DNA of 48,204 bases. It comes from a virus. Both the position numbers and the translations under genes were made by a program. The stretch is taken from the IMG/VR virus record IMGVR_UViG_3300019458_000051, positions 1-48,204 of that record; one strand, written 5' to 3'. Positions within the stretch are counted from its first letter, which is position 1; each line of letters opens with the position of its first letter. This document shows, piece after piece, positions 1-48,204 of this stretch. Below the pieces are notes generated by a model that ran no database searches, was not told where the DNA came from, and saw nothing but the letters and a program-made list of their open reading frames with translations.

Positions 1-99
1 CTTTCCGGGGCCGACCTTACCGGGGCCAACGTGACCGGGGCCGACATGCGTAGGGCCGACCTGCGTGGCGCAGAACTGCCCGGAGCACTTCTGGGCTAG
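1..99 (+). CDS. Pentapeptide-repeat protein, 3' part (cut by window start)
   Basis: The frame is open from base 1 and reads A(D/N)LxG-type five-residue units, then ends at TAG 97-99. Pentapeptide proteins fold as right-handed quadrilateral beta-helices; some mimic DNA and bind gyrase, but nothing here proves that role. The 5' part is most likely the open frame at 48073-48204, which runs off the other window end in the same phase. Joining the ends puts neighbouring repeat alanines 7 residues apart, not a multiple of 5, so a few codons may be missing at the junction. It is followed at 121 by a small gene. Confidence 0.8.
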   Translation, partial: LSGADLTGANVTGADMRRADLRGAELPGALLG

Positions 100-120
100 A
101 GCTTTTTGTGGAGGTGAGAC

Positions 121-294
121 ATGTACAGGCCGAAGTCGAAAGGGCACAGGGCTAGGAAGCCGAAGCGCCCGCCGGTTTCGTTCGTGCCGATGGGCCGGCG
201 CATGGCGAGGCAGTTCGAAAAGAGCTTGCTTTCCTGGCCCGACCATGCTACGGTCGGGGGGAAGATGCCGGAGCGGTTGGAGGTGGTCGAGTGA
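121..294 (+). CDS. Small basic protein of 57 aa
   Basis: ATG at 121 follows a good ribosome site (GGAGGTGAG), and the stop at 292-294 overlaps the GTG of the next gene at 291. The product is rich in Lys and Arg at its N-terminus (MYRPKSKGHRARKPKRPP) and has no recognised domain. The basic charge would suit nucleic-acid binding, but that is only inference. It is the first gene after the pentapeptide gene and probably shares its transcript. Confidence 0.6.
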   Translation: MYRPKSKGHRARKPKRPPVSFVPMGRRMARQFEKSLLSWPDHATVGGKMPERLEVVE

Positions 295-590
295 GAATCG
301 AGATCGACTCTGACAGGTATCCCACCCCTGAGAGTGTTCAAAAGTTGGAGGATTGGGAGGGGGAGTTGAGCGAGATCCCGGCCGTCTTGGGCGCGATCGC
401 AGACTACTTCGAGCGATCCGGCTACGGGAGGGCCACACGGAGAGGTAGGACGTGGCGTTTCGCCACTGGCGGATGGTCGGGGTGCGAGGAAGTGATCGGA
501 GCGATCCCTCACTTCGTGAGAATGGTGGCCTGGGAGTCCACGCACCGTGGCGGAGTCCATGTCTACAGGATGCCGGAGATCAAGAAATGA
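291..590 (+). CDS. Hypothetical protein, 99 aa
   Basis: GTG start at 291 overlaps the previous stop; the stop at 588-590 overlaps a possible ATG at 587. The protein is soluble and mixed in charge, with Trp-rich stretches around residues 55-80. No family is recognised. It belongs to the tightly packed plus-strand run of small genes and is probably translated by coupling. Confidence 0.6.
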   Translation: MRIEIDSDRYPTPESVQKLEDWEGELSEIPAVLGAIADYFERSGYGRATRRGRTWRFATGGWSGCEEVIGAIPHFVRMVAWESTHRGGVHVYRMPEIKK

Positions 591-628
591 GCCGGGGAGG
601 AATACCGACCTGGTCAAGGAGGAACGTC

Positions 629-820
629 ATGGGCTGGGGTGAGAGGGCCAACCTGAGGGAGAAGGCGGCCAAGGTTCGTAAGCAGGAGATCTAGATCGAC
701 GGGCTGCGCAAGGCCCTCTCTGCAGTCGTCAAGAGGGCCGAGAGCGCGGAGTCGATCATCGACGGCAACCTGATCCACCTCATTCTGTGGTGGGTCCGTT
801 ACAGGAGGGGATCCAAGTGA
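629..820 (+). CDS. Small charged protein interrupted by in-frame TAG (amber)
   Basis: ATG 629 has a strong ribosome site (AAGGAGGA); an alternative ATG at 587 in the same frame overlaps the previous stop. The frame reads 21 codons to TAG at 692-694, then stays open for 41 more codons to TGA 818-820, which overlaps the GTG of the next gene. Both sides look like one helical, charged protein ending in a Trp-rich hydrophobic stretch (HLILWWVRYRR). TAG may replace GAG or another sense codon. This could be amber readthrough, a recent nonsense mutation or a base-call error. Confidence 0.5.
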
Positions 821-1200
821 AGATGAAAACGCTGAAGGCAGACGAAGCCGCAAACGCGATCGAGAAGATCCTGGGGAATTTTTTCTCAGTCTCGGTCTCT
901 TCGAACGAGAGGGGAGCGCGCCGGGTCGAAATCTTCGCCAAAGAGCTCAACGACTACATCGAGATCGAGAGCGACAGCCAGTACACCGGGCTCACCATCT
1001 CGGTGAAGGCGCCCCCGAAGAAGGTCAAGCGGTGGCAGGGGTTCCTCCAGGTCCCCGTCAAGAACGGCACGGCCGAAATCGCCATCACCAAGGTCCACGA
1101 AAGCGAGGCCGAGGCGCTGCCGGACACTTTCGTAGTGGCCCCCGGAACCGGACAGAAGGTGGTGGTCCGGGAAGTCGAGGTGGACGAGGTGGAGTCGTGA
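817..1200 (+). CDS. Hypothetical protein, 127 aa
   Basis: GTG 817 is chosen because AGGAGG lies about 8 bases upstream and GTGA overlaps the preceding stop; ATG 823 is the alternative. The product is an acidic, mostly beta-type protein with alternating charged and hydrophobic residues and an acidic C-terminus (EVEVDEVES). No family is recognised. It is coupled to the next gene by a GTGA overlap at 1197. Confidence 0.65.
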   Translation: MKMKTLKADEAANAIEKILGNFFSVSVSSNERGARRVEIFAKELNDYIEIESDSQYTGLTISVKAPPKKVKRWQGFLQVPVKNGTAEIAITKVHESEAEALPDTFVVAPGTGQKVVVREVEVDEVES

Positions 1201-1412
1201 GCTGCGAAGTGGACCTGGAACTGGACGCTGACGACGGCGCCGAAGACTACGGCCACGTAAGCCTTGGGCCTCCGGTCTTCGACTACGACAGCTCGGACAA
1301 CCACGGCGACGGGTGGTGCGGGGAATGCGGCGCCTCCGTCTTCTTCACGGGCACCAGGGGAAGCCTCAGAAGCTACCGGTGCGAGGGCTGTGGCGGGGCC
1401 GGGCTGAGGTAG
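1197..1412 (+). CDS. Small zinc-ribbon protein, 71 aa
   Basis: GTG 1197 overlaps the previous TGA. The N-terminal half is very acidic. The C-terminal half has two Cys pairs, CGEC and CEGC, about 20 residues apart, typical of a zinc ribbon that could bind nucleic acid or protein. The start rests on the coupling overlap. It is one of about a dozen small Cys-pair proteins in this genome. The function is not known. Confidence 0.6.
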   Translation: MSCEVDLELDADDGAEDYGHVSLGPPVFDYDSSDNHGDGWCGECGASVFFTGTRGSLRSYRCEGCGGAGLR

Positions 1413-1414
1413 CC

Positions 1415-1810
1415 ATGGAAACGGCGGCCACCATCGCACTGTTCACGCAACTGGTCACCGCCGCGGCGGGGGACCTGGGCATCCCGGCGCCCAAGGTGGC
1501 CTTCGGGCCCTTGGCGATGCCGGGGGTCCTCGCCCAGGTCCCTCCCTGCCCGCCTCACTTCGAGTGCGCACCGAGGATAGAGATCACGGCCGAGCTGCTG
1601 CGCTGGTCAATGCTTCAGCGCTCGAAGCGCAAGGTCAAGAGTCATCTCCAGTGCATCGCCAGGCACGAGGTGTCACACGTCTACCTGGGACACCTCAACA
1701 TCATCAGCTTCGCCGCAGAGGCGGACCTGCGTCACGATCAGGTCGCAACCTTAATGTGGAAGAGGTGGAAGCAGGATTCCACATGCCCGCAACCGGAGGT
1801 GATCCTTTGA
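1415..1810 (+). CDS. Putative HEXXH metallopeptidase-like protein, 131 aa
   Basis: ATG 1415 lies two bases after the previous stop with GAGG upstream. The protein has HEVSH at residues 84-88 inside ARHEVSHVYLGH, the zincin zinc-binding motif in which two His bind zinc and Glu is catalytic. His93 or the following AEAD segment (about 101-104) could supply a third ligand. The N-terminus is hydrophobic but not a clear signal peptide. The arrangement resembles small predicted zinc peptidases; substrate and role are unknown. A second short HEXXH protein is encoded at 4077-4319. Confidence 0.6.
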   Translation: METAATIALFTQLVTAAAGDLGIPAPKVAFGPLAMPGVLAQVPPCPPHFECAPRIEITAELLRWSMLQRSKRKVKSHLQCIARHEVSHVYLGHLNIISFAAEADLRHDQVATLMWKRWKQDSTCPQPEVIL

Positions 1811-1992
1811 GCCTACCGTGGCCTTGCCGTTCGTGCGGATACAGGGCGTTCAGGCTTTCGAGCACGTTGCCCGTGGAGCACAAGGTCGGAGCAGGAACCG
1901 TCACTGAGCTGGTGTGCTTGAGCTGCTGGGGGATGCTGCTCTCTGCATCCCTCATGCCGGGGAAGAGGGAGCGAGAGGAGAGGATGACATGA
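1807..1992 (+). CDS. Small Cys-pair (zinc-ribbon) protein, 61 aa, TTG start
   Basis: A ribosome site almost fully complementary to the 16S rRNA end (GGAGGTGATC, 1796-1805) sits just before TTG 1807, which overlaps the previous TGA. The protein has CRSC near its N-terminus and CLSC in the middle, spaced like a zinc ribbon, and a basic tail. No family is named. The end at 1992 overlaps the ATG of the next gene (ATGA). Confidence 0.6.
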   Translation: MSLPWPCRSCGYRAFRLSSTLPVEHKVGAGTVTELVCLSCWGMLLSASLMPGKREREERMT

Positions 1993-2363
1993 GCTGGAGT
2001 GAGGATCACGAGCGCCTGTACCAGGCGCTGAAGTCGAGGTCGAAAGAGGACAACGAGGGCGCGTTCCTGTCGGTTGCCAACGCCATCAACTCCCTTCGGG
2101 AGTCCAAGGCGGGGGCGTGGGGGACACTGCTGGACACCCTGGCCAGGCTGGAGGCTGGGGTCTTGATCGAGCTGGGGGACGCGGTGAGCCCGGACAACAT
2201 CCTCTACTTCCGAGGCAGACGGGACCAGCTTCGCTACATCCGGACCTACCTGTCACAGCTCCCGGAGCTGGCTAAGGCGCACCTCGAGCACAGCCTGGCG
2301 GAGCAAGGGCTTTCGGGAGGGATGGCCGACAGCATCCTCTCCGGGGACGGTGGGATCTCATGA
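1989..2363 (+). CDS. Hypothetical helical protein, 124 aa
   Basis: ATG 1989 overlaps the previous stop as ATGA, with GAGAGGAGAGG upstream. The sequence is mainly alpha-helical and acidic, beginning MSWSEDHERLYQALKSR, with a central Leu-rich helix and no Cys pairs. No family is recognised. It is followed by another ATGA overlap at 2360, so it belongs to the same coupled run. Confidence 0.65.
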   Translation: MSWSEDHERLYQALKSRSKEDNEGAFLSVANAINSLRESKAGAWGTLLDTLARLEAGVLIELGDAVSPDNILYFRGRRDQLRYIRTYLSQLPELAKAHLEHSLAEQGLSGGMADSILSGDGGIS

Positions 2364-2521
2364 AGTACAGCGTGACAGTGAGGGCCCCGCAGGGGTTCCA
2401 TTCCGTCTACGGGGACGACGTGAGGCGGGCGTTCCTGGAGCTGATCGACGCCACCGACTCCGACGGCAAGGTGGCGTCCGTCAAGCTCACCATCGAAGTG
2501 GAGGAAGAGGATGCGGAGTAA
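2360..2521 (+). CDS. Small hypothetical protein, 53 aa
   Basis: ATG 2360 overlaps the previous TGA; stop TAA 2519-2521. The protein is short, beta-strand-rich at the start (MKYSVTVRAPQGF) and very acidic at the end (EVEEEDAE). It overlaps the start of the next gene by 11 bases. Its reality rests on the coupling overlap and good codon context. Confidence 0.55.
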   Translation: MKYSVTVRAPQGFHSVYGDDVRRAFLELIDATDSDGKVASVKLTIEVEEEDAE

Positions 2522-3062
2522 CCACGTGTCCAAGCTCCTTGGACAGGGGGTTATCATGGCCACGCTCGCCGGGATCTCGGGCCCGGCGGGCTGGGCCGCC
2601 CCCAAGGCTCCAAAGCCGCCCAAGGCGTGTCAGCCCAGGGCCGTCGTGACCCCCAGGTTCACCCTGGACTCTCCCAGCCTGAGCCAGGGCTGGGCCAACA
2701 CGTTCGTGATGATGGCCGCGACGGACGAGAGGTGCTTCTGCCCCTACGTCGAGCTTTCCATCACTCCGGTGGACGCGCCCTTCGGGAGCCAGAGCCAGGT
2801 CTGGTTCGAGGCCCACGAGGCGGACTGCTCCCCCTGGAGGGAGCACCCTGGGATCGAGAAGGGCGAGTTCGTGGAGGCAACGGAGCGGCGCTGGTCCTGG
2901 CGTCCTGGCGGAATGCTCGGGAGCAAGGGGCTCCAGGGCTACTTCAGGCTGCCACGTGGGGCCTGGGAGCTTCGGTACCTGCTGAAGCAGGGCGCTTGGA
3001 GCCGCAGGGTGACGGTCACCATAGAGGTGGTGGGCCCTGGCGAGCTGGCGCAGCCCTGGTAG
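2511..3062 (+). CDS. Predicted secreted protein, 183 aa
   Basis: ATG 2511 follows GAGGAAGAGG. The N-terminus has a signal-peptide layout: a basic start, a hydrophobic core (about residues 9-25) and small residues near WAAPKAP. The mature part has several Cys and many Trp and Arg residues and no recognised domain. Cys at about 40, 74, 76 and 107 could form disulfides. It is the last gene of the plus-strand arm; its stop touches the stop of the opposing gene. An envelope-modifying or exclusion role is possible but unproven. Confidence 0.6.
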   Translation: MRSNHVSKLLGQGVIMATLAGISGPAGWAAPKAPKPPKACQPRAVVTPRFTLDSPSLSQGWANTFVMMAATDERCFCPYVELSITPVDAPFGSQSQVWFEAHEADCSPWREHPGIEKGEFVEATERRWSWRPGGMLGSKGLQGYFRLPRGAWELRYLLKQGAWSRRVTVTIEVVGPGELAQPW

Positions 3063-3065
3063 CTA
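3060..3065. other. Abutting stop codons of convergent genes
   Basis: TAG of the plus gene (3060-3062) and TAG of the minus gene (3065-3063) form TAGCTA with no bases between. No terminator is visible between the two arms. Confidence 0.9.
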
Positions 3066-3710
3066 CTCTATCCTGCCGGCGAAGACCTTGACGTACTTGT
3101 CGGGGTTGGCCTCGACGTAATCATGAATGTCGTCCGGGGTTGCCGTTCCGGCCGGCACCCCGAAGCCGTACCCCCGGGTGACGTAAGCCTTCGCCACGAG
3201 GTACGAGCAGATGGGCCTCTGGTCCACGAACAGCAGGCGCCGGAGCAGGCGGACGTCCCTCCGGGCGGCGAACGACAGGGCCGAGTCCCCGAGGGGGCCG
3301 AGCAGCTTCCACCACCCGTACTTCTGACCCACGTGGTCCAGCGCGGCGCCGGCGATGGCGCTCCTGTCGTTCGACGGCACGTTGAGCGGGCGGTAGACCG
3401 CCACCGCCGGCCTGTTGGCCCCGGCCGGCGGTCCGTAGAGGTTCCACACCGGGCCCTGCCGCACCCGCCATAGTGCCTCTACCATCTCGGCCTGCAGGCC
3501 GTGGCTCAGGTCCCAATCGACGAATCCACTGCGCGTCACGATCCCGACGTGGTTGTAGATTGCCGGGTCGCCGGGCCTGCGCTCGGCCAGGCGGATAGCC
3601 TTCCCGAGCCAGGTGTCACTCCGGGTCAGGATTACGTCCGCGGCCAGGAGCGGGGGGCAGAACGCGGCGTGCGACTCGATCGCGTCCGCCATCTCCTTCT
3701 CCCAGCTCAC
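3063..3710 (-). CDS. YiiX/NlpC-P60-like permuted papain-fold peptidase
   Basis: The protein resembles the YiiX/YebB branch of the NlpC/P60 superfamily: an early DVILTR strand, HVGIV at residues 54-58 (candidate catalytic His) and ICSYLVAKAY near 167-176 (candidate catalytic Cys168). Relatives cleave peptide or amide bonds in cell-wall peptides or lipids. GTG 3710 is chosen for its GTGA overlap with the previous stop; ATG 3692 is possible, giving 209 aa. No signal peptide is visible, so release by the neighbouring holin-like protein is plausible. It may serve lysis, or entry if packaged. It is the last gene of the minus arm. Confidence 0.65.
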   Translation of the reverse strand: MSWEKEMADAIESHAAFCPPLLAADVILTRSDTWLGKAIRLAERRPGDPAIYNHVGIVTRSGFVDWDLSHGLQAEMVEALWRVRQGPVWNLYGPPAGANRPAVAVYRPLNVPSNDRSAIAGAALDHVGQKYGWWKLLGPLGDSALSFAARRDVRLLRRLLFVDQRPICSYLVAKAYVTRGYGFGVPAGTATPDDIHDYVEANPDKYVKVFAGRIE

Positions 3711-3874
3711 GGCTCGTCCCTCAGCCCGAGGACCTCGCCCGGCAGTTTGGCGTCCTTCTTCCTGGCGTCCCACGCATCGTCAGCGGCCCCGGCCAGGCGG
3801 CGCCACTTCTCCGGTACGAACGGGAGCCGTGCCGTCAGGACCAGTCCCTTCTTAACCCACTTCAAGATCGCCAT
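3707..3874 (-). CDS. Small hypothetical protein, 55 aa
   Basis: ATG 3874 follows AAGGAGGAAG and overlaps the previous stop as TGATG. It starts MAILKWVKKGLVLTARLP, an amphipathic basic segment, and continues with a charged helix. No family is recognised. It sits between the holin-like gene and the YiiX-like peptidase, so a role in lysis is possible by position only. Confidence 0.55.
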   Translation of the reverse strand: MAILKWVKKGLVLTARLPFVPEKWRRLAGAADDAWDARKKDAKLPGEVLGLRDEP

Positions 3875-4074
3875 CACTTCCTCCTTGCGAAAAACCGAAT
3901 CGTTTCCTCGAGGCTCTTAAGCCTGGACCCTACGGAAAGCAGGCCCGCAAAGACGGCGAGCCCTACCAACGACACAGACAGGACGGCCCAGACCAACTTG
4001 AGCACGGACTGCTCGATCATGAGAAGGGCCTGGATCATGACGAGGACGTACTGAACCGACTGCGTATCCTGCAT
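3874..4074 (-). CDS. Small one-helix membrane protein, candidate holin
   Basis: The product has 66 aa, with a hydrophilic N-terminus, one strong transmembrane helix (about residues 27-50, LVWAVLSVSLVGLAVF) and a basic tail (FFARRK). Holins make lesions in the inner membrane that let endolysins out; size, topology and position two genes before a wall-peptidase gene fit that role. Start ATG 4074 has GAGG about 7 bases upstream. Other small phage membrane proteins look alike, so the holin call is inferential. Confidence 0.5.
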   Translation of the reverse strand: MQDTQSVQYVLVMIQALLMIEQSVLKLVWAVLSVSLVGLAVFAGLLSVGSRLKSLEETIRFFARRK

Positions 4075-4076
4075 CG

Positions 4077-4319
4077 CTACCTCACCCTTCCAAGGAGGCG
4101 GGCCAAGCGGACCAGGCCCCTGTCCGTGATCTTGGCCCACCTCCTACCCGTTTCTTTCTGAACTCGGGCCTCGCTCCACTTGGGGTGCTTGGCGTGAAGG
4201 GTCTCGTGAAGCATGGTCTTGAGGAGCTGGCTCCCGCTCAGGTCGATCCATATCTTGTTGCCGCTCTGCTTCCCGTAGAAGCGCTTGAACCTCCTGTGGA
4301 TGACCTTCAGACCCTTCAT
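4077..4319 (-). CDS. Putative SprT/zincin-like HEXXH protein, 80 aa
   Basis: The protein contains HETLHAKHP with HEXXH at residues 38-42 and a Glu at 50 (WSEARV) that could be the third ligand. It resembles short phage SprT-like or zincin fragments with an N-terminal basic beta-hairpin. The substrate is unknown. ATG 4319 starts the gene, with only 7 bases to the upstream exonuclease gene's stop. It is the second HEXXH protein in this genome (the other at 1415-1810) and is not obviously its paralogue. Confidence 0.6.
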   Translation of the reverse strand: MKGLKVIHRRFKRFYGKQSGNKIWIDLSGSQLLKTMLHETLHAKHPKWSEARVQKETGRRWAKITDRGLVRLARLLGRVR

Positions 4320-4326
4320 CGCTGGC

Positions 4327-5118
4327 CTACCCGATGTCCGTGGTGGTGGGGGTGATCGAGGCCGAGAAGCCCTCGGACTTTGTAGATCGGCCCCACGACC
4401 CGCAGGACTTGCACTGGAACCGATGGTACTTCCTAGTCTTGCTCTTAGAGTAGCCTCGGCTCTGAAGGTCCCTGGACCCGCAGGCGGGGTTGGGGCACAC
4501 GGCCCCGGCCGACCACAGGTTTGCGTTGGGCTGCCTGATCCACGGTGACAGGATCTCGTACAGTTCCTCGAGCAGCACGACGTCGTGCTTGTTGTACGCC
4601 TTCATCTTCGCCCAGCACTTCTTGTCCCCGGCCATGCATCCGAGCCAGAGGGACACGTCCTGGTGCTCCATGGTCTTCTGGCCGATCCCGAGCTGCTTCG
4701 ACAGCCAGTTGAGTCTGTTGGACGAGAACGAAGCGACCCTGGTCAGGTCCCTCCTGGTGTCTACGACCTTGTATGGATTGGGTGGCCTGAACTCTCGGGC
4801 TATGAAGCGGGCGTTGATCCTACGCACGTCGAAGTCGGCCCCGTTGTGCGCCACCACTATGTCCGCCTCTGAGAGCAGGTCGTGAAGGTCAGAGAGAAGC
4901 TTTCGCTCTGTCGAGTCTCCGCCCTTGTATCCATCGTAGTCAGGCAGGCCACGATAGATGATGCCCTTGGAGCCCCTCCAGCTTGCCGCGAACGACAGGA
5001 TGTACCAGTGCTCCTTGACGGTGAGGGCGTTCTCCTGGTACACCCCCCACGAGTAGACAACGTTCGGGGAGGTCTCAATGTCCAGGAAGAGGATCCTTGG
5101 CCCAGCCCCTGCTTTCAT
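4327..5118 (-). CDS. DnaQ-like 3'-5' exonuclease with C-terminal zinc ribbon
   Basis: This is an RNase H-fold DEDD exonuclease related to the proofreading domain of family B polymerases. ExoI FLDIETSP places Asp13 and Glu15; ExoII HNGADFD contains Asp97; the last motif YNKHDVVLLEEL has Asp179. Residues 208-239 carry CPNPACG and CKSC, a zinc ribbon likely used for DNA contact. ATG 5118 has GAGGAGG upstream. With no polymerase gene in the window, it may act in repair, recombination or host DNA breakdown. It overlaps the upstream gene by four bases. Confidence 0.8.
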   Translation of the reverse strand: MKAGAGPRILFLDIETSPNVVYSWGVYQENALTVKEHWYILSFAASWRGSKGIIYRGLPDYDGYKGGDSTERKLLSDLHDLLSEADIVVAHNGADFDVRRINARFIAREFRPPNPYKVVDTRRDLTRVASFSSNRLNWLSKQLGIGQKTMEHQDVSLWLGCMAGDKKCWAKMKAYNKHDVVLLEELYEILSPWIRQPNANLWSAGAVCPNPACGSRDLQSRGYSKSKTRKYHRFQCKSCGSWGRSTKSEGFSASITPTTTDIG

Positions 5119-5501
5119 GCTAACCTCCTCAGTCTCGCGTGCTCTCTGCCGTGGCACCCGGTACAGTAGAAAACGACCTCTGTCGGCTTGGTGTAGTCTG
5201 AGTGATGCCTGTGCTTGGCGGCACCACCGCAGCCTGCGCATGGTCCCATAACAGGATGGGCCCGGAGGGCGGCAGAGTGTGCATAGCTGTGCTCGTTGTG
5301 GAAGCGCCTTGTGGCCTCGCTGGGCCTTCGGCCTCTCGACCTGTCATAGGCTCGAATGCGCTCAAGGTTGGTATCCCTATGACGAGTTACATCGTCACGA
5401 GTGCATGGCTTGCACTTTCCGAGGCGGCCATCCGCCATCATTGGATGGCGGTAGAAGTCACGCTTCGGCTTCTCTTGGACGCATCGGAAACAGCGCTTCA
5501 G
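5115..5501 (-). CDS. HNH/zinc-binding phage protein, probable non-ATG start
   Basis: The C-terminal part has CAGCGG, HHSDYTKPTEV and CTGCHGREH, the spacing of small phage HNH-like or double zinc-binding proteins. The first in-frame ATG is at 5441, but the frame is open upstream and encodes CFRC and KRDFYRHP; with the later GKCKPC this completes a common phage zinc motif (CxxC...FY.HP.MADG..GKCK.C). No ATG, GTG or TTG precedes it; CTG 5501 overlaps the SSB stop and has a G-rich stretch upstream. The true start is therefore likely CTG 5501 (128 aa). Nuclease activity is not assured. Confidence 0.6.
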   Translation of the reverse strand: MKRCFRCVQEKPKRDFYRHPMMADGRLGKCKPCTRDDVTRHRDTNLERIRAYDRSRGRRPSEATRRFHNEHSYAHSAALRAHPVMGPCAGCGGAAKHRHHSDYTKPTEVVFYCTGCHGREHARLRRLA

Positions 5502-5986
5502 ACCAGGCCCCCGATCAGGGTTGCCATCACTGCCACCGGAAGCAGGGCGGGGAGGGCGGCCACCAGGCTGAAGGGTAAGTCTTCGTCACTGGCCACGAAC
5601 GCGCCGGGGTCGGACTTGGGTGGAGAGGCGTCCGTCCTGGCCCCACCGCCCAGCAGGATCAGGTTAGACTGGGGACCGGACAGGACCACCTTCGTGCTGT
5701 ACCGCTTGCCGCCGTCGTTGTCGGTCCATTCCTCCGTCCGGAGCTGGCCGCTGACGTACACCTTCGACCCCTTGGTGACGTAGCTCTGGGCCACCTTCGC
5801 CAGGCCGCCGAAGACGGTCACGTTGAACCACTCGGTGCGCTCCTGCGGCTTGCCCGCCTTGTCCTTCCACTTGTCGCTGGCCGCCACGCTGAAGCTGACC
5901 AACGGCTCCCCGGCCTTGGTGTAGCGCACCTCCGGGTCCTTCCCGACATTCCCGATCACTTCCACTCGATTCAGTGAGTAACTCAT
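5498..5986 (-). CDS. ssb: Single-stranded DNA-binding protein with hydrophobic tail
   Basis: The first 112 residues are a typical bacterial-type OB fold (MSYSLNRVEVIGNVGKDPEV, later EWFNVTVFG and GSKVYVSGQL). A short linker leads to DEDLPF at 134-139, the acidic tip that in bacterial SSBs recruits partner proteins and is normally the very C-terminus. Here 23 further residues follow (SLVAALPALLPVAVMATL and a Gly/Val end), strongly hydrophobic and long enough to cross a membrane. ATG 5986 removes an unrelated upstream extension. Its partners probably include the Sak4-like ATPase and the exonuclease genes. Confidence 0.9.
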   Translation of the reverse strand: MSYSLNRVEVIGNVGKDPEVRYTKAGEPLVSFSVAASDKWKDKAGKPQERTEWFNVTVFGGLAKVAQSYVTKGSKVYVSGQLRTEEWTDNDGGKRYSTKVVLSGPQSNLILLGGGARTDASPPKSDPGAFVASDEDLPFSLVAALPALLPVAVMATLIGGLV

Positions 5987-5990
5987 TTGC

Positions 5991-7181
5991 TTAGCTCCAC
6001 TCTTCTCTACGGTACACGCCCAGACCCTCGTCCGACACACCGAACGGAGACGAGAATCCGGCGGACTTGTCATCCTTCTTTTCACCCCTCGAGTACGATC
6101 CCAGCGGCTTCGGCTTGGGGGCTTCGGCCGGAGCCGGCGCTGCTGCGTCCTCATCCGCACCGCCAACGTCTATGCGCCTCACGTCGATCAGGTTGGCCGC
6201 GGCGTACATCATCGCGTCCATGATGTTGTCGTAGTACCCGTCCTTCGCCGGCTGGTCGGGCTGGGGATTCTCCCTGGTGGGACGGCGGAAGGTGTACCCA
6301 CCGTTGAAGCCGTCCCGAAGGATCTTGCAGTGCCTCTCGACGACCAGGAATGGCTGGGCGCCCTTGGGGGGCAGCCTGAGCAGGTGGCGAACCACCAGCT
6401 CCCTCGCCTTGACCGGGGCCACCCACAGGTTCAGCGGGAACCCGGCGCTGGCCCACAGGTCGTGAATCCTCCGCTCCTGACTCTCGTCCGCCACCTCCTG
6501 CGAGGTGCGGATCGCCTCCTGCCCGGCGTAGCGAAGCACCTGCCGTCCGCCCTCCCGGAGGTTGCGGAACCACGGAACGGCCGGGCCGCGGCCCTCGTCC
6601 GAGGCGCGGCGCAGGTCGGCCACGTGCTTGAGGGCCTCGGGGCTGAGCCGCTGGTCATCCATCTCCCCGATCAGCCACTCGACCACTTCCATGAACGCCC
6701 GGCCTGAGATGTCCTGCGGCATCCACTCCCGGAGAAGGAACAGCCTGGTCTTCCGTGGGTTGGCCTGCATCGCCACCGCAGCCGGGCGGCGGAAACCGAA
6801 GTCCAGGCCTATGGCGAAAGGACCAGAGCCAAGAGAGGTGAAGTCCCGGACAAAGAAGTTGTCGCCGCCGCGGGAGATGTACTCCGGGAAGAAAGGGGAC
6901 TGGGTGCTCATGCTCCAGTTGCGGAGGAACTCCCTCTGGAACCGTGCCATACCTATGGTGGCGATCATCTCGAGCGCCCACTGCTCGTCCTTCCTGGGGT
7001 CGGCCCAGAAGTCCAGCTCCGTCACGTGCCACTTCGACATGGGGGTGACGCGGCCACGGAATCCATCGTTCTGTCCGAAGTCCGCGGGGAGCGCCTTCAG
7101 GAAGGACTCCCGCTCGTCCTTGGGCAGGTCGTACTGCGACTTATGGCTCAGCTTGGAGCCGTGCGGACGGTGTGGGGTCAC
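5991..7181 (-). CDS. Large terminase, nuclease half
   Basis: Large terminases pump DNA into capsids and cut it. This 396-aa product lacks an ATPase and resembles the C-terminal part: an ERKFxQEF-like segment (IGMARFQREFLRNW, about 76-89), then the RNase H-like nuclease starting AIGLDFGF (Asp127) and the late acidic motif DGYYDNIMDAMMYA (Asp318, Asp322). The last 60 residues are a charged, Pro/Ala-rich tail. GTG 7181 abuts the stop of the intervening zinc-ribbon gene. The ATPase half is at 7355-8077. The two would have to assemble, unless the split reflects an assembly error. Confidence 0.8.
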   Translation of the reverse strand: MTPHRPHGSKLSHKSQYDLPKDERESFLKALPADFGQNDGFRGRVTPMSKWHVTELDFWADPRKDEQWALEMIATIGMARFQREFLRNWSMSTQSPFFPEYISRGGDNFFVRDFTSLGSGPFAIGLDFGFRRPAAVAMQANPRKTRLFLLREWMPQDISGRAFMEVVEWLIGEMDDQRLSPEALKHVADLRRASDEGRGPAVPWFRNLREGGRQVLRYAGQEAIRTSQEVADESQERRIHDLWASAGFPLNLWVAPVKARELVVRHLLRLPPKGAQPFLVVERHCKILRDGFNGGYTFRRPTRENPQPDQPAKDGYYDNIMDAMMYAAANLIDVRRIDVGGADEDAAAPAPAEAPKPKPLGSYSRGEKKDDKSAGFSSPFGVSDEGLGVYRREEWS

Positions 7182-7358
7182 TCAGTCCCTCGAGACGTGG
7201 CCGAACGGATTCTCCGCTGCGGAGGCGTGGAACTTCTCCCGTCGCGCGTCGTTCTGGAACCTGCCGAAGTGCCAGCCGTACCCGATCTGCCTCTCGTGTG
7301 GGCAGTAGGGCCAGTCGCCTATGGCGACCTCCTTGCCGCACTTCTCGCACCTTGTCAA
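7182..7358 (-). CDS. Small zinc-ribbon protein between the terminase halves
   Basis: TTG 7358 overlaps the TGA of the ATPase half (TTGA). The 58-aa product starts TRCEKCGKEV and has YCPHERQIG, so Cys4, Cys7, Cys19 and His21 could bind zinc; the rest is Arg- and Phe-rich. The coding signal is clear from the conserved pattern and exact packing: the stop at 7182-7184 abuts the GTG of the nuclease half. It may be an independent protein that bridges the halves, or an insertion that split a single terminase gene. Confidence 0.65.
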   Translation of the reverse strand: MTRCEKCGKEVAIGDWPYCPHERQIGYGWHFGRFQNDARREKFHASAAENPFGHVSRD

Positions 7359-8077
7359 GAAACCTCCTGCCCCTCAGTCAAGATCGAATTCATGTAGCGC
7401 GAGCCCTCGCTGCCAGTCTCCGGGGTGCTGACCAGGATCATCTGCTTCGTCATTGGCGCGAGGGCGGCGACGATCTCTCTCAAGTACGGCTGGCGGGCGG
7501 CCTCGTCGACAACCGCGATAGAGGCTTGATCCCCACGCGCCGCCCTGTCCTGTATGTTTTCCCCGGTACACCTGATCGACGATCCCGTTCGCCCGTAGTA
7601 CAGAGTGGCGAACTTTTTCCGCTCGTCGACCTGGGCCCACGCGGCGAACCAGGCGGGCCAGTTTTGATGCACGATCCCGAGGCGATCGAAGAGCATCTCT
7701 TCCGCTTCCTGATGGGTGGCCTTGTTCAGCAGGCACCGGCGGTGCGGCTTCGTGAGACACACGAAGTCCATCCACAGCAGCACCATCCAGCTCACCATCA
7801 ACTGTCGCGGCTTGTCCACGATCTCCTTCCGGTAGTTCTGGGAGAACCTCTTGAGCAGGTGGAGCAGGTACGGCCACTTCGGGAGGGCCTTGATCGGGTT
7901 GTCGTCGTCGTGCGTGTCCTTCGTCTTCACGATTGGGTCGCCCGTCTCCGGGTCTTCGCCCCAGAAGTAGAGCATGGGATTCGTATGTATGTCCGCCAGG
8001 AATTTCTCCCGGCCGGGCGTAAGGTCCCCGTCGCCCACCCCTGACGTCGATCGCCCTTCTTCCCACAGGCCGCTCAC
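7355..8077 (-). CDS. Large terminase, ATPase half
   Basis: This is the ATP-hydrolysing motor domain. A deviant Walker A is seen in KPRQLMVSW (residues 89-97), as in many terminases with K(A/S)RQxGxS. Walker B is SIAVVDEAA (186-194, with Asp191-Glu192), and the coupling motif is ILVSTPE (214-220). The frame stops soon after the coupling motif at residue 240, where intact terminases continue into the nuclease. GTG 8077 is supported by a GTGA overlap, although the frame ending there has no clear start codon. The nuclease half begins 174 bases downstream. Confidence 0.85.
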   Translation of the reverse strand: MSGLWEEGRSTSGVGDGDLTPGREKFLADIHTNPMLYFWGEDPETGDPIVKTKDTHDDDNPIKALPKWPYLLHLLKRFSQNYRKEIVDKPRQLMVSWMVLLWMDFVCLTKPHRRCLLNKATHQEAEEMLFDRLGIVHQNWPAWFAAWAQVDERKKFATLYYGRTGSSIRCTGENIQDRAARGDQASIAVVDEAARQPYLREIVAALAPMTKQMILVSTPETGSEGSRYMNSILTEGQEVS

Positions 8078-8129
8078 TCTCTCACCGAGGCCACGAAGTC
8101 GTTGTACGCAAGCTCGTTACAGCAGGGCT

Positions 8130-8468
8130 CTACGCCGGCTTGGTGGCAGACGCCGCAGTGCGTGGCTCCACCTTGAGCATCGGGGCCACGACCTTTTGGA
8201 ACCCTTCGGCGGCGCGCCGAACGTCGTCGAGGTCCTGGGCGTTCCTGGCCTTGTACGCCAGGATCGCCGCCTGCGTCATGGTCTCTTTCCTGATCCAATC
8301 TCGCCTCTCTTCCGGGTTCCTGAGCAGCCTCCCGACCACCTGGCGAATCGCCCGCTCGGCGTCCCCGCCGACGGTGGACATGGCCGCGAAACCGGTGCCG
8401 CGGATCAGCTCGGCCTGAGACTGCTCCGGCTCGGCCTCAGAACTCTCGGACTTCGGGCTTTCGGACAC
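8130..8468 (-). CDS. Hypothetical protein, possible small terminase
   Basis: GTG 8468. The 112-aa protein has a Ser/Glu-rich disordered N-terminus (about 1-20), then long charged helices (AERAIRQVVGRLLRNPEERR) and an Ala/Lys-rich end. Small terminases are often short helical proteins encoded just before the large subunit, so position suggests that role, but there is no clear helix-turn-helix. It overlaps the resolvase gene by 32 bases. A 53-base gap separates it from the ATPase half. Confidence 0.5.
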   Translation of the reverse strand: MSESPKSESSEAEPEQSQAELIRGTGFAAMSTVGGDAERAIRQVVGRLLRNPEERRDWIRKETMTQAAILAYKARNAQDLDDVRRAAEGFQKVVAPMLKVEPRTAASATKPA

Positions 8469-8727
8469 GGTCCCTCCAGCGTATCAGAACCTTGCTGGCG
8501 TTCGTCGGCGCCCGGAACTGGCGGATCGCTTCCTCGTCGGCCGGGGACAGGCTGGCCTTCCCGGACTTCACCTGGGCCAGCACTATACCAGCCGGAGAGA
8601 TCCCGATCACGTCGAAAAGGCCGTGGCTGCCGGCCATTCGGAAGGCCACGTACCCGACCGACTCGAGCAGCTCCATAGTGCGTCGCTCGAGCCGGTAGCC
8701 CTTGCGGTACTGCCCTCCTGGCTTCAT
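8437..8727 (-). CDS. Hjc-like Holliday junction resolvase / PD-(D/E)XK nuclease
   Basis: The 96-aa protein has the layout of archaeal-type Hjc resolvases: GYRLERR (Glu14) in helix 1, RMAGSHGLFDVIG (Asp39), and LAQVKSGK in place of the usual ExK (Gln52, Lys54). Such enzymes cut branched DNA made by recombination or before packaging. The Gln for Glu change occurs in some phage members of the superfamily but should be tested. ATG 8727 overlaps the stop of the Sak4-like gene (ATGA), placing it in the recombination cluster. Confidence 0.75.
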   Translation of the reverse strand: MKPGGQYRKGYRLERRTMELLESVGYVAFRMAGSHGLFDVIGISPAGIVLAQVKSGKASLSPADEEAIRQFRAPTNASKVLIRWRDRVRKPEVREF

Positions 8728-9674
8728 TGGCCGTTCAGGGCCTTGAGGCCGTCGAGAGCGGACGTCAGAGACGCCAGCTCGGCCTCGGTCAGGTTCCCCG
8801 GCACCCTGTGTCCGGCCTGGGACATCACCAGGTCCAGGAAGGCGCCCTTGTCCAGGCCGGCCGACTTCGCCATCACGATCAGGCCCTGGAGCTGCGAGGC
8901 CGTGATCTTTGCCGCGGCGGGAGGCGGTGGCGGGGACGGCTCGAGCAGCTCTCCCTTGCCGGCGAGCAGGAACTCCCGGAGCTTGGCCCCGTGGGCGACG
9001 TCTGGGACGAAGACCTGGCCGTCGAAAAGGGCCGTCCGGTCCTTGGTCACCCGCGCCTTGTGGGACTCCTGGTCGAGCTGGAACTCGATCTGGAACTCGT
9101 ACTCCGTACCGGGCCGCTGGATCGGAGCCAGGCCGACCTTACGGGGCTCCGTGAACCCCTTCTCGTTCTTCTCGACCACCCACTCCACCTTCTGACGCAT
9201 GGTCACGATCAGGTGGGCCCTGACGGCGAGCAGGCGCTGTATGAATCGGTTCTGGAGCGGGGTCCCCTTCTTCCATGCGGCGAACCCTTCCTTCCCGCCG
9301 CGGCTGGTCTGCTGGGAGTCGACCCACTCTAGCAGTCCGCCCTCGCCGGCCCAGGCGAAGCTCACCTGGTCGACGACCAGGGCCCTTCGGTCCAGGGGCA
9401 CGTCACCGAACCCCTTCTCGGCCGCGTCGATCGCGTCGATGTACCTCTCGATGGTGTACGGCGCCGGAAGCGAGACCACACCGAAGCCGCCCGCAAGACC
9501 CTCGTACATGTCCGCGGAGTCTTCGGTGTCGACGACGATGATGCTCCCGTCCGGGCCCGCCAAGCCTCGGGCGAACTTGATCGAAGAGTACGTCTTCCCG
9601 CCCCCGCTAGGGCCGATGACCGAAACCCTGGCCAGGACCCGCTTCCGCGCTGCCGGCCTTACCTCGAACCCCAT
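8724..9674 (-). CDS. Sak4-like RecA-fold ATPase (single-strand annealing)
   Basis: This is a RecA-core NTPase of the phage Sak4 type: Walker A GPSGGGKT at 21-28, a VVDTED segment near 47-52 and Walker B RALVVDQ at 97-103. Family members anneal or pair single strands with help from SSB. The C-terminus has a Pro-rich linker (SPPPPPAAA) and a small helical domain. ATG 9674 is preferred because GAGGAGG is 7 bases upstream; GTG 9680 is too close. It overlaps the stop of the YqaJ-like exonuclease (TAATG), a classic exonuclease-annealase pair. Confidence 0.8.
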   Translation of the reverse strand: MGFEVRPAARKRVLARVSVIGPSGGGKTYSSIKFARGLAGPDGSIIVVDTEDSADMYEGLAGGFGVVSLPAPYTIERYIDAIDAAEKGFGDVPLDRRALVVDQVSFAWAGEGGLLEWVDSQQTSRGGKEGFAAWKKGTPLQNRFIQRLLAVRAHLIVTMRQKVEWVVEKNEKGFTEPRKVGLAPIQRPGTEYEFQIEFQLDQESHKARVTKDRTALFDGQVFVPDVAHGAKLREFLLAGKGELLEPSPPPPPAAAKITASQLQGLIVMAKSAGLDKGAFLDLVMSQAGHRVPGNLTEAELASLTSALDGLKALNGQ

Positions 9675-10564
9675 TACCACACCTCCTCGTCCTTGATCCC
9701 GTAGACCCGCATCTGTCTGTAGGGTCGGTCCCCCTTGGTCATTTTCCAGGTCACCCTCACGCCATCGACGTCGTCCACCACGGCCGTCTCCGCCGCCCCC
9801 ATGGCGTACTTGATGTTGGCCTCGATCAGATCCAGCTCGTCGGAGAGCTGCTTCTTCTGAGAGATCAGCTTCTTCCTCTGCTGGAGCAGCTCGAGGTACG
9901 ATCCGTCCAAGGTCACAGCCGGCTTGGACGCATCCCCAAGGTATCGGTACAGCGCCGTGATCCCGGCGTTGTCGCCAGGAAAGCTCGGCGGAGGGGGCTG
10001 GTCACACTTGAGGTAGTCGAAAAAGGCGCTCGAGTGCAGTGCGATCTCGCTCTGAAGCTCTTCGTCCGGCAGAACGTCGAACAGCTTCAGATCCACGCCC
10101 TGCTCGCACACGGCCAGGACCGCACCGGGGGCCTCGGTCACCATGAGCTGCGCCTGGACCTGGTACAGCCACCCGTGGGGAAGGTGCTCGAGCTCGGTCA
10201 CGTAGTGACCGTGAAGCTTGGCCTCGACGATCCTTCCGTCCTCGGCTATGCCGTCCAGGGAGGTGGCCAACCAGGGCCTAGATTCCGACTTGTGGAGCAG
10301 GTACGGATCGACCGCCTCCACCTTCATCCCGAGCGAGAGGGCCGCCTCTGCCAGGATGCCGTCCTGGAACGCCCGCCCCAGGCGCATCCTGGTGGTCGGC
10401 TCGTCCTCCTTGACCAGGCCCTTCTTCAGGGACCACAGCTTGATAGGGCTCGAGCCGGAGTAGCCCTGCCCGAACAGCACCGGGACGTCGGTGCTGGTAA
10501 CGTACTTCTTCCTCTCGTCCAGCCACGCCTTGCGCTTTGCCTCGTCACCGATCAACAGGCCCAA
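9674..10564 (-). CDS. YqaJ/lambda-type exonuclease (viral recombinase)
   Basis: The sequence matches the YqaJ/lambda exonuclease family of PD-(D/E)XK nucleases: TSTDVPVLFG (23-32) with the following SPIKLW, GRAFQDGI (63-70), SLDG with Asp104, EAKLHG giving Glu114 and Lys116, and a QVQAQL helix (135-140). These enzymes resect double-strand ends 5' to 3' to make tails for the annealing protein encoded next. A coiled-coil-like segment lies near 225-250. TTG 10564 has GGGGGT upstream. Its product probably works with the Sak4-like protein and SSB. Confidence 0.85.
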   Translation of the reverse strand: MGLLIGDEAKRKAWLDERKKYVTSTDVPVLFGQGYSGSSPIKLWSLKKGLVKEDEPTTRMRLGRAFQDGILAEAALSLGMKVEAVDPYLLHKSESRPWLATSLDGIAEDGRIVEAKLHGHYVTELEHLPHGWLYQVQAQLMVTEAPGAVLAVCEQGVDLKLFDVLPDEELQSEIALHSSAFFDYLKCDQPPPPSFPGDNAGITALYRYLGDASKPAVTLDGSYLELLQQRKKLISQKKQLSDELDLIEANIKYAMGAAETAVVDDVDGVRVTWKMTKGDRPYRQMRVYGIKDEEVW

Positions 10565-10574
10565 TCCGCACCCC

Positions 10575-10769
10575 CTAGCAGTTCTTGTGCTTCCGGTAGA
10601 AGCCGTCCGCGGCAGCGTAGAAGTCGCTCTCCCTGTCTGGGCTTAGAAGCGGCACCTCGGTAGCCGTGTCGTCACTCTTTTGACACCTCTCGCAGAGCCA
10701 GGTAGACGGGGGTAGCAGCACTATGTGAGGGGTCGCGGCAACCCCCGGCTTCTTCTTCACCATGTCCAC
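10575..10769 (-). CDS. Small zinc-finger-like protein, 64 aa, paralogue of upstream gene
   Basis: The product shares a pattern with the gene just upstream (10757-10978): TW(L/A)CE.C near the middle, then a P...PER/DRE segment and a final helix ending (H)(K/R)NC. WLCERC and the final KNC give three candidate ligands plus a His, so one zinc may be bound. GTG 10769 and ATG 10763 are both possible starts; neither has a strong ribosome site, and translation is probably coupled to the upstream gene. A local duplication explains the pair. Confidence 0.55.
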   Translation of the reverse strand: MDMVKKKPGVAATPHIVLLPPSTWLCERCQKSDDTATEVPLLSPDRESDFYAAADGFYRKHKNC

Positions 10770-10978
10770 GTGCAGTTTCTGTGGCTCTCGAGGAACCCAT
10801 CCTCTAGACGGCCTAGGGCCACCCCCCGTTCCGGGTTGAACTCAGGAAGGTCGTCTCCGATCTTCATGATGCCACCGCAGTTTTCGCAGGCCCAGGTCTT
10901 CTTGTCCGGCTGCACCACGTGCATGGCCCCTACGCGCCGAGACAGCGGAAGCTTTTTCTTTTTCTTTCTCTTGCTCAC
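10757..10978 (-). CDS. Small zinc-finger-like protein with poly-Lys N-terminus, 73 aa
   Basis: GTG 10978 overlaps the previous stop (GTGA). The N-terminus is very basic (SKRKKKKKLPLSRR), followed by WACENCGG and a C-terminal HRNC, so a zinc site is likely, with nucleic-acid contact plausible. It is paralogous to the next gene at 10575-10769. No wider family is recognised. Confidence 0.6.
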   Translation of the reverse strand: MSKRKKKKKLPLSRRVGAMHVVQPDKKTWACENCGGIMKIGDDLPEFNPERGVALGRLEDGFLESHRNCTWTW

Positions 10979-11196
10979 GGCTGCCACGAGTGGGGGCCCT
11001 CGTGGCCCAGGTCGAGGGTGCAGACCTCGTCGTTTGATGCGGGCACGACGAGGCACTGCTCGTCGGTGATCCGGTCCAGCCGGTAGTCCTTGTCGTGGCG
11101 GGCCAGGTAGCGGTTGACGGCCCCCTCGACCCACGCCCTGTGCTCCCGCACGGGCTGAGCGCCCTTGTGGCCCAAAATGGCATCGTCCTGCTTCAT
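10975..11196 (-). CDS. Small Cys/His protein (GHEGPH type), 73 aa
   Basis: ATG 11196 follows GAGGTGG. A helical N-terminus with WVEGAVNRYLARH is followed by CLV, VCTLDLGHEGPHSW, the Cys...GHEGPH pattern common in small actinophage-like zinc-binding proteins. It is the first gene after the conserved promoter at 11214-11241, with a leader of about 11 bases. Function unknown. Confidence 0.65.
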   Translation of the reverse strand: MKQDDAILGHKGAQPVREHRAWVEGAVNRYLARHDKDYRLDRITDEQCLVVPASNDEVCTLDLGHEGPHSWQP

Positions 11197-11213
11197 TCGA
11201 CCACCTCGACGAC

Positions 11214-11241
11214 ATTATAACACTGGCCGTTTCAGCCAGTG
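11214..11241 (-). promoter_or_regulatory. Conserved promoter element, copy 1
   Basis: Read on the minus strand it is CACTGGCTGAAACGGCCAG then TGTTATAAT. The TATAAT -10 box is at 11219-11214. CACTGGC and GCCAGTG form a 7-bp inverted repeat around TGAAACG. A partial direct repeat CTGAAGC precedes it by 12 bases. It drives 10975-11196 and the recombination, terminase and lysis genes. No T-run follows the inverted repeat, so a terminator is unlikely. Confidence 0.75.
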
Positions 11242-11243
11242 CT

Positions 11244-12365
11244 TCAGAACCCCATCCGCATCCCAATCCTCATGGTCCGGTGGGTCGCCGCCCCGGTACC
11301 GAAGAAGTTGGGTGGCACGTGCTGGGCCCTGGCCCTCAGTTTTAGGTTACCAAGGGTAACGTCAGCCGTGGCCAGGCTCACGTGGTAGGCCAGACTCGAG
11401 AGCCCAACCCCCTCCAGGGTAACGCTCAGGCTGGCCTCGAGGTTGTGCAGGGCCTCGGCCTGGAGCCCCACCCCATACAGGGTGACGTCCAGGTCCGCCG
11501 ACCGATCGTGGAACGCAAGCGCCTCAACGGTGACGCCGTCCAGGGTAGACCCCAGGGCGGCCTCAACCGAGACCGCGGCGGTCGCGGAAAGGCTGACCAC
11601 GTCCAGGTTGGACCCAAGGGTTGCCCACACCTCAACCGAGGCTTGCCCACCCAGCGATGCCCCGCCCAGCGTCACGTTCAGGGTGGCGAGCCGCGGGTTC
11701 CTCACGGAGATGGTCATGGTGACCGTTCCGCCCGGACTCACGTTGTCGCTGAAGGACCCTGGGTCCGTGCTCCCGCCGCTCTGGCCCAGAAGCTCTCTCG
11801 TGGCTACAGCGAGGTGCGTCAGGTGTGTCCCGCTGGGACCCTGGGCCTGCATCGTGTAGTTGGTAGGGGCCCCGGCCGAGGTGGCATTCGCGCTTCCAAC
11901 GTACCATGCCGCAACAGCAAAGACCAGAACATCACCATTGAGGCCGCCGAGGTTGGGCGGATTGGGTGTGGAGGAGTTGGTGGAGCTGCTCGACGCCACC
12001 AGTACCGGATCGCTGAAGGTGGGAGCCTGAAGGACTACGATGCCGGCACACGTCTCTCCAGGGTTGGCTCCAGACACCGTGTACGGGGTGTAGGGCTGGG
12101 CCCCGGCCAACGCTGCCAGCATCCTGGCTACGGACAGGCGCCCGCCAGTGAAGGTTGGGCCCATGCCCTCGCTGTAGGTGTTGGAGGATACCTGTGTGAA
12201 TCCGGGAAGTATTGAGTGGGACGGAGGGGTTCCGGGGAGCCCTGAAGACTGGGACCAGACGAACACGAACACCTGGTCCCCGACCTGGGTGGAGGCCGGG
12301 GACGTAGCGGTGCCCGAGTCGCTGAACGCTGGGTTGGTTGCCCCGCGAATCGAGGGAGCAGACAC
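11244..12365 (-). CDS. Adhesin-like virion protein with 21-residue repeats
   Basis: The 373-aa protein starts with a beta-rich domain (1-225; SAPSIRGATNPAFSDSG is typical of phage tail or glycan-binding proteins). From residue 227 to about 350 it has six units of exactly 21 residues with the pattern AxLxVTLxGVxLxAxA, corresponding to 63-bp degenerate repeats at about 11316-11687. Regular V/L spacing suggests a beta-solenoid, common in fibers and spikes. The end is short and basic. GTG 12365 has AGGGCGGGG upstream. Receptor binding is inferred from architecture. Confidence 0.6.
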   Translation of the reverse strand: MSAPSIRGATNPAFSDSGTATSPASTQVGDQVFVFVWSQSSGLPGTPPSHSILPGFTQVSSNTYSEGMGPTFTGGRLSVARMLAALAGAQPYTPYTVSGANPGETCAGIVVLQAPTFSDPVLVASSSSTNSSTPNPPNLGGLNGDVLVFAVAAWYVGSANATSAGAPTNYTMQAQGPSGTHLTHLAVATRELLGQSGGSTDPGSFSDNVSPGGTVTMTISVRNPRLATLNVTLGGASLGGQASVEVWATLGSNLDVVSLSATAAVSVEAALGSTLDGVTVEALAFHDRSADLDVTLYGVGLQAEALHNLEASLSVTLEGVGLSSLAYHVSLATADVTLGNLKLRARAQHVPPNFFGTGAATHRTMRIGMRMGF

Positions 12366-12375
12366 TGCCCCGCCC

Positions 12376-12786
12376 TTACGGGTTGCCTTCGGTCAGCGTG
12401 AACTGGGCGATGGTAATGGTCTGGCCGGACACGATCGAGCTATTGTCGATCAGCATGTCCCCTGACCCCACACCGATCGTGCCCTGGGCGAAACAGGTCG
12501 TCTCGTCCTTCGTCACCTGGGAGTTGTACATCCGGAAGTGTCCGGCCGTCCCGGTGGCGGTGGCCACGCCCGACCACGTCCCGGCCTTCGCCTTCTGCCC
12601 ACCGGAAGCGTTGTTCATCCAGTCCGCGGGAAGGTCCATGGTGACCAGGACAGTTCCCGATCCCGGCGTCGCGGTGCTGGCCGGCGGAGGGCCCGTCCTC
12701 ATCTCCAGCGAAGGCGTAACCAGGTTCGTCGTCTCGAACTGGTCCAGCCTCGCGTTGCGGGTCGCAGCGTTCATCTGAAAGGCCAT
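12376..12786 (-). CDS. Phage virion-associated protein, 136 aa
   Basis: The start MAFQMNAATRNARLDQFET and the later WMNNASGGQKAKAGTWSG, GHFRMYNSQ and QTITIAQFT resemble a beta-sandwich protein family often encoded near head or tail-spike genes in phages. Its exact place in the particle is not known. ATG 12786 lies one base after the stop of the next upstream gene. It is located between spike-base and adhesin genes. Confidence 0.65.
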   Translation of the reverse strand: MAFQMNAATRNARLDQFETTNLVTPSLEMRTGPPPASTATPGSGTVLVTMDLPADWMNNASGGQKAKAGTWSGVATATGTAGHFRMYNSQVTKDETTCFAQGTIGVGSGDMLIDNSSIVSGQTITIAQFTLTEGNP

Positions 12787-12787
12787 G

Positions 12788-12937
12788 TTACTTCACTCCT
12801 AAAAGGCGCTTGGCCGCGGCTAAGGCCAGCTTGATGAGCCCCGGCTTCGGGACCCGGATTGGCTTCTTTCCTCTCCTGGCTCGGATGCGGTTCGCCACCC
12901 TCACCGCGGCCAGGACGATTTCCTCGTTCGTTGCCAT
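12788..12937 (-). CDS. Small basic helical protein, 49 aa
   Basis: ATG 12937 has GGAGGGG upstream; TAA 12790-12788. The product begins MATNEEIVLAAVRVANRIR and is rich in Lys/Arg with an Ala/Leu helix at the end. Short basic proteins like this occur near portal and spike genes in many phages but have no named role. Its spacing in the operon (one base to the next start) supports it. Confidence 0.6.
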   Translation of the reverse strand: MATNEEIVLAAVRVANRIRARRGKKPIRVPKPGLIKLALAAAKRLLGVK

Positions 12938-12945
12938 CACCCCTC

Positions 12946-13206
12946 CTACGACAGCGCGACGATCTCTTCGGCGTCGGTCCCAGTTTCCAAGATCCTGGTG
13001 ACCTTCAGCGGGACCATCTCTCCGACCTGGACGTTCGGGACGATCCCAACGTCCCCGGCGATCGTCACCACCGCCACGTCGCCAGAGACCCCGACCCTGA
13101 ACCCGTTCGTGACGAAGGGCAGGTCTTCAGTGTCGCTGGGCGTCACGTTGACCAGCCGGCGCCCAGGCCAGCCCTCACTGTTGGTGACCTCTCGAGCGTT
13201 CGCCAT
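12946..13206 (-). CDS. Spike base protein, RCAP_Rcc01079-like
   Basis: The 86-aa protein shows the pattern of small phage/GTA spike base proteins: VNVTPSDTEDLPFVTNGFRV, then GDVAVVTIAGD and a C-terminal RILETGTDAEEIVALS. In gene-transfer agents this family sits at the base of head spikes; here the name is by sequence pattern. ATG 13206 overlaps the preceding zinc-ribbon frame by 32 bases. Neighbouring adhesin-like genes fit a spike complex. Confidence 0.7.
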   Translation of the reverse strand: MANAREVTNSEGWPGRRLVNVTPSDTEDLPFVTNGFRVGVSGDVAVVTIAGDVGIVPNVQVGEMVPLKVTRILETGTDAEEIVALS

Positions 13207-13345
13207 CGCTTACCTCTAACCTGTTATCGTAGAAAGACTTCAGCCAAGCTGAGCACCCAGGGCACAGCGACTCCCCCCATGCCCTGTCCCATACCATCGG
13301 GAATATCGCCCGACCGCACACGCCGCACAGGGGTGTGCATCCCAC
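13175..13345 (-). CDS. Small zinc-ribbon protein, 56 aa
   Basis: GTG 13345 has GTGAGG upstream. The frame encodes PLCGVCGRAIFP then SLCPGCSAWLKSFY, two Cys pairs 18 residues apart, which is a convincing zinc ribbon despite the short length. The end overlaps the spike base gene by 32 bases. It is in the same frame as the portal, after the portal stop. Function unknown. Confidence 0.5.
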   Translation of the reverse strand: MGCTPLCGVCGRAIFPMVWDRAWGESLCPGCSAWLKSFYDNRLEVSDGERSRGHQQ

Positions 13346-13354
13346 AATGGAGCC

Positions 13355-15328
13355 TCACTGGGGTGGGGCCTCGGCCGCCTGTGGGGCCGACTGGACCTCC
13401 GCCGGTGCGGGCTGGCCCTCGGCACCGCCGGCCTCAGGCGGCGCCCCTGGGGCGGCCTGTGGCGGCGCGGGGGGCATGTTTTCCGCCTGGATCGCCATCA
13501 TGATGTCCTCGTCGGGGAGCAGCTCGCTCCGGTTCTTCAGGCCCATCAGCTCGTACACCTGGCGGGCCGCCATGAGCTGCCGGCTGGGCTTCAGGAGCTG
13601 CTGGAACGTACCGAACCACTGCAACATCTGCTGGACCAGCATGTCCCGGTTCATGATCCGCGACGGGCCGCGGAAGTTGAAGTCCATGTCGATCGCGTGG
13701 GCCAGCTCTTCCTTGCTGACGGAGATGGAGTACGCATCCGTTCCCGGCCCACCGGCACGGATCAGGAGTTCCGGGTCGCCGTGCTGGTACCAGAGGTAGA
13801 GCGACTGACGGAGCAGGCCCTTGATCTCTTCCTCGAACCTGACCGCCTGCGTCTTCATGCGGAGCATGGCGCTCGAGAAGCGCTGCTCGGACTCCGCCGC
13901 CGACACCCGCCCCACCGTGGCGGCCTGGCCCCGCAGGTTCGTGGGGACGCTCGAGGCGTCGTCGATCTCCAGCTTGATCTCGCTGACCTCCCGCCAGACG
14001 TCAGGATGTACGCTTCCCAGGTCGAGCTTCTTGATCGCGTCGAGACGCGGCAGCGACAAGGTCCCCCCTGGCTGGAACACCTTGGCCACGTCCGGGATAC
14101 CCATCTCGTTCAGCTTCTGGTAGACCGGGAGGGTGTTCAGGGTGATGTTGTCGAGCCGCAGGTCGCGCAGGGACCACAGCTCGTAGAACAGGGACTTCGG
14201 CGCCTTGAGGGTGGACAGGCCCAGCGCGCTGGAGGGGACCGGGACGTTACGTATCAGGTGGATCGGGCATTCCCCGTGACCGTAGGGCATGCCGCCGGGG
14301 TCCTTGTTGATGATGGCGTGCCTGTTCAGCACCACCTTATACGGGGCTTCCTCGTCGTCGTTGTCGAAGACCTCGAACACCTCGACCAGATCGTCTCGGC
14401 CGACAGGATACCCGCTGGCGACCGTGGCAAGCCCAAGCATCTGGGCGATCTCCTGCTGCCACTGGTTAAAGCCTCCGGTTCGCGCAGCCCCGTCCGTGAT
14501 TCCGACGTCGATCGCAGAGGCCACCGCCTCCGGGTCGAACGGGAAGCGGTCGTCGTCCCCGGTGTTGTCGAGGACCCACTTCTTCGTCTTGACGATACGC
14601 TGTGCGATCTTCCTCTGATCTGACCACCGCGGCTGGAGCGGATCGAATCGCAGGTCGAAGATCGAGATCCGGTCGTAGCTGGGGCCCTGGAACGTGGTCA
14701 CGTCCCGGACCATCCGGCTGGGGTGCCTGGGCATGCCAGCGAGGCCGAACTTGGCCTCCGCGTCCCGAGACCATTCCTGGTATCCGTCCGGGTCGTCCGG
14801 CATCTGCTCGCCGAAGGCTTGAAACTGCTCCTTCAGCCGCACGTACTCGGCCTCTTCCTCGGGGTTGTACTCGCGCACCTTCGAGGTGTCGTGTCGCCAC
14901 GTCACCTTGACCGCGGCGGTGCCCAGGATCGCGGACTCGCGCACCAGCAGTTCGGACATGAGCCGCCACTGGTTCATGCGGAAGGTCAGGTCCAGGAGAC
15001 GCTCCACCTTGCGGGCGATCTCGATGTCCTCGTCCCCCACCCCCTCCGCCTGCACCAGCGGGTCGGAGGCGTTGATGACGTCTGAGACGGCCGCCACCTG
15101 CCCCTCCACGATGAGGTAGGGGTAGGGCTGGAGCGTGAGGGCTCGCCAGGTCTTCTCCCACGGCTTCCGGTGGTCGCGTCGCTTCGAGAGGTAGAGCCTC
15201 TGGTGCTCGATCATCTCCCGGTACGGCTCGGCCAAGGCGTCGCGGTACCAGCGCTCCCAGTCGTAGAACTCCTTGACCGCCTCCTGGTGCCTGCTCGACT
15301 TGTAGTCGCCGAGAATTGCGATCGCCAT
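13355..15328 (-). CDS. Portal protein
   Basis: At 657 aa it has the size and composition of podovirus-type portals, the dodecameric ring at one capsid vertex. It starts with EFYDWERWYRDALAEPYREM, has an early PYLIVEGQVAAV segment, long stem-like helices near residues 440-520 (ESEQRFSSAMLRMKTQAV) and a Pro/Ala/Gln-rich acidic tail after 610. The body contains the IFDLRFDP and LRGQAATVGRVSAAE segments seen in related phage portals. ATG 15328 overlaps the TGA of the preceding gene. Confidence 0.85.
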   Translation of the reverse strand: MAIAILGDYKSSRHQEAVKEFYDWERWYRDALAEPYREMIEHQRLYLSKRRDHRKPWEKTWRALTLQPYPYLIVEGQVAAVSDVINASDPLVQAEGVGDEDIEIARKVERLLDLTFRMNQWRLMSELLVRESAILGTAAVKVTWRHDTSKVREYNPEEEAEYVRLKEQFQAFGEQMPDDPDGYQEWSRDAEAKFGLAGMPRHPSRMVRDVTTFQGPSYDRISIFDLRFDPLQPRWSDQRKIAQRIVKTKKWVLDNTGDDDRFPFDPEAVASAIDVGITDGAARTGGFNQWQQEIAQMLGLATVASGYPVGRDDLVEVFEVFDNDDEEAPYKVVLNRHAIINKDPGGMPYGHGECPIHLIRNVPVPSSALGLSTLKAPKSLFYELWSLRDLRLDNITLNTLPVYQKLNEMGIPDVAKVFQPGGTLSLPRLDAIKKLDLGSVHPDVWREVSEIKLEIDDASSVPTNLRGQAATVGRVSAAESEQRFSSAMLRMKTQAVRFEEEIKGLLRQSLYLWYQHGDPELLIRAGGPGTDAYSISVSKEELAHAIDMDFNFRGPSRIMNRDMLVQQMLQWFGTFQQLLKPSRQLMAARQVYELMGLKNRSELLPDEDIMMAIQAENMPPAPPQAAPGAPPEAGGAEGQPAPAEVQSAPQAAEAPPQ

Positions 15329-15630
15329 CAGGGCTTCTCCCCCTCTTCCGACTTCTTGGCCCGCTTGTCGCGCGGCGCTGCGATCCTGGCCTCGGCCTGA
15401 AGCGACAGTACGGCCTCGAGGAGCCTCTCGATCTTTGCGTCGAGCTGCTCCAGCTTCTTCTCTACCTTGGCCGCCTCATTCTGCCTGCCCTTGGCCTGCT
15501 CTTCAGCCCAGACCTTGTGTACCTCAAAGGCGCCGGACACGCCCCAGAGCCAGATCCCGAGCGACAGGTTGAACGCCATCACCACCGGGAGGGGGGCGGA
15601 CTTGAGCCACTTCCAAGCGTCGGCCCACAC
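15328..15630 (-). CDS. Membrane-anchored coiled-coil protein, 100 aa
   Basis: GTG 15630 overlaps the preceding TAG. A transmembrane helix lies near residues 12-34 (LPVVMAFNLSLGIWLWGV), then a long heptad-like helix (55-80, AAKVEKKLEQLDAKIERLL) and a Lys/Glu-rich tail. This is the shape of a spanin-i-like or small membrane-anchored phage protein. It follows the SleB-like hydrolase, so a lysis role is plausible but not shown. Confidence 0.6.
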   Translation of the reverse strand: MWADAWKWLKSAPLPVVMAFNLSLGIWLWGVSGAFEVHKVWAEEQAKGRQNEAAKVEKKLEQLDAKIERLLEAVLSLQAEARIAAPRDKRAKKSEEGEKP

Positions 15631-16157
15631 TACGCACCGCCCTTGTCGGTGTAGAACAGATGGGCGCCGATCCTGCCCACCAGTTTCACGGACGGCGCCG
15701 TCGTCCAGGCCGGCTTGGGATCGACGTCGTGTCGGAGGTAGAGCACGGCGCCCTTGGCGATGTCAGTACCACCGACCGTCGCCTCCTGCCATGCGGTCTC
15801 GCAGGACCTGACCGCGGCGTGGTCGTTGTTGGACTTCGCCGCCAGGGTGCGCGTCTGATGGAAGTCCCACATTGAAAACTGCTTCGGCCTGAGCACGGTG
15901 CCGATGACCGTCCCGTCGCTGGCGTACCGCCTCCGCATACGGTTCCGGATCACCTCTGCCACCGCCAGCTTCCCATCGTATGGTTCGGACAGAGCTTCAC
16001 CCACGACCGTGAGGACGGCCCAGGTGTCTTGAGAAACCAAAGCTGGCATCTTGAACTCCTTAGCGGTCTCTGGAGGGTCTGGCCACTTCTCGAGATCCGG
16101 CGACCATGCCGGAAGCACCGAGGCCGCGACCAGGACCAGCGGCCACGTGACCCTCAC
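15630..16157 (-). CDS. SleB-like cell wall hydrolase with signal peptide
   Basis: The 175-aa protein matches the Hydrolase_2/SleB family: GEALSEPYDGKLAVAEVIRNR with a probable catalytic Glu54, then RPKQFSMWDF, GAVLYLRHD, and a C-terminal IGAHLFYTDKG. These enzymes cut peptidoglycan glycan strands. A signal peptide is seen at the start (MRVTWPLVLVAASVLPAW), so it may be exported by the host or act as a signal-arrest endolysin. GTG 16157 makes a GTGA overlap. It probably cooperates with the YiiX-like peptidase at 3063-3710. Confidence 0.8.
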   Translation of the reverse strand: MRVTWPLVLVAASVLPAWSPDLEKWPDPPETAKEFKMPALVSQDTWAVLTVVGEALSEPYDGKLAVAEVIRNRMRRRYASDGTVIGTVLRPKQFSMWDFHQTRTLAAKSNNDHAAVRSCETAWQEATVGGTDIAKGAVLYLRHDVDPKPAWTTAPSVKLVGRIGAHLFYTDKGGA

Positions 16158-16468
16158 TTAGCCGCGAACACCTTGAGGGTAGCCGTTTCCCCGGTGTCGC
16201 AGATAGCGGTGATGGTCTCGAACCCGTCCCCGGTAAGCTCGTTGTCGTAATCGAAGGTGTACGTCTCTCCCTCTAGTATCTCCAGGTCGTCCGTGGTGGG
16301 CGTGCCCCCGGCCAAGTTCACGTAGGCCGGGTCGCTGCCGATGGCGGAGGTGACCTTGAGAACCCGCGGCTTGAACGAATCTCCCGTTCCGCCCATGGTG
16401 TCAGTGAAGGCTACCTCCACCCCGGCGTCATCCACAGCCACCGCGTTTTGACCGAAAAAGTACCGCAT
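16154..16468 (-). CDS. Small beta-rich virion-like protein, 104 aa
   Basis: ATG 16468 has AGGAGG in ideal position; upstream codons belong to another gene region. The protein starts MRYFFGQNAVAVDDAG and is beta-rich with a Gly-Asp-Ser loop and a final TATLKVFAAK. No family is recognised. It lies between the LamG-like gene and the SleB-like hydrolase. Its function is unknown; a structural role is inferred from composition. Confidence 0.6.
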   Translation of the reverse strand: MRYFFGQNAVAVDDAGVEVAFTDTMGGTGDSFKPRVLKVTSAIGSDPAYVNLAGGTPTTDDLEILEGETYTFDYDNELTGDGFETITAICDTGETATLKVFAAK

Positions 16469-16476
16469 TTTTCCTC

Positions 16477-17961
16477 CTAAAAAAGGGCCAGCCCAGCCCC
16501 GCCGTTCCAGAGAAGCGCCCGCTGGGCAGCGGTAAGGACCCCATCTAAGATGGCCAGCGGACCCACCGTGCCATCCCAGTAGTTGTTGTCGGACGGCAGC
16601 GTCCTCCTGCCCAGGTTCAGCGGCGTAGAGGTGTCGTTGAGGAAGTACGTAGACGGCACGTCCGGAGAGTCGGAAGAGACCGGAGGGTTGCTGTTGATCT
16701 GAAGGAACAGCTTGTCCCTCACCGGATCGAACCATGCTATGGCCAGAACATCCGTCCCGGTCGCTACGTCGGCGCTCTCCGTGACTACGGTGGCAGAGGC
16801 CCCTCTCCCGGTCTGAAACTTCCAAGCGCCAGAGTCGTGACCGAAGAAGCTGTACTGCTTGCCGTCATCCGTGTGGTGTCCCCACACCATAGCCACCGCG
16901 GGAAGGCTCTCCGCCTTGAACCAGACCGCGTAGGTCTTCCCGCCTACGAACGTGAATGCGTCGTTGTTGCTCACGCTCAGGTGCTCAACGTTGGACAGCT
17001 CAAAGTCTGCCGCCCTGACGTGAACGTGGCCCGGCGCGCTTGCCACGGCACCGTTGTCGGTAAGGTGCAGCCCCAGCGGCCCGCTGTCCACGCGGATGGA
17101 GTCCAGTCCATCGAGCTTGAACCACACCGGGTTGAGCGCGGCGATTCCGGAGGGCAGGACCATCACCCCCGACCCGGCGTTGTACAGGTCGGACCTGTGC
17201 TGGGCGCTCAGGACGGAGTTGAACTTGTAGACCGGCCCAGCGATGACGTCTGCCCTGTCGAACGTATTGGCCAAGGCGCCAACGTTGGTGACACCGCTCC
17301 CTTCCTGGCTCCCCAATCCCTGCGTCCCCCCAGCCCAGGCGGCCGAATCCGGCGTGCCGTCGTTCACCTGAATGTTGATCGTGTCAGCGTCCGGGTCGTG
17401 CCAGCAAACGATGAAGACCTTGTCCCCCACGACAGTGTCTCCGTAGTTGCCAGCGAACACCTGGGCAAAGGCGGTGTTGTTTCCCACGTAGAAGGAGTAC
17501 CTGTCGTTCGCGTGCCAGCGGTAGATTACGTAGGTGCCGTCCTTGCCCGCGGCACCGTCCACCCTGGCGAAGAGGCTGTAGTAGTCGGACTTGGCGGTGA
17601 GTTTGAACCACCCAGCGACCGTGAACGCCTGGTCGTCGGTCGGCAGGCCCAGGGCGTCCCCCTGCGCGGCCGGGATCTTCAGGTACTGGGCGGAGGCTCG
17701 TACGAACTCTACCGACGTGCCGTAAACCAGGCCATCCGTCTCGGTCGGTCCCCCAACCGCGGTGAACTGCGTCCCGGAGCCGCTCTCGTCCATCAGGGCC
17801 CCTTGCTCGTCAAGCTTGTAATAGACTGTGTTGACAGACTTTAGCTGTACGGTCGGGTTCGAGCAGCCCTCCAGGAACGAGCCTCTGGGACCAATCCGGA
17901 CAGGACACGACCCGGAAAAGACCCTCCTGATCCTCCTTCTCGGCGGACGGAACTGGCCCAC
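16477..17961 (-). CDS. LamG/concanavalin-like virion protein, two domains
   Basis: The 494-aa protein has two copies of a concanavalin-like jelly-roll. The first (about 45-265) contains FTVAGWFKL, YSFYVGNN and GDKVFIVCWHD; the second (about 275-490) contains KTYAVWFKAE, QYSFFGHD and DVLAIAWFDP. Each ends with an LSAQ/LTAAQR...LYN/LWNGG repeat. Such domains bind sugars, so adsorption to surface glycans is likely. GTG 17961 has AAGGAG 8 bases upstream. The first 30 residues are very basic. Confidence 0.7.
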   Translation of the reverse strand: MGQFRPPRRRIRRVFSGSCPVRIGPRGSFLEGCSNPTVQLKSVNTVYYKLDEQGALMDESGSGTQFTAVGGPTETDGLVYGTSVEFVRASAQYLKIPAAQGDALGLPTDDQAFTVAGWFKLTAKSDYYSLFARVDGAAGKDGTYVIYRWHANDRYSFYVGNNTAFAQVFAGNYGDTVVGDKVFIVCWHDPDADTINIQVNDGTPDSAAWAGGTQGLGSQEGSGVTNVGALANTFDRADVIAGPVYKFNSVLSAQHRSDLYNAGSGVMVLPSGIAALNPVWFKLDGLDSIRVDSGPLGLHLTDNGAVASAPGHVHVRAADFELSNVEHLSVSNNDAFTFVGGKTYAVWFKAESLPAVAMVWGHHTDDGKQYSFFGHDSGAWKFQTGRGASATVVTESADVATGTDVLAIAWFDPVRDKLFLQINSNPPVSSDSPDVPSTYFLNDTSTPLNLGRRTLPSDNNYWDGTVGPLAILDGVLTAAQRALLWNGGAGLALF

Positions 17962-17983
17962 CTACAAACTCCTTTCTGCCTTC

Positions 17984-18001
17984 ATTTTACCACACCCCGA
18001 G
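17984..18001 (-). promoter_or_regulatory. Weak candidate promoter before the LamG-like gene
   Basis: On the minus strand, TGTGGTAAAAT gives an extended -10 box (TGn) with TAAAAT at 17989-17984, about 23 bases before GTG 17961. The -35 region is poor. It recalls the GTGGTATAAT end of the conserved promoter family but lacks TGGCTGAAAC. Confidence 0.35.
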
Positions 18002-18601
18002 TCAGCGAACGTCCGCCTCGGTGCAGTGGCCGTTTCCGGCGCACACCCGGATCGTTCCCCTGGCGTCGGACGCAACCCAGGCCTGCAAAGGATTCTCGCT
18101 TCTCTCGATCGGAAGGAAGTCGAAAAACCCCTCGGGCCTGAACGACCACTTGTGCGGTCCCTCCCTGACCTCGCAGGCTTCGCGCTGCGCCTGGCCTGAG
18201 CCCTCCTGTCCGTAGGGGCAGAATCCTTGCCCGCTCCCGTCCGGGTCGAGGAAACCCTGGCTGAAGCACCAGTCCTCACCGTACGCCACCGGGGTAGCGT
18301 CACCGCGACGGCCGCGTGGGTAGGTCCCTCGAGCCGATACGTGGAGCCTGTACTTCGCCAGCGTCGGCGCCTCCGGCGGACAGGCGGTGGGAGCCGGGCC
18401 GGGAGTCGGGCCGGGAGTCGGGGTCGGAGATGGGGCCGGAGTCGGAGTGGGTTCGGGAGTTGTGGTCGGGACAGGGCTCGGCTCCGGGGACGGCTCGACG
18501 GACGGAGACGGATACGGAACCGGGCCCGGAATAGGATACGGCCAGATCAGGTAGCCGCACCCACTGAGACACAGCGCCAGAGCTACGGCCAGGGGCCTCA
18601 A
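18002..18601 (-). CDS. Predicted lipoprotein with Pro/Thr-rich spacer, 199 aa
   Basis: The N-terminus ends in a lipobox (LCLSGC, Cys15), so the mature protein should be lipidated and anchored to a membrane. Residues about 27-74 are Pro/Thr/Ser repeats ([14 protein letters not shown]), a long flexible spacer. The rest is a Cys-containing globular domain ([27 protein letters not shown]) that may have disulfides. TTG 18601 overlaps the previous TGA. Phage lipoproteins often block superinfection or receptor use; that role is inference. A second such protein is at 38065-39252. Confidence 0.65.
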
Positions 18602-18861
18602 GCGTAATCCTCCCTGAACATCTTCCGGAAGCGGGACTTGTAGCTGCTCGTCTTCTTCCCACCCTTCTCCTTTTCGGCCTCGCGCTTCTTCCTGGCCCTC
18701 GCGGCAGCCGCCGCCAGGCCGCCCTCCTTCTCAACCTCTTCCTGAGACTTCTCCCCCTCGAGCTGCCTGAGGCGCTTGCGGCCGGTCTCGGTGATCGCCT
18801 CCCCGGTCTCCCGCTCTTCGTACCGCTTGCTGTTCGGGTTCCAGAATCTCTCGGTCGGCAT
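18598..18861 (-). CDS. Small highly charged protein, 87 aa
   Basis: ATG 18861 overlaps the previous stop (TAATG). It begins [20 protein letters not shown], followed by Glu/Lys/Arg-rich helical sequence, and ends in a basic helix. It resembles no family with a known role. The neighbouring small gene is also very basic; both may bind nucleic acid or virion parts. Confidence 0.6.
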
Positions 18862-19058
18862 TATTCCTCCCTCATCGCGCCCCTGACCTTGGCGCGATAC
18901 GACTTGAAGACCCCACGGGCGCCACCGGACGGCTTGGCCCCCTTCTGCTTGTTGGCGGTGGCGTAGAACACCGACTCCGCCTTCTTGGGTCCGTAGGTCT
19001 GCTTCATGTTTCGCATGACCTTATCGCCCTCTCCGTCGTAGTAATTCTTCAACGCCAT
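18861..19058 (-). CDS. Small basic phage protein, 65 aa
   Basis: ATG 19058 follows AAGGAGG and overlaps the big virion gene's stop (TGATG). It starts MALKNYYDGEGDKVMRNMK with YGPKKAESVFYATANKQKG, a pattern common to short phage proteins (YY.G.G..V...MK..YG...A..VFYATANK). The exact role is not known. The tail is Arg/Lys-rich. Confidence 0.65.
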   Translation of the reverse strand: MALKNYYDGEGDKVMRNMKQTYGPKKAESVFYATANKQKGAKPSGGARGVFKSYRAKVRGAMREE

Positions 19059-22000
19059 CACTGCCTCCTTGAGAGCATCTTCCTGCGGGCTCTCTCCCGC
19101 GCCTCTCTCTTCTTCAGTTCCTCACGCTGGCGCTCTGCCTTCTCAGACGTGACCCCGTGCTCAGGGGTCCAGTACCAGTCGTCCTCGTCACCGAACAGAA
19201 ACTTGACCCAGCCTGGGCTGAAGTTTGGCCTGGTCTTGCTGGGGGCAACGCGCTCCTTCACCTCCCCCAGGGCGGCCCGTCCGAGTCCGAACGGGTTGGG
19301 CATGAGGTTTCCGCCGATGTTGTTGATCCACTGCCTGTAGAGCTGCCTTACCCTGGCTGGCGTATACTTCACCTTGTCGTCGGAGTTCAGTAGGTACTTA
19401 ACGAAGTCGGTAGCCCCCACCGCCACTTCCGCTACGGACTGTACCGGGGCTCCGGCGAAACCAGAAACATTCTGCCAGGTCTCTCCGTACTCTTCCCCGG
19501 AGAAGTTGAAAGACCTTGCTCCCCTAGCAAGAAGGGCGTCTGGGTATCCAACCCCTCCCGCGTATTGCCACGCCTGAAGTCCTGCGATCGCCAAAGACAT
19601 TGCGTCCATGTCCGACTTGTCGATCGGTCTCGTGCTGGAAATCTTGGCGTACGCCTGGGCAAGCTTTCTCAGGTGCTCCCTGGGGGTCTCGGCATCTGCC
19701 TTTAGAGATTCAATGTCCTCTTCGTTCAGCCCCCTACCCTTGAGAAGGGACGATGCGGCCAGGGACATGCTTCCCCACAGAGGAGCCATCACGGCGTGGT
19801 AGGTGATGAGGGTCCTGGCTGCCCTAGCCATGCCGGCCCTATCTCCGGACTTCATGGCGCTCCTTAACCTGCCCACCTCCTTGACGTTCCATCTCCAGTG
19901 CTGGTACGGGAATGCCATGAAGGTGTTGAACACCTTCGCTACCGGGGTGTTCTGGGCCAGAGGAATGTTCTCGGCCCTGGTCCTGTAGTTCGTCTCGTCC
20001 ACAAACAGCTTAGCGGCCCGGTCCATCAGCCAGTCCCCACGATCGAACATGGCCTTGGTTCCCTCGGTGGTCTTTCCGCCCCGCGGGCCAGGCTCTATGA
20101 TCGGCTTTCCGATTTCACCCCTGGACAGCCTGGCCTCCAGGGCGTCGGCGCTCATTCCGACCGCCTCCTGGGCCAGCTCCTTGCTTCTGAGCATCTGCTC
20201 GAGAGCCTTCAGATTCTTCCTTCTCACTGCGTCAATGAAGGTGAGGCGCCCAGCCCTGTCGCTCCACTGACGAACCCCCTTGTCCACGGTCTCCATTCCC
20301 CAGGTGGTGTCCACGAACTTCTTCCATGCCTCTGGGGCCCGGCCTCCCAACTTCAAGGCCCTACCCACCACGGTCTCCCCTACCCCACCATGCCTCTCGA
20401 ATATTTCTCCGCGCAGAGCCGTTGGGGTGGAGACCGCCGCATCCCTGGCCACCTGCGCATGGGAGAAGACGTAGTCCCTTGAGGCCCTGACCAGATTCGA
20501 GACCCCTCGGCGTATTCCTGAAACTCCGATAGCGCGAGCGGAGGGCACCGCGGCCTGAGCCATCTGCCTCACCTGGGATAGGCCAAGCTTGGTCAGTCCC
20601 ATCACCGCCCTGACCTCCATGCCCGCACGCTCGAAAGTGCCACCGGCCAGTCCGGGCTGGCTGTACCCGAACGACTTCTTTGTCGTGTCGGCAACGAACT
20701 GCCTCTGCTCCGGACTCATCAGAGAAGACCCCACCTTGGCCACCTCGCTGCCCGGTCCCAGATACCGGCCATGAGCGATCCTCTCCCATGCGCTGTAGAG
20801 GTACTCGCGCACCACTCCGGGATCACGCCTGAAGTCCTGCGCGGCCAGGTCGGTCCTCACCCTCTCTAGGTGTCCATACTTCTTTTGCCAGGACTCGTTC
20901 CCGTAGTTCTTCGACAGGTCCATCTGGGCCAGATCCATTAGATCAGCGCTAGGACCACCCACCCAATCCTTGTGCTGCTTCCTGACAGCGTTAGCTCGAG
21001 CCTGACCCTCCGGAGTGTTCCTCATCCACTCCGCGTGCGACTCGATCAGGGCCTCGTAGCTAGGACGTTCTCTCATGTGAGGAAAGAAGTGGTCGATCTC
21101 CTGACCGCTGAAGGTCCCCGCCTCCTTGCCAGCGCGCTTGACGTCGTTCATGAACGCCTTGACCGAATCGTAGGCCGCCTGCTCGGTCGGCTTGAGACTG
21201 GAGTACGGCCTGTCTCCGTTGAGGGACTCCACGGTCCTGGCCCACGCCCTGTCGAATCCCTTGCCCTCTTGCGTCTTCAGCCTGGCGATCGCGTCGTCGT
21301 ACGCGCGTACGTACTGACCGCCCTTGGCCTCTCCGTAGTCCCTGGCCTCTTCGAACCCCTGGGCGATCTTCTCCCCTACCGGCTCGCCCTTGGCAGTCTT
21401 CATCTCCCTGATGCGCTCCACCGCCGGCTTCATCCACCTGTGCCACCACGGCACCTTCTGTCCGTAGTCGGCCTTGGGCGGATTGGCCCCGGTCGGTGGA
21501 GGGGCGGCCTCGGAAGGAGGCTTGGCGGTCGGAGCCTTGGCGGAAGGAGTGGTTTCGGAGACCAGGGCCGAATCCGGAACCCTCCCGCCATTGGCCTCAA
21601 GGACCTCGAATCCCCTTGGGCCCTTGATCCCGTAGGTTTCTCCGGGCCGCGGCCTGTAGTCCACCGCCTCCGGACCGATTAGCGGCCTTTCGTTCCCGGC
21701 CCTGTCAAACACCACATACTTCTTGCCCTGCATCTTCATGGTCGCCTGGCGGCTGATCGCCTCGGCTGACGCAGCAGATTCGAGGCTCGCGTTGGCTTGT
21801 GAACCAGGCTGATCCAGCGCCCTTCCACGCGACGGCAACTCCGGCACAGCCTCGGACGCCTCCCTAACGGCCCTTTCTAGGGCAGTTTCCGCCGGCCTTA
21901 CCGCCTCCTGTGCTGCACGTGCTGGCGGAGGGGCCTCCTGTGCCGTCCTGGGCGCAGGTGGCGGCTCCTGGGCCGGCCTGACGCCAGCCCGGTGGACCCT

Positions 22001-23935
22001 GGAGGCAGCCTCGAGCCCTCCGATGGACGCCAGGTCCACACCCATTCCGCCGGCCTGACGGTAGAAGTTGTCCGACAGGCCCTCTTCTTTCCAGGTCTTG
22101 TACAGCGAGATGGACTGGTCGTATAGACCCTTGACCAGAAGTCCCTGCATGATCCTGGTCACCACCACGGGCACCTTGGCCATGCCAAGGGCAGCCATCA
22201 GCGGGTCGGTAACCATCTCACCGCCTCTGGCCAGCGCTCCAGCGGCCAGGCCCTTCAGCGCCTTCTCCTGCTCCGTCTCCCCCTCCTTGGGTGGCTGGGA
22301 GGCCCAGTCCTGTATGAGCTGCGCCATCCTACCTGCCGGACCAAGGACCGGAACCGCCTTCATCACCTCCGGCAGGGCCCGCTGGCGCCAGTCCGGAGGC
22401 GCCCCCAACGCCTCCCCCGCGGCGCCGACCAGCTCTCCTGGCAGCCCCAGGGCCTGCTCCACGACCCCCACCCCCGGCGCTGCCGCCCTGGCCAACTGCG
22501 GAGCCATGCCGGGCTGCGGGCCCGCCACGGCCGCCTCGGAGGCGGTCCTGGCCATGAGTTCCTGGGTCGTCGGAACCGTGGCTGGGGGCGGTCCCAGGAG
22601 CCCCATTACCTCGCCTCCCCCGCCGTAGCCAACCATCCCAGGAGTGGGCCCTTGTGGCGGAAGGGCGGCCTGGACTGGCGGGGCAACCTGGGCTGGAGGG
22701 GCGGCAGGGGCGGCAGTGGCAGGAAGTGTAGGGGCGGGAGGCGGCGGCGAGGTGGTGGGACCTACCACGGTCGTAACCGGCGGAGGTGGGGGCGCGGCGG
22801 CCATCCCAACCCCTACACCACCTATTGTATCACGACCCGTTTCAGCCAGTGCTCTAGACGCGGGCGGGCGGTTGGACGCCCCGATCCCGACCGCCGCGGT
22901 GGCGGCCTTGGCGGGGGCCTTGGTCCGTCCGCTGACCGCCTCTGCCGGCTCTTCTGCGGTCTCGGCCGCGTACAGCTTGGCCTGTCGGCTGGCCTCGGCC
23001 GCCATCTCCATGGCCATCTTCGGGTCACCGATGGAGGCCAGCCAGGTGGCGTACTTCCACTGCCGCATCGCCGCGGGCATCACGTACCTGGACCGCCCCG
23101 CCTTCTCGACGTCAGCCTCTGTGATTGATGGGCCCAGGGTGGGACGGACGATCCCCTCCCCCTGTTCACGCAGCCTCCCACCTATCTCCCCGGCCGTCTC
23201 CTGGACGGCCCTCATCCGCTCAATCCTGGAACGTATCTCCGATTGGTCTACGTCTCCTTCCCTGGGCCTGACCCCCGTCTCCAGCTCTCGCTCCCGGTAG
23301 ATGTCGGTCTTGGCCTCCTGGTACAGATCGGCATCACTCTTTGGGGCCCTGGCACCGATCGCCGCCCATCGGCGCTCCCTCGCCAGGCGCTGCCTTTCCT
23401 CGGACAGCTCACGACGCTCCCCCTCCCGCAGCATCCTCTCCCTGGCCGCGGCCCTCCTGTCCTCGGCCGACTCCCTGGATCGCTGGAACTGCTCGTACTG
23501 CGCCTGGGCCCTGGAGCCCAGCTTGTACTCCTTTTCACGAACTTCCGCCGCCTCGCCGGCCTCCCGCTCCAGTTGCTTCTCTAGCCGCTTCTGCTCGGCC
23601 CCAACCGATGCGGCGTAGTCCCTCGCGGCATCAGCGCTCAGGCCGCCAACCGGGGGCGGAGACACCATACCGGCCAGAGCTGCGTTTCGCTGAGCGGACT
23701 CCAGTTCATCCCTGACCTTCCTGGCCTCGGCCTCAGACTCAGCCGTGAGCCTGGCCGCCTGGTCCTCACGGGCCCTGCGACTCTGTATTAAGGATGCGAT
23801 GTCGGACAGGGCCCGAGAGAATTCCGAGGCGTAGTCCCTCTCCTGACCGACACCGGAAGGCAGACCTATCCGTACAGAGTAGTCGTCTCCGCCTCCGCCC
23901 CTACGCCTACGGCTTATGCTGGAACCAAGTGGCAC
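19058..23935 (-). CDS. Very large internal virion (ejection-type) protein, 1625 codons
   Basis: This is the largest gene. N-terminal residues about 30-370 are charged, coiled-coil helix. About 378-470 is a Pro/Ala-rich linker, then Gly/Ala-rich and helical segments. The C-terminal half (about 800-1600) is helical with Trp-rich patches and resembles large internal or ejection proteins of podoviruses. No lysozyme or polymerase motif is seen. Start GTG 23935 has AGGGGTGATT upstream. A conserved promoter element at codons about 362-371 precedes in-frame ATG 22804, which would yield a 1248-aa shorter form. Ejection function is inferred from size and context. Confidence 0.65.
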   Translation of the reverse strand: MPLGSSISRRRRGGGGDDYSVRIGLPSGVGQERDYASEFSRALSDIASLIQSRRAREDQAARLTAESEAEARKVRDELESAQRNAALAGMVSPPPVGGLSADAARDYAASVGAEQKRLEKQLEREAGEAAEVREKEYKLGSRAQAQYEQFQRSRESAEDRRAAARERMLREGERRELSEERQRLARERRWAAIGARAPKSDADLYQEAKTDIYRERELETGVRPREGDVDQSEIRSRIERMRAVQETAGEIGGRLREQGEGIVRPTLGPSITEADVEKAGRSRYVMPAAMRQWKYATWLASIGDPKMAMEMAAEASRQAKLYAAETAEEPAEAVSGRTKAPAKAATAAVGIGASNRPPASRALAETGRDTIGGVGVGMAAAPPPPPVTTVVGPTTSPPPPAPTLPATAAPAAPPAQVAPPVQAALPPQGPTPGMVGYGGGGEVMGLLGPPPATVPTTQELMARTASEAAVAGPQPGMAPQLARAAAPGVGVVEQALGLPGELVGAAGEALGAPPDWRQRALPEVMKAVPVLGPAGRMAQLIQDWASQPPKEGETEQEKALKGLAAGALARGGEMVTDPLMAALGMAKVPVVVTRIMQGLLVKGLYDQSISLYKTWKEEGLSDNFYRQAGGMGVDLASIGGLEAASRVHRAGVRPAQEPPPAPRTAQEAPPPARAAQEAVRPAETALERAVREASEAVPELPSRGRALDQPGSQANASLESAASAEAISRQATMKMQGKKYVVFDRAGNERPLIGPEAVDYRPRPGETYGIKGPRGFEVLEANGGRVPDSALVSETTPSAKAPTAKPPSEAAPPPTGANPPKADYGQKVPWWHRWMKPAVERIREMKTAKGEPVGEKIAQGFEEARDYGEAKGGQYVRAYDDAIARLKTQEGKGFDRAWARTVESLNGDRPYSSLKPTEQAAYDSVKAFMNDVKRAGKEAGTFSGQEIDHFFPHMRERPSYEALIESHAEWMRNTPEGQARANAVRKQHKDWVGGPSADLMDLAQMDLSKNYGNESWQKKYGHLERVRTDLAAQDFRRDPGVVREYLYSAWERIAHGRYLGPGSEVAKVGSSLMSPEQRQFVADTTKKSFGYSQPGLAGGTFERAGMEVRAVMGLTKLGLSQVRQMAQAAVPSARAIGVSGIRRGVSNLVRASRDYVFSHAQVARDAAVSTPTALRGEIFERHGGVGETVVGRALKLGGRAPEAWKKFVDTTWGMETVDKGVRQWSDRAGRLTFIDAVRRKNLKALEQMLRSKELAQEAVGMSADALEARLSRGEIGKPIIEPGPRGGKTTEGTKAMFDRGDWLMDRAAKLFVDETNYRTRAENIPLAQNTPVAKVFNTFMAFPYQHWRWNVKEVGRLRSAMKSGDRAGMARAARTLITYHAVMAPLWGSMSLAASSLLKGRGLNEEDIESLKADAETPREHLRKLAQAYAKISSTRPIDKSDMDAMSLAIAGLQAWQYAGGVGYPDALLARGARSFNFSGEEYGETWQNVSGFAGAPVQSVAEVAVGATDFVKYLLNSDDKVKYTPARVRQLYRQWINNIGGNLMPNPFGLGRAALGEVKERVAPSKTRPNFSPGWVKFLFGDEDDWYWTPEHGVTSEKAERQREELKKREARERARRKMLSRRQ
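22824..22851 (-). promoter_or_regulatory. Conserved promoter element, copy 2, inside the virion gene
   Basis: On the minus strand it reads CACTGGCTGAAACGGGTCG then TGATACAAT. The TACAAT -10 box at 22829-22824 is 20 bases before in-frame ATG 22804, with AGGGG between. It is embedded in coding sequence for the flexible linker (ALAETGRDTIGG). A start here would give a C-terminal 1248-aa product. Confidence 0.6.
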
Positions 23936-23938
23936 GAC

Positions 23939-24400
23939 CTAATCACCCCTAAGCGATCTCTGAATCTGAGCCCCGCCCGCTGCCCCCCCTGCGGCTCCGG
24001 ACAAGAAACCGCCCATCCCGCTGGCCCTCCTGACGGCCTCCATCTCAGGAGGCGGACCAGCCTGCTCCACGATGTTTACGGGGGCGGTGTAGGTGGGAGA
24101 TCCGTAATTCCTAAGCCCAGCGCCGCCCAGCACCTTCTCCAGCCCGGACGCGCTGCCCTGGCCTCGAGTGAGCGCTGCAACCAGAGCATCCCGAAGGGTG
24201 CTCGTCTTTCTGGTCCTGGTCAGGCCAGGCAGCTCTTGCTGCCCGTACTGGAGCAGCTTCTGGCGCCAGTCGTACTTCGCCTGCTTGTTGACGTTCCTGG
24301 CCTCTGCTTCGGCCGCGCGGTTGGCGGAGCGGGCCCCAAAGAGACCGCTCAGTCCACCCGCCAGACCGCCAAGGGCCGCACCGAGAAACGGTAACGCCAT
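23939..24400 (-). CDS. Gly/Ala-rich virion-type protein, 153 aa
   Basis: It starts MALPFLGAALGGLAGGLSGL, a glycine-rich hydrophobic segment seen in small internal virion proteins, then a charged helix (AEAEARNVNKQAKYDWRQK) and a second Gly-rich region near the end. It lies directly upstream of the large internal virion gene and is likely packaged with it. The exact role is unknown. Confidence 0.6.
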   Translation of the reverse strand: MALPFLGAALGGLAGGLSGLFGARSANRAAEAEARNVNKQAKYDWRQKLLQYGQQELPGLTRTRKTSTLRDALVAALTRGQGSASGLEKVLGGAGLRNYGSPTYTAPVNIVEQAGPPPEMEAVRRASGMGGFLSGAAGGAAGGAQIQRSLRGD

Positions 24401-24402
24401 GA

Positions 24403-25497
24403 CTACTCCCTCCCTCCCTCACCGAGACCGAGAACCAGCTCGAGCATCCTGCTGTCGATCTGGCTCGTGGTCCCGTCTCCGTTGTCGATCGTGAGCATGA
24501 ACGGTTCACCGGCGCGTCCGGCCGCGGCCATCGCCGCCTGCTGCTGACGGATCTGCTGGGCGAGCTGCTCACGGTTCATCCGGAGGTTCTCCAGGTTCAC
24601 GCCCTTGCTGACCAGGTCCTGCTGGACGGCGCGAGCCTGTTCGATGCCGGCCCTGCGGGATTCCTCGCGCTTGCCCTCGTACTCTCCGGCGATCTCGCGC
24701 TGACCCCTCGAGATGTCGGACCTGGCCGCGGACTCCTGCTCCGCCAGAATGGCAGCGGCGGCCGGGCCCGTGATTCCGCGGCGAGCGAGATCGGCCATCG
24801 CGCTCTCCTTGGCCCCCCTCAGACCTCCCATCCCCCGCTCAAACTCGAGCCCCTGCGCCCTGGCCAGGGCCGCGTCCCCAAAGGCGTTCCCCTTCAGGCC
24901 GCCCATGGCGGCCCCCTTCAGGGCCTGCTCAAGCTCGGAGTCTCCAAGGTCTCCCAGCGCTCCCCACATTTGCTCGTACGCCCATGGGCTGCCGGACAGG
25001 GGCTGGCTGGCCGCAGTGGGCGGCGTTGCGATCGGCGGCGCCCCAGGTTGCGGAGCGGCCGTTGGACCCGACGGAGGCAGGCCCACCGGCGCCGCCTGGG
25101 GGGCCGGCGTGGGCGGGGCTGTGGACGGTTGCGGCTGCTGCTGCTGCGGAGCCTGGCTTGCCGTTGCCGTGTTGTAGGGCGTGGCGTTCGGGTTGACAGC
25201 GCCGGGCGCTATCGGAGACTGGGCCATCGTCCGACCGGGCACTCCGGAGGCCAGTCCGCCCTGCGTCCACGGCCTGTTGCCCTGCGGCAGGGCCGCCTCC
25301 ATCCTGGCCGGGTAGGAGCCAGGGGCTGCGAACGCCGAGGGGGCCTGACCAGGCGGGCGACCGATAGGGGCCACCGGAACGGTCGGCCTCTGCGGCGCCG
25401 CCGGACGAGGCACCTGCGGCGCCGGGGTCCCCGCGGCGTTGGGCGCACCGACTGCCCCCGGCACCGGCGGTCTCATCGGCCTGTAGGGAAGGGGCAT
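24403..25497 (-). CDS. Pro/Ala-rich virion-type protein, 364 aa
   Basis: Residues 1-165 are low-complexity Pro/Ala/Gln sequence with many PTxP and QQQPQ stretches; 166-364 are helical with Arg/Glu/Gln heptads (REQLAQQIRQQQ). It resembles internal virion proteins that sit next to the portal. ATG 25497 starts it. The neighbours, a Gly-rich protein and a 1625-aa protein, support an internal-core set of three. Confidence 0.6.
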   Translation of the reverse strand: MPLPYRPMRPPVPGAVGAPNAAGTPAPQVPRPAAPQRPTVPVAPIGRPPGQAPSAFAAPGSYPARMEAALPQGNRPWTQGGLASGVPGRTMAQSPIAPGAVNPNATPYNTATASQAPQQQQPQPSTAPPTPAPQAAPVGLPPSGPTAAPQPGAPPIATPPTAASQPLSGSPWAYEQMWGALGDLGDSELEQALKGAAMGGLKGNAFGDAALARAQGLEFERGMGGLRGAKESAMADLARRGITGPAAAAILAEQESAARSDISRGQREIAGEYEGKREESRRAGIEQARAVQQDLVSKGVNLENLRMNREQLAQQIRQQQAAMAAAGRAGEPFMLTIDNGDGTTSQIDSRMLELVLGLGEGGRE

Positions 25498-25507
25498 GGA
25501 TCTCTCC

Positions 25508-25981
25508 TCAGAACATCATGAAGGACGCGCCCGGATTGGTCGGGGCGACCACCGTATAGACTGTCTCTCTGTAGAACTCGGTGCAGTACGTCGGTATGCC
25601 AGCCCCGGCCGTGATCGCCAATCCGAGCTGCGCCGAGTTGATCGAGGCTGGGCTGAGCGAGAAGTGCGGGGCCGACCTGAGCTGGTAAGCCACCCCCTGT
25701 CCCGTGACCACAAGAACGTCGGACAGTCCGTTGAATATGAACATGTTGGGCCCAGCCACGGCCTCGTCCCTGGTCCTGGCAAAGATGGTGCAGGACTGCA
25801 CCGTTCCCACGTCCCCAGGAAGGTTGGGGAAAACGAACCTCTGAATCCTCCCGTTCGCCCCGAAGATGTAGCTCGTGTCGCCGTCGTTCTGCGAGACCGC
25901 CTGCACCTTGCTCGAGCCGGCGCCCAGCTCGAACGTGTCTGGGCTGCCGACCAAGATAGGGTAGTCCTTCACCGTCGGCAT
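25508..25981 (-). CDS. Virion beta-sandwich protein, 157 aa
   Basis: ATG 25981 overlaps the neighbouring stop (TGATG). The sequence is clearly related to 30877-31722: MPTV..YP, SKV.AV..NDGD, RF.FP.LP, SCT, Y.LRS.P, LGL and CTE.(Y/F)RET. Such jelly-roll-like domains are common in tail or head fibers. It lacks the 120-residue C-terminal extension of its paralogue. Confidence 0.65.
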   Translation of the reverse strand: MPTVKDYPILVGSPDTFELGAGSSKVQAVSQNDGDTSYIFGANGRIQRFVFPNLPGDVGTVQSCTIFARTRDEAVAGPNMFIFNGLSDVLVVTGQGVAYQLRSAPHFSLSPASINSAQLGLAITAGAGIPTYCTEFYRETVYTVVAPTNPGASFMMF

Positions 25982-26250
25982 CAGAACACCAGCACGCGGG
26001 CGATGCCCACGTCCGTAGCCCTCAGCACTATCACGCTTTCGGTCCAGTCTTCGGAGCCGTCGTAGACGATGAACCCTCCGTCACGGCCCACCACCAGGAA
26101 ACCCTCCGGAACCCTTCCCAGGGTGTGACTGACGAACTTGTCTGCGTTGGCGGCTGTGAACTCCACCATCGTCGGAATGCTGGCCCGAAATCGCGTACCG
26201 GCGATCAGCCCCTCGGAGCCGTCAACCACAGAAAGCGGAAAGACGATCAC
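25981..26250 (-). CDS. Small virion protein, 89 aa
   Basis: It starts MIVFPLSVVDGSEG and has VSHTLGRVPEGFLVVGRD near the middle. The pattern HTLGRVPxGFLVVxRDGG is widely seen in small phage structural proteins encoded after tail nozzle genes. ATG 26250 overlaps the nozzle-like gene by four bases. Its exact position in the particle is not known. Confidence 0.65.
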   Translation of the reverse strand: MIVFPLSVVDGSEGLIAGTRFRASIPTMVEFTAANADKFVSHTLGRVPEGFLVVGRDGGFIVYDGSEDWTESVIVLRATDVGIARVLVF

Positions 26251-28061
26251 AGGTAGTCCCTCCTACCCCGGATAGAAAGTACGTCAGTGGCCATCTGCTC
26301 GATCCAGAACTCGTCCTTGCCGTCGTACTCGATCCCCACCTGCACCAGAGATCGCTGGTCCCCGGTCGTCGAACAGCGGACCCACTTCCACCCAGGCTCG
26401 CCCTGTAGGCGTGCCGAGACGGAGACGATCGGATCGTCCAGCTTCCCGTCCCCGTAGACGGTGAAGGTTACCGGATACCTGGTCTCAGCGCACAGCATGC
26501 CCACGGCGTTGATTCCAAGCAGGTCACCCGGCCCGGCCGCCTCCGGCCTCTGGGCCCTCGAGACCAGGGTGGCCCTGATCCTGGCCCCGCTGTCGGTGTG
26601 CCCCTCGAAGAGCCGATACACCTGGTTGTTGCCATCCATGGCAGCAAGGACTATTGTCGCACCGTCCAGGTCGAACCCCTGCCGGATCGCCCTCGGCTTG
26701 GTCGGGAACGACAGCTCAGTCCATGCTCCGTCCTTCCAATTGAACGACACCCCGGTCCATCCGCCGTCACTGGTCGGCAACGCGCAGAAGTAGATCCCCA
26801 GCCGGTTCACCGTGTCGGCGTAGGAAAGACTCCTACGCTCCAGGTCCACCCTTGATAGCACACGCCTCACCGTGTCGTTCGACACCAGGACCGGCAGCGA
26901 GTCCGGAGTTGCGGTCATGAAGCCGTCTTCGGACAGAAAGACCAGGAGGCCCTCGCAGTTCCTCATGGTGAACGGCGCCACGCATCCGACCCTGTGGGTC
27001 CACTCGTCGGACTCCCAGGTTGACCTGTCGTATCCGGTCAGGATCATCATGGATCTGTTCTTTGCCACCACCTGCTTCTTGCCCCACGGGAATACGATGT
27101 TGATCCTGTCTCCATCGTTCTGGCGGAACGTCAGGGCCTGCGCGGCAGAGTACGATTCCTCACGGTCTATCGGAGAGTACGAAACGGTGTGGTCGTCTGT
27201 CACCCACCACATCCTCTCGTTCCAGTGCGCCATCCACGTGGCGCTGGCCGGGGGGCGCTCGTTGTTGGTCTCGAGCTGTGCCCCGGTTGCGTCGGCCAGG
27301 ATCTCATGGGTGGTGGTTCCGACGGCTATCAGGGCCTGCGCGAACTGGACCACGCCGCCCACCCGGCTCATGAACACCTGGTAGTGAGTGGCCCTCACGT
27401 CGCTGGACGGGGCCACGAAGTCTGTGACGGTAAACTTCTGGCTGCTCCCACCACCGCTCAGGGTCACCGAAAGCGGCGGAGAAGCGTTTCCTACATGGCC
27501 GGTCTGAGAGTCGTAGTATGCATACGACACCTGGTATGTTCCGTCAACCAGGAAGCCGCCGGAAGCCGAGGCGCTATCCAGCGTCAGCACCAAGGACGGC
27601 GCCGGCCGCCCTGCCTCCGTCCAGCCGTCCGCGGTGATGACCTTCATCCGGCCCGAACCTTCACGGAGGGCGTAGACGACGTTTCGGTCCTGGATGAAGA
27701 TCCACGGCAGGTCTGAGCTGGGAAGGGCTCCGCCGATGTCCTGCGGGATTAGACCGTCCCACTCCCCGGTGGACCTCACCAGGGCGAAGCCTTGATCCTC
27801 CCCACCTACCAGGAGCGCCCAGTCCTCGAGACCGCCAGACGCACCCTGGAGACCGCGGGTAGGAAGGACCGCGCTTGGCCTGAACCCGGAGGGAGGATCG
27901 CCCACTGAGAACTGGACCGACCCAGGCCGGACGTTCATCCTCCTGTTGAAGCTGAACCAGTTGACGGCCCTCTGCCACCCGTTGGCGGGGACATGCTCCG
28001 GGCTGACGGAGTCGTACTGACCACCGTGGACCGAAGCGGCCATCACCTCGTCACGCCTCAA
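26247..28061 (-). CDS. Tail nozzle/tubular-B-like protein, 604 aa
   Basis: The protein is beta-rich, with features of podovirus nozzle or stabilisation proteins: GDGSVQ-like openings (MNVRPGSVQFSVG), ATHYQVFMSRVGG, ATWMAHWNERMWWVTDD, INIVFPWGKKQVVAKN, then GLLVFLSEDGFM. These build the end of the short tail through which DNA leaves. TTG 28061 has AGGAGA upstream; ATG 28043 is possible. It lies just downstream of the connector gene at 28063, the usual order in short-tailed phages. Confidence 0.65.
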   Translation of the reverse strand: MRRDEVMAASVHGGQYDSVSPEHVPANGWQRAVNWFSFNRRMNVRPGSVQFSVGDPPSGFRPSAVLPTRGLQGASGGLEDWALLVGGEDQGFALVRSTGEWDGLIPQDIGGALPSSDLPWIFIQDRNVVYALREGSGRMKVITADGWTEAGRPAPSLVLTLDSASASGGFLVDGTYQVSYAYYDSQTGHVGNASPPLSVTLSGGGSSQKFTVTDFVAPSSDVRATHYQVFMSRVGGVVQFAQALIAVGTTTHEILADATGAQLETNNERPPASATWMAHWNERMWWVTDDHTVSYSPIDREESYSAAQALTFRQNDGDRINIVFPWGKKQVVAKNRSMMILTGYDRSTWESDEWTHRVGCVAPFTMRNCEGLLVFLSEDGFMTATPDSLPVLVSNDTVRRVLSRVDLERRSLSYADTVNRLGIYFCALPTSDGGWTGVSFNWKDGAWTELSFPTKPRAIRQGFDLDGATIVLAAMDGNNQVYRLFEGHTDSGARIRATLVSRAQRPEAAGPGDLLGINAVGMLCAETRYPVTFTVYGDGKLDDPIVSVSARLQGEPGWKWVRCSTTGDQRSLVQVGIEYDGKDEFWIEQMATDVLSIRGRRDYL

Positions 28062-28062
28062 G

Positions 28063-28770
28063 CTATCTCCTGTACGTGAAGTCCGAAGCAGTGTCGAACA
28101 GCTCCTTGCCGATCCCCTGTACCCGGATGAACTCCTGGGAGCCCTGCTGGCCAGTCCCGCCGTAGTAGTCCGGCACCCGGTCCATCACCTTCATGATCTC
28201 GGCGTCGACGCCCTTGCTGTCCTCGCCATCCTCCGGAAGGAGCAGCTTCACGCCCCAGAGGATCACCGCGATATGGAACGGCTGGAGCAGCCCAAGGTCG
28301 TCCAGGTCGTCGTCGTCCTGGGACATCCCGAGCACAGGGATGTACCGAAGCCTGAGCCCGTCCTCAACCGCGGCGGTTGGGGTTGGGAACAGGATCAGCT
28401 CCCCGCCGGACACGGCGAAGAACACCCCGCCCGCGTTGGGGTAGCTCCGACGGAGTTCCGAGTCCGGGTTCTCGATCTCGTCCTCTGTAGTCGGATCCGC
28501 CTTGACGTATTTGGTGAAGGTGGGGTACTTGCACTGAACCGACACGTACCGCAGCAGCCCCCGTGGGTTCTGGTATCGGTACGTGTCGGCCTCGAGATCC
28601 CTCAGCACGATCCGCCTGAAGGCGTTCTTGTTGACCCTGTCGATCTCGGCCTGTACCTGCTGCGCCCCCACGTTGAGGGCCGAGTCGATATCGGCGTCGT
28701 TGAACCGCTGCTGGGCGCCTGTGTCGAGAAGCCTCCTGCGCGCCCAGCGGCGCATCTGGATCAGGTTCAC
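28063..28770 (-). CDS. Head-tail connector (tubular-A-like) protein, 235 aa
   Basis: Start NLIQMRRWARRRLLD, then FNDADIDSALNVGAQQVQAEI, a helical N-terminus typical of podovirus connector proteins; later LRYVSVQCKYP and ELILFPTPTA. Such proteins form a ring between portal and nozzle. GTG 28770 follows GGGGGAAG. It precedes the nozzle-like gene on the same strand. The call rests on pattern and synteny. Confidence 0.65.
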   Translation of the reverse strand: MNLIQMRRWARRRLLDTGAQQRFNDADIDSALNVGAQQVQAEIDRVNKNAFRRIVLRDLEADTYRYQNPRGLLRYVSVQCKYPTFTKYVKADPTTEDEIENPDSELRRSYPNAGGVFFAVSGGELILFPTPTAAVEDGLRLRYIPVLGMSQDDDDLDDLGLLQPFHIAVILWGVKLLLPEDGEDSKGVDAEIMKVMDRVPDYYGGTGQQGSQEFIRVQGIGKELFDTASDFTYRR

Positions 28771-28780
28771 GTCTTCCCCC

Positions 28781-29185
28781 TTACGGGATCTGGATGTAGG
28801 TCAGGTCCACCAGGACCCGTCCGGACGTCGGATTGGAAGCGGTCGAGCCGTCGGACTTGTAGCAGTTGATCGAGAGAGGGGTCGACACTGCGAACGAGAG
28901 GTTCGTAGCGTTGGTGAAGAACTGTCGCTGCTTGACGCCGACCGTGACCGTGGCCACCTGGGTGGGAGTGAATGCGTCCAGGTCCGAACCGTCGCCTACG
29001 TCGAACTTGGCCACGTCGTCCCCGGCCAGGGCCACCAGAACCTCGACCTTGGCCTGAAGCACCAAGGAGTTCGGGGGGATGAAGTCGGCGACAGCCAGAG
29101 AGCCGTCACCGGAGAACTCGAACGTCGCACGCTTGGTCTTGAGCAGCCCTTCACCGCTCCGCTCGTTTACGTTGACTGTCGCCAT
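28781..29185 (-). CDS. Virion beta-sandwich protein, 134 aa
   Basis: ATG 29185 has GGAGG. The sequence contains FEFSGDGSLAVADFIPPNSL, ALAGDDVAKFDVGDG, FTPTQ and DGSTASNPTSGRVLVDL. These signatures recur in the C-terminal part of 32152-32958 and, more loosely, in 32963-33547, so three genes in this region share one fold. A capsid decoration or fiber role is plausible. Confidence 0.65.
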   Translation of the reverse strand: MATVNVNERSGEGLLKTKRATFEFSGDGSLAVADFIPPNSLVLQAKVEVLVALAGDDVAKFDVGDGSDLDAFTPTQVATVTVGVKQRQFFTNATNLSFAVSTPLSINCYKSDGSTASNPTSGRVLVDLTYIQIP

Positions 29186-29199
29186 CTTTTCCTCCCGCG

Positions 29200-29715
29200 C
29201 TACTGCGCGATGATCTCGAACGATCCCGACACGATCACGAACTGCTTTGAGCCTATGGACCCAACGGCCTCGTAGGTGTACTCGCCAGGCACGAAAGACT
29301 CCGTCTCGTCCGACGTGAAGCTGAGCAGGAAGCGCCCCTGCGTCACCGGGTCCCTGAAGACCGACAAGAGCCACGGTAGCGGGTCCCCGGTGGACCAGGC
29401 TTCCGTGGAGAAAGTGTACGAGAGCGCCAGGTCACCGTTTAGCACCGAGAACCTGATCGAGGCGGTGTCCAGGTCCACCCCTCCACCCTTCAGCGTCTCC
29501 CAGTTGTAGACCTTCTCGAAGGACTGGCCCTGGACCACCGAAACGTCTACCGTCTGCACCACCTCGGTCGGTGGGTCGTACAACGACAGTCCGGGCTCGA
29601 GCTGGTAGGCGTACCTGGCCCCGCTCCCGCCAGACGGCGCGAACCCTACCTTCGAGACCCCAAGCCTGGCCAGCCCCAGCCTTCCGACCGTCTTGGCCGG
29701 ATTGGGAAGCGTCAC
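29200..29715 (-). CDS. Structural beta-rich protein, 171 aa
   Basis: It begins MTLPNPAKTVGRLGLARLG and has a long beta-rich body with SYTFSTEAWSTG and GEYTYEAVGSIG. No named family. It overlaps the neighbour at 29712 by four bases, part of the same tail/fiber run. ATG/GTG 29715 start. Confidence 0.55.
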   Translation of the reverse strand: MTLPNPAKTVGRLGLARLGVSKVGFAPSGGSGARYAYQLEPGLSLYDPPTEVVQTVDVSVVQGQSFEKVYNWETLKGGGVDLDTASIRFSVLNGDLALSYTFSTEAWSTGDPLPWLLSVFRDPVTQGRFLLSFTSDETESFVPGEYTYEAVGSIGSKQFVIVSGSFEIIAQ

Positions 29716-30884
29716 ACCGCCACCCTTCCGCTGATGAGCGCGAGGACCGGGTCGGCGTAGGAGATGGCCCTCAGTCTGATCGTGGGACCCCGCATCGCCG
29801 CGGCCAGGGTCCCCACGTCCATGGTGAGGATGTCGGTCGGGCCGATGCTGGCCTTCGCCACCGAGTCCGCCTCCTGCTCCGTCGCGGCCGTGGTCTGACC
29901 TGACGCCAGGGTGAGCGGGGTGGTGAAGATTTCCGTACCGTTTTTCTTCACGTTGAACACCGAGCCCGAGGCCCCAGCCGTCTTACAGAACGGCTTGCCG
30001 GAGTAGATGTATATCGGCTGGGCCGGGCTGAAGGTGAAGAAGGTGGTGCTGTCCGGGGCGGCCACGTTGGACGGGTGCGACCAGACCATGTCCCGGACCT
30101 GGGCCGAAGACGGCTGGTACCTCGGAGCCGAGTTGGCGAACCCGAAGTAGGCCCCGGCGATGTCCGCCGTGCCGCCGTCCAGCCTCACGATCAACCTCAG
30201 CCTGGTAGGACTCAAGTCCAGAGTGGCGGCTCCGTTGTTTGCTCCGGCCAGATCCGCAGACCACACGAACTCGTCCACCGTTGATCCGTTTCCGCCAACC
30301 AGGTACTCGTCAACGCCGTCGTCGATGTACACCTCCACCAGGCCAGGCGTGGCCGTGAAGATGAACACGCCCGCGGCCACGCTCAGCCCGGCCAGCGGCG
30401 CCCCTCCGAAAGTGGTCAGGTCTGTGGCGGTCATCAGGTCGATCCTGAAGTCCCCGGTGCCGGTGAGGCGCACGTAGTTCCTGCCTGGAACCTTGGTGGG
30501 GGCCGTGAAGCCGACCCTGGCCACCGTGAGGCCGCTGACGCTCCAGTAGTCGGGGGCCGCCGAGTCTCCGCCGGACCAGATCAGGAACGAGTCGTTCGGT
30601 ACCAGGTTCGGGGCGAGCTGCCCAGACGTAATGACCGCAGCCCCACCTGCCGCGGCGGCGGCGATGGAGTCGAGCCTGGAGTCGAGGCTGGAGAAGCTGC
30701 CCCTGGCCTCAACCACCTCGGCCGTGATCTCGGAGGGTTCCTCGTCCAGGTCCTCGTCATAGATGGCGGATGCGATCGCGTCTCGAGCCGCGTCCAGCAG
30801 CTCCGCGTCTGCCGTTGTCCCGCTGTCAGGGTCGCCCAGCGAGTCGCTGTACGAGGGCCATTCGTCGACCAAGGTTCTAGGCAT
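29712..30884 (-). CDS. Tail fiber-like protein, 390 aa
   Basis: An acidic N-terminal helix (DEWPSYSDS...ELLDAARDAIASA) that could trimerise is followed by a galactose-binding-like beta-sandwich (about 95-260; VPNDSFLIWSGGDSAAPDYW, YVRLTGTGDF) and a C-terminal domain. This layout is common in phage fibers that bind surface sugars. It overlaps its paralogue-containing neighbour at 30877 by eight bases. Confidence 0.65.
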   Translation of the reverse strand: MPRTLVDEWPSYSDSLGDPDSGTTADAELLDAARDAIASAIYDEDLDEEPSEITAEVVEARGSFSSLDSRLDSIAAAAAGGAAVITSGQLAPNLVPNDSFLIWSGGDSAAPDYWSVSGLTVARVGFTAPTKVPGRNYVRLTGTGDFRIDLMTATDLTTFGGAPLAGLSVAAGVFIFTATPGLVEVYIDDGVDEYLVGGNGSTVDEFVWSADLAGANNGAATLDLSPTRLRLIVRLDGGTADIAGAYFGFANSAPRYQPSSAQVRDMVWSHPSNVAAPDSTTFFTFSPAQPIYIYSGKPFCKTAGASGSVFNVKKNGTEIFTTPLTLASGQTTAATEQEADSVAKASIGPTDILTMDVGTLAAAMRGPTIRLRAISYADPVLALISGRVAV

Positions 30885-31722
30885 CTCTCTGACTCCACTG
30901 GTACGGATCTCCGCCTCGCTCCCGCCGCGGTCTTGTCAGATGGAACGCCAAGCTTCCATCCCAACGCCGACCCCGCAGTGCGGCGGCAGCCCTGAGCGCC
31001 AACCTCCTGGCCGAGAACCCCCAAGACCACAGCGGCGGCCTGTCCTCAACCTGGACCAGGATGGGCCCCCTCACCTGGAACCTGAAGACCGTTCCGACCG
31101 AAAGCTCGGTGCCTAGATCGGCAACGAACGCCCTGGTCCTGGAAACCGTAGAGGCCGTGTCCAGGCTTATCGTTACGTCCCCGGAGTAGTTGAACGAGGC
31201 CGGGCCGCCTGACGGCTGGAACGAGAACCCAGACTCCGCAGAGAGCGGGACCTCTTCGATGTCAGAGGTGTACTCGAAGGTGTTCGGCTCCAGGGAGTAG
31301 CTGGTCTCCCTGAACATCTCTGTGCATCGGATCTTCCTTTCACCGGCAGATCCGCTATGCAAAAGACCGAGTTCGGCAGCGTTCACCCCGGACACCGTCA
31401 GGGGCCCGCCGAACGGAACGGACCTGAGCGTGTAAGAGGTTGTCGGGTCCGCAACCGAGACGGTAGCCGATCCGTCGAACGCGGCCAGGGACCCCGCCCC
31501 GGTCCTCTTGGCCCTTATCCAGAGAGTGCAGGAGTTGACCGAGAAAGCCTCGGAAGGAAGGCTGGGGAACAGGAACCGCTGCCTTGCCCCGACGTCCCCC
31601 TCTACGTAGGTGGAGTCTCCGTCGTTGCTTCCGACAGCCACCACCTTGCTGGCCTCTGGCGGCTGAGCGTCCCAGCCGGATAGGGACCCGATTTCGTTCG
31701 GGTACTGGGTGACGGTGGGCAC
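30877..31722 (-). CDS. Virion beta-sandwich protein with extension, 281 aa
   Basis: The first 150 residues match 25508-25981 in motif order: MPTVTQYP, SKVVAVGSNDGD, RFLFPSLP, SCTLWIR, YTLRSVPF, CTEMFRETSY. A second beta-domain (155-225) and a very Arg-rich tail follow. Likely a duplicated fiber or decoration module. Start ATG 31722. Confidence 0.65.
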   Translation of the reverse strand: MPTVTQYPNEIGSLSGWDAQPPEASKVVAVGSNDGDSTYVEGDVGARQRFLFPSLPSEAFSVNSCTLWIRAKRTGAGSLAAFDGSATVSVADPTTSYTLRSVPFGGPLTVSGVNAAELGLLHSGSAGERKIRCTEMFRETSYSLEPNTFEYTSDIEEVPLSAESGFSFQPSGGPASFNYSGDVTISLDTASTVSRTRAFVADLGTELSVGTVFRFQVRGPILVQVEDRPPLWSWGFSARRLALRAAAALRGRRWDGSLAFHLTRPRRERGGDPYQWSQRDA

Positions 31723-31734
31723 CGTCGTCCCTCC

Positions 31735-32142
31735 CTACGACGCCCTGATGATCGGGGTCACCTTGATGGCGTCACCGTTGTTGGCCACCTGGTACGGGCC
31801 GTCGCTGAACCTCTCGGCCGCCACCAGCGTCCCGTCCGTGTCCGTCACCAGGTAGTACCCGTAGACGTTCTGTGTGCTCTGGTCTGCGGAGCTGGTGAAG
31901 GTCTGCTGGGCGAACACAGCCTGGGATGGGGCGCCTGGCGTCAGGGCCCAGCTCGAGCCGGTCAGGGTGACGGCCGAGTATCCGGTGAAGTCGGCCTCGG
32001 TGTAGGTGCTGGCGGTGTCCGTCTCTCCGGGAGTAACGTTGTTCTGGAACAGCTTGAGCACCAGGTTCCGAAGGGACGTGCCCTTGTTCACCAGGAGTTC
32101 GAGCGCCAGGTTCTCTCCACTGTTGGGAATGACTCCAGCCAC
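31735..32142 (-). CDS. Virion-associated protein, 135 aa
   Basis: The start MAGVIPNSGENLALELLVNK, with LRNLVLKLFQNNVTPGETD and FTGYSAVTLTGSSW, is a pattern found in small virion proteins of many phages encoded near capsid and fiber genes. Its function is not established; a fiber or decoration role is inferred. It lies between beta-sandwich genes. Confidence 0.65.
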   Translation of the reverse strand: MAGVIPNSGENLALELLVNKGTSLRNLVLKLFQNNVTPGETDTASTYTEADFTGYSAVTLTGSSWALTPGAPSQAVFAQQTFTSSADQSTQNVYGYYLVTDTDGTLVAAERFSDGPYQVANNGDAIKVTPIIRAS

Positions 32143-32151
32143 AGGACCTCC

Positions 32152-32958
32152 TTACTGAATCCAGGTCAGAACCAGAATAGAGACCGCCAGGTCTCCGCTG
32201 GTAGGGTCAGCCGCGGTGGTTCCGTCTCCCTCGAACACGCTCACGTTGATTTCGATGTCAGTTGCGCCAGCGGTGGTTTCAAGCATTGTCGGAGAGTAGA
32301 ACGTATTTCCCTTCACCCCGGCAGCAACAGTCAGCTGCGTCGGAGTAAAGAAATCAGCGTCCCCACCCTCGATCCCCACGTCAAACAGGGCCGCGTCGTC
32401 TCCGGCTATCTCAGCCGTCACCTCGATCTTCATCGCAAGTAGAGTAGATTCTGCCGGTATCTGGCCGATGATTATTGTTCCGTCTCCGCTGAAGACGTGG
32501 TTGTACGTTATCGTCTGAAGGCGCCAGGTGACAAGAGGAGTGACAAGGTCGTCGTGGAATATCAGCCTCCTACTCCTGATCTCGCCTATGTTCCCGTTGT
32601 TCGCCTCGACATAGTCCACCAAGACGTTGGTGCCGATCAGGTCTCCCGACACGTTCCCGGTCACGTCTCCAGTGACGTTGCCGGTCACGTTACCAGACAC
32701 GTTTCCCGTCACGTCGCCAGACACGTCGCCAGTCAGGTTGCCCGTCACGTCGCCGGTGACGTTTCCGATCAGGTCGCCAACCAGGGTTCCGGGCCCCTCG
32801 TCGACGGCCCAGTCGGAACCGTCCCACTGGTAGGCCACCCCTGTCGTGGTGTAGAAATACTTGGCCCCCAGGGGTCCGGCTTCGACCTGCGCGGCAGGGG
32901 TATCCCCTCGCGCGTCCAGCCATTGCCCCAGGTGGTCCTTGACGATTCGGTACGCCAT
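32152..32958 (-). CDS. Fiber-like protein with GxVT tetrapeptide repeats
   Basis: The N-terminal segment (about 1-58) ends in a small VAYQWDGSDW domain. Residues 61-108 are twelve tetrapeptides of the form G-D/N-V/L-T/S, encoded by a 12-bp tandem array near 32635-32778. The rest (about 150-268) is related to 28781-29185 by motif order (GDGTIIIGQIPAES, IAGDDAALFDVG, FTPTQ, PTSGD). Triple-stranded repeat stalks with a beta-head are typical of phage fibers. The repeat may vary in length between isolates. Confidence 0.7.
   Translation of the reverse strand: MAYRIVKDHLGQWLDARGDTPAAQVEAGPLGAKYFYTTTGVAYQWDGSDWAVDEGPGTLVGDLIGNVTGDVTGNLTGDVSGDVTGNVSGNVTGNVTGDVTGNVSGDLIGTNVLVDYVEANNGNIGEIRSRRLIFHDDLVTPLVTWRLQTITYNHVFSGDGTIIIGQIPAESTLLAMKIEVTAEIAGDDAALFDVGIEGGDADFFTPTQLTVAAGVKGNTFYSPTMLETTAGATDIEINVSVFEGDGTTAADPTSGDLAVSILVLTWIQ
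32635..32778 (-). repeat. 12-bp coding tandem repeat (GxVT units)
   Basis: Repeat unit of about 12 bases encodes G-(D/N)-(V/L)-(T/S). Twelve units follow in frame in the fiber-like gene at 32152-32958. Variation is at third positions and Asp/Asn codons. Confidence 0.8.
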
Positions 32959-32962
32959 CGCC

Positions 32963-33547
32963 TTACGCCGAGGCTACGTAGCTGGCGTCCGCCCCAGCGC
33001 TGAGTTCGAAGTAGAAGACGGTGACCCTGGCTGTTCCGGCGGTGAGATTGACCGGGGTCGAGCCGTCGGACTGGTACGCAGTCGCCAGGATGTTGGCCTG
33101 GGCCTCCTGCACGGCGGGAGCCGTCTTTCCGATCACGGCCTTGTCGGCCAGGATCGCCGCGGCGGCAGCGGTGTACTTCCCGAGCGTCCCGGAGATCCCC
33201 ACTGCGACCTTGGCGAGGCTGGTGCCCGTGAGGGTCGTCAGGACCCGGAACACCACGCCGACCACCACAGCCCTGGCCGGTAGGGCGTTGGTGAAGGTGA
33301 TCGTGGGCGAGGACTCGGTGAAGTCAGCCTCCGTCTCCCTGGCCTTAAGCAGGGCCGTCGCAACCGCGGTGGACAGGACGAACTTCTCGTCCCACCTGCT
33401 CCCGTCGAAGGCGTAGTCGCTGCCGCTCGTGAGGTCCCTGTACTCGCTCCCGGCGGGAACGTCCGTGAACGTGGGAACCCCGAAACCCGAACACCGGGTC
33501 ACGTGGCCCCGGTTGTCCTTCTCGATCTGAACGTTCGTTGCGGCCAT
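32963..33547 (-). CDS. Virion beta-rich protein, 194 aa
   Basis: It starts MAATNVQIEKDNRGHVTRCSG with VPTFTDVPAGSEYRDLTSG, then a beta-sandwich like that of the neighbouring gene pair (ALPARAVVVGVVFRVLTT, DGSTPVNLTAGTARVTVFYFEL). It is a more distant member of the three-gene family. A decoration or fiber role is inferred. Confidence 0.6.
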   Translation of the reverse strand: MAATNVQIEKDNRGHVTRCSGFGVPTFTDVPAGSEYRDLTSGSDYAFDGSRWDEKFVLSTAVATALLKARETEADFTESSPTITFTNALPARAVVVGVVFRVLTTLTGTSLAKVAVGISGTLGKYTAAAAAILADKAVIGKTAPAVQEAQANILATAYQSDGSTPVNLTAGTARVTVFYFELSAGADASYVASA

Positions 33548-33559
33548 CCGATCCTCCCG

Positions 33560-33982
33560 TTACGCCAACCCTGCGACCGAGGACGTTGCCTTCGGGCGGT
33601 TCAGCCCGCTCAGGACTTCCTTGGCCAGATCGGGGTTGCTTCTGAGCTGATCCTGGAGCGCCTTCACCTGACGCTCTCGCGCCTCGGCCTTGGCCTCCCT
33701 CAGCTCCTTGATCTTCCCGGTCCTGAAGGCCCTGGTGTGCCGGATCATGTCCGCGATGTTCTCGCTGTCGGTGTCGAACCTGAAGTCCCTGAACTGAGCC
33801 TCGACCAGCGGAGTCGTGATCTTCTGTCCGTCCAGGACGTAGATGGTGTCACGCTTCAGCAGGATCTTCAGGTTCTGCACGGACGGGGAGAGGAACACGA
33901 AACGGGAGGGACCTTCGGACTGCTTCTCCAGCTCGAAGGGCTGACCGTACTCGCCCTTGGTTCTGGCTTGCTTCTCGCTCAT
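33560..33982 (-). CDS. Capsid-linked hypothetical protein, 140 aa
   Basis: ATG 33982 (GTG 33985 is just upstream). It contains LKILLKRDTIYVLDGQKI, VEAQFRDFRFDTDSENIADM and a Lys/Arg/Glu helix, a pattern seen next to the capsid gene in other phages. A strong hairpin lies between it and the capsid gene, so its expression may be lower than that of the capsid. Function unknown. Confidence 0.6.
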   Translation of the reverse strand: MSEKQARTKGEYGQPFELEKQSEGPSRFVFLSPSVQNLKILLKRDTIYVLDGQKITTPLVEAQFRDFRFDTDSENIADMIRHTRAFRTGKIKELREAKAEARERQVKALQDQLRSNPDLAKEVLSGLNRPKATSSVAGLA

Positions 33983-34006
33983 CACCTACCCCCTTGAGGG
34001 TTTAGA

Positions 34007-34037
34007 GGGGGAGGGGCCCGTCGGGGCCCCGTCCCCC
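34007..34037 (-). terminator. Strong GC hairpin just after the capsid gene
   Basis: Perfect stem GGGGCCC/GGGCCCC (34013-34019 with 34024-34030) around loop GTCG, extended by GGGGGA/TCCCCC with one bulged base. It lies 10 bases beyond the capsid stop. No T-run follows, so it may act as a partial (factor-assisted) terminator or as an RNA end that protects capsid mRNA. Confidence 0.6.
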
Positions 34038-34046
34038 AGACGGCTA

Positions 34047-35309
34047 CTACTCGGCCAGGCCGAACAGTGCCGTGTGTGCGACCTTCAGCTCCACGATGAG
34101 CGACTTGTCCGAGATGTACTGAGCCTTCTTGCCGTCCGTACCGGGCACCTGGATGTTGTCCTCGTACTTCGTCTCCCCACCCTTGAAATAGGCGGGACGA
34201 AGGTGCTCCAGGTCCACGATGAACGCGCGATCCTGGAGGCCGGTCTTGTTGAGCACCGGCGCGTTGATGACGTTCAGGACGCCCCAAGTCCCCTGGTACT
34301 GCATGATCCGGAGACCGTAGGTCTTCTCGCTGGGCTCGATGATGCGGATCTTGTCGTCACCGAGAGCGTTCAGCTTCGCCAGCCAGCGCTGCGACCCGAA
34401 CAGGGTCTTGTTAGCCAGCTCCTTGTTCTCGTAGCCGGAGTGGCCCTCCTGCATCGCGCCGACCATCACGGAGTCGAAGAACGCCTTGCTGATCGTGCTG
34501 TCTCCGTCGAAGTCCACCCGGTTCGTGTCGAGGTAGAAGTCGAGCCCGCCCATCGTGGTCGTGAACTTGTCGTTCGACCCCGACTGCGTCAGGCTTGGCT
34601 TCCCGAAGAAGTAGGCGTACTCGCAGGACAGGAGGTGCTCCTGCTCGAGCTGCTTCCTGGCGTTGGCCCAGGGCTCGCCCTCGTACAGGGCCGTGTTCTG
34701 GTACCTGCGGCTCTGCTCGATCGCGTCCTTGAAGATCTGGCAGAAGAAGGACCGCTCGTCCTCGATCACGTGGAACGAGACCGCTCCGCCAGCGCCGTCC
34801 TCGTAGGCGTTCCCGATGTTCACGACGTTGTGCGTCGCGGCCCACAGTGTCCCCGAAGGGCTGTCGTCACCGATGTTGGGCGTGACGTTCACGACGTCCG
34901 CGGACGCGAACGAGGTGATGAGGGCGATGTCCCCGCTCTCGGAGTTGTAGAGCAGGTCTCCCACCCGGAAGCGCGCCCCGGTGGACGCGGTCAGGGTGAG
35001 GGCCGAAGGAGTGGTGGCCCCGCCCGTGGTGGAGACCACGGCGGAAGACCGGGGGAGACGCTGCTTCTCGAGGTGGAAGAAGCGGCTGTTCTCGACGATC
35101 CGGGCGTTCTTCAGCTTGGAGGTGAGACGGGTGAGACCTGCGATGGAGGGGTTGTACCAGACCAACCCCTTCTGTACTTGGGCGATCTCGTTGAGCTGGG
35201 CGTCGGTGACGCCGGGCCCGCCGATTACGCCCTGAGCGATCTGTGCGCCGCTACGGATGGTGGGCGCCGTCACCGCCCCAGGAAAGGGGGAAGGCAGTGT
35301 GGCCGGCAT
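34047..35309 (-). CDS. Major capsid protein, SU10/DUF5309-like
   Basis: At 420 aa the sequence matches the SU10-like (DUF5309) HK97-fold capsid family: GLTRLTSKLKNARIVENSRFF, SFFCQIFKDAIEQSRRYQNT, LEQEHLLSCEYAYFFGKPS, then RIMQYQGTWGVLNVINAP. It forms the icosahedral shell. It follows the scaffold gene on the same transcript from the promoter at 36334-36361. The hairpin after its stop may raise its relative mRNA level. No protease gene is evident, so maturation may not need one. Confidence 0.85.
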   Translation of the reverse strand: MPATLPSPFPGAVTAPTIRSGAQIAQGVIGGPGVTDAQLNEIAQVQKGLVWYNPSIAGLTRLTSKLKNARIVENSRFFHLEKQRLPRSSAVVSTTGGATTPSALTLTASTGARFRVGDLLYNSESGDIALITSFASADVVNVTPNIGDDSPSGTLWAATHNVVNIGNAYEDGAGGAVSFHVIEDERSFFCQIFKDAIEQSRRYQNTALYEGEPWANARKQLEQEHLLSCEYAYFFGKPSLTQSGSNDKFTTTMGGLDFYLDTNRVDFDGDSTISKAFFDSVMVGAMQEGHSGYENKELANKTLFGSQRWLAKLNALGDDKIRIIEPSEKTYGLRIMQYQGTWGVLNVINAPVLNKTGLQDRAFIVDLEHLRPAYFKGGETKYEDNIQVPGTDGKKAQYISDKSLIVELKVAHTALFGLAE

Positions 35310-35332
35310 TGGCGTGTGCTCCTACGCCGCGA

Positions 35333-36325
35333 CTATCGCTCGACCACTGCTCCGAACACCGGATGCTGTCGGGCGGCTACCGCGGCACGCGCTGCCTCTT
35401 CAAGGTCCACTGGCAACGTCCTGGTCGGGCCCGGCGCCGCGGGCGAGGGGGAAGGCGTCCTCCCCATCGACATCAACGCCGCGTTCGACCTCGGTGCCGG
35501 CCTCGAAGGGGCCGATTGAGGTTGAGAGACCTCGGACGCTCGCACCTGGGTAAGCGCGAAACGCACCGCGGCCTCGGTGAACGCGATGGGAGCGAGACCG
35601 GGATCGTTCAGGTTTTCTCGCCACTGCTGGACGACAAGGTCGGAACGCGGGTCGGCCGGATCGAGTTCGGGGAAGATCCGATTCCCCGAACCGTCGCGCT
35701 GCTCGGACAAAGTCTCGAACAGCTCGGCAGCCGCGTCCACCGCCTTGTTCCGCACGACGAGAGGCTGAATGTCCCTCGTTCGCTCTTCGACGAGTTCTCC
35801 AACCCGTTCCTCGATCAGGTCCGACAACCGCTGAAAAGCCGCACCAGGCGACTTGTCAGCGATCACCGAGTCGATCTCGTCGGGTGTGAATCGCTCGCTC
35901 AACCGCTTCGCTGTGGGGGCCGGCTCTGCCGGCGGAGCACCGCTTGCGGGTACGTGACTCCTTGCTCTCTCGAGTTCGGCCGACAGCCGGTCACGATCGG
36001 CCTCGGCCTCCTTGCGTCTCTTCGCCTCGGCCTTGGCTCGGCCGGCGAACTGACGAAACACGTGGTCGGCGCTGGTCCAGTCCCTGTATACCTTGTTGCC
36101 GAGCCGGATGCCGTCCTCACCCTCTCCGGCGAGGTGTTCGTCTCCCTCGTCGTCGTCGGGCTCGGGGGCCGGCTGGGCCTCGGGCTGATCGGGCTGCTGG
36201 GCCTCGGCCCCATCGGGCTGCGCAGGCTGTTCCTGCGGAGAGCCCTCCTGGGCCGCCTGTTGGCCGGGGGCCGCCTCTGTGGCGGGGGTCTCGGCCGCTA
36301 CGCCAAAGACGTTGTCGTCAGGCAT
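35333..36325 (-). CDS. Scaffolding protein
   Basis: The 330-aa protein is Gln/Pro/Glu-rich at the start (EAQQPDQPEAQPAPEPDDDEGDE), then helical with charged heptads (AEAKRRKEAEADRDRLSAE) and FTPDEIDSVIAD; position directly before the capsid gene is standard for scaffold. It guides assembly of capsid protein and leaves before DNA entry. ATG 36325 is 8 bases after the -10 box of the conserved promoter, so its mRNA is probably leaderless. Confidence 0.75.
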   Translation of the reverse strand: MPDDNVFGVAAETPATEAAPGQQAAQEGSPQEQPAQPDGAEAQQPDQPEAQPAPEPDDDEGDEHLAGEGEDGIRLGNKVYRDWTSADHVFRQFAGRAKAEAKRRKEAEADRDRLSAELERARSHVPASGAPPAEPAPTAKRLSERFTPDEIDSVIADKSPGAAFQRLSDLIEERVGELVEERTRDIQPLVVRNKAVDAAAELFETLSEQRDGSGNRIFPELDPADPRSDLVVQQWRENLNDPGLAPIAFTEAAVRFALTQVRASEVSQPQSAPSRPAPRSNAALMSMGRTPSPSPAAPGPTRTLPVDLEEAARAAVAARQHPVFGAVVER

Positions 36326-36333
36326 TCACAGGC

Positions 36334-36361
36334 ATTATACCACGGGCCGTTTCAGCCAGCG
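36334..36361 (-). promoter_or_regulatory. Conserved promoter element, copy 3
   Basis: Minus-strand sequence CGCTGGCTGAAACGGCCCG then TGGTATAAT; TATAAT -10 at 36339-36334, extended by TGG. It overlaps the end of the upstream gene, whose stop is at 36362. The scaffold ATG (36325) begins 8 bases after the -10, so the transcript is leaderless or nearly so. Drives scaffold, capsid and tail genes. Confidence 0.8.
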
Positions 36362-36697
36362 TCAGGGGCTCCCTAAGTCGCTGAGCCCCAACCACTTACT
36401 CCTGCGGCCCCGATGCAGGAGCCACCTCTTCGTGGCGTTCGGGCGCTCCCTGGCCGCGACGGGAGCCTCGAGGACCCTCCCCAGGAGCCGGACGTGTCCC
36501 ACGGCCACGATAGTTCCCATGGCCACGTTAGCCACGAGCCATGACCGCAAGTGCTTGTGCTCTGGGCAGATAGGGGCCCCAAGGTCGTAGGAGTCGCCCT
36601 GGCTGTACACCCAGGACAGGTGAGACAAGCAGTACGGACACACCCTGACCAGGTCGTTCGAGGGGTCCACCCGCTCCTGTACAACCCGCGTGGTCAC
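36362..36697 (-). CDS. Small zinc-binding protein, 111 aa
   Basis: GTG 36697. A treble-clef-like N-terminus is visible: CPYCLSHLSW and CPEHKHL, with a C-terminal basic region (NATKRWLLHRGRRSKW). It may bind nucleic acid. Its stop is immediately upstream of the conserved promoter for the scaffold gene, so it is the last gene of the transcript started near 39.3 kb. Confidence 0.6.
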   Translation of the reverse strand: MTTRVVQERVDPSNDLVRVCPYCLSHLSWVYSQGDSYDLGAPICPEHKHLRSWLVANVAMGTIVAVGHVRLLGRVLEAPVAARERPNATKRWLLHRGRRSKWLGLSDLGSP

Positions 36698-36700
36698 AGG

Positions 36701-37066
36701 CTACTCACACCCACGCCCCAGAAGGACCTCGCGCAGGTACCCCTGCACGTTGAAGAGCAGGGCGCACAGGGTCACCTCGAGATCCTTCTCGGTGGCGAGT
36801 TCGGGGTGGTTGCGGTGGATTAGCCACAGGTCAAGGAAGTGCCTCCAGAGCGACTTGATCCACCTGGAACGAGGCATGCCCTTCTGCCAGTTGTCGCTGT
36901 CCCTGGTGGACCCGTCAGCGAGCTTTCGGTGGTGGTGCATGAACTCCGAGAATCGAAGGACCACCAGAGGGTCGAGAAACCCCTCCGGGTCAATCTTGTC
37001 CACGTCCACGCTTCTGGTCGCCCCGGTGCCCATGTCCAACGTCGGATCTACCGACCCACCCCTCAT
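36701..37066 (-). CDS. Putative dATP/dGTP diphosphohydrolase-like protein (DUF5664-like)
   Basis: The 121-aa protein has FSEFMHHHRKLADGSTRDSD then NWQKGMPRSRWIKSLWRHFLD and ALLFNVQGYLREVL, the pattern of DUF5664-like phage proteins annotated as nucleotide diphosphohydrolases. Members are thought to act on deoxynucleotide pools. ATG 37066 has AGGAAAGAG. Active-site residues are not certain from sequence alone. A MazG-like enzyme is encoded at 42813-43298. Confidence 0.65.
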   Translation of the reverse strand: MRGGSVDPTLDMGTGATRSVDVDKIDPEGFLDPLVVLRFSEFMHHHRKLADGSTRDSDNWQKGMPRSRWIKSLWRHFLDLWLIHRNHPELATEKDLEVTLCALLFNVQGYLREVLLGRGCE

Positions 37067-37326
37067 CTCTCTTTCCTCACTTTCTTGTGCAGGGCCATTG
37101 CCGCCAGGCAGCCGATACCAGCGCCAAGGCCGATAGGAGCCACCAGGGTCCAGCTCTGGCTCCGGGCGATCTGAACGAACACCAGCACCTCGCATGCCGA
37201 CATCGCCACGCTGGTTGGGATCACCAGGGCCCTCCGCCCGTGAACGACGTTCAACTGCTGGAACGCGCGCAGGAAGACGTTGGCCATGCTGGCGAGGAAC
37301 GCAGTCAGATAGACGCTCAGGCCCAC
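37063..37326 (-). CDS. Small two-helix membrane protein, 87 aa
   Basis: Two hydrophobic helices flank a polar segment (LRAFQQLNVVHGRRALVIP): about residues 5-20 and 38-55, with a third weak one near 64-78. GTG 37326. The pattern FLRAFQQLNVVHGRR is frequent in small phage membrane proteins of unknown function. It overlaps its neighbours on both sides. Confidence 0.6.
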   Translation of the reverse strand: MGLSVYLTAFLASMANVFLRAFQQLNVVHGRRALVIPTSVAMSACEVLVFVQIARSQSWTLVAPIGLGAGIGCLAAMALHKKVRKER

Positions 37327-37547
37327 GTCACCTCGCTCAGCTCTTTCCTGATGTTCTCGATCTTCCGCTCGAGGAGGGAAACCTTTTCCTCGGCCAACCT
37401 CAACGACGCGCGAGCGGCGTACCGATCTGACCTGAACTTCTCCGACCTGTCCCTGAGCAGAATGTTCAGCTCTTTTGTCGACTCCAGGTCTGTGATCAGG
37501 TCCTGATGCGCCTCCAGCTCGACCGTGACGGTTACCTTCTCTTCCAT
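37317..37547 (-). CDS. Coiled-coil protein, 76 aa
   Basis: ATG 37547. The 76-aa product is almost entirely charged helix with heptads (LILLRDRSEKF-like, LRLAEEKVSLLERKIENI). No family. It overlaps the membrane-protein gene by 10 bases, so the two may be coupled. A structural or binding role only can be guessed. Confidence 0.6.
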   Translation of the reverse strand: MEEKVTVTVELEAHQDLITDLESTKELNILLRDRSEKFRSDRYAARASLRLAEEKVSLLERKIENIRKELSEVTWA

Positions 37548-37871
37548 TTACCTCTCCTGGTCTATACGCCGGAGGGCCTCTTCTACGAGATCACCCAGAC
37601 CCCCGCGCTCCGAAAGCGGTACGGTGCGGGGGAGTGGCTCCGGACGCTTCTCTGGAACCACTTTCTGACTGACCGCTGCGGGCGCTTCGCTTTCCACGAT
37701 GAAGAACTCGTCCTTCGGGTCGTCGACCACTGGCCCTCGCGCCAGGCACTGGTCCCTGTGAATCTTGCCCAGCTCGATCAGGTGCTTGGTCTCCGCCGCA
37801 GCCGCGCGACCGGCCTCGGCCATCCTCTTCCTGGTCTCTTCCGAGATCACCCTGGCCCCGCCCCTGCTCAT
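37548..37871 (-). CDS. Hypothetical helical protein, 107 aa
   Basis: ATG 37871; it begins MSRGGARVISEETRKRMAEA, which resembles short phage DNA-binding-like tails (ISEETRKRMAEAGR), with a Pro-rich acidic C-terminal part. The function is unknown. The gene is flanked by other small genes in the same orientation and overlaps the stop of its upstream neighbour. Confidence 0.6.
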   Translation of the reverse strand: MSRGGARVISEETRKRMAEAGRAAAAETKHLIELGKIHRDQCLARGPVVDDPKDEFFIVESEAPAAVSQKVVPEKRPEPLPRTVPLSERGGLGDLVEEALRRIDQER

Positions 37872-38050
37872 GACAGGTAGAACTCCAAGACCTTGAACAG
37901 GGAGTAGGTGAGCATCGCTGCCACTGACCCCGACAGCGCACCCCTGACCAGCCCGGCCTGGTACCCGGACCTGTAGTTCACGTCAGCGACCCTTCGCAGG
38001 AGATGGTCCTCTCGGTCCCTCTCCATCTCGATCTTTCTCCAGCTTCTCAT
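37868..38050 (-). CDS. Small one-helix membrane protein, 60 aa
   Basis: ATG 38050 has GGTGGGGCC upstream. A charged N-terminus (MRSWRKIEMERDREDHLLRR) is followed by one hydrophobic helix (about 34-58, GALSGSVAAMLTYSLFKVL). This could be anchored in the membrane with the charged end inside. It is next to the lipoprotein gene. Confidence 0.55.
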   Translation of the reverse strand: MRSWRKIEMERDREDHLLRRVADVNYRSGYQAGLVRGALSGSVAAMLTYSLFKVLEFYLS

Positions 38051-38064
38051 AGGCCCCACCCTTT

Positions 38065-39252
38065 TCAGTTGTACGGGTTCCTCACGTACCCACTCTTGTA
38101 GACCCTCCGATCGCCTCGGTACAGATCGAACCACCAGAACTCCGAGCCGTTGCTGCGCCACCCGTAGCTCACCCGCAGCGTGTGTTCCGATGGGCAGCCC
38201 TGGGTCTTCGAGTCGGTGTCCTTGGTGTAGTCCGGCCGGTCCTGCTCGTACTCGCTCAGGTGCGATGTCGCGTAGAGCCTCAGCACCCAAGCGCCTCGGT
38301 TGCGCACCACAACGTCGACCCCGATCCGACTGCCGTTCTCGGTGGGCGCTGGAGGGGCCGAGAACGAGGGGGGGTTCGACTCGTCGCAGGAAGGGGTGGG
38401 GGTTGGAGTCGGGGTAGGAGTAGGGGTAGGAGCCGGGGTGGGAGTCGGGCTGGGCCTCGGCCTGGACGGTATCACGTAGACGATCTGCGCCTGGCAGCGC
38501 AACTGACCCAGGATCACGTCCATGAACGTGACGTGGCGCTGCTCCTCGAGAGTGATCGGGTAGACCCAGGCGTGCGGGCCCGGTCGCACGGTCGCCAGCT
38601 TGACTGGGATGGACGTGTCGGACAGCAGGGCCGTGTCGGGTGGCGGGTTGAAGCTCACCTGAAAAGTCACGATGGCAGCCGCTCCGTCCACCTGCACCAC
38701 CGCACGGGTCAGCCTGGCGTCGATCTGCTCGCAGGTCCGGCCCGTAGGAGGACACGGCTTGACCCTGGTCGTGGCCAGGTAGTTGCCCCCGAAGTTTCCA
38801 CCGGGCCCGCCCACGTACCCGGCGTCCGGAGGCACCGGGCCACGGCCCCAATCGACCTGAAGGCTCAGCGGATCGCACTGCTCCGGGATCTCCAGGACCA
38901 GGCGCAGCACGAGCCCAGAGAAGGACCCGGAGACGGAGGCGAGAAGCTGGCCCGCCCCGTTGCCCGGAGGCGAGAAGGCGGCTATGTGATACTGGTCCGC
39001 CGCGGCGGCTCCAGGCTTCAGTTCCAGGCGCAGGGCGGCTCCGGCCCCGTCCCCCTCGAAGCTGATCGAGGCGAAGACGTCCTTCCATCCCACGCCGGGG
39101 TCGGGCGGAAGCGGCTGCCCGTCCGCCTGCCGCGCCTGCGTCGCCACTGCGGCGCCCGGATCGGTGATTGCTGCCTTACACCCCCAGATGGCGCCGGCCA
39201 GGATCGCCAGGCCGGCCGCCCACACCAGAACCCGAAACTTCCTCTCGCTCAT
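38065..39252 (-). CDS. Predicted lipoprotein with PT-rich spacer, 395 aa
   Basis: The signal peptide ends with a lipobox (AGAIWGC, Cys25). A beta-rich domain (about 45-265, with CDPLSLQVDWG and RTCEQIDARL) is joined by a Pro/Thr spacer (about 268-290) to a second domain containing SCDESNPP and ending GDRRVYKSGYVRNPYN. It is the larger of two phage lipoproteins; the other is at 18002-18601. It is the first gene after the promoter at 39273-39301. Surface exclusion or host-envelope change is a reasonable but unproven role. Confidence 0.65.
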   Translation of the reverse strand: MSERKFRVLVWAAGLAILAGAIWGCKAAITDPGAAVATQARQADGQPLPPDPGVGWKDVFASISFEGDGAGAALRLELKPGAAAADQYHIAAFSPPGNGAGQLLASVSGSFSGLVLRLVLEIPEQCDPLSLQVDWGRGPVPPDAGYVGGPGGNFGGNYLATTRVKPCPPTGRTCEQIDARLTRAVVQVDGAAAIVTFQVSFNPPPDTALLSDTSIPVKLATVRPGPHAWVYPITLEEQRHVTFMDVILGQLRCQAQIVYVIPSRPRPSPTPTPAPTPTPTPTPTPTPSCDESNPPSFSAPPAPTENGSRIGVDVVVRNRGAWVLRLYATSHLSEYEQDRPDYTKDTDSKTQGCPSEHTLRVSYGWRSNGSEFWWFDLYRGDRRVYKSGYVRNPYN

Positions 39253-39272
39253 TTCCTGTCCCTTTCATACTG

Positions 39273-39301
39273 AGTATACCACACCTGTCAAGCCCAATCC
39301 A
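39273..39301 (-). promoter_or_regulatory. Promoter upstream of the large lipoprotein gene
   Basis: Minus strand: TTGGAT, 18-base spacer, TATACT (39278-39273) with an extended -10 TGG. ATG 39252 is 20 bases after the -10, with AAAGGGACAGG between. It lacks the TGGCTGAAAC box of the conserved family. The -35 is weak (4 of 6 consensus). Confidence 0.5.
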
Positions 39302-41114
39302 ACTGATCGAGCTGAGGTGCGAGCTGGTAGTATACGCGGCGCCGGTTGCCCGACTGACCGTTGTCGGTGCGGACGACCCCGCTCCCTGGGCCGCAGGCCG
39401 TAGCCACCCTCCTATACCTCTTCCTACCCTCCCACCCCGCGATCTTCGCCACGGTAGAGGCGTCCCTCTGCTCGGTGGCCGACAGCGCCCCGGTCTTGGT
39501 GAGGTGGTCCAGGTCGGCCGCCTTCACCTCGTCGCCCACCTCCTGCCCTAGCACGGTGTAGGCGTGCGTGTCCTTGTCGAAGTCGATCGTCGTCGGGTTG
39601 AAGTCCACGAAGCGACCACGGGCGCTCACCACCCGCTTCGTCCCGAACCCGCCCTCGTCACGCATCCGGTACGAGATCACGAAGTCGGCATGGGCCGCAG
39701 CCGCGCTGGCGCCTCGGACAGCCAGGATCGGGTCGGCCGAGACGGACTTGTCCTGGGCCCTTCCCGCGTGGGTCTCGACGATGATCGGTATCCCGACACG
39801 GCGTGCGGACTCCTTCATGGATAGGACCACCCTGGCCACCCCTGCGTTGTCGTTCTCGTTGTCGATCAGGCCAGAGGCGGCGGCCATGAACGTGGAAACG
39901 TAGACCATACCGATCTTCTCGGCAGAGATCGTTTCCTCCATCCACTTCAGGCCCTCGTCGTCGAGCGTCAGGGGCTCGCAGAACGCAAAGGCGTCCTCTC
40001 CACCCTTCGAGGCCAAGGACGCCATCTTCGCCGTGTAGTCCTCCGGGTCCTCGAGGGAGAGGTACAGCACCCGCCGCCTGGATGACTCCTGGCCCAGGAA
40101 CTCATCGCCGCGGCTGATGGCCGACATCATCTCGATCCCGAGGGTGGTCTTTCCGGCCTTGGCGTATCCGGCAATGAACCCAACGACCCCCATGTCTGGG
40201 ATCAGGTCCTGGACCACGTAGTTGACCTGAAGGTCCCTGCCCTTCTCGACCAGCTCGGCCCATGGAATCAGCCGCCTCCGCCTCGGGGCCGCGGCGGGAG
40301 CCGTTGTACTACTTTCCGCGACGGGGTGGTCCAGGGAGTCGACCAGAAGGGCGAGTGGATCTTCCCCTGTTGGAACCCAGTCGGCGGCGTCTGCGCCTGC
40401 CACCCCGGTTCTCCAGTCGATGAAGCTGACCGACCTTGCCACCCCCGTCAGGGCCGCCGCCACGCGCTTCATGTGCAGCCGCCCAGGCTCGTCGTTGTCG
40501 GGCCAGAGAGCCACGTCCCGGCCCCGGAGGGCCTCGAGCGCCAGATTACCCGGCACCCCAGAGGCCCCGGTCACCGTCCCGACCGCCAGCCTCCCCTGAT
40601 CCCGTAGGGCCTGCGCCGCCTTCTCGCCCTCCGTCACGATCACCAGTCCGTCCGGCCTGCCGGACAGATCCTCCGAGCCGTAGAGAGGAAGGTCGGCCGC
40701 GCTCACACCCGCCGGCAGGCCTCGGATACCGTCACCGTGCTCCCACGGCATGTTCTTGCTTCCGTCCGAGAAGTCGTTGCGGACGTGGGTGGCCTGCTCC
40801 CAGCCGTCCGCGTCCTTCACGACGTACCTGACGGTCCTGACCAGACGTGGCTTCTGTTGCGTGCGTTGAGCCGGGACCGGCGGATGGTCCGCATCCTTCC
40901 CGTTGCCGAACACCTCCGGGTACTTCGTCCGGAAGTACCACAGGATCCTTCGGCTCTCGCAGCCCGCGCGGCAGGTGAAGACGATCCCGCGCTTCTCGCC
41001 GTCACGGAAGTCCAGGCTGGGCTCGTTGTCCTCGTGGGTGGGGCACTGGGTTCTCCAGTGCTGGCCTACTCGGTGAGCCCCGACCAGCCCCGCTAGGGAG
41101 TCGGCCTCGGTCAA
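39288..41114 (-). CDS. Primase-helicase (CHC2-like zinc, TOPRIM, RepA-type helicase)
   Basis: The 608-aa protein has a CHC2-like zinc module (CPTHEDNEPSLDF at 24-36 and FTCRAGC at 46-52), a TOPRIM domain (VIVTEGEKAA near 158-167; ALWPDNDEPG near 202-211), and a RecA-like helicase of RepA type (Walker A GYAKAGKTT at 316-324; YLSLEDPEDY at 351-360). It would make primers and unwind DNA at the fork. C-terminal residues look like a winged-helix. No DNA polymerase is encoded nearby, so the host enzyme is probably used. GTG/ATG 41114 start is at the overlap with the next gene. Confidence 0.85.
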   Translation of the reverse strand: MTEADSLAGLVGAHRVGQHWRTQCPTHEDNEPSLDFRDGEKRGIVFTCRAGCESRRILWYFRTKYPEVFGNGKDADHPPVPAQRTQQKPRLVRTVRYVVKDADGWEQATHVRNDFSDGSKNMPWEHGDGIRGLPAGVSAADLPLYGSEDLSGRPDGLVIVTEGEKAAQALRDQGRLAVGTVTGASGVPGNLALEALRGRDVALWPDNDEPGRLHMKRVAAALTGVARSVSFIDWRTGVAGADAADWVPTGEDPLALLVDSLDHPVAESSTTAPAAAPRRRRLIPWAELVEKGRDLQVNYVVQDLIPDMGVVGFIAGYAKAGKTTLGIEMMSAISRGDEFLGQESSRRRVLYLSLEDPEDYTAKMASLASKGGEDAFAFCEPLTLDDEGLKWMEETISAEKIGMVYVSTFMAAASGLIDNENDNAGVARVVLSMKESARRVGIPIIVETHAGRAQDKSVSADPILAVRGASAAAAHADFVISYRMRDEGGFGTKRVVSARGRFVDFNPTTIDFDKDTHAYTVLGQEVGDEVKAADLDHLTKTGALSATEQRDASTVAKIAGWEGRKRYRRVATACGPGSGVVRTDNGQSGNRRRVYYQLAPQLDQLDWA

Positions 41115-41485
41115 TTCTGTACCTTCAGTCCCCAGCCTTTGGCCATCAGCTCGACCTTACGTCCTAAAAGCCGACCGCCGCTCCAGTTGGTTCTGTCGTC
41201 GTGAAGGATCTGGAGATCGCTAGCAAAACTCATCTCGTAGGGCCTGCTCAGGTCGAATCCGCACGCCTTTAGGGCTTCGGATGGAAGGTCCTTTACCGAT
41301 TTACCCTCAAAGACCTCTTCGTACACCTCGTCCGGCATCAGTGCTCCTATGCCGCACTTGAGGCTGCGTTCGTTGCGGTAGACACAATAGCGGAGAAACG
41401 TAGGGACACTCGCGTCCACCACCGACCGCTCGCCCTGCCTGTTGCAGTGCTGCACGACCCTGTCGAACAACTCCTGGCGGGTCAC
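41111..41485 (-). CDS. MTRQEL-type paralogue A, 124 aa
   Basis: GTG 41485 overlaps the previous stop. The sequence is related to its upstream neighbour: MTRQELFD.VV.HCN.QG.RS, LKCGIGALMPDEVY, ACGFDL and LHD.R.NW.GGRL. Conserved Cys at HCN, CGIG and ACGF suggests a metal or redox role, but no family is known. The pair is a tandem duplication. Confidence 0.65.
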   Translation of the reverse strand: MTRQELFDRVVQHCNRQGERSVVDASVPTFLRYCVYRNERSLKCGIGALMPDEVYEEVFEGKSVKDLPSEALKACGFDLSRPYEMSFASDLQILHDDRTNWSGGRLLGRKVELMAKGWGLKVQN

Positions 41486-41835
41486 TTCGGCACCTCCAGT
41501 CCCCAGTGCTTTGCCACCCCCATGACCGCTTCACGGTCAAGCCGACCGCCAATCCAGTTGTATTTGTTGTCGTGCAGGCCCTGGAGATCGTTAGCGAAGA
41601 CCCACTCCCTATCCCTGCCCATGTCGAAGCCGCACGCCTCCAGTACCGGGACCGGCAGAGAGGGTGCCGGGTGGCCCTCCAGGTTTTTGCGGTACACCTT
41701 GTCCGGCATCAGTCCTCCGATGCCGCAACTGAGGCCACCAGGGCTTCGGTAGCGGCAGACATCCCTAGATATGGACCTCACGCCCTGATTGTTGCAGTGC
41801 TTCACGACGCTGTCGAACAGTTCCTGTCGGGTCAT
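41482..41835 (-). CDS. MTRQEL-type paralogue B, 117 aa
   Basis: ATG 41835 makes a TGATG overlap. It shares MTRQELFDSVVKHCNNQGVR and later LSCGIGGLMPDKVYRKN, EACGFDMG and LHDNKYNWIGGRL with its neighbour at 41111-41485. No homology to a known enzyme is apparent. The same first codons also start the short gene at 42237-42416. Confidence 0.65.
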   Translation of the reverse strand: MTRQELFDSVVKHCNNQGVRSISRDVCRYRSPGGLSCGIGGLMPDKVYRKNLEGHPAPSLPVPVLEACGFDMGRDREWVFANDLQGLHDNKYNWIGGRLDREAVMGVAKHWGLEVPK

Positions 41836-42221
41836 CACAGCTCACGTCCGAGGATCGCTTCCGGGTCCGGGTCCTCGGTAGACTCCCGGTCGTCCCGGCG
41901 CCGCTGAGCTGGCCGCCGGTCCTCTTCCCGCCCGATCGTCCATGCTCGGCGCGGGGCGCCGTGCTGCTCCATGGCAGCGACGCCCATCGCCGTCACCTTC
42001 CGCATTATGTTCAGGGCCTTCGGCTTCGCATCCTGCGAGGCTTCACGCGAGAAGGCGTGCTGCGCCTCGCGGATGTAGTCCACCATGTAGGTGAACCACT
42101 CTTCCAGCGAGTGACGCCCCCCACTCTCGGTGGTGGTCTCGTTCCACCGGGAGACCTGGTACTCTCGCTCGGAATCGAGAGCGGAGTAGACCGACTGTCT
42201 GCTAGCGCTCACCGTCTTCAT
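41835..42221 (-). CDS. Phage helical protein, 128 aa
   Basis: ATG 42221. The first 95 residues carry a pattern common in phages (Y.AL.SEREYQ..RWNE, LEEWFTYMVDYIREAQH, ALNIMRKVTAMGVAAMEQHG), a helical fold related by layout to MazG-like proteins, and the tail is Arg/Glu-rich. The function has not been shown. Its stop overlaps the next ATG. Confidence 0.6.
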   Translation of the reverse strand: MKTVSASRQSVYSALDSEREYQVSRWNETTTESGGRHSLEEWFTYMVDYIREAQHAFSREASQDAKPKALNIMRKVTAMGVAAMEQHGAPRRAWTIGREEDRRPAQRRRDDRESTEDPDPEAILGREL

Positions 42222-42236
42222 CGCTCCACCCCCCCT

Positions 42237-42416
42237 TTAATGGTACGCTATGAGCGTTGGCGGCCTACGTAACTCGCACAGGCAGCAGTACACCCGCTCC
42301 GCGTGGTACTTCATCCGGCACCGACCGATCTGCTGGTACCCCTCATCCCGGAAGTGCAAGCAGTGAGTCCGCCAGAGGAAGCCCCACCGGCGCGGACACA
42401 GCTCCTGTCTGGTCAT
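42237..42416 (-). CDS. Small Cys/His-rich protein with MTRQEL start, 59 aa
   Basis: ATG 42416. Starts MTRQELCPRRWGF, sharing the first six residues with both MTRQEL paralogues, then diverges to a Cys/His-rich small protein (THCLHF, GRCRMKYH, YCCLCELRR). Probably binds zinc. The shared start suggests recombination or copying of a start region. Confidence 0.55.
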   Translation of the reverse strand: MTRQELCPRRWGFLWRTHCLHFRDEGYQQIGRCRMKYHAERVYCCLCELRRPPTLIAYH

Positions 42417-42433
42417 CACCCCACCCCCCCTCC

Positions 42434-42538
42434 CTATTCGTCGCCAAGCTTGCGCAGCAGAGACGTGAGCCGTCCGATGACCCCGCTCAGACTCTTGATG
42501 ATCGCATCGAGGCGCTCCACAAGCTCTTCTGTCTTCAT
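42434..42538 (-). CDS. Very small coiled-coil peptide, 34 aa
   Basis: ATG 42538 has AGGGGATCGAG upstream; TAG 42436-42434 region ends it. The short product MKTEELVERLDAIIKSLSGV... is a leucine-heptad helix. Its overlap with the next upstream gene's end (42535) supports it. Confidence 0.45.
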   Translation of the reverse strand: MKTEELVERLDAIIKSLSGVIGRLTSLLRKLGDE

Positions 42539-42816
42539 CGCTCGATCCCCTCTAGGCCATTGTAGTGCGGCGCCGGACCAAGGCCCTCGCTGCCGTGGTC
42601 TTCGTGCAGTTCCACCAGTGTCAGCAGGGTCTTGATCCTCTGCTTCAGGCGGTCGAGCGCGTCCGGCGCCTCCCCGTTCAGGTCTCCAAGCTCCACCTCC
42701 AAAGCCGCGGCGTGGACGTGCTCCGCGGCGCGGGAGATGGACCCGGCCTTTTCGTCCCTCACCACCTCGGCCGGCCTGCCACGCGAGAACTCCCCCTTCT
42801 CGTTTCTGTATCTCAT
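42535..42816 (-). CDS. Hypothetical protein, 93 aa
   Basis: ATG 42816 overlaps the MazG-like gene's TGA (ATGA). Start MRYRNEKGEFSRGRPAE, then helical SISRAAEHVHAAALEVELGD and DALDRLKQRIKTLLTLVELH. No family recognised. It is the second gene of the early minus-strand transcript. Confidence 0.6.
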   Translation of the reverse strand: MRYRNEKGEFSRGRPAEVVRDEKAGSISRAAEHVHAAALEVELGDLNGEAPDALDRLKQRIKTLLTLVELHEDHGSEGLGPAPHYNGLEGIER

Positions 42817-43298
42817 CCCTCCACCCCCTTCTCCACGTGCTCGACGACGCCCTGCTCGTCCGGCTCCCCCCACTCCCGACCGAGGTTGACGGCGAACTTG
42901 TCGGCCACGGCGCGGCCCAGGTCGATCCCCGCTGCTTCTGCGACCGCGACCAGGAGGTGAAAGACGTCGCACAGCTCGTCCGCGACATCCTCGACCAGGG
43001 CTCGGGTTGGAATGTGGGCCTGGAGACCGTCGATGTTTCTCCTGACCACGTCCAGGGAGAAGGCGGCGGAATGCAGCTCCTTGGCCTCTCTCATGAGGTG
43101 CTCCGCCGTGCTCGTGAGGGTGGCCTTGGGGAAGGTCTCCTTCTGCCAGACCTTGATGGCCGCGGCGAGAGAGTTGAGGTTTCCGCTCTCGATCGCTCCG
43201 ACGCGCTTCATCCGGATGCGCCGCCTGGCCTGCTGAGACTTGAACTTCTCGGGGTGCCTCGCCCTCCACCTTCTCGCCGCCTCCGCTCCAGAGATCAT
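42813..43298 (-). CDS. MazG-like nucleotide pyrophosphohydrolase, 161 aa
   Basis: The protein has an all-alpha MazG-like layout: HLMREAKELHSAAF (helix with paired Glu), then ALVEDVADELCDVFHLL and GIDLGRAVADKFAVNLGREWG. MazG-family enzymes hydrolyse NTPs or dNTPs to monophosphates. ATG 43298 has GGAGGG; frames upstream overlap the promoter and are not used. It is the first minus-strand gene after the control region. Substrate is not known. Confidence 0.7.
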   Translation of the reverse strand: MISGAEAARRWRARHPEKFKSQQARRRIRMKRVGAIESGNLNSLAAAIKVWQKETFPKATLTSTAEHLMREAKELHSAAFSLDVVRRNIDGLQAHIPTRALVEDVADELCDVFHLLVAVAEAAGIDLGRAVADKFAVNLGREWGEPDEQGVVEHVEKGVEG

Positions 43299-43317
43299 GT
43301 TCAACCCTCCAGGACGT

Positions 43318-43345
43318 ATTGTAGCACACGGTGTTTCAGCCAATG
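43318..43345 (-). promoter_or_regulatory. Conserved promoter element, copy 4
   Basis: Minus strand CATTGGCTGAAACACCGTG then TGCTACAAT. TACAAT at 43323-43318, 20 bases before ATG 43298. A direct repeat CTGAAAC lies 12 bases upstream (CTGAAACATTGGCTGAAAC). Starts the replication-gene transcript. Confidence 0.75.
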
Positions 43346-43388
43346 TTTCAGTGACTGAATAGTTCATCCCTGAACCATCTCAGTCCTG

Positions 43389-43426
43389 TCCAAGGGTCTG
43401 CTCCAAGGTCCTGCTCCAGGGTCTGC
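43389..43426 (+). repeat. Three ~13-bp direct repeats
   Basis: TCCAAGGGTCTGC (43389-43401), TCCAAGGTCCTGC (43402-43414) and TCCAGGGTCTGC (43415-43426) follow each other without gaps. They are close to the divergent control region's minus-strand end and may bind a protein. Confidence 0.65.
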
Positions 43427-43455
43427 CCCTTGCCCCTGCCCCCACACTATGTGTG

Positions 43456-43535
43456 TGGGGCATGGGGCAAAAGCCAGCCTGACCTTTTTGCCCCAATTCT
43501 GCCCCATGGGGCAGCGTGGGGCAGAGTATGGGGCA
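43456..43535. repeat. Array of seven TGGGGCA heptamers
   Basis: TGGGGCA starts at 43456, 43463, 43507, 43517 and 43529; TGCCCCA starts at 43489 and 43500. The 43500 and 43507 copies form the perfect 14-bp palindrome TGCCCCATGGGGCA. Clustered copies in both orientations look like iterons or operator sites. Confidence 0.7.
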
Positions 43536-43667
43536 GGATTGTAAGCCCACGAACACCTCCGGAACCCCAGGCCTCCGACCCCCCGGCGCCCGGCCCGGCG
43601 AACCCCCCACCACAAAACGAGGCCTCGAGGGGTACCCTTTTGAAGGGGGTGGGGTCCAAGGGTGGGG

Positions 43668-43721
43668 AAATGTCGACACCTAACCCAAAATGTCGGCACC
43701 CCTCCACACGTGCCGACGTTT
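43668..43721. repeat. Three AAAYGTCGRCAC elements
   Basis: AAATGTCGACACC (43668-43680), AAATGTCGGCACC (43688-43700) and inverted CGTGCCGACGTTT (43709-43721) are about 20 bases apart, near two helical turns, so a dimeric protein could bind on one face. Confidence 0.65.
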
Positions 43722-43949
43722 CGGGGGGAGGGGCCATTGTCCGCCCCTGGGACCCCCGACCGGGACAATCGGGTTTGGTCAAGGGTACTTAGGCCCCAAG
43801 GCTCATACTCTACCTCATCCTACCTCGACGGCGGCCCGCGCCATGCGCTCACCTCGGCCGGTAGGCTGGCCCGAGGCGCGGCTGCCAGGCTTCGAGAGTC
43901 TGAGGTCGGGGAAGCTCGCGTCGCGGCCGGGGCCGGTGTGGGGGGAAGC

Positions 43950-43986
43950 GCCTCGACTCACGACTCACGACTCACTGAGTCGAGGC
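43950..43986. promoter_or_regulatory. 11-bp inverted repeat with tandem GACTCAC
   Basis: GCCTCGACTCA (43950-43960) pairs with TGAGTCGAGGC (43976-43986); the loop repeats CGACTCAC. This may be an operator or RNA hairpin in the control region. A T-run is absent, so a terminator is unlikely. Confidence 0.5.
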
Positions 43987-44071
43987 CCCGACCTCGCTCG
44001 CCCCGCCCCCGACCGTGGGGCCGGGACTGGGGAGGCACGAAGGGCCAGTCCCCCGGCCCCGACGATTCCCC

Positions 44072-44100
44072 TTGACAACCGCTCTCCCCCGGCCTATAAT
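44072..44100 (+). promoter_or_regulatory. Consensus sigma-70 promoter
   Basis: TTGACA (44072-44077), 17-base spacer, TATAAT (44095-44100), a perfect match to the bacterial consensus. It starts the plus-strand arm. ATG 44107 begins 6 bases after the -10, so the transcript should start at the start codon (leaderless). A bulged GC hairpin (44017-44060) ends 11 bases upstream. Confidence 0.9.
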
Positions 44101-44106
44101 GAGTGC

Positions 44107-44316
44107 ATGAGAATGACACGGTCGGAGTGGGACGCGAAGAAGAGCCGCGGTTGCGGCGGACCCTGGGAGAACCCCGACGCGCTCTACTGGGCTGCCTTCC
44201 GTTGTCCCGACGTGGTCGAGGTCATCTCGGCCGATCCGATGACTACGGGCCTGTGGCAGGACGTCACGGTCCGGCTCAACGACGGGAAGGTTGCGAAGTT
44301 CCGTCTGTTCTACTGA
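44107..44316 (+). CDS. Small early protein, 69 aa, probably leaderless
   Basis: ATG 44107 is six bases from the -10 box; ATG 44113 is a second choice. The product begins MRMTRSEWDAKKSRGCGG and has PDALYWAAFRCPDV and LWQDVTVRLNDGK. No family is recognised. It is the first gene of the plus arm and likely strongly expressed early. Confidence 0.65.
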   Translation: MRMTRSEWDAKKSRGCGGPWENPDALYWAAFRCPDVVEVISADPMTTGLWQDVTVRLNDGKVAKFRLFY

Positions 44317-44329
44317 AGGAGTGATAGGT

Positions 44330-44557
44330 ATGCTGAAGACCACGTGGACCGCACCGGGGCAGGGAGACGCGCCTGTGAGGCCCGCGCCTGTGAGGCCCGC
44401 CTGCGAGTGTCCTGGCTGCTACCTCCCGGCGCACGGGGCAGACTTCTACGTCACGCGCGACGGAGAGAAGCGCATCGCTGTCTGCTCTCGCTGCACCGTT
44501 GATCGTGACAGGGAGCCCGAGTACGTGGGCGGGGAGGATCCCGGGGTGCGCCCGTGA
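44330..44557 (+). CDS. Small zinc-finger-like protein, 75 aa
   Basis: ATG 44330 has GAAGGAG. It has a duplicated VRPAP/VRPA segment, then CECPGCYLPAHG and VCSRC, enough Cys and His for one zinc. No family known. Its TGA overlaps the next GTG. Confidence 0.6.
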   Translation: MLKTTWTAPGQGDAPVRPAPVRPACECPGCYLPAHGADFYVTRDGEKRIAVCSRCTVDRDREPEYVGGEDPGVRP

Positions 44558-44763
44558 ACAGCGACGAGCGCGTGTCCTGGATGGCGTTGTCGGGTTTCCT
44601 ACTCCTCCTGATACTGGCGAACGCCAGGCCCGCCCTGGTCGAGGCCCTGGCCGACCTTGTCTTCGGTGCCGCGATGCTCGTAGTTGTCTCGGTCTTTGGT
44701 GGCATCGTGGTCATGGGAGTAATTGCCGCATGGGCCTGCCTTACTGGACGGAGGGAGTCATGA
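44554..44763 (+). CDS. Small membrane protein with two helices, 69 aa
   Basis: GTG 44554 makes a GTGA overlap. Two hydrophobic helices (about 8-28, 34-60; LSGFLLLLILAN and AAMLVVVSVFGGIVVMG) suggest inner-membrane insertion. An early membrane protein may affect host entry exclusion or membrane potential, which is a guess. Confidence 0.6.
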   Translation: MNSDERVSWMALSGFLLLLILANARPALVEALADLVFGAAMLVVVSVFGGIVVMGVIAAWACLTGRRES

Positions 44764-44984
44764 CCTACCACCGGACCCAGTTGGAGCCCGGCGACCGCGT
44801 GCGGATGGAGCCGGGATCACCCGTCCGTACGGTGCTCCGCGTCACCCCCGGCGCCGCATACCTCGGGGGTGAACCCCGCGAGGTCACGATCACGGACCCG
44901 CGCACGGGCGCGACCAGGACGTTCACGTCGCATGAGGACGCGATGGCGGTGAGCCGCCGCGCGTTCGTGTACACTGAGGATTAA
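44760..44984 (+). CDS. Hypothetical protein, 74 aa
   Basis: ATG 44760 overlaps the previous stop. The start MTYHRTQLEPGDRVRMEPGS, GGEPREVTITD and RTGATRTFTSHEDAMAV looks like a small beta-fold. No family is recognised. Part of the coupled early run. Confidence 0.6.
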   Translation: MTYHRTQLEPGDRVRMEPGSPVRTVLRVTPGAAYLGGEPREVTITDPRTGATRTFTSHEDAMAVSRRAFVYTED

Positions 44985-44985
44985 A

Positions 44986-45258
44986 ATGAAGCAAGAGCAG
45001 AAGACGTTCTACCGGGTCGCGTTCCCGGCCGAGATGCTGTTCGACGTCCCCGGCAAGCTCGACGACACCCCCGACGATATACGGGAGCGGGCCGAGGCGA
45101 TCATGCGCGAGTGGCTGGACCAGGAAGACGGGTTCGAACCCGAGGGCGACCTTACCTTGGCGGCGAATTGCCGGGTCTACGTGCTCGGCACAAAGGCGTA
45201 CCGCGAGACGGACGGCCAGCCGGGAGACTTCTCCGTCGTCGACGAGTGGAAGGAGTAG
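44986..45258 (+). CDS. Hypothetical acidic protein, 90 aa
   Basis: ATG 44986 follows GAGGATTAAA. An acidic, helical-plus-beta protein with FYRVAFPAEMLFDVPGKLDD and REWLDQEDGFEPEGDL. No family is recognised. The next gene starts 4 bases after the stop. Confidence 0.6.
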   Translation: MKQEQKTFYRVAFPAEMLFDVPGKLDDTPDDIRERAEAIMREWLDQEDGFEPEGDLTLAANCRVYVLGTKAYRETDGQPGDFSVVDEWKE

Positions 45259-45262
45259 GGTG

Positions 45263-45763
45263 ATGGACCCGATACTGGACGTCATCAAGAAGGAGGTCGC
45301 ACGATCGCTCCTTCGCTACGCGGTCGGTCGCAGCATGCTCTGTGCGCGGTGCTCCAAAGTCCTGGACGTGAGCGCGTCCGTGCTCTTTGACGTGTTCGGC
45401 AGGACCTCGATCTTGTGCGCTCCCTGCTACAGCTTGCTCCCGGACGTGACCGGGCATACCGAGGTCTACGACGGCCGCGTGCTCTTCCCGCCCAAGGCCG
45501 AAGCCACGCCCAGGCCACCCCGGCAGAAGCGGGCTCCCGCACCCCGGCCGGCCGAGGGGGAGACGTGGGAGGCCAAGGTGAGCGGGCGCCTTGTGTCCGT
45601 GACGGTCGAGAGCATCCACGAGGACTCGCAGCGGATCTACGTCCGCTACGGACCGGACAGGTTCCGCCGTCGCACGCGCTACGCCGTGCTCAACCGCCGC
45701 ACCGGGAGGCGTATCGTCGTCTCCCGCAACCGCCTGCGCCGCAGAATGGAGACCAAGCCATGA
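45263..45763 (+). CDS. Zinc-ribbon protein with basic tail, 166 aa
   Basis: ATG 45263 has AAGGAG 7 bases upstream (GTG 45260 is adjacent). The N-terminal domain has CARC and CAPC; a Pro-rich linker (about 80-95) leads to a beta-rich, Arg-rich domain with RYGPDRFRRRTRYAVL. The whole suggests DNA or RNA binding. The stop overlaps a further ATG (ATGA). Confidence 0.6.
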   Translation: MDPILDVIKKEVARSLLRYAVGRSMLCARCSKVLDVSASVLFDVFGRTSILCAPCYSLLPDVTGHTEVYDGRVLFPPKAEATPRPPRQKRAPAPRPAEGETWEAKVSGRLVSVTVESIHEDSQRIYVRYGPDRFRRRTRYAVLNRRTGRRIVVSRNRLRRRMETKP

Positions 45764-45852
45764 ACACCGCTCCCGGACGTCAACCCACAGGGGACGCGCG
45801 CTTCCCCGACCCCGAGGACGTCTACCGCAGGCACAAACCGGCCGTCAAGTGA
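45760..45852 (+). CDS. Short peptide, 30 aa
   Basis: ATG 45760 overlaps the previous TGA; stops at TGA 45850-45852. MNTAPGRQPTGDARFPDPED... no family. The frame stays open after the TGA into 45877-46050, so stop-codon readthrough is one option. Otherwise a leader-like or small peptide. Confidence 0.4.
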   Translation: MNTAPGRQPTGDARFPDPEDVYRRHKPAVK

Positions 45853-45876
45853 CGGATCGCGCGACCACTCCCCGCC

Positions 45877-46050
45877 TTGCCGACTCACGTCAACCGTCAC
45901 GGGCAGACATGGCGCATCGTCTCAGCGGTGATGACCTCGGACCGTATGTTCATCGGCCACGGGGTGCTCGTCAACGACGGCGGCGAGGACGTTAGAGACG
46001 AGCACGGGTTCCCGATTGGCCACTCGTTTCTGATCGGGAGCCTGGGGTAG
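45877..46050 (+). CDS. Small protein with TTG start, 57 aa
   Basis: TTG 45877 begins a frame with HVNRHGQTWRIVSAVMTSDR and VNDGGEDVRDEHGFPIGHSF that ends at TAG 46048. The sequence has a coding look and beta-rich pattern, but no clear ribosome site. It is in frame with the 30-aa peptide after its TGA. It may be a separate gene or a readthrough extension. Confidence 0.45.
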   Translation: MPTHVNRHGQTWRIVSAVMTSDRMFIGHGVLVNDGGEDVRDEHGFPIGHSFLIGSLG

Positions 46051-46121
46051 TCGCCGGTCAGTGGCCGCACCCCCGGGGTGCTCCTGGGGATGCGGTCACG
46101 GACCTACGACAGGAGGTCGGG

Positions 46122-46451
46122 ATGATTATTCGCGCCACGTTCGCCAACACCGGCTACCGGGGGTTGGCCGAGAGAATCCAGGACGCCGGACTCAGCGGAA
46201 CCACGTTCCCGTCATACGTGGCTGGCGATTGGGGGGTCGAGCACGGGTCCACGGCCGAGTTCGCCTTGCCGCTCAGGGTCGACCCTGGCATCCTTGACGT
46301 GACCTTGCGTATGTGGGCCAAGGGTGACGTCGGCGTCATGCCGTTCGTGGTCCGCACCCTGCGCCGGCTGGACGAGCAGGCCGCCTATGTAACGGTCGAC
46401 GGCGCCCGGGCTTTCCTGGTCTGGTCGGACGGGCGAGTGGACGAACTATGA
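46122..46451 (+). CDS. Hypothetical protein, 109 aa
   Basis: ATG 46122 has AGGAGG. It starts MIIRATFANTGYRGLAER and is beta-rich with Trp-Asp patterns (AKGDVGVMPFVVRTLRR). No family known. It overlaps the next gene's ATG by four bases. Confidence 0.6.
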   Translation: MIIRATFANTGYRGLAERIQDAGLSGTTFPSYVAGDWGVEHGSTAEFALPLRVDPGILDVTLRMWAKGDVGVMPFVVRTLRRLDEQAAYVTVDGARAFLVWSDGRVDEL

Positions 46452-47111
46452 ACGTCGACGCTTTCAGCGAGCGCACGGACGCCGAGATACTAGAGGCGTT
46501 CCGCCGCAACGTCCGGGGGTGCTGGCGACGGGCGGACAAGGCCAACCGCATTGACGCCCGTAGCTGGTATCCCGACGCTCACGAGCTCTGCCTTTCGCTG
46601 GATAACGCCCGCGGCCTGAGCATAGAGACGGTGGCCGGGGTGGTCGCCGCAATCTCTCCCGGTCTTAGGTGGGAGAGCAACGTCGACTACTCCCGCGCCT
46701 TGATCGGCTGGCATCAAGGCACCCTCGAAGACGGTAGCCTTCGACCCTCCATCCATCCCGACCTATAGCCGGCGCAACGTCGAAAAGGCGATCAGCATCC
46801 TAATGGGCAAACACCCCGACCTCGTGCTCTCTGGTCCAAAGGTGGTCCCGTTCTACCGCTTGCTGCGGGACGGCGGGAACGCGACCGACGTGTGCATCGA
46901 CACGCACGCCATAGACATAGCGGCCGGATACTCCGAGCAAGGTCTGCGTGAGACGGCGCCACACCGGGGATCGCGCGGCCGTAGGCTGGCCGAGCAAGCC
47001 TACCGCGACGTCGCGGCCGAGGTCGGGGTCCTGCCGCACGAGCTGCAAGCGGTCACATGGGTAACCTGGAAGGCTTCCGACAAGGGACGTCAGGCCATGG
47101 TTCCGTTCTAA
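46448..47111 (+). pseudogene. DUF7178-like phage protein, frameshifted
   Basis: The first frame (46448-46768) ends after AISPGLRWESNVDYSR; a second frame (open from about 46705, ATG 46803) continues with PTYSRRNVEKAISILMGK, SGPKVVPFYRLL, DVCIDTHAIDIAAGY and LPHELQAVTWVTWKA. Together they form the pattern of one phage family that carries SPxxxWxxN, GPKVxxFY, DxHA and ELQAxxWVTW in order. The crossover is a +1 shift near 46710-46768. This may be a sequencing error, a broken gene or programmed shifting. Substrate unknown. Confidence 0.6.
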
Positions 47112-47124
47112 CTTGGAGGGTGTT

Positions 47125-47517
47125 ATGGAAAAGAAAGAAGTTGAGAAGAGCAAGCACAACCTTGAGTGGGCAGACCTGATCGGGGCCAAGCTGTCTGGGG
47201 CCGACCTGCGCGGGGCCAACCTGTACGCTGCCGACATGTACGGGTCTGACCTGAGCGGAGCCGATCTGACCGGGGCCAACCTGAGCGATTCAGACCTTGC
47301 CGGGGCCAACCTGTCCGGGGCCAACCTTACCATGGCCGACCTCACCAGAGCCGACCTGCGCGGGGCCGATCTGGCCGGGGCCAACCTGCGAGAGGCCGAC
47401 CTGCGCGGAGCTTACCTTACCGGGGCCAACCTGATCGGCGTCGACCTGTACGGGGCCAACCTGATCGGCGTCAACCTGTACGGCGCCGACCTGGCCGGGG
47501 TCACCTGGGACAAATGA
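47125..47517 (+). CDS. Pentapeptide-repeat protein, 130 aa
   Basis: ATG 47125 has GGAGGG upstream. After a charged start (MEKKEVEKSKHNLEW) the protein is almost all A(D/N)LxG repeats (about 20-125), predicting a beta-helix rod. Members of this family can bind gyrase by DNA mimicry, but sequence alone does not show a target. It is paralogous to the gene at 48073 that runs off the end. Both start ATGGAAAA(G/T)AAAGAAG. Confidence 0.8.
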   Translation: MEKKEVEKSKHNLEWADLIGAKLSGADLRGANLYAADMYGSDLSGADLTGANLSDSDLAGANLSGANLTMADLTRADLRGADLAGANLREADLRGAYLTGANLIGVDLYGANLIGVNLYGADLAGVTWDK

Positions 47518-47849
47518 CTGTCAGCGGGCGCCGCTGCGGGTTCGGGTGCGGGGTGGCAGGGCCTCACCCCTGCCGCATCGCCAGCGAGCGCAGCAAGGCC
47601 GCGTGGCGCGCCATACGGACGGCCGGCGCCTGCCTCTGGTGCAAGCGGCGCCACCCCCCCGGCATTGTGACCCGGTGCCTAGCAGCGGCCGTCGCGGCGC
47701 GACGCCGGGGTCCCCCATGGTGGCGGGTCGCGGAAGTTTGTGGTTTCTGCAAGCTTCGGAGCTGTCCTCGCGTCGGGGGCGGATCGTGCGAGCGAGCCAG
47801 GCTGGCGCCGGGGTTGAGACGTGCATGGCGAAAGGGGGTGAAGGGATAG
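47514..47849 (+). CDS. Cys-rich protein, 111 aa
   Basis: ATG 47514 overlaps the previous TGA (ATGA). It has CGFGCG, CLWCKRRH and CGFCKLRSC, three Cys pairs, plus Arg-rich segments. Reasonable zinc-protein candidate, though other frames here are also open, so confidence is moderate. Confidence 0.45.
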   Translation: MTVSGRRCGFGCGVAGPHPCRIASERSKAAWRAIRTAGACLWCKRRHPPGIVTRCLAAAVAARRRGPPWWRVAEVCGFCKLRSCPRVGGGSCERARLAPGLRRAWRKGVKG

Positions 47850-47871
47850 GCAGACCTCAACCCTAACTCGA

Positions 47872-47899
47872 CACTGGCCGAAACGGCTCGTGGTATAGT
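47872..47899 (+). promoter_or_regulatory. Conserved promoter element, copy 5
   Basis: Plus strand CACTGGCCGAAACGGCTCG then TGGTATAGT; TATAGT at 47894-47899. The only copy on this strand. Transcription should start near 47906, on a 9-bp hairpin (47905-47939), giving a long leader of about 165 bases before ATG 48073. Confidence 0.7.
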
Positions 47900-47904
47900 G
47901 GGTT

Positions 47905-48072
47905 ACTGCCACGAGCACGGCCCCGGTACCCGTGGCAGTGTGTGTACACCACTACCGCGGGGGTGTGGCCTGGCAGACACAGGGGTAGGGTGGGGTATTT
48001 AGGAGCGAGGGCTTTTGCGGAGCTAGGGCTTTTGCTCAAGCGAGGGCTTTTGGGAAGATATTTGGTGGAATA
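47905..48072 (+). other. Structured leader of the second pentapeptide gene
   Basis: Holds a perfect 9-bp inverted repeat ACTGCCACG/CGTGGCAGT (47905-47913, 47931-47939) and three direct repeats AGGGCTTTTG at 48008, 48025 and 48043 (spacing 17-18). No gene is visible. The repeats may be protein sites or RNA regulatory elements. Confidence 0.5.
48008..48052 (+). repeat. Three AGGGCTTTTG direct repeats
   Basis: Exact copies start at 48008, 48025 and 48043, each preceded by GCG or AGC-type bases. A related AGAGCTTTTTG lies at about 98-108 across the window ends. Confidence 0.65.
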
Positions 48073-48204
48073 ATGGAAAATAAAGAAGCCGAGAATGGAA
48101 GGGCCGATATGTACGGCGCAGACCTGCGCAGGGCTAACCTGGCCGGGTCCAGCCTGGCTGGTTCCAGTCTGGCCGGGGCCAACCTGGAAGAGGCCGACCT
48201 GCGC
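48073..48204 (+). CDS. Pentapeptide-repeat protein, 5' part (cut by window end)
   Basis: ATG 48073 starts MENKEAENGRADMYGADLRR and runs in frame to the window end. Repeat units ADLRR/ANLAG are visible. It probably continues at base 1 (1-99), giving about 76 residues plus any missing junction codons. It is a paralogue of the gene at 47125-47517. Confidence 0.75.
   Translation, partial: MENKEAENGRADMYGADLRRANLAGSSLAGSSLAGANLEEADLR

Follow-up and report, generated by a model that had tools for sequence, protein, structure and literature searches.

A probable two-gene large terminase, cut between ATPase core and lid, in an uncultivated tailed phage

In gp17, the large terminase (TerL) of phage T4, the lid subdomain (NsubII) acts as a transmission, linking the engine, which is the ATPase, with the domain for nuclease activity and translocation (PMC3012670). 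Cutting gp17 at the linker between lid and nuclease leaves both activities in place but abolishes translocation (PMC3012670), so function in trans is not a given. The precedents found in the searchable literature for terL genes in pieces are of two kinds only, intron-split and frameshifted. In ICP1 (PMC10448857) and the Jug phages (PMC12363816), terL occupies two or more open reading frames (ORFs), and splicing restores one protein. In Parabacteroides phage phiPDS1, the large terminase is annotated as two CDS (PMC10773633); this enzyme is GKS-type and unrelated to the one described here, and both the overlap of its frames and the break lie within the nuclease, which is consistent with a frameshift. 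An essential phage enzyme can function in two pieces: a ribonucleotide reductase gene is split by a homing endonuclease gene, and the phage enzyme works as two peptides (PMC10448857). The family described below would likewise have an essential phage enzyme that works as two peptides, with the differences that the enzyme is another one and that no homing endonuclease is recognised between the halves.

The window—the whole stretch of DNA that was analysed—is a complete IMG/VR record of 48,204 bases; it comes from an uncultivated tailed phage whose genes for portal and head are podophage-like. Three genes concern us, all on the minus strand: the TerL ATPase core, or ASCE subdomain (7355..8077; 240 aa, GTG start), a zinc-ribbon protein of the form CxxC...CxH (7182..7358; 58 aa, TTG start), and the lid-plus-nuclease half of TerL (5991..7181; 396 aa, GTG start). 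The first-pass annotation had described these ORFs and their tight junctions, and all three are present exactly as it said: the ATPase stop and zinc-ribbon start overlap as TTGA, and the zinc-ribbon TGA directly abuts the nuclease GTG. A strong Shine-Dalgarno sequence (GGGGCAGGAGG) lies just 5' of the zinc-ribbon TTG, and ribosome-binding sequences stand ahead of the inner starts. Directly upstream of the ATPase is a gene for a 112-aa protein (8130..8468, minus strand), a candidate small terminase with no PHROG match; directly downstream of the nuclease is a single-stranded DNA-binding protein (SSB) gene (5498..5986, minus strand).

The terminase genes sit within a recombination/replication block (4327-10564, minus strand) whose members are a RecE-like exonuclease, a Sak4-like ATPase, a Holliday-junction resolvase-like gene, then the terminase, SSB, HNH, and a polymerase exonuclease; the portal gene is 5 kb away. 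Downstream of the exonuclease is a small HExxH metalloprotease-like gene (4077-4319, minus strand), and further away an ORF of 1625 aa with a low-complexity proline-rich stretch (19058-23935, minus strand) is probably an internal virion protein.

Relatives were elusive to begin with. Used as single queries, the nuclease, ATPase and portal sequences found nothing useful in a phage collection or among viral contigs; Pfam recognised neither TerL half, and a PDB sequence search with single proteins gave nothing meaningful. It was the conserved exonuclease of the window that led to the first relative, L005, which has the same three genes, a TerL 54–56% identical to that of the window, and much the same junctions (TTGA, then ATGA) and Shine-Dalgarno sequence. 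Two more, L007 and L008 (55–63% identical), carry the ATPase, a HELVH metalloprotease-like gene, the zinc ribbon and the nuclease in that order, the small HExxH gene between the TerL halves lying at 3524-3781 in L007 and 4684-4944 in L008. All three relatives keep the 112-aa gene in its position upstream and the SSB gene in its position downstream. A wider scan yielded 80 contigs. After removal of near-copies there were 47 fused TerLs, mostly of 430–540 aa, among them five that belong to named phages. Across IMG/VR and MAG (metagenome-assembled genome) contigs there were 19 split nuclease genes without an ATPase, the window and its close relatives counted in. A separate ATPase gene is present in nearly all of the split records (none was found on the short L039 and L041 stretches), and each of 10 whole records searched has exactly one ATPase gene and one nuclease gene, two being interrupted by intein-like inserts. 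A search of plasmids gave no match; among MAG contigs, L108 is split, with a 4-nt overlap, and L109 is fused.

Recurrence on this scale bears on the most mundane explanation, that one ordinary terL gene has been broken by a sequencing or assembly frameshift. phiPDS1 illustrates how such a case would look, with two terL ORFs in different frames that run into each other inside the nuclease, but here the split recurs in independent contigs at 54–63% identity, with the gene order kept, and again across a deep clade. The relatives have already refuted the idea, to which we attach practically no probability; the annotation's opinion that this was no frameshift error was sound.

The ATPase matches the PHROG terminase large subunit with E 1.8e-9 as a single protein, and the ATPase-family profile matches the sequence of T4 gp17 with E 1e-18. 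In a structure search its predicted model (pLDDT 84) aligned with residues 82-307 of T4 gp17 (Z 19.4), 6-208 of HK97 and 9-190 of D6E. The ASCE signatures of a TerL core are all there: a deviant Walker A, KPRQLMVSW (7787-7813), a Walker B DE (7502-7507) and, as the coupling motif, STP (7421-7429), all on the minus strand. K89-x-RQ, D191 E192 and S217 are invariant or nearly so in the family alignment. The Walker A is deviant in that the P-loop lysine is missing from its usual place, and the invariant lysine, K89, is at the start of the motif, instead. Lambda terminase has a similarly displaced Walker A lysine. T4-type enzymes and the window family have an SRQ-type Walker A region in common, but the P-loop lysine is present in T4 (SRQLGKT) and absent from that place in the window family (KxRQxxx[ST]).

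The other half contains an RNase H-fold nuclease domain (6174..6902, minus strand; residues 94-336). Its predicted model (pLDDT 72, mostly good for residues 60-340) aligns with the nuclease domains of D6E (residues 234-417, Z 17.6), P22 (Z 15.2), G20c and SPP1, and so has the fold expected of a TerL nuclease. Of the catalytic acids, D127 (motif I) and D322 (motif III) are kept. The Asp-Pro of motif II is replaced, GDPA having become GxEA (window 6516-6518) here and in L005, L007, L008, L013 and L014, and the aspartate's role is probably taken, to judge from the alignment, by a relocated acid: a Glu two residues on (E222) that is conserved in all six of these window-subclade members. Because the aspartate has been replaced, nuclease activity in the window's subclade is uncertain.

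Between the nuclease domain and the start of its gene lies the feature that identifies the cut. The nuclease-side profile behaves as two modules. Positions 20-73, corresponding to window residues of about 41-95, match fused T4-type TerLs directly after their ATPase core, precisely at the place expected of the lid (in Magia, core 43-237 and match 240-292; in S-CREM2, core 22-228 and match 228-279). Positions from about 69 onward match GKT-type TerLs only, the ATPase of which belongs to a different family. A profile confined to the first module, the lid (6897..7061, minus strand), matches fused T4-type TerLs at 1.5e-7 to 0.03, adjoining the core in S-CREM2 (1.5e-7), Omnitron (2.1e-6), X1 (1.6e-5) and Magia (2.1e-5), and has zero matches among GKT-type TerLs. 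D6E agrees. There, residues 230-241 form the linker from lid into nuclease (PMC5727402), whereas the window ATPase ends at the equivalent of residue 190; the missing 40 residues, therefore, correspond to the lid. Judged by these profile matches and by the D6E comparison, the break is not at the hinge between ATPase and nuclease but inside the ATPase domain, and the lid travels with the nuclease gene. The first-pass annotation thus had the genes right and the boundary wrong: there are two, but they do not cleanly divide ATPase from nuclease. The lid was assigned by sequence profile in place of structure search, in which this part of the model (residues 1-93; modest confidence, with block means of pLDDT of about 57–78) was not aligned to known lids, perhaps as its orientation is free. 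Compared with the experimental cut in gp17, the natural cut is elsewhere: lid and nuclease are kept together, and the core is on its own.

The two modules appear to have different origins. Profiles show the core and the lid to be homologous to TerLs of the T4 gp17 type found in T4-like and jumbo phages (Serratia phage BF, Xanthomonas X1, S-CREM2), but these are single polypeptides with a different nuclease, whereas the window family has two genes and a nuclease that matches the GKT-type lineage only. It is not, then, a T4-type TerL, which would combine core and lid with a T4-type nuclease. With GKT-type TerLs (MW202477, MW202637, Pelagibacter phage Hodr), the RNase H nuclease is common (profile E 1e-25 to 1e-68), but these too are single polypeptides, and their ATPase core and lid are unrelated at the profile level. 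Profiles and trees together suggest that the family is a chimera: its ATPase core and lid are T4-type, while its RNase H nuclease derives from another lineage, that of the P-loop (GKT) terminases.

In the nuclease tree, for which fused sequences were trimmed to about their last 260–280 residues, one branch separates all 19 split rows from the 47 fused ones (support 100/99.9), most of the latter being GKT-type TerLs of podophage-like contigs; DP SC_6 (L003), a long and doubtful branch, was left out. In the independent ATPase tree, 15 split rows lie on one side and 11 fused T4-type rows on the other (support 93/88). The subclades agree in both trees—the window with L005, L007 and L008, then L013 and L014; L058 with L061; L055 with L075 and L080; L018/L016 with L030—from which we infer that the two halves have travelled together and co-evolve. 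One member stands apart. L109 (3125-4648), from a 358-kb contig of a Melainabacteria MAG (Ca. Caenarcanales), has the domain combination of the window in one uninterrupted gene of 508 aa. In the ATPase tree it lies inside the split group, but its branch is very long. It could represent the fused ancestor or a later re-fusion, and more than one fission in the family is also possible. L051 (IMGVR_UViG_3300020045_004402, 1-1155), its 5' end cut off by the contig, likewise joins a T4-type core and lid to a GKT-type nuclease in one gene, apparently as an independent fused chimera of like make-up.

What lies in the gap varies. The halves are from 4 nt overlapping (-4 nt; L030/L053) to 3.96 kb apart (L080), and the genes that fill the space are unrelated among lineages. 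Such interruptions call introns to mind, for terL is spliced in ICP1 and the Jug phages, and an intron or mobile insertion removed from the RNA would give a single-chain TerL here, as well. We think this very improbable: an Rfam search found no intron in the window or in 18 relatives, the window's gap is only 173 nt and is occupied by an ORF under constraint, the overlapping genes of L030 and L108 leave an intron no room, the gap genes differ by lineage, and the inner starts are preceded by ribosome-binding sequences. Nor, by eye, are intein splicing blocks seen at the break, at the ends of either half. Intein-like inserts, also recognised by eye, do occur in TerL catalytic motifs of relatives, away from the core/lid break: in Walker B of a split ATPase (L031:2402-3979), in motif II of a split nuclease (L048:3250-5205), in Walker A and motif III (L056:3867-6089), and in the STP motif (L004:3998-6490).

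Recoding could also rebuild one chain, by a frameshift at the end of the ATPase and readthrough into the nuclease, and the window invites the thought, since its zinc ribbon and nuclease are in frame and one TGA apart. Of the junctions compared (window, L005 and L007), however, the frames agree in the window only, differing in both of the others, so readthrough is not conserved; another gene comes first in L007 and L008, and a slippery site common to the junctions was not found. The chances of recoding seem to us exceedingly slim.

The zinc ribbon is evidently a gene. Its GC3 is 0.90, and nonsynonymous divergence between L007 and L008 (0.10) is lower than synonymous (0.29). Its match to Zn_ribbon_3 is below the cut-off (E 0.023). 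A small cysteine-rich gene lies between the halves in six of six window-subclade members (window, L005, L007, L008, L013 and L014), although for the proteins of L013 (4709-4915) and L014 (3836-3991) homology with that of the window is not provable. In the L055/L075/L080 group the gap contains another, larger gene of zinc-finger type, and several other split lineages have no zinc gene there. The zinc-ribbon gene had been credited with splitting the terminase. This we reject, because it is constant only in the window's subclade: in L030/L053 and L108 the two halves overlap by 4 nt, so that no gene separates them, and other lineages have other genes. Speculatively, from position alone, the small cysteine-rich protein of the window's subclade may be an accessory packaging factor. 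A bolder idea takes in the zinc-finger protein of the second subclade, too, and sees a motor of three components, the zinc protein being a true terminase subunit that docks an exchangeable lid-nuclease onto the ATPase ring, with subunit exchange regulating cutting and pumping; we regard it as possible, but doubtful.

The halves might be decayed or moonlighting, with another motor doing the work: within the window's subclade motif II has lost its aspartate, no lysine stands at the usual place in the P-loop, and the genes reside among recombination genes (RecE, Sak4-like, SSB). This seems unlikely. Residues of Walker B, of the STP motif, of the lid and of the nuclease are strongly conserved across deep divergence, and a search of the window record with phrog_2 and the family profiles found no second TerL. 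Assembly in trans is supported, rather, by the conservation of both halves, by their co-evolution, and because no other TerL was detected in the records searched.

Our preferred reading, to which we would assign a probability of about 0.8, is that the window encodes a naturally split TerL, one of an ancient tailed-phage family. As profiles and trees suggest, a T4-type core and lid would have been joined to the RNase H nuclease of the P-loop GKT-type lineage, and the gene then cut between core and lid. Two proteins would be made, one the ATPase core (ASCE) and the other a subunit of lid plus nuclease, with the gap genes, here the zinc ribbon, translated separately. Most likely the halves come together again at the portal, with no covalent bond between them: the core would recruit the lid-nuclease, and the lid, carrying the nuclease, would close over the core's ATP site. 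Translocation and cutting would then proceed as in a one-chain enzyme. With two genes in the window and in relatives, the usual single polypeptide is lacking; such a system would not be a single-chain TerL, though in its working it may be TerL-like.

Full-text searches of the openly searchable literature found no published description of this split TerL family, and every named phage examined that matched either half has one TerL gene. Two-gene terminases are unusual, as first supposed, at least in the searchable literature and in named-phage records. In the vocabularies used to annotate actinobacteriophages, the ATPase domain and the nuclease domain of the large terminase have entries of their own, so specialists may know of further two-gene terminases.

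Descriptions of TerL make it a universal one-chain motor and its lid the transmission between the engine and the DNA-handling domain. If the engine core is one protein and the transmission, with the nuclease, another, each could be varied independently of the other, and the coupling of force would become open to direct test. There are practical consequences, too. Searches that use terL as a marker, and filters that rely on its length, would miss or mis-score phages of this kind, and trees built from TerL can mix two histories.
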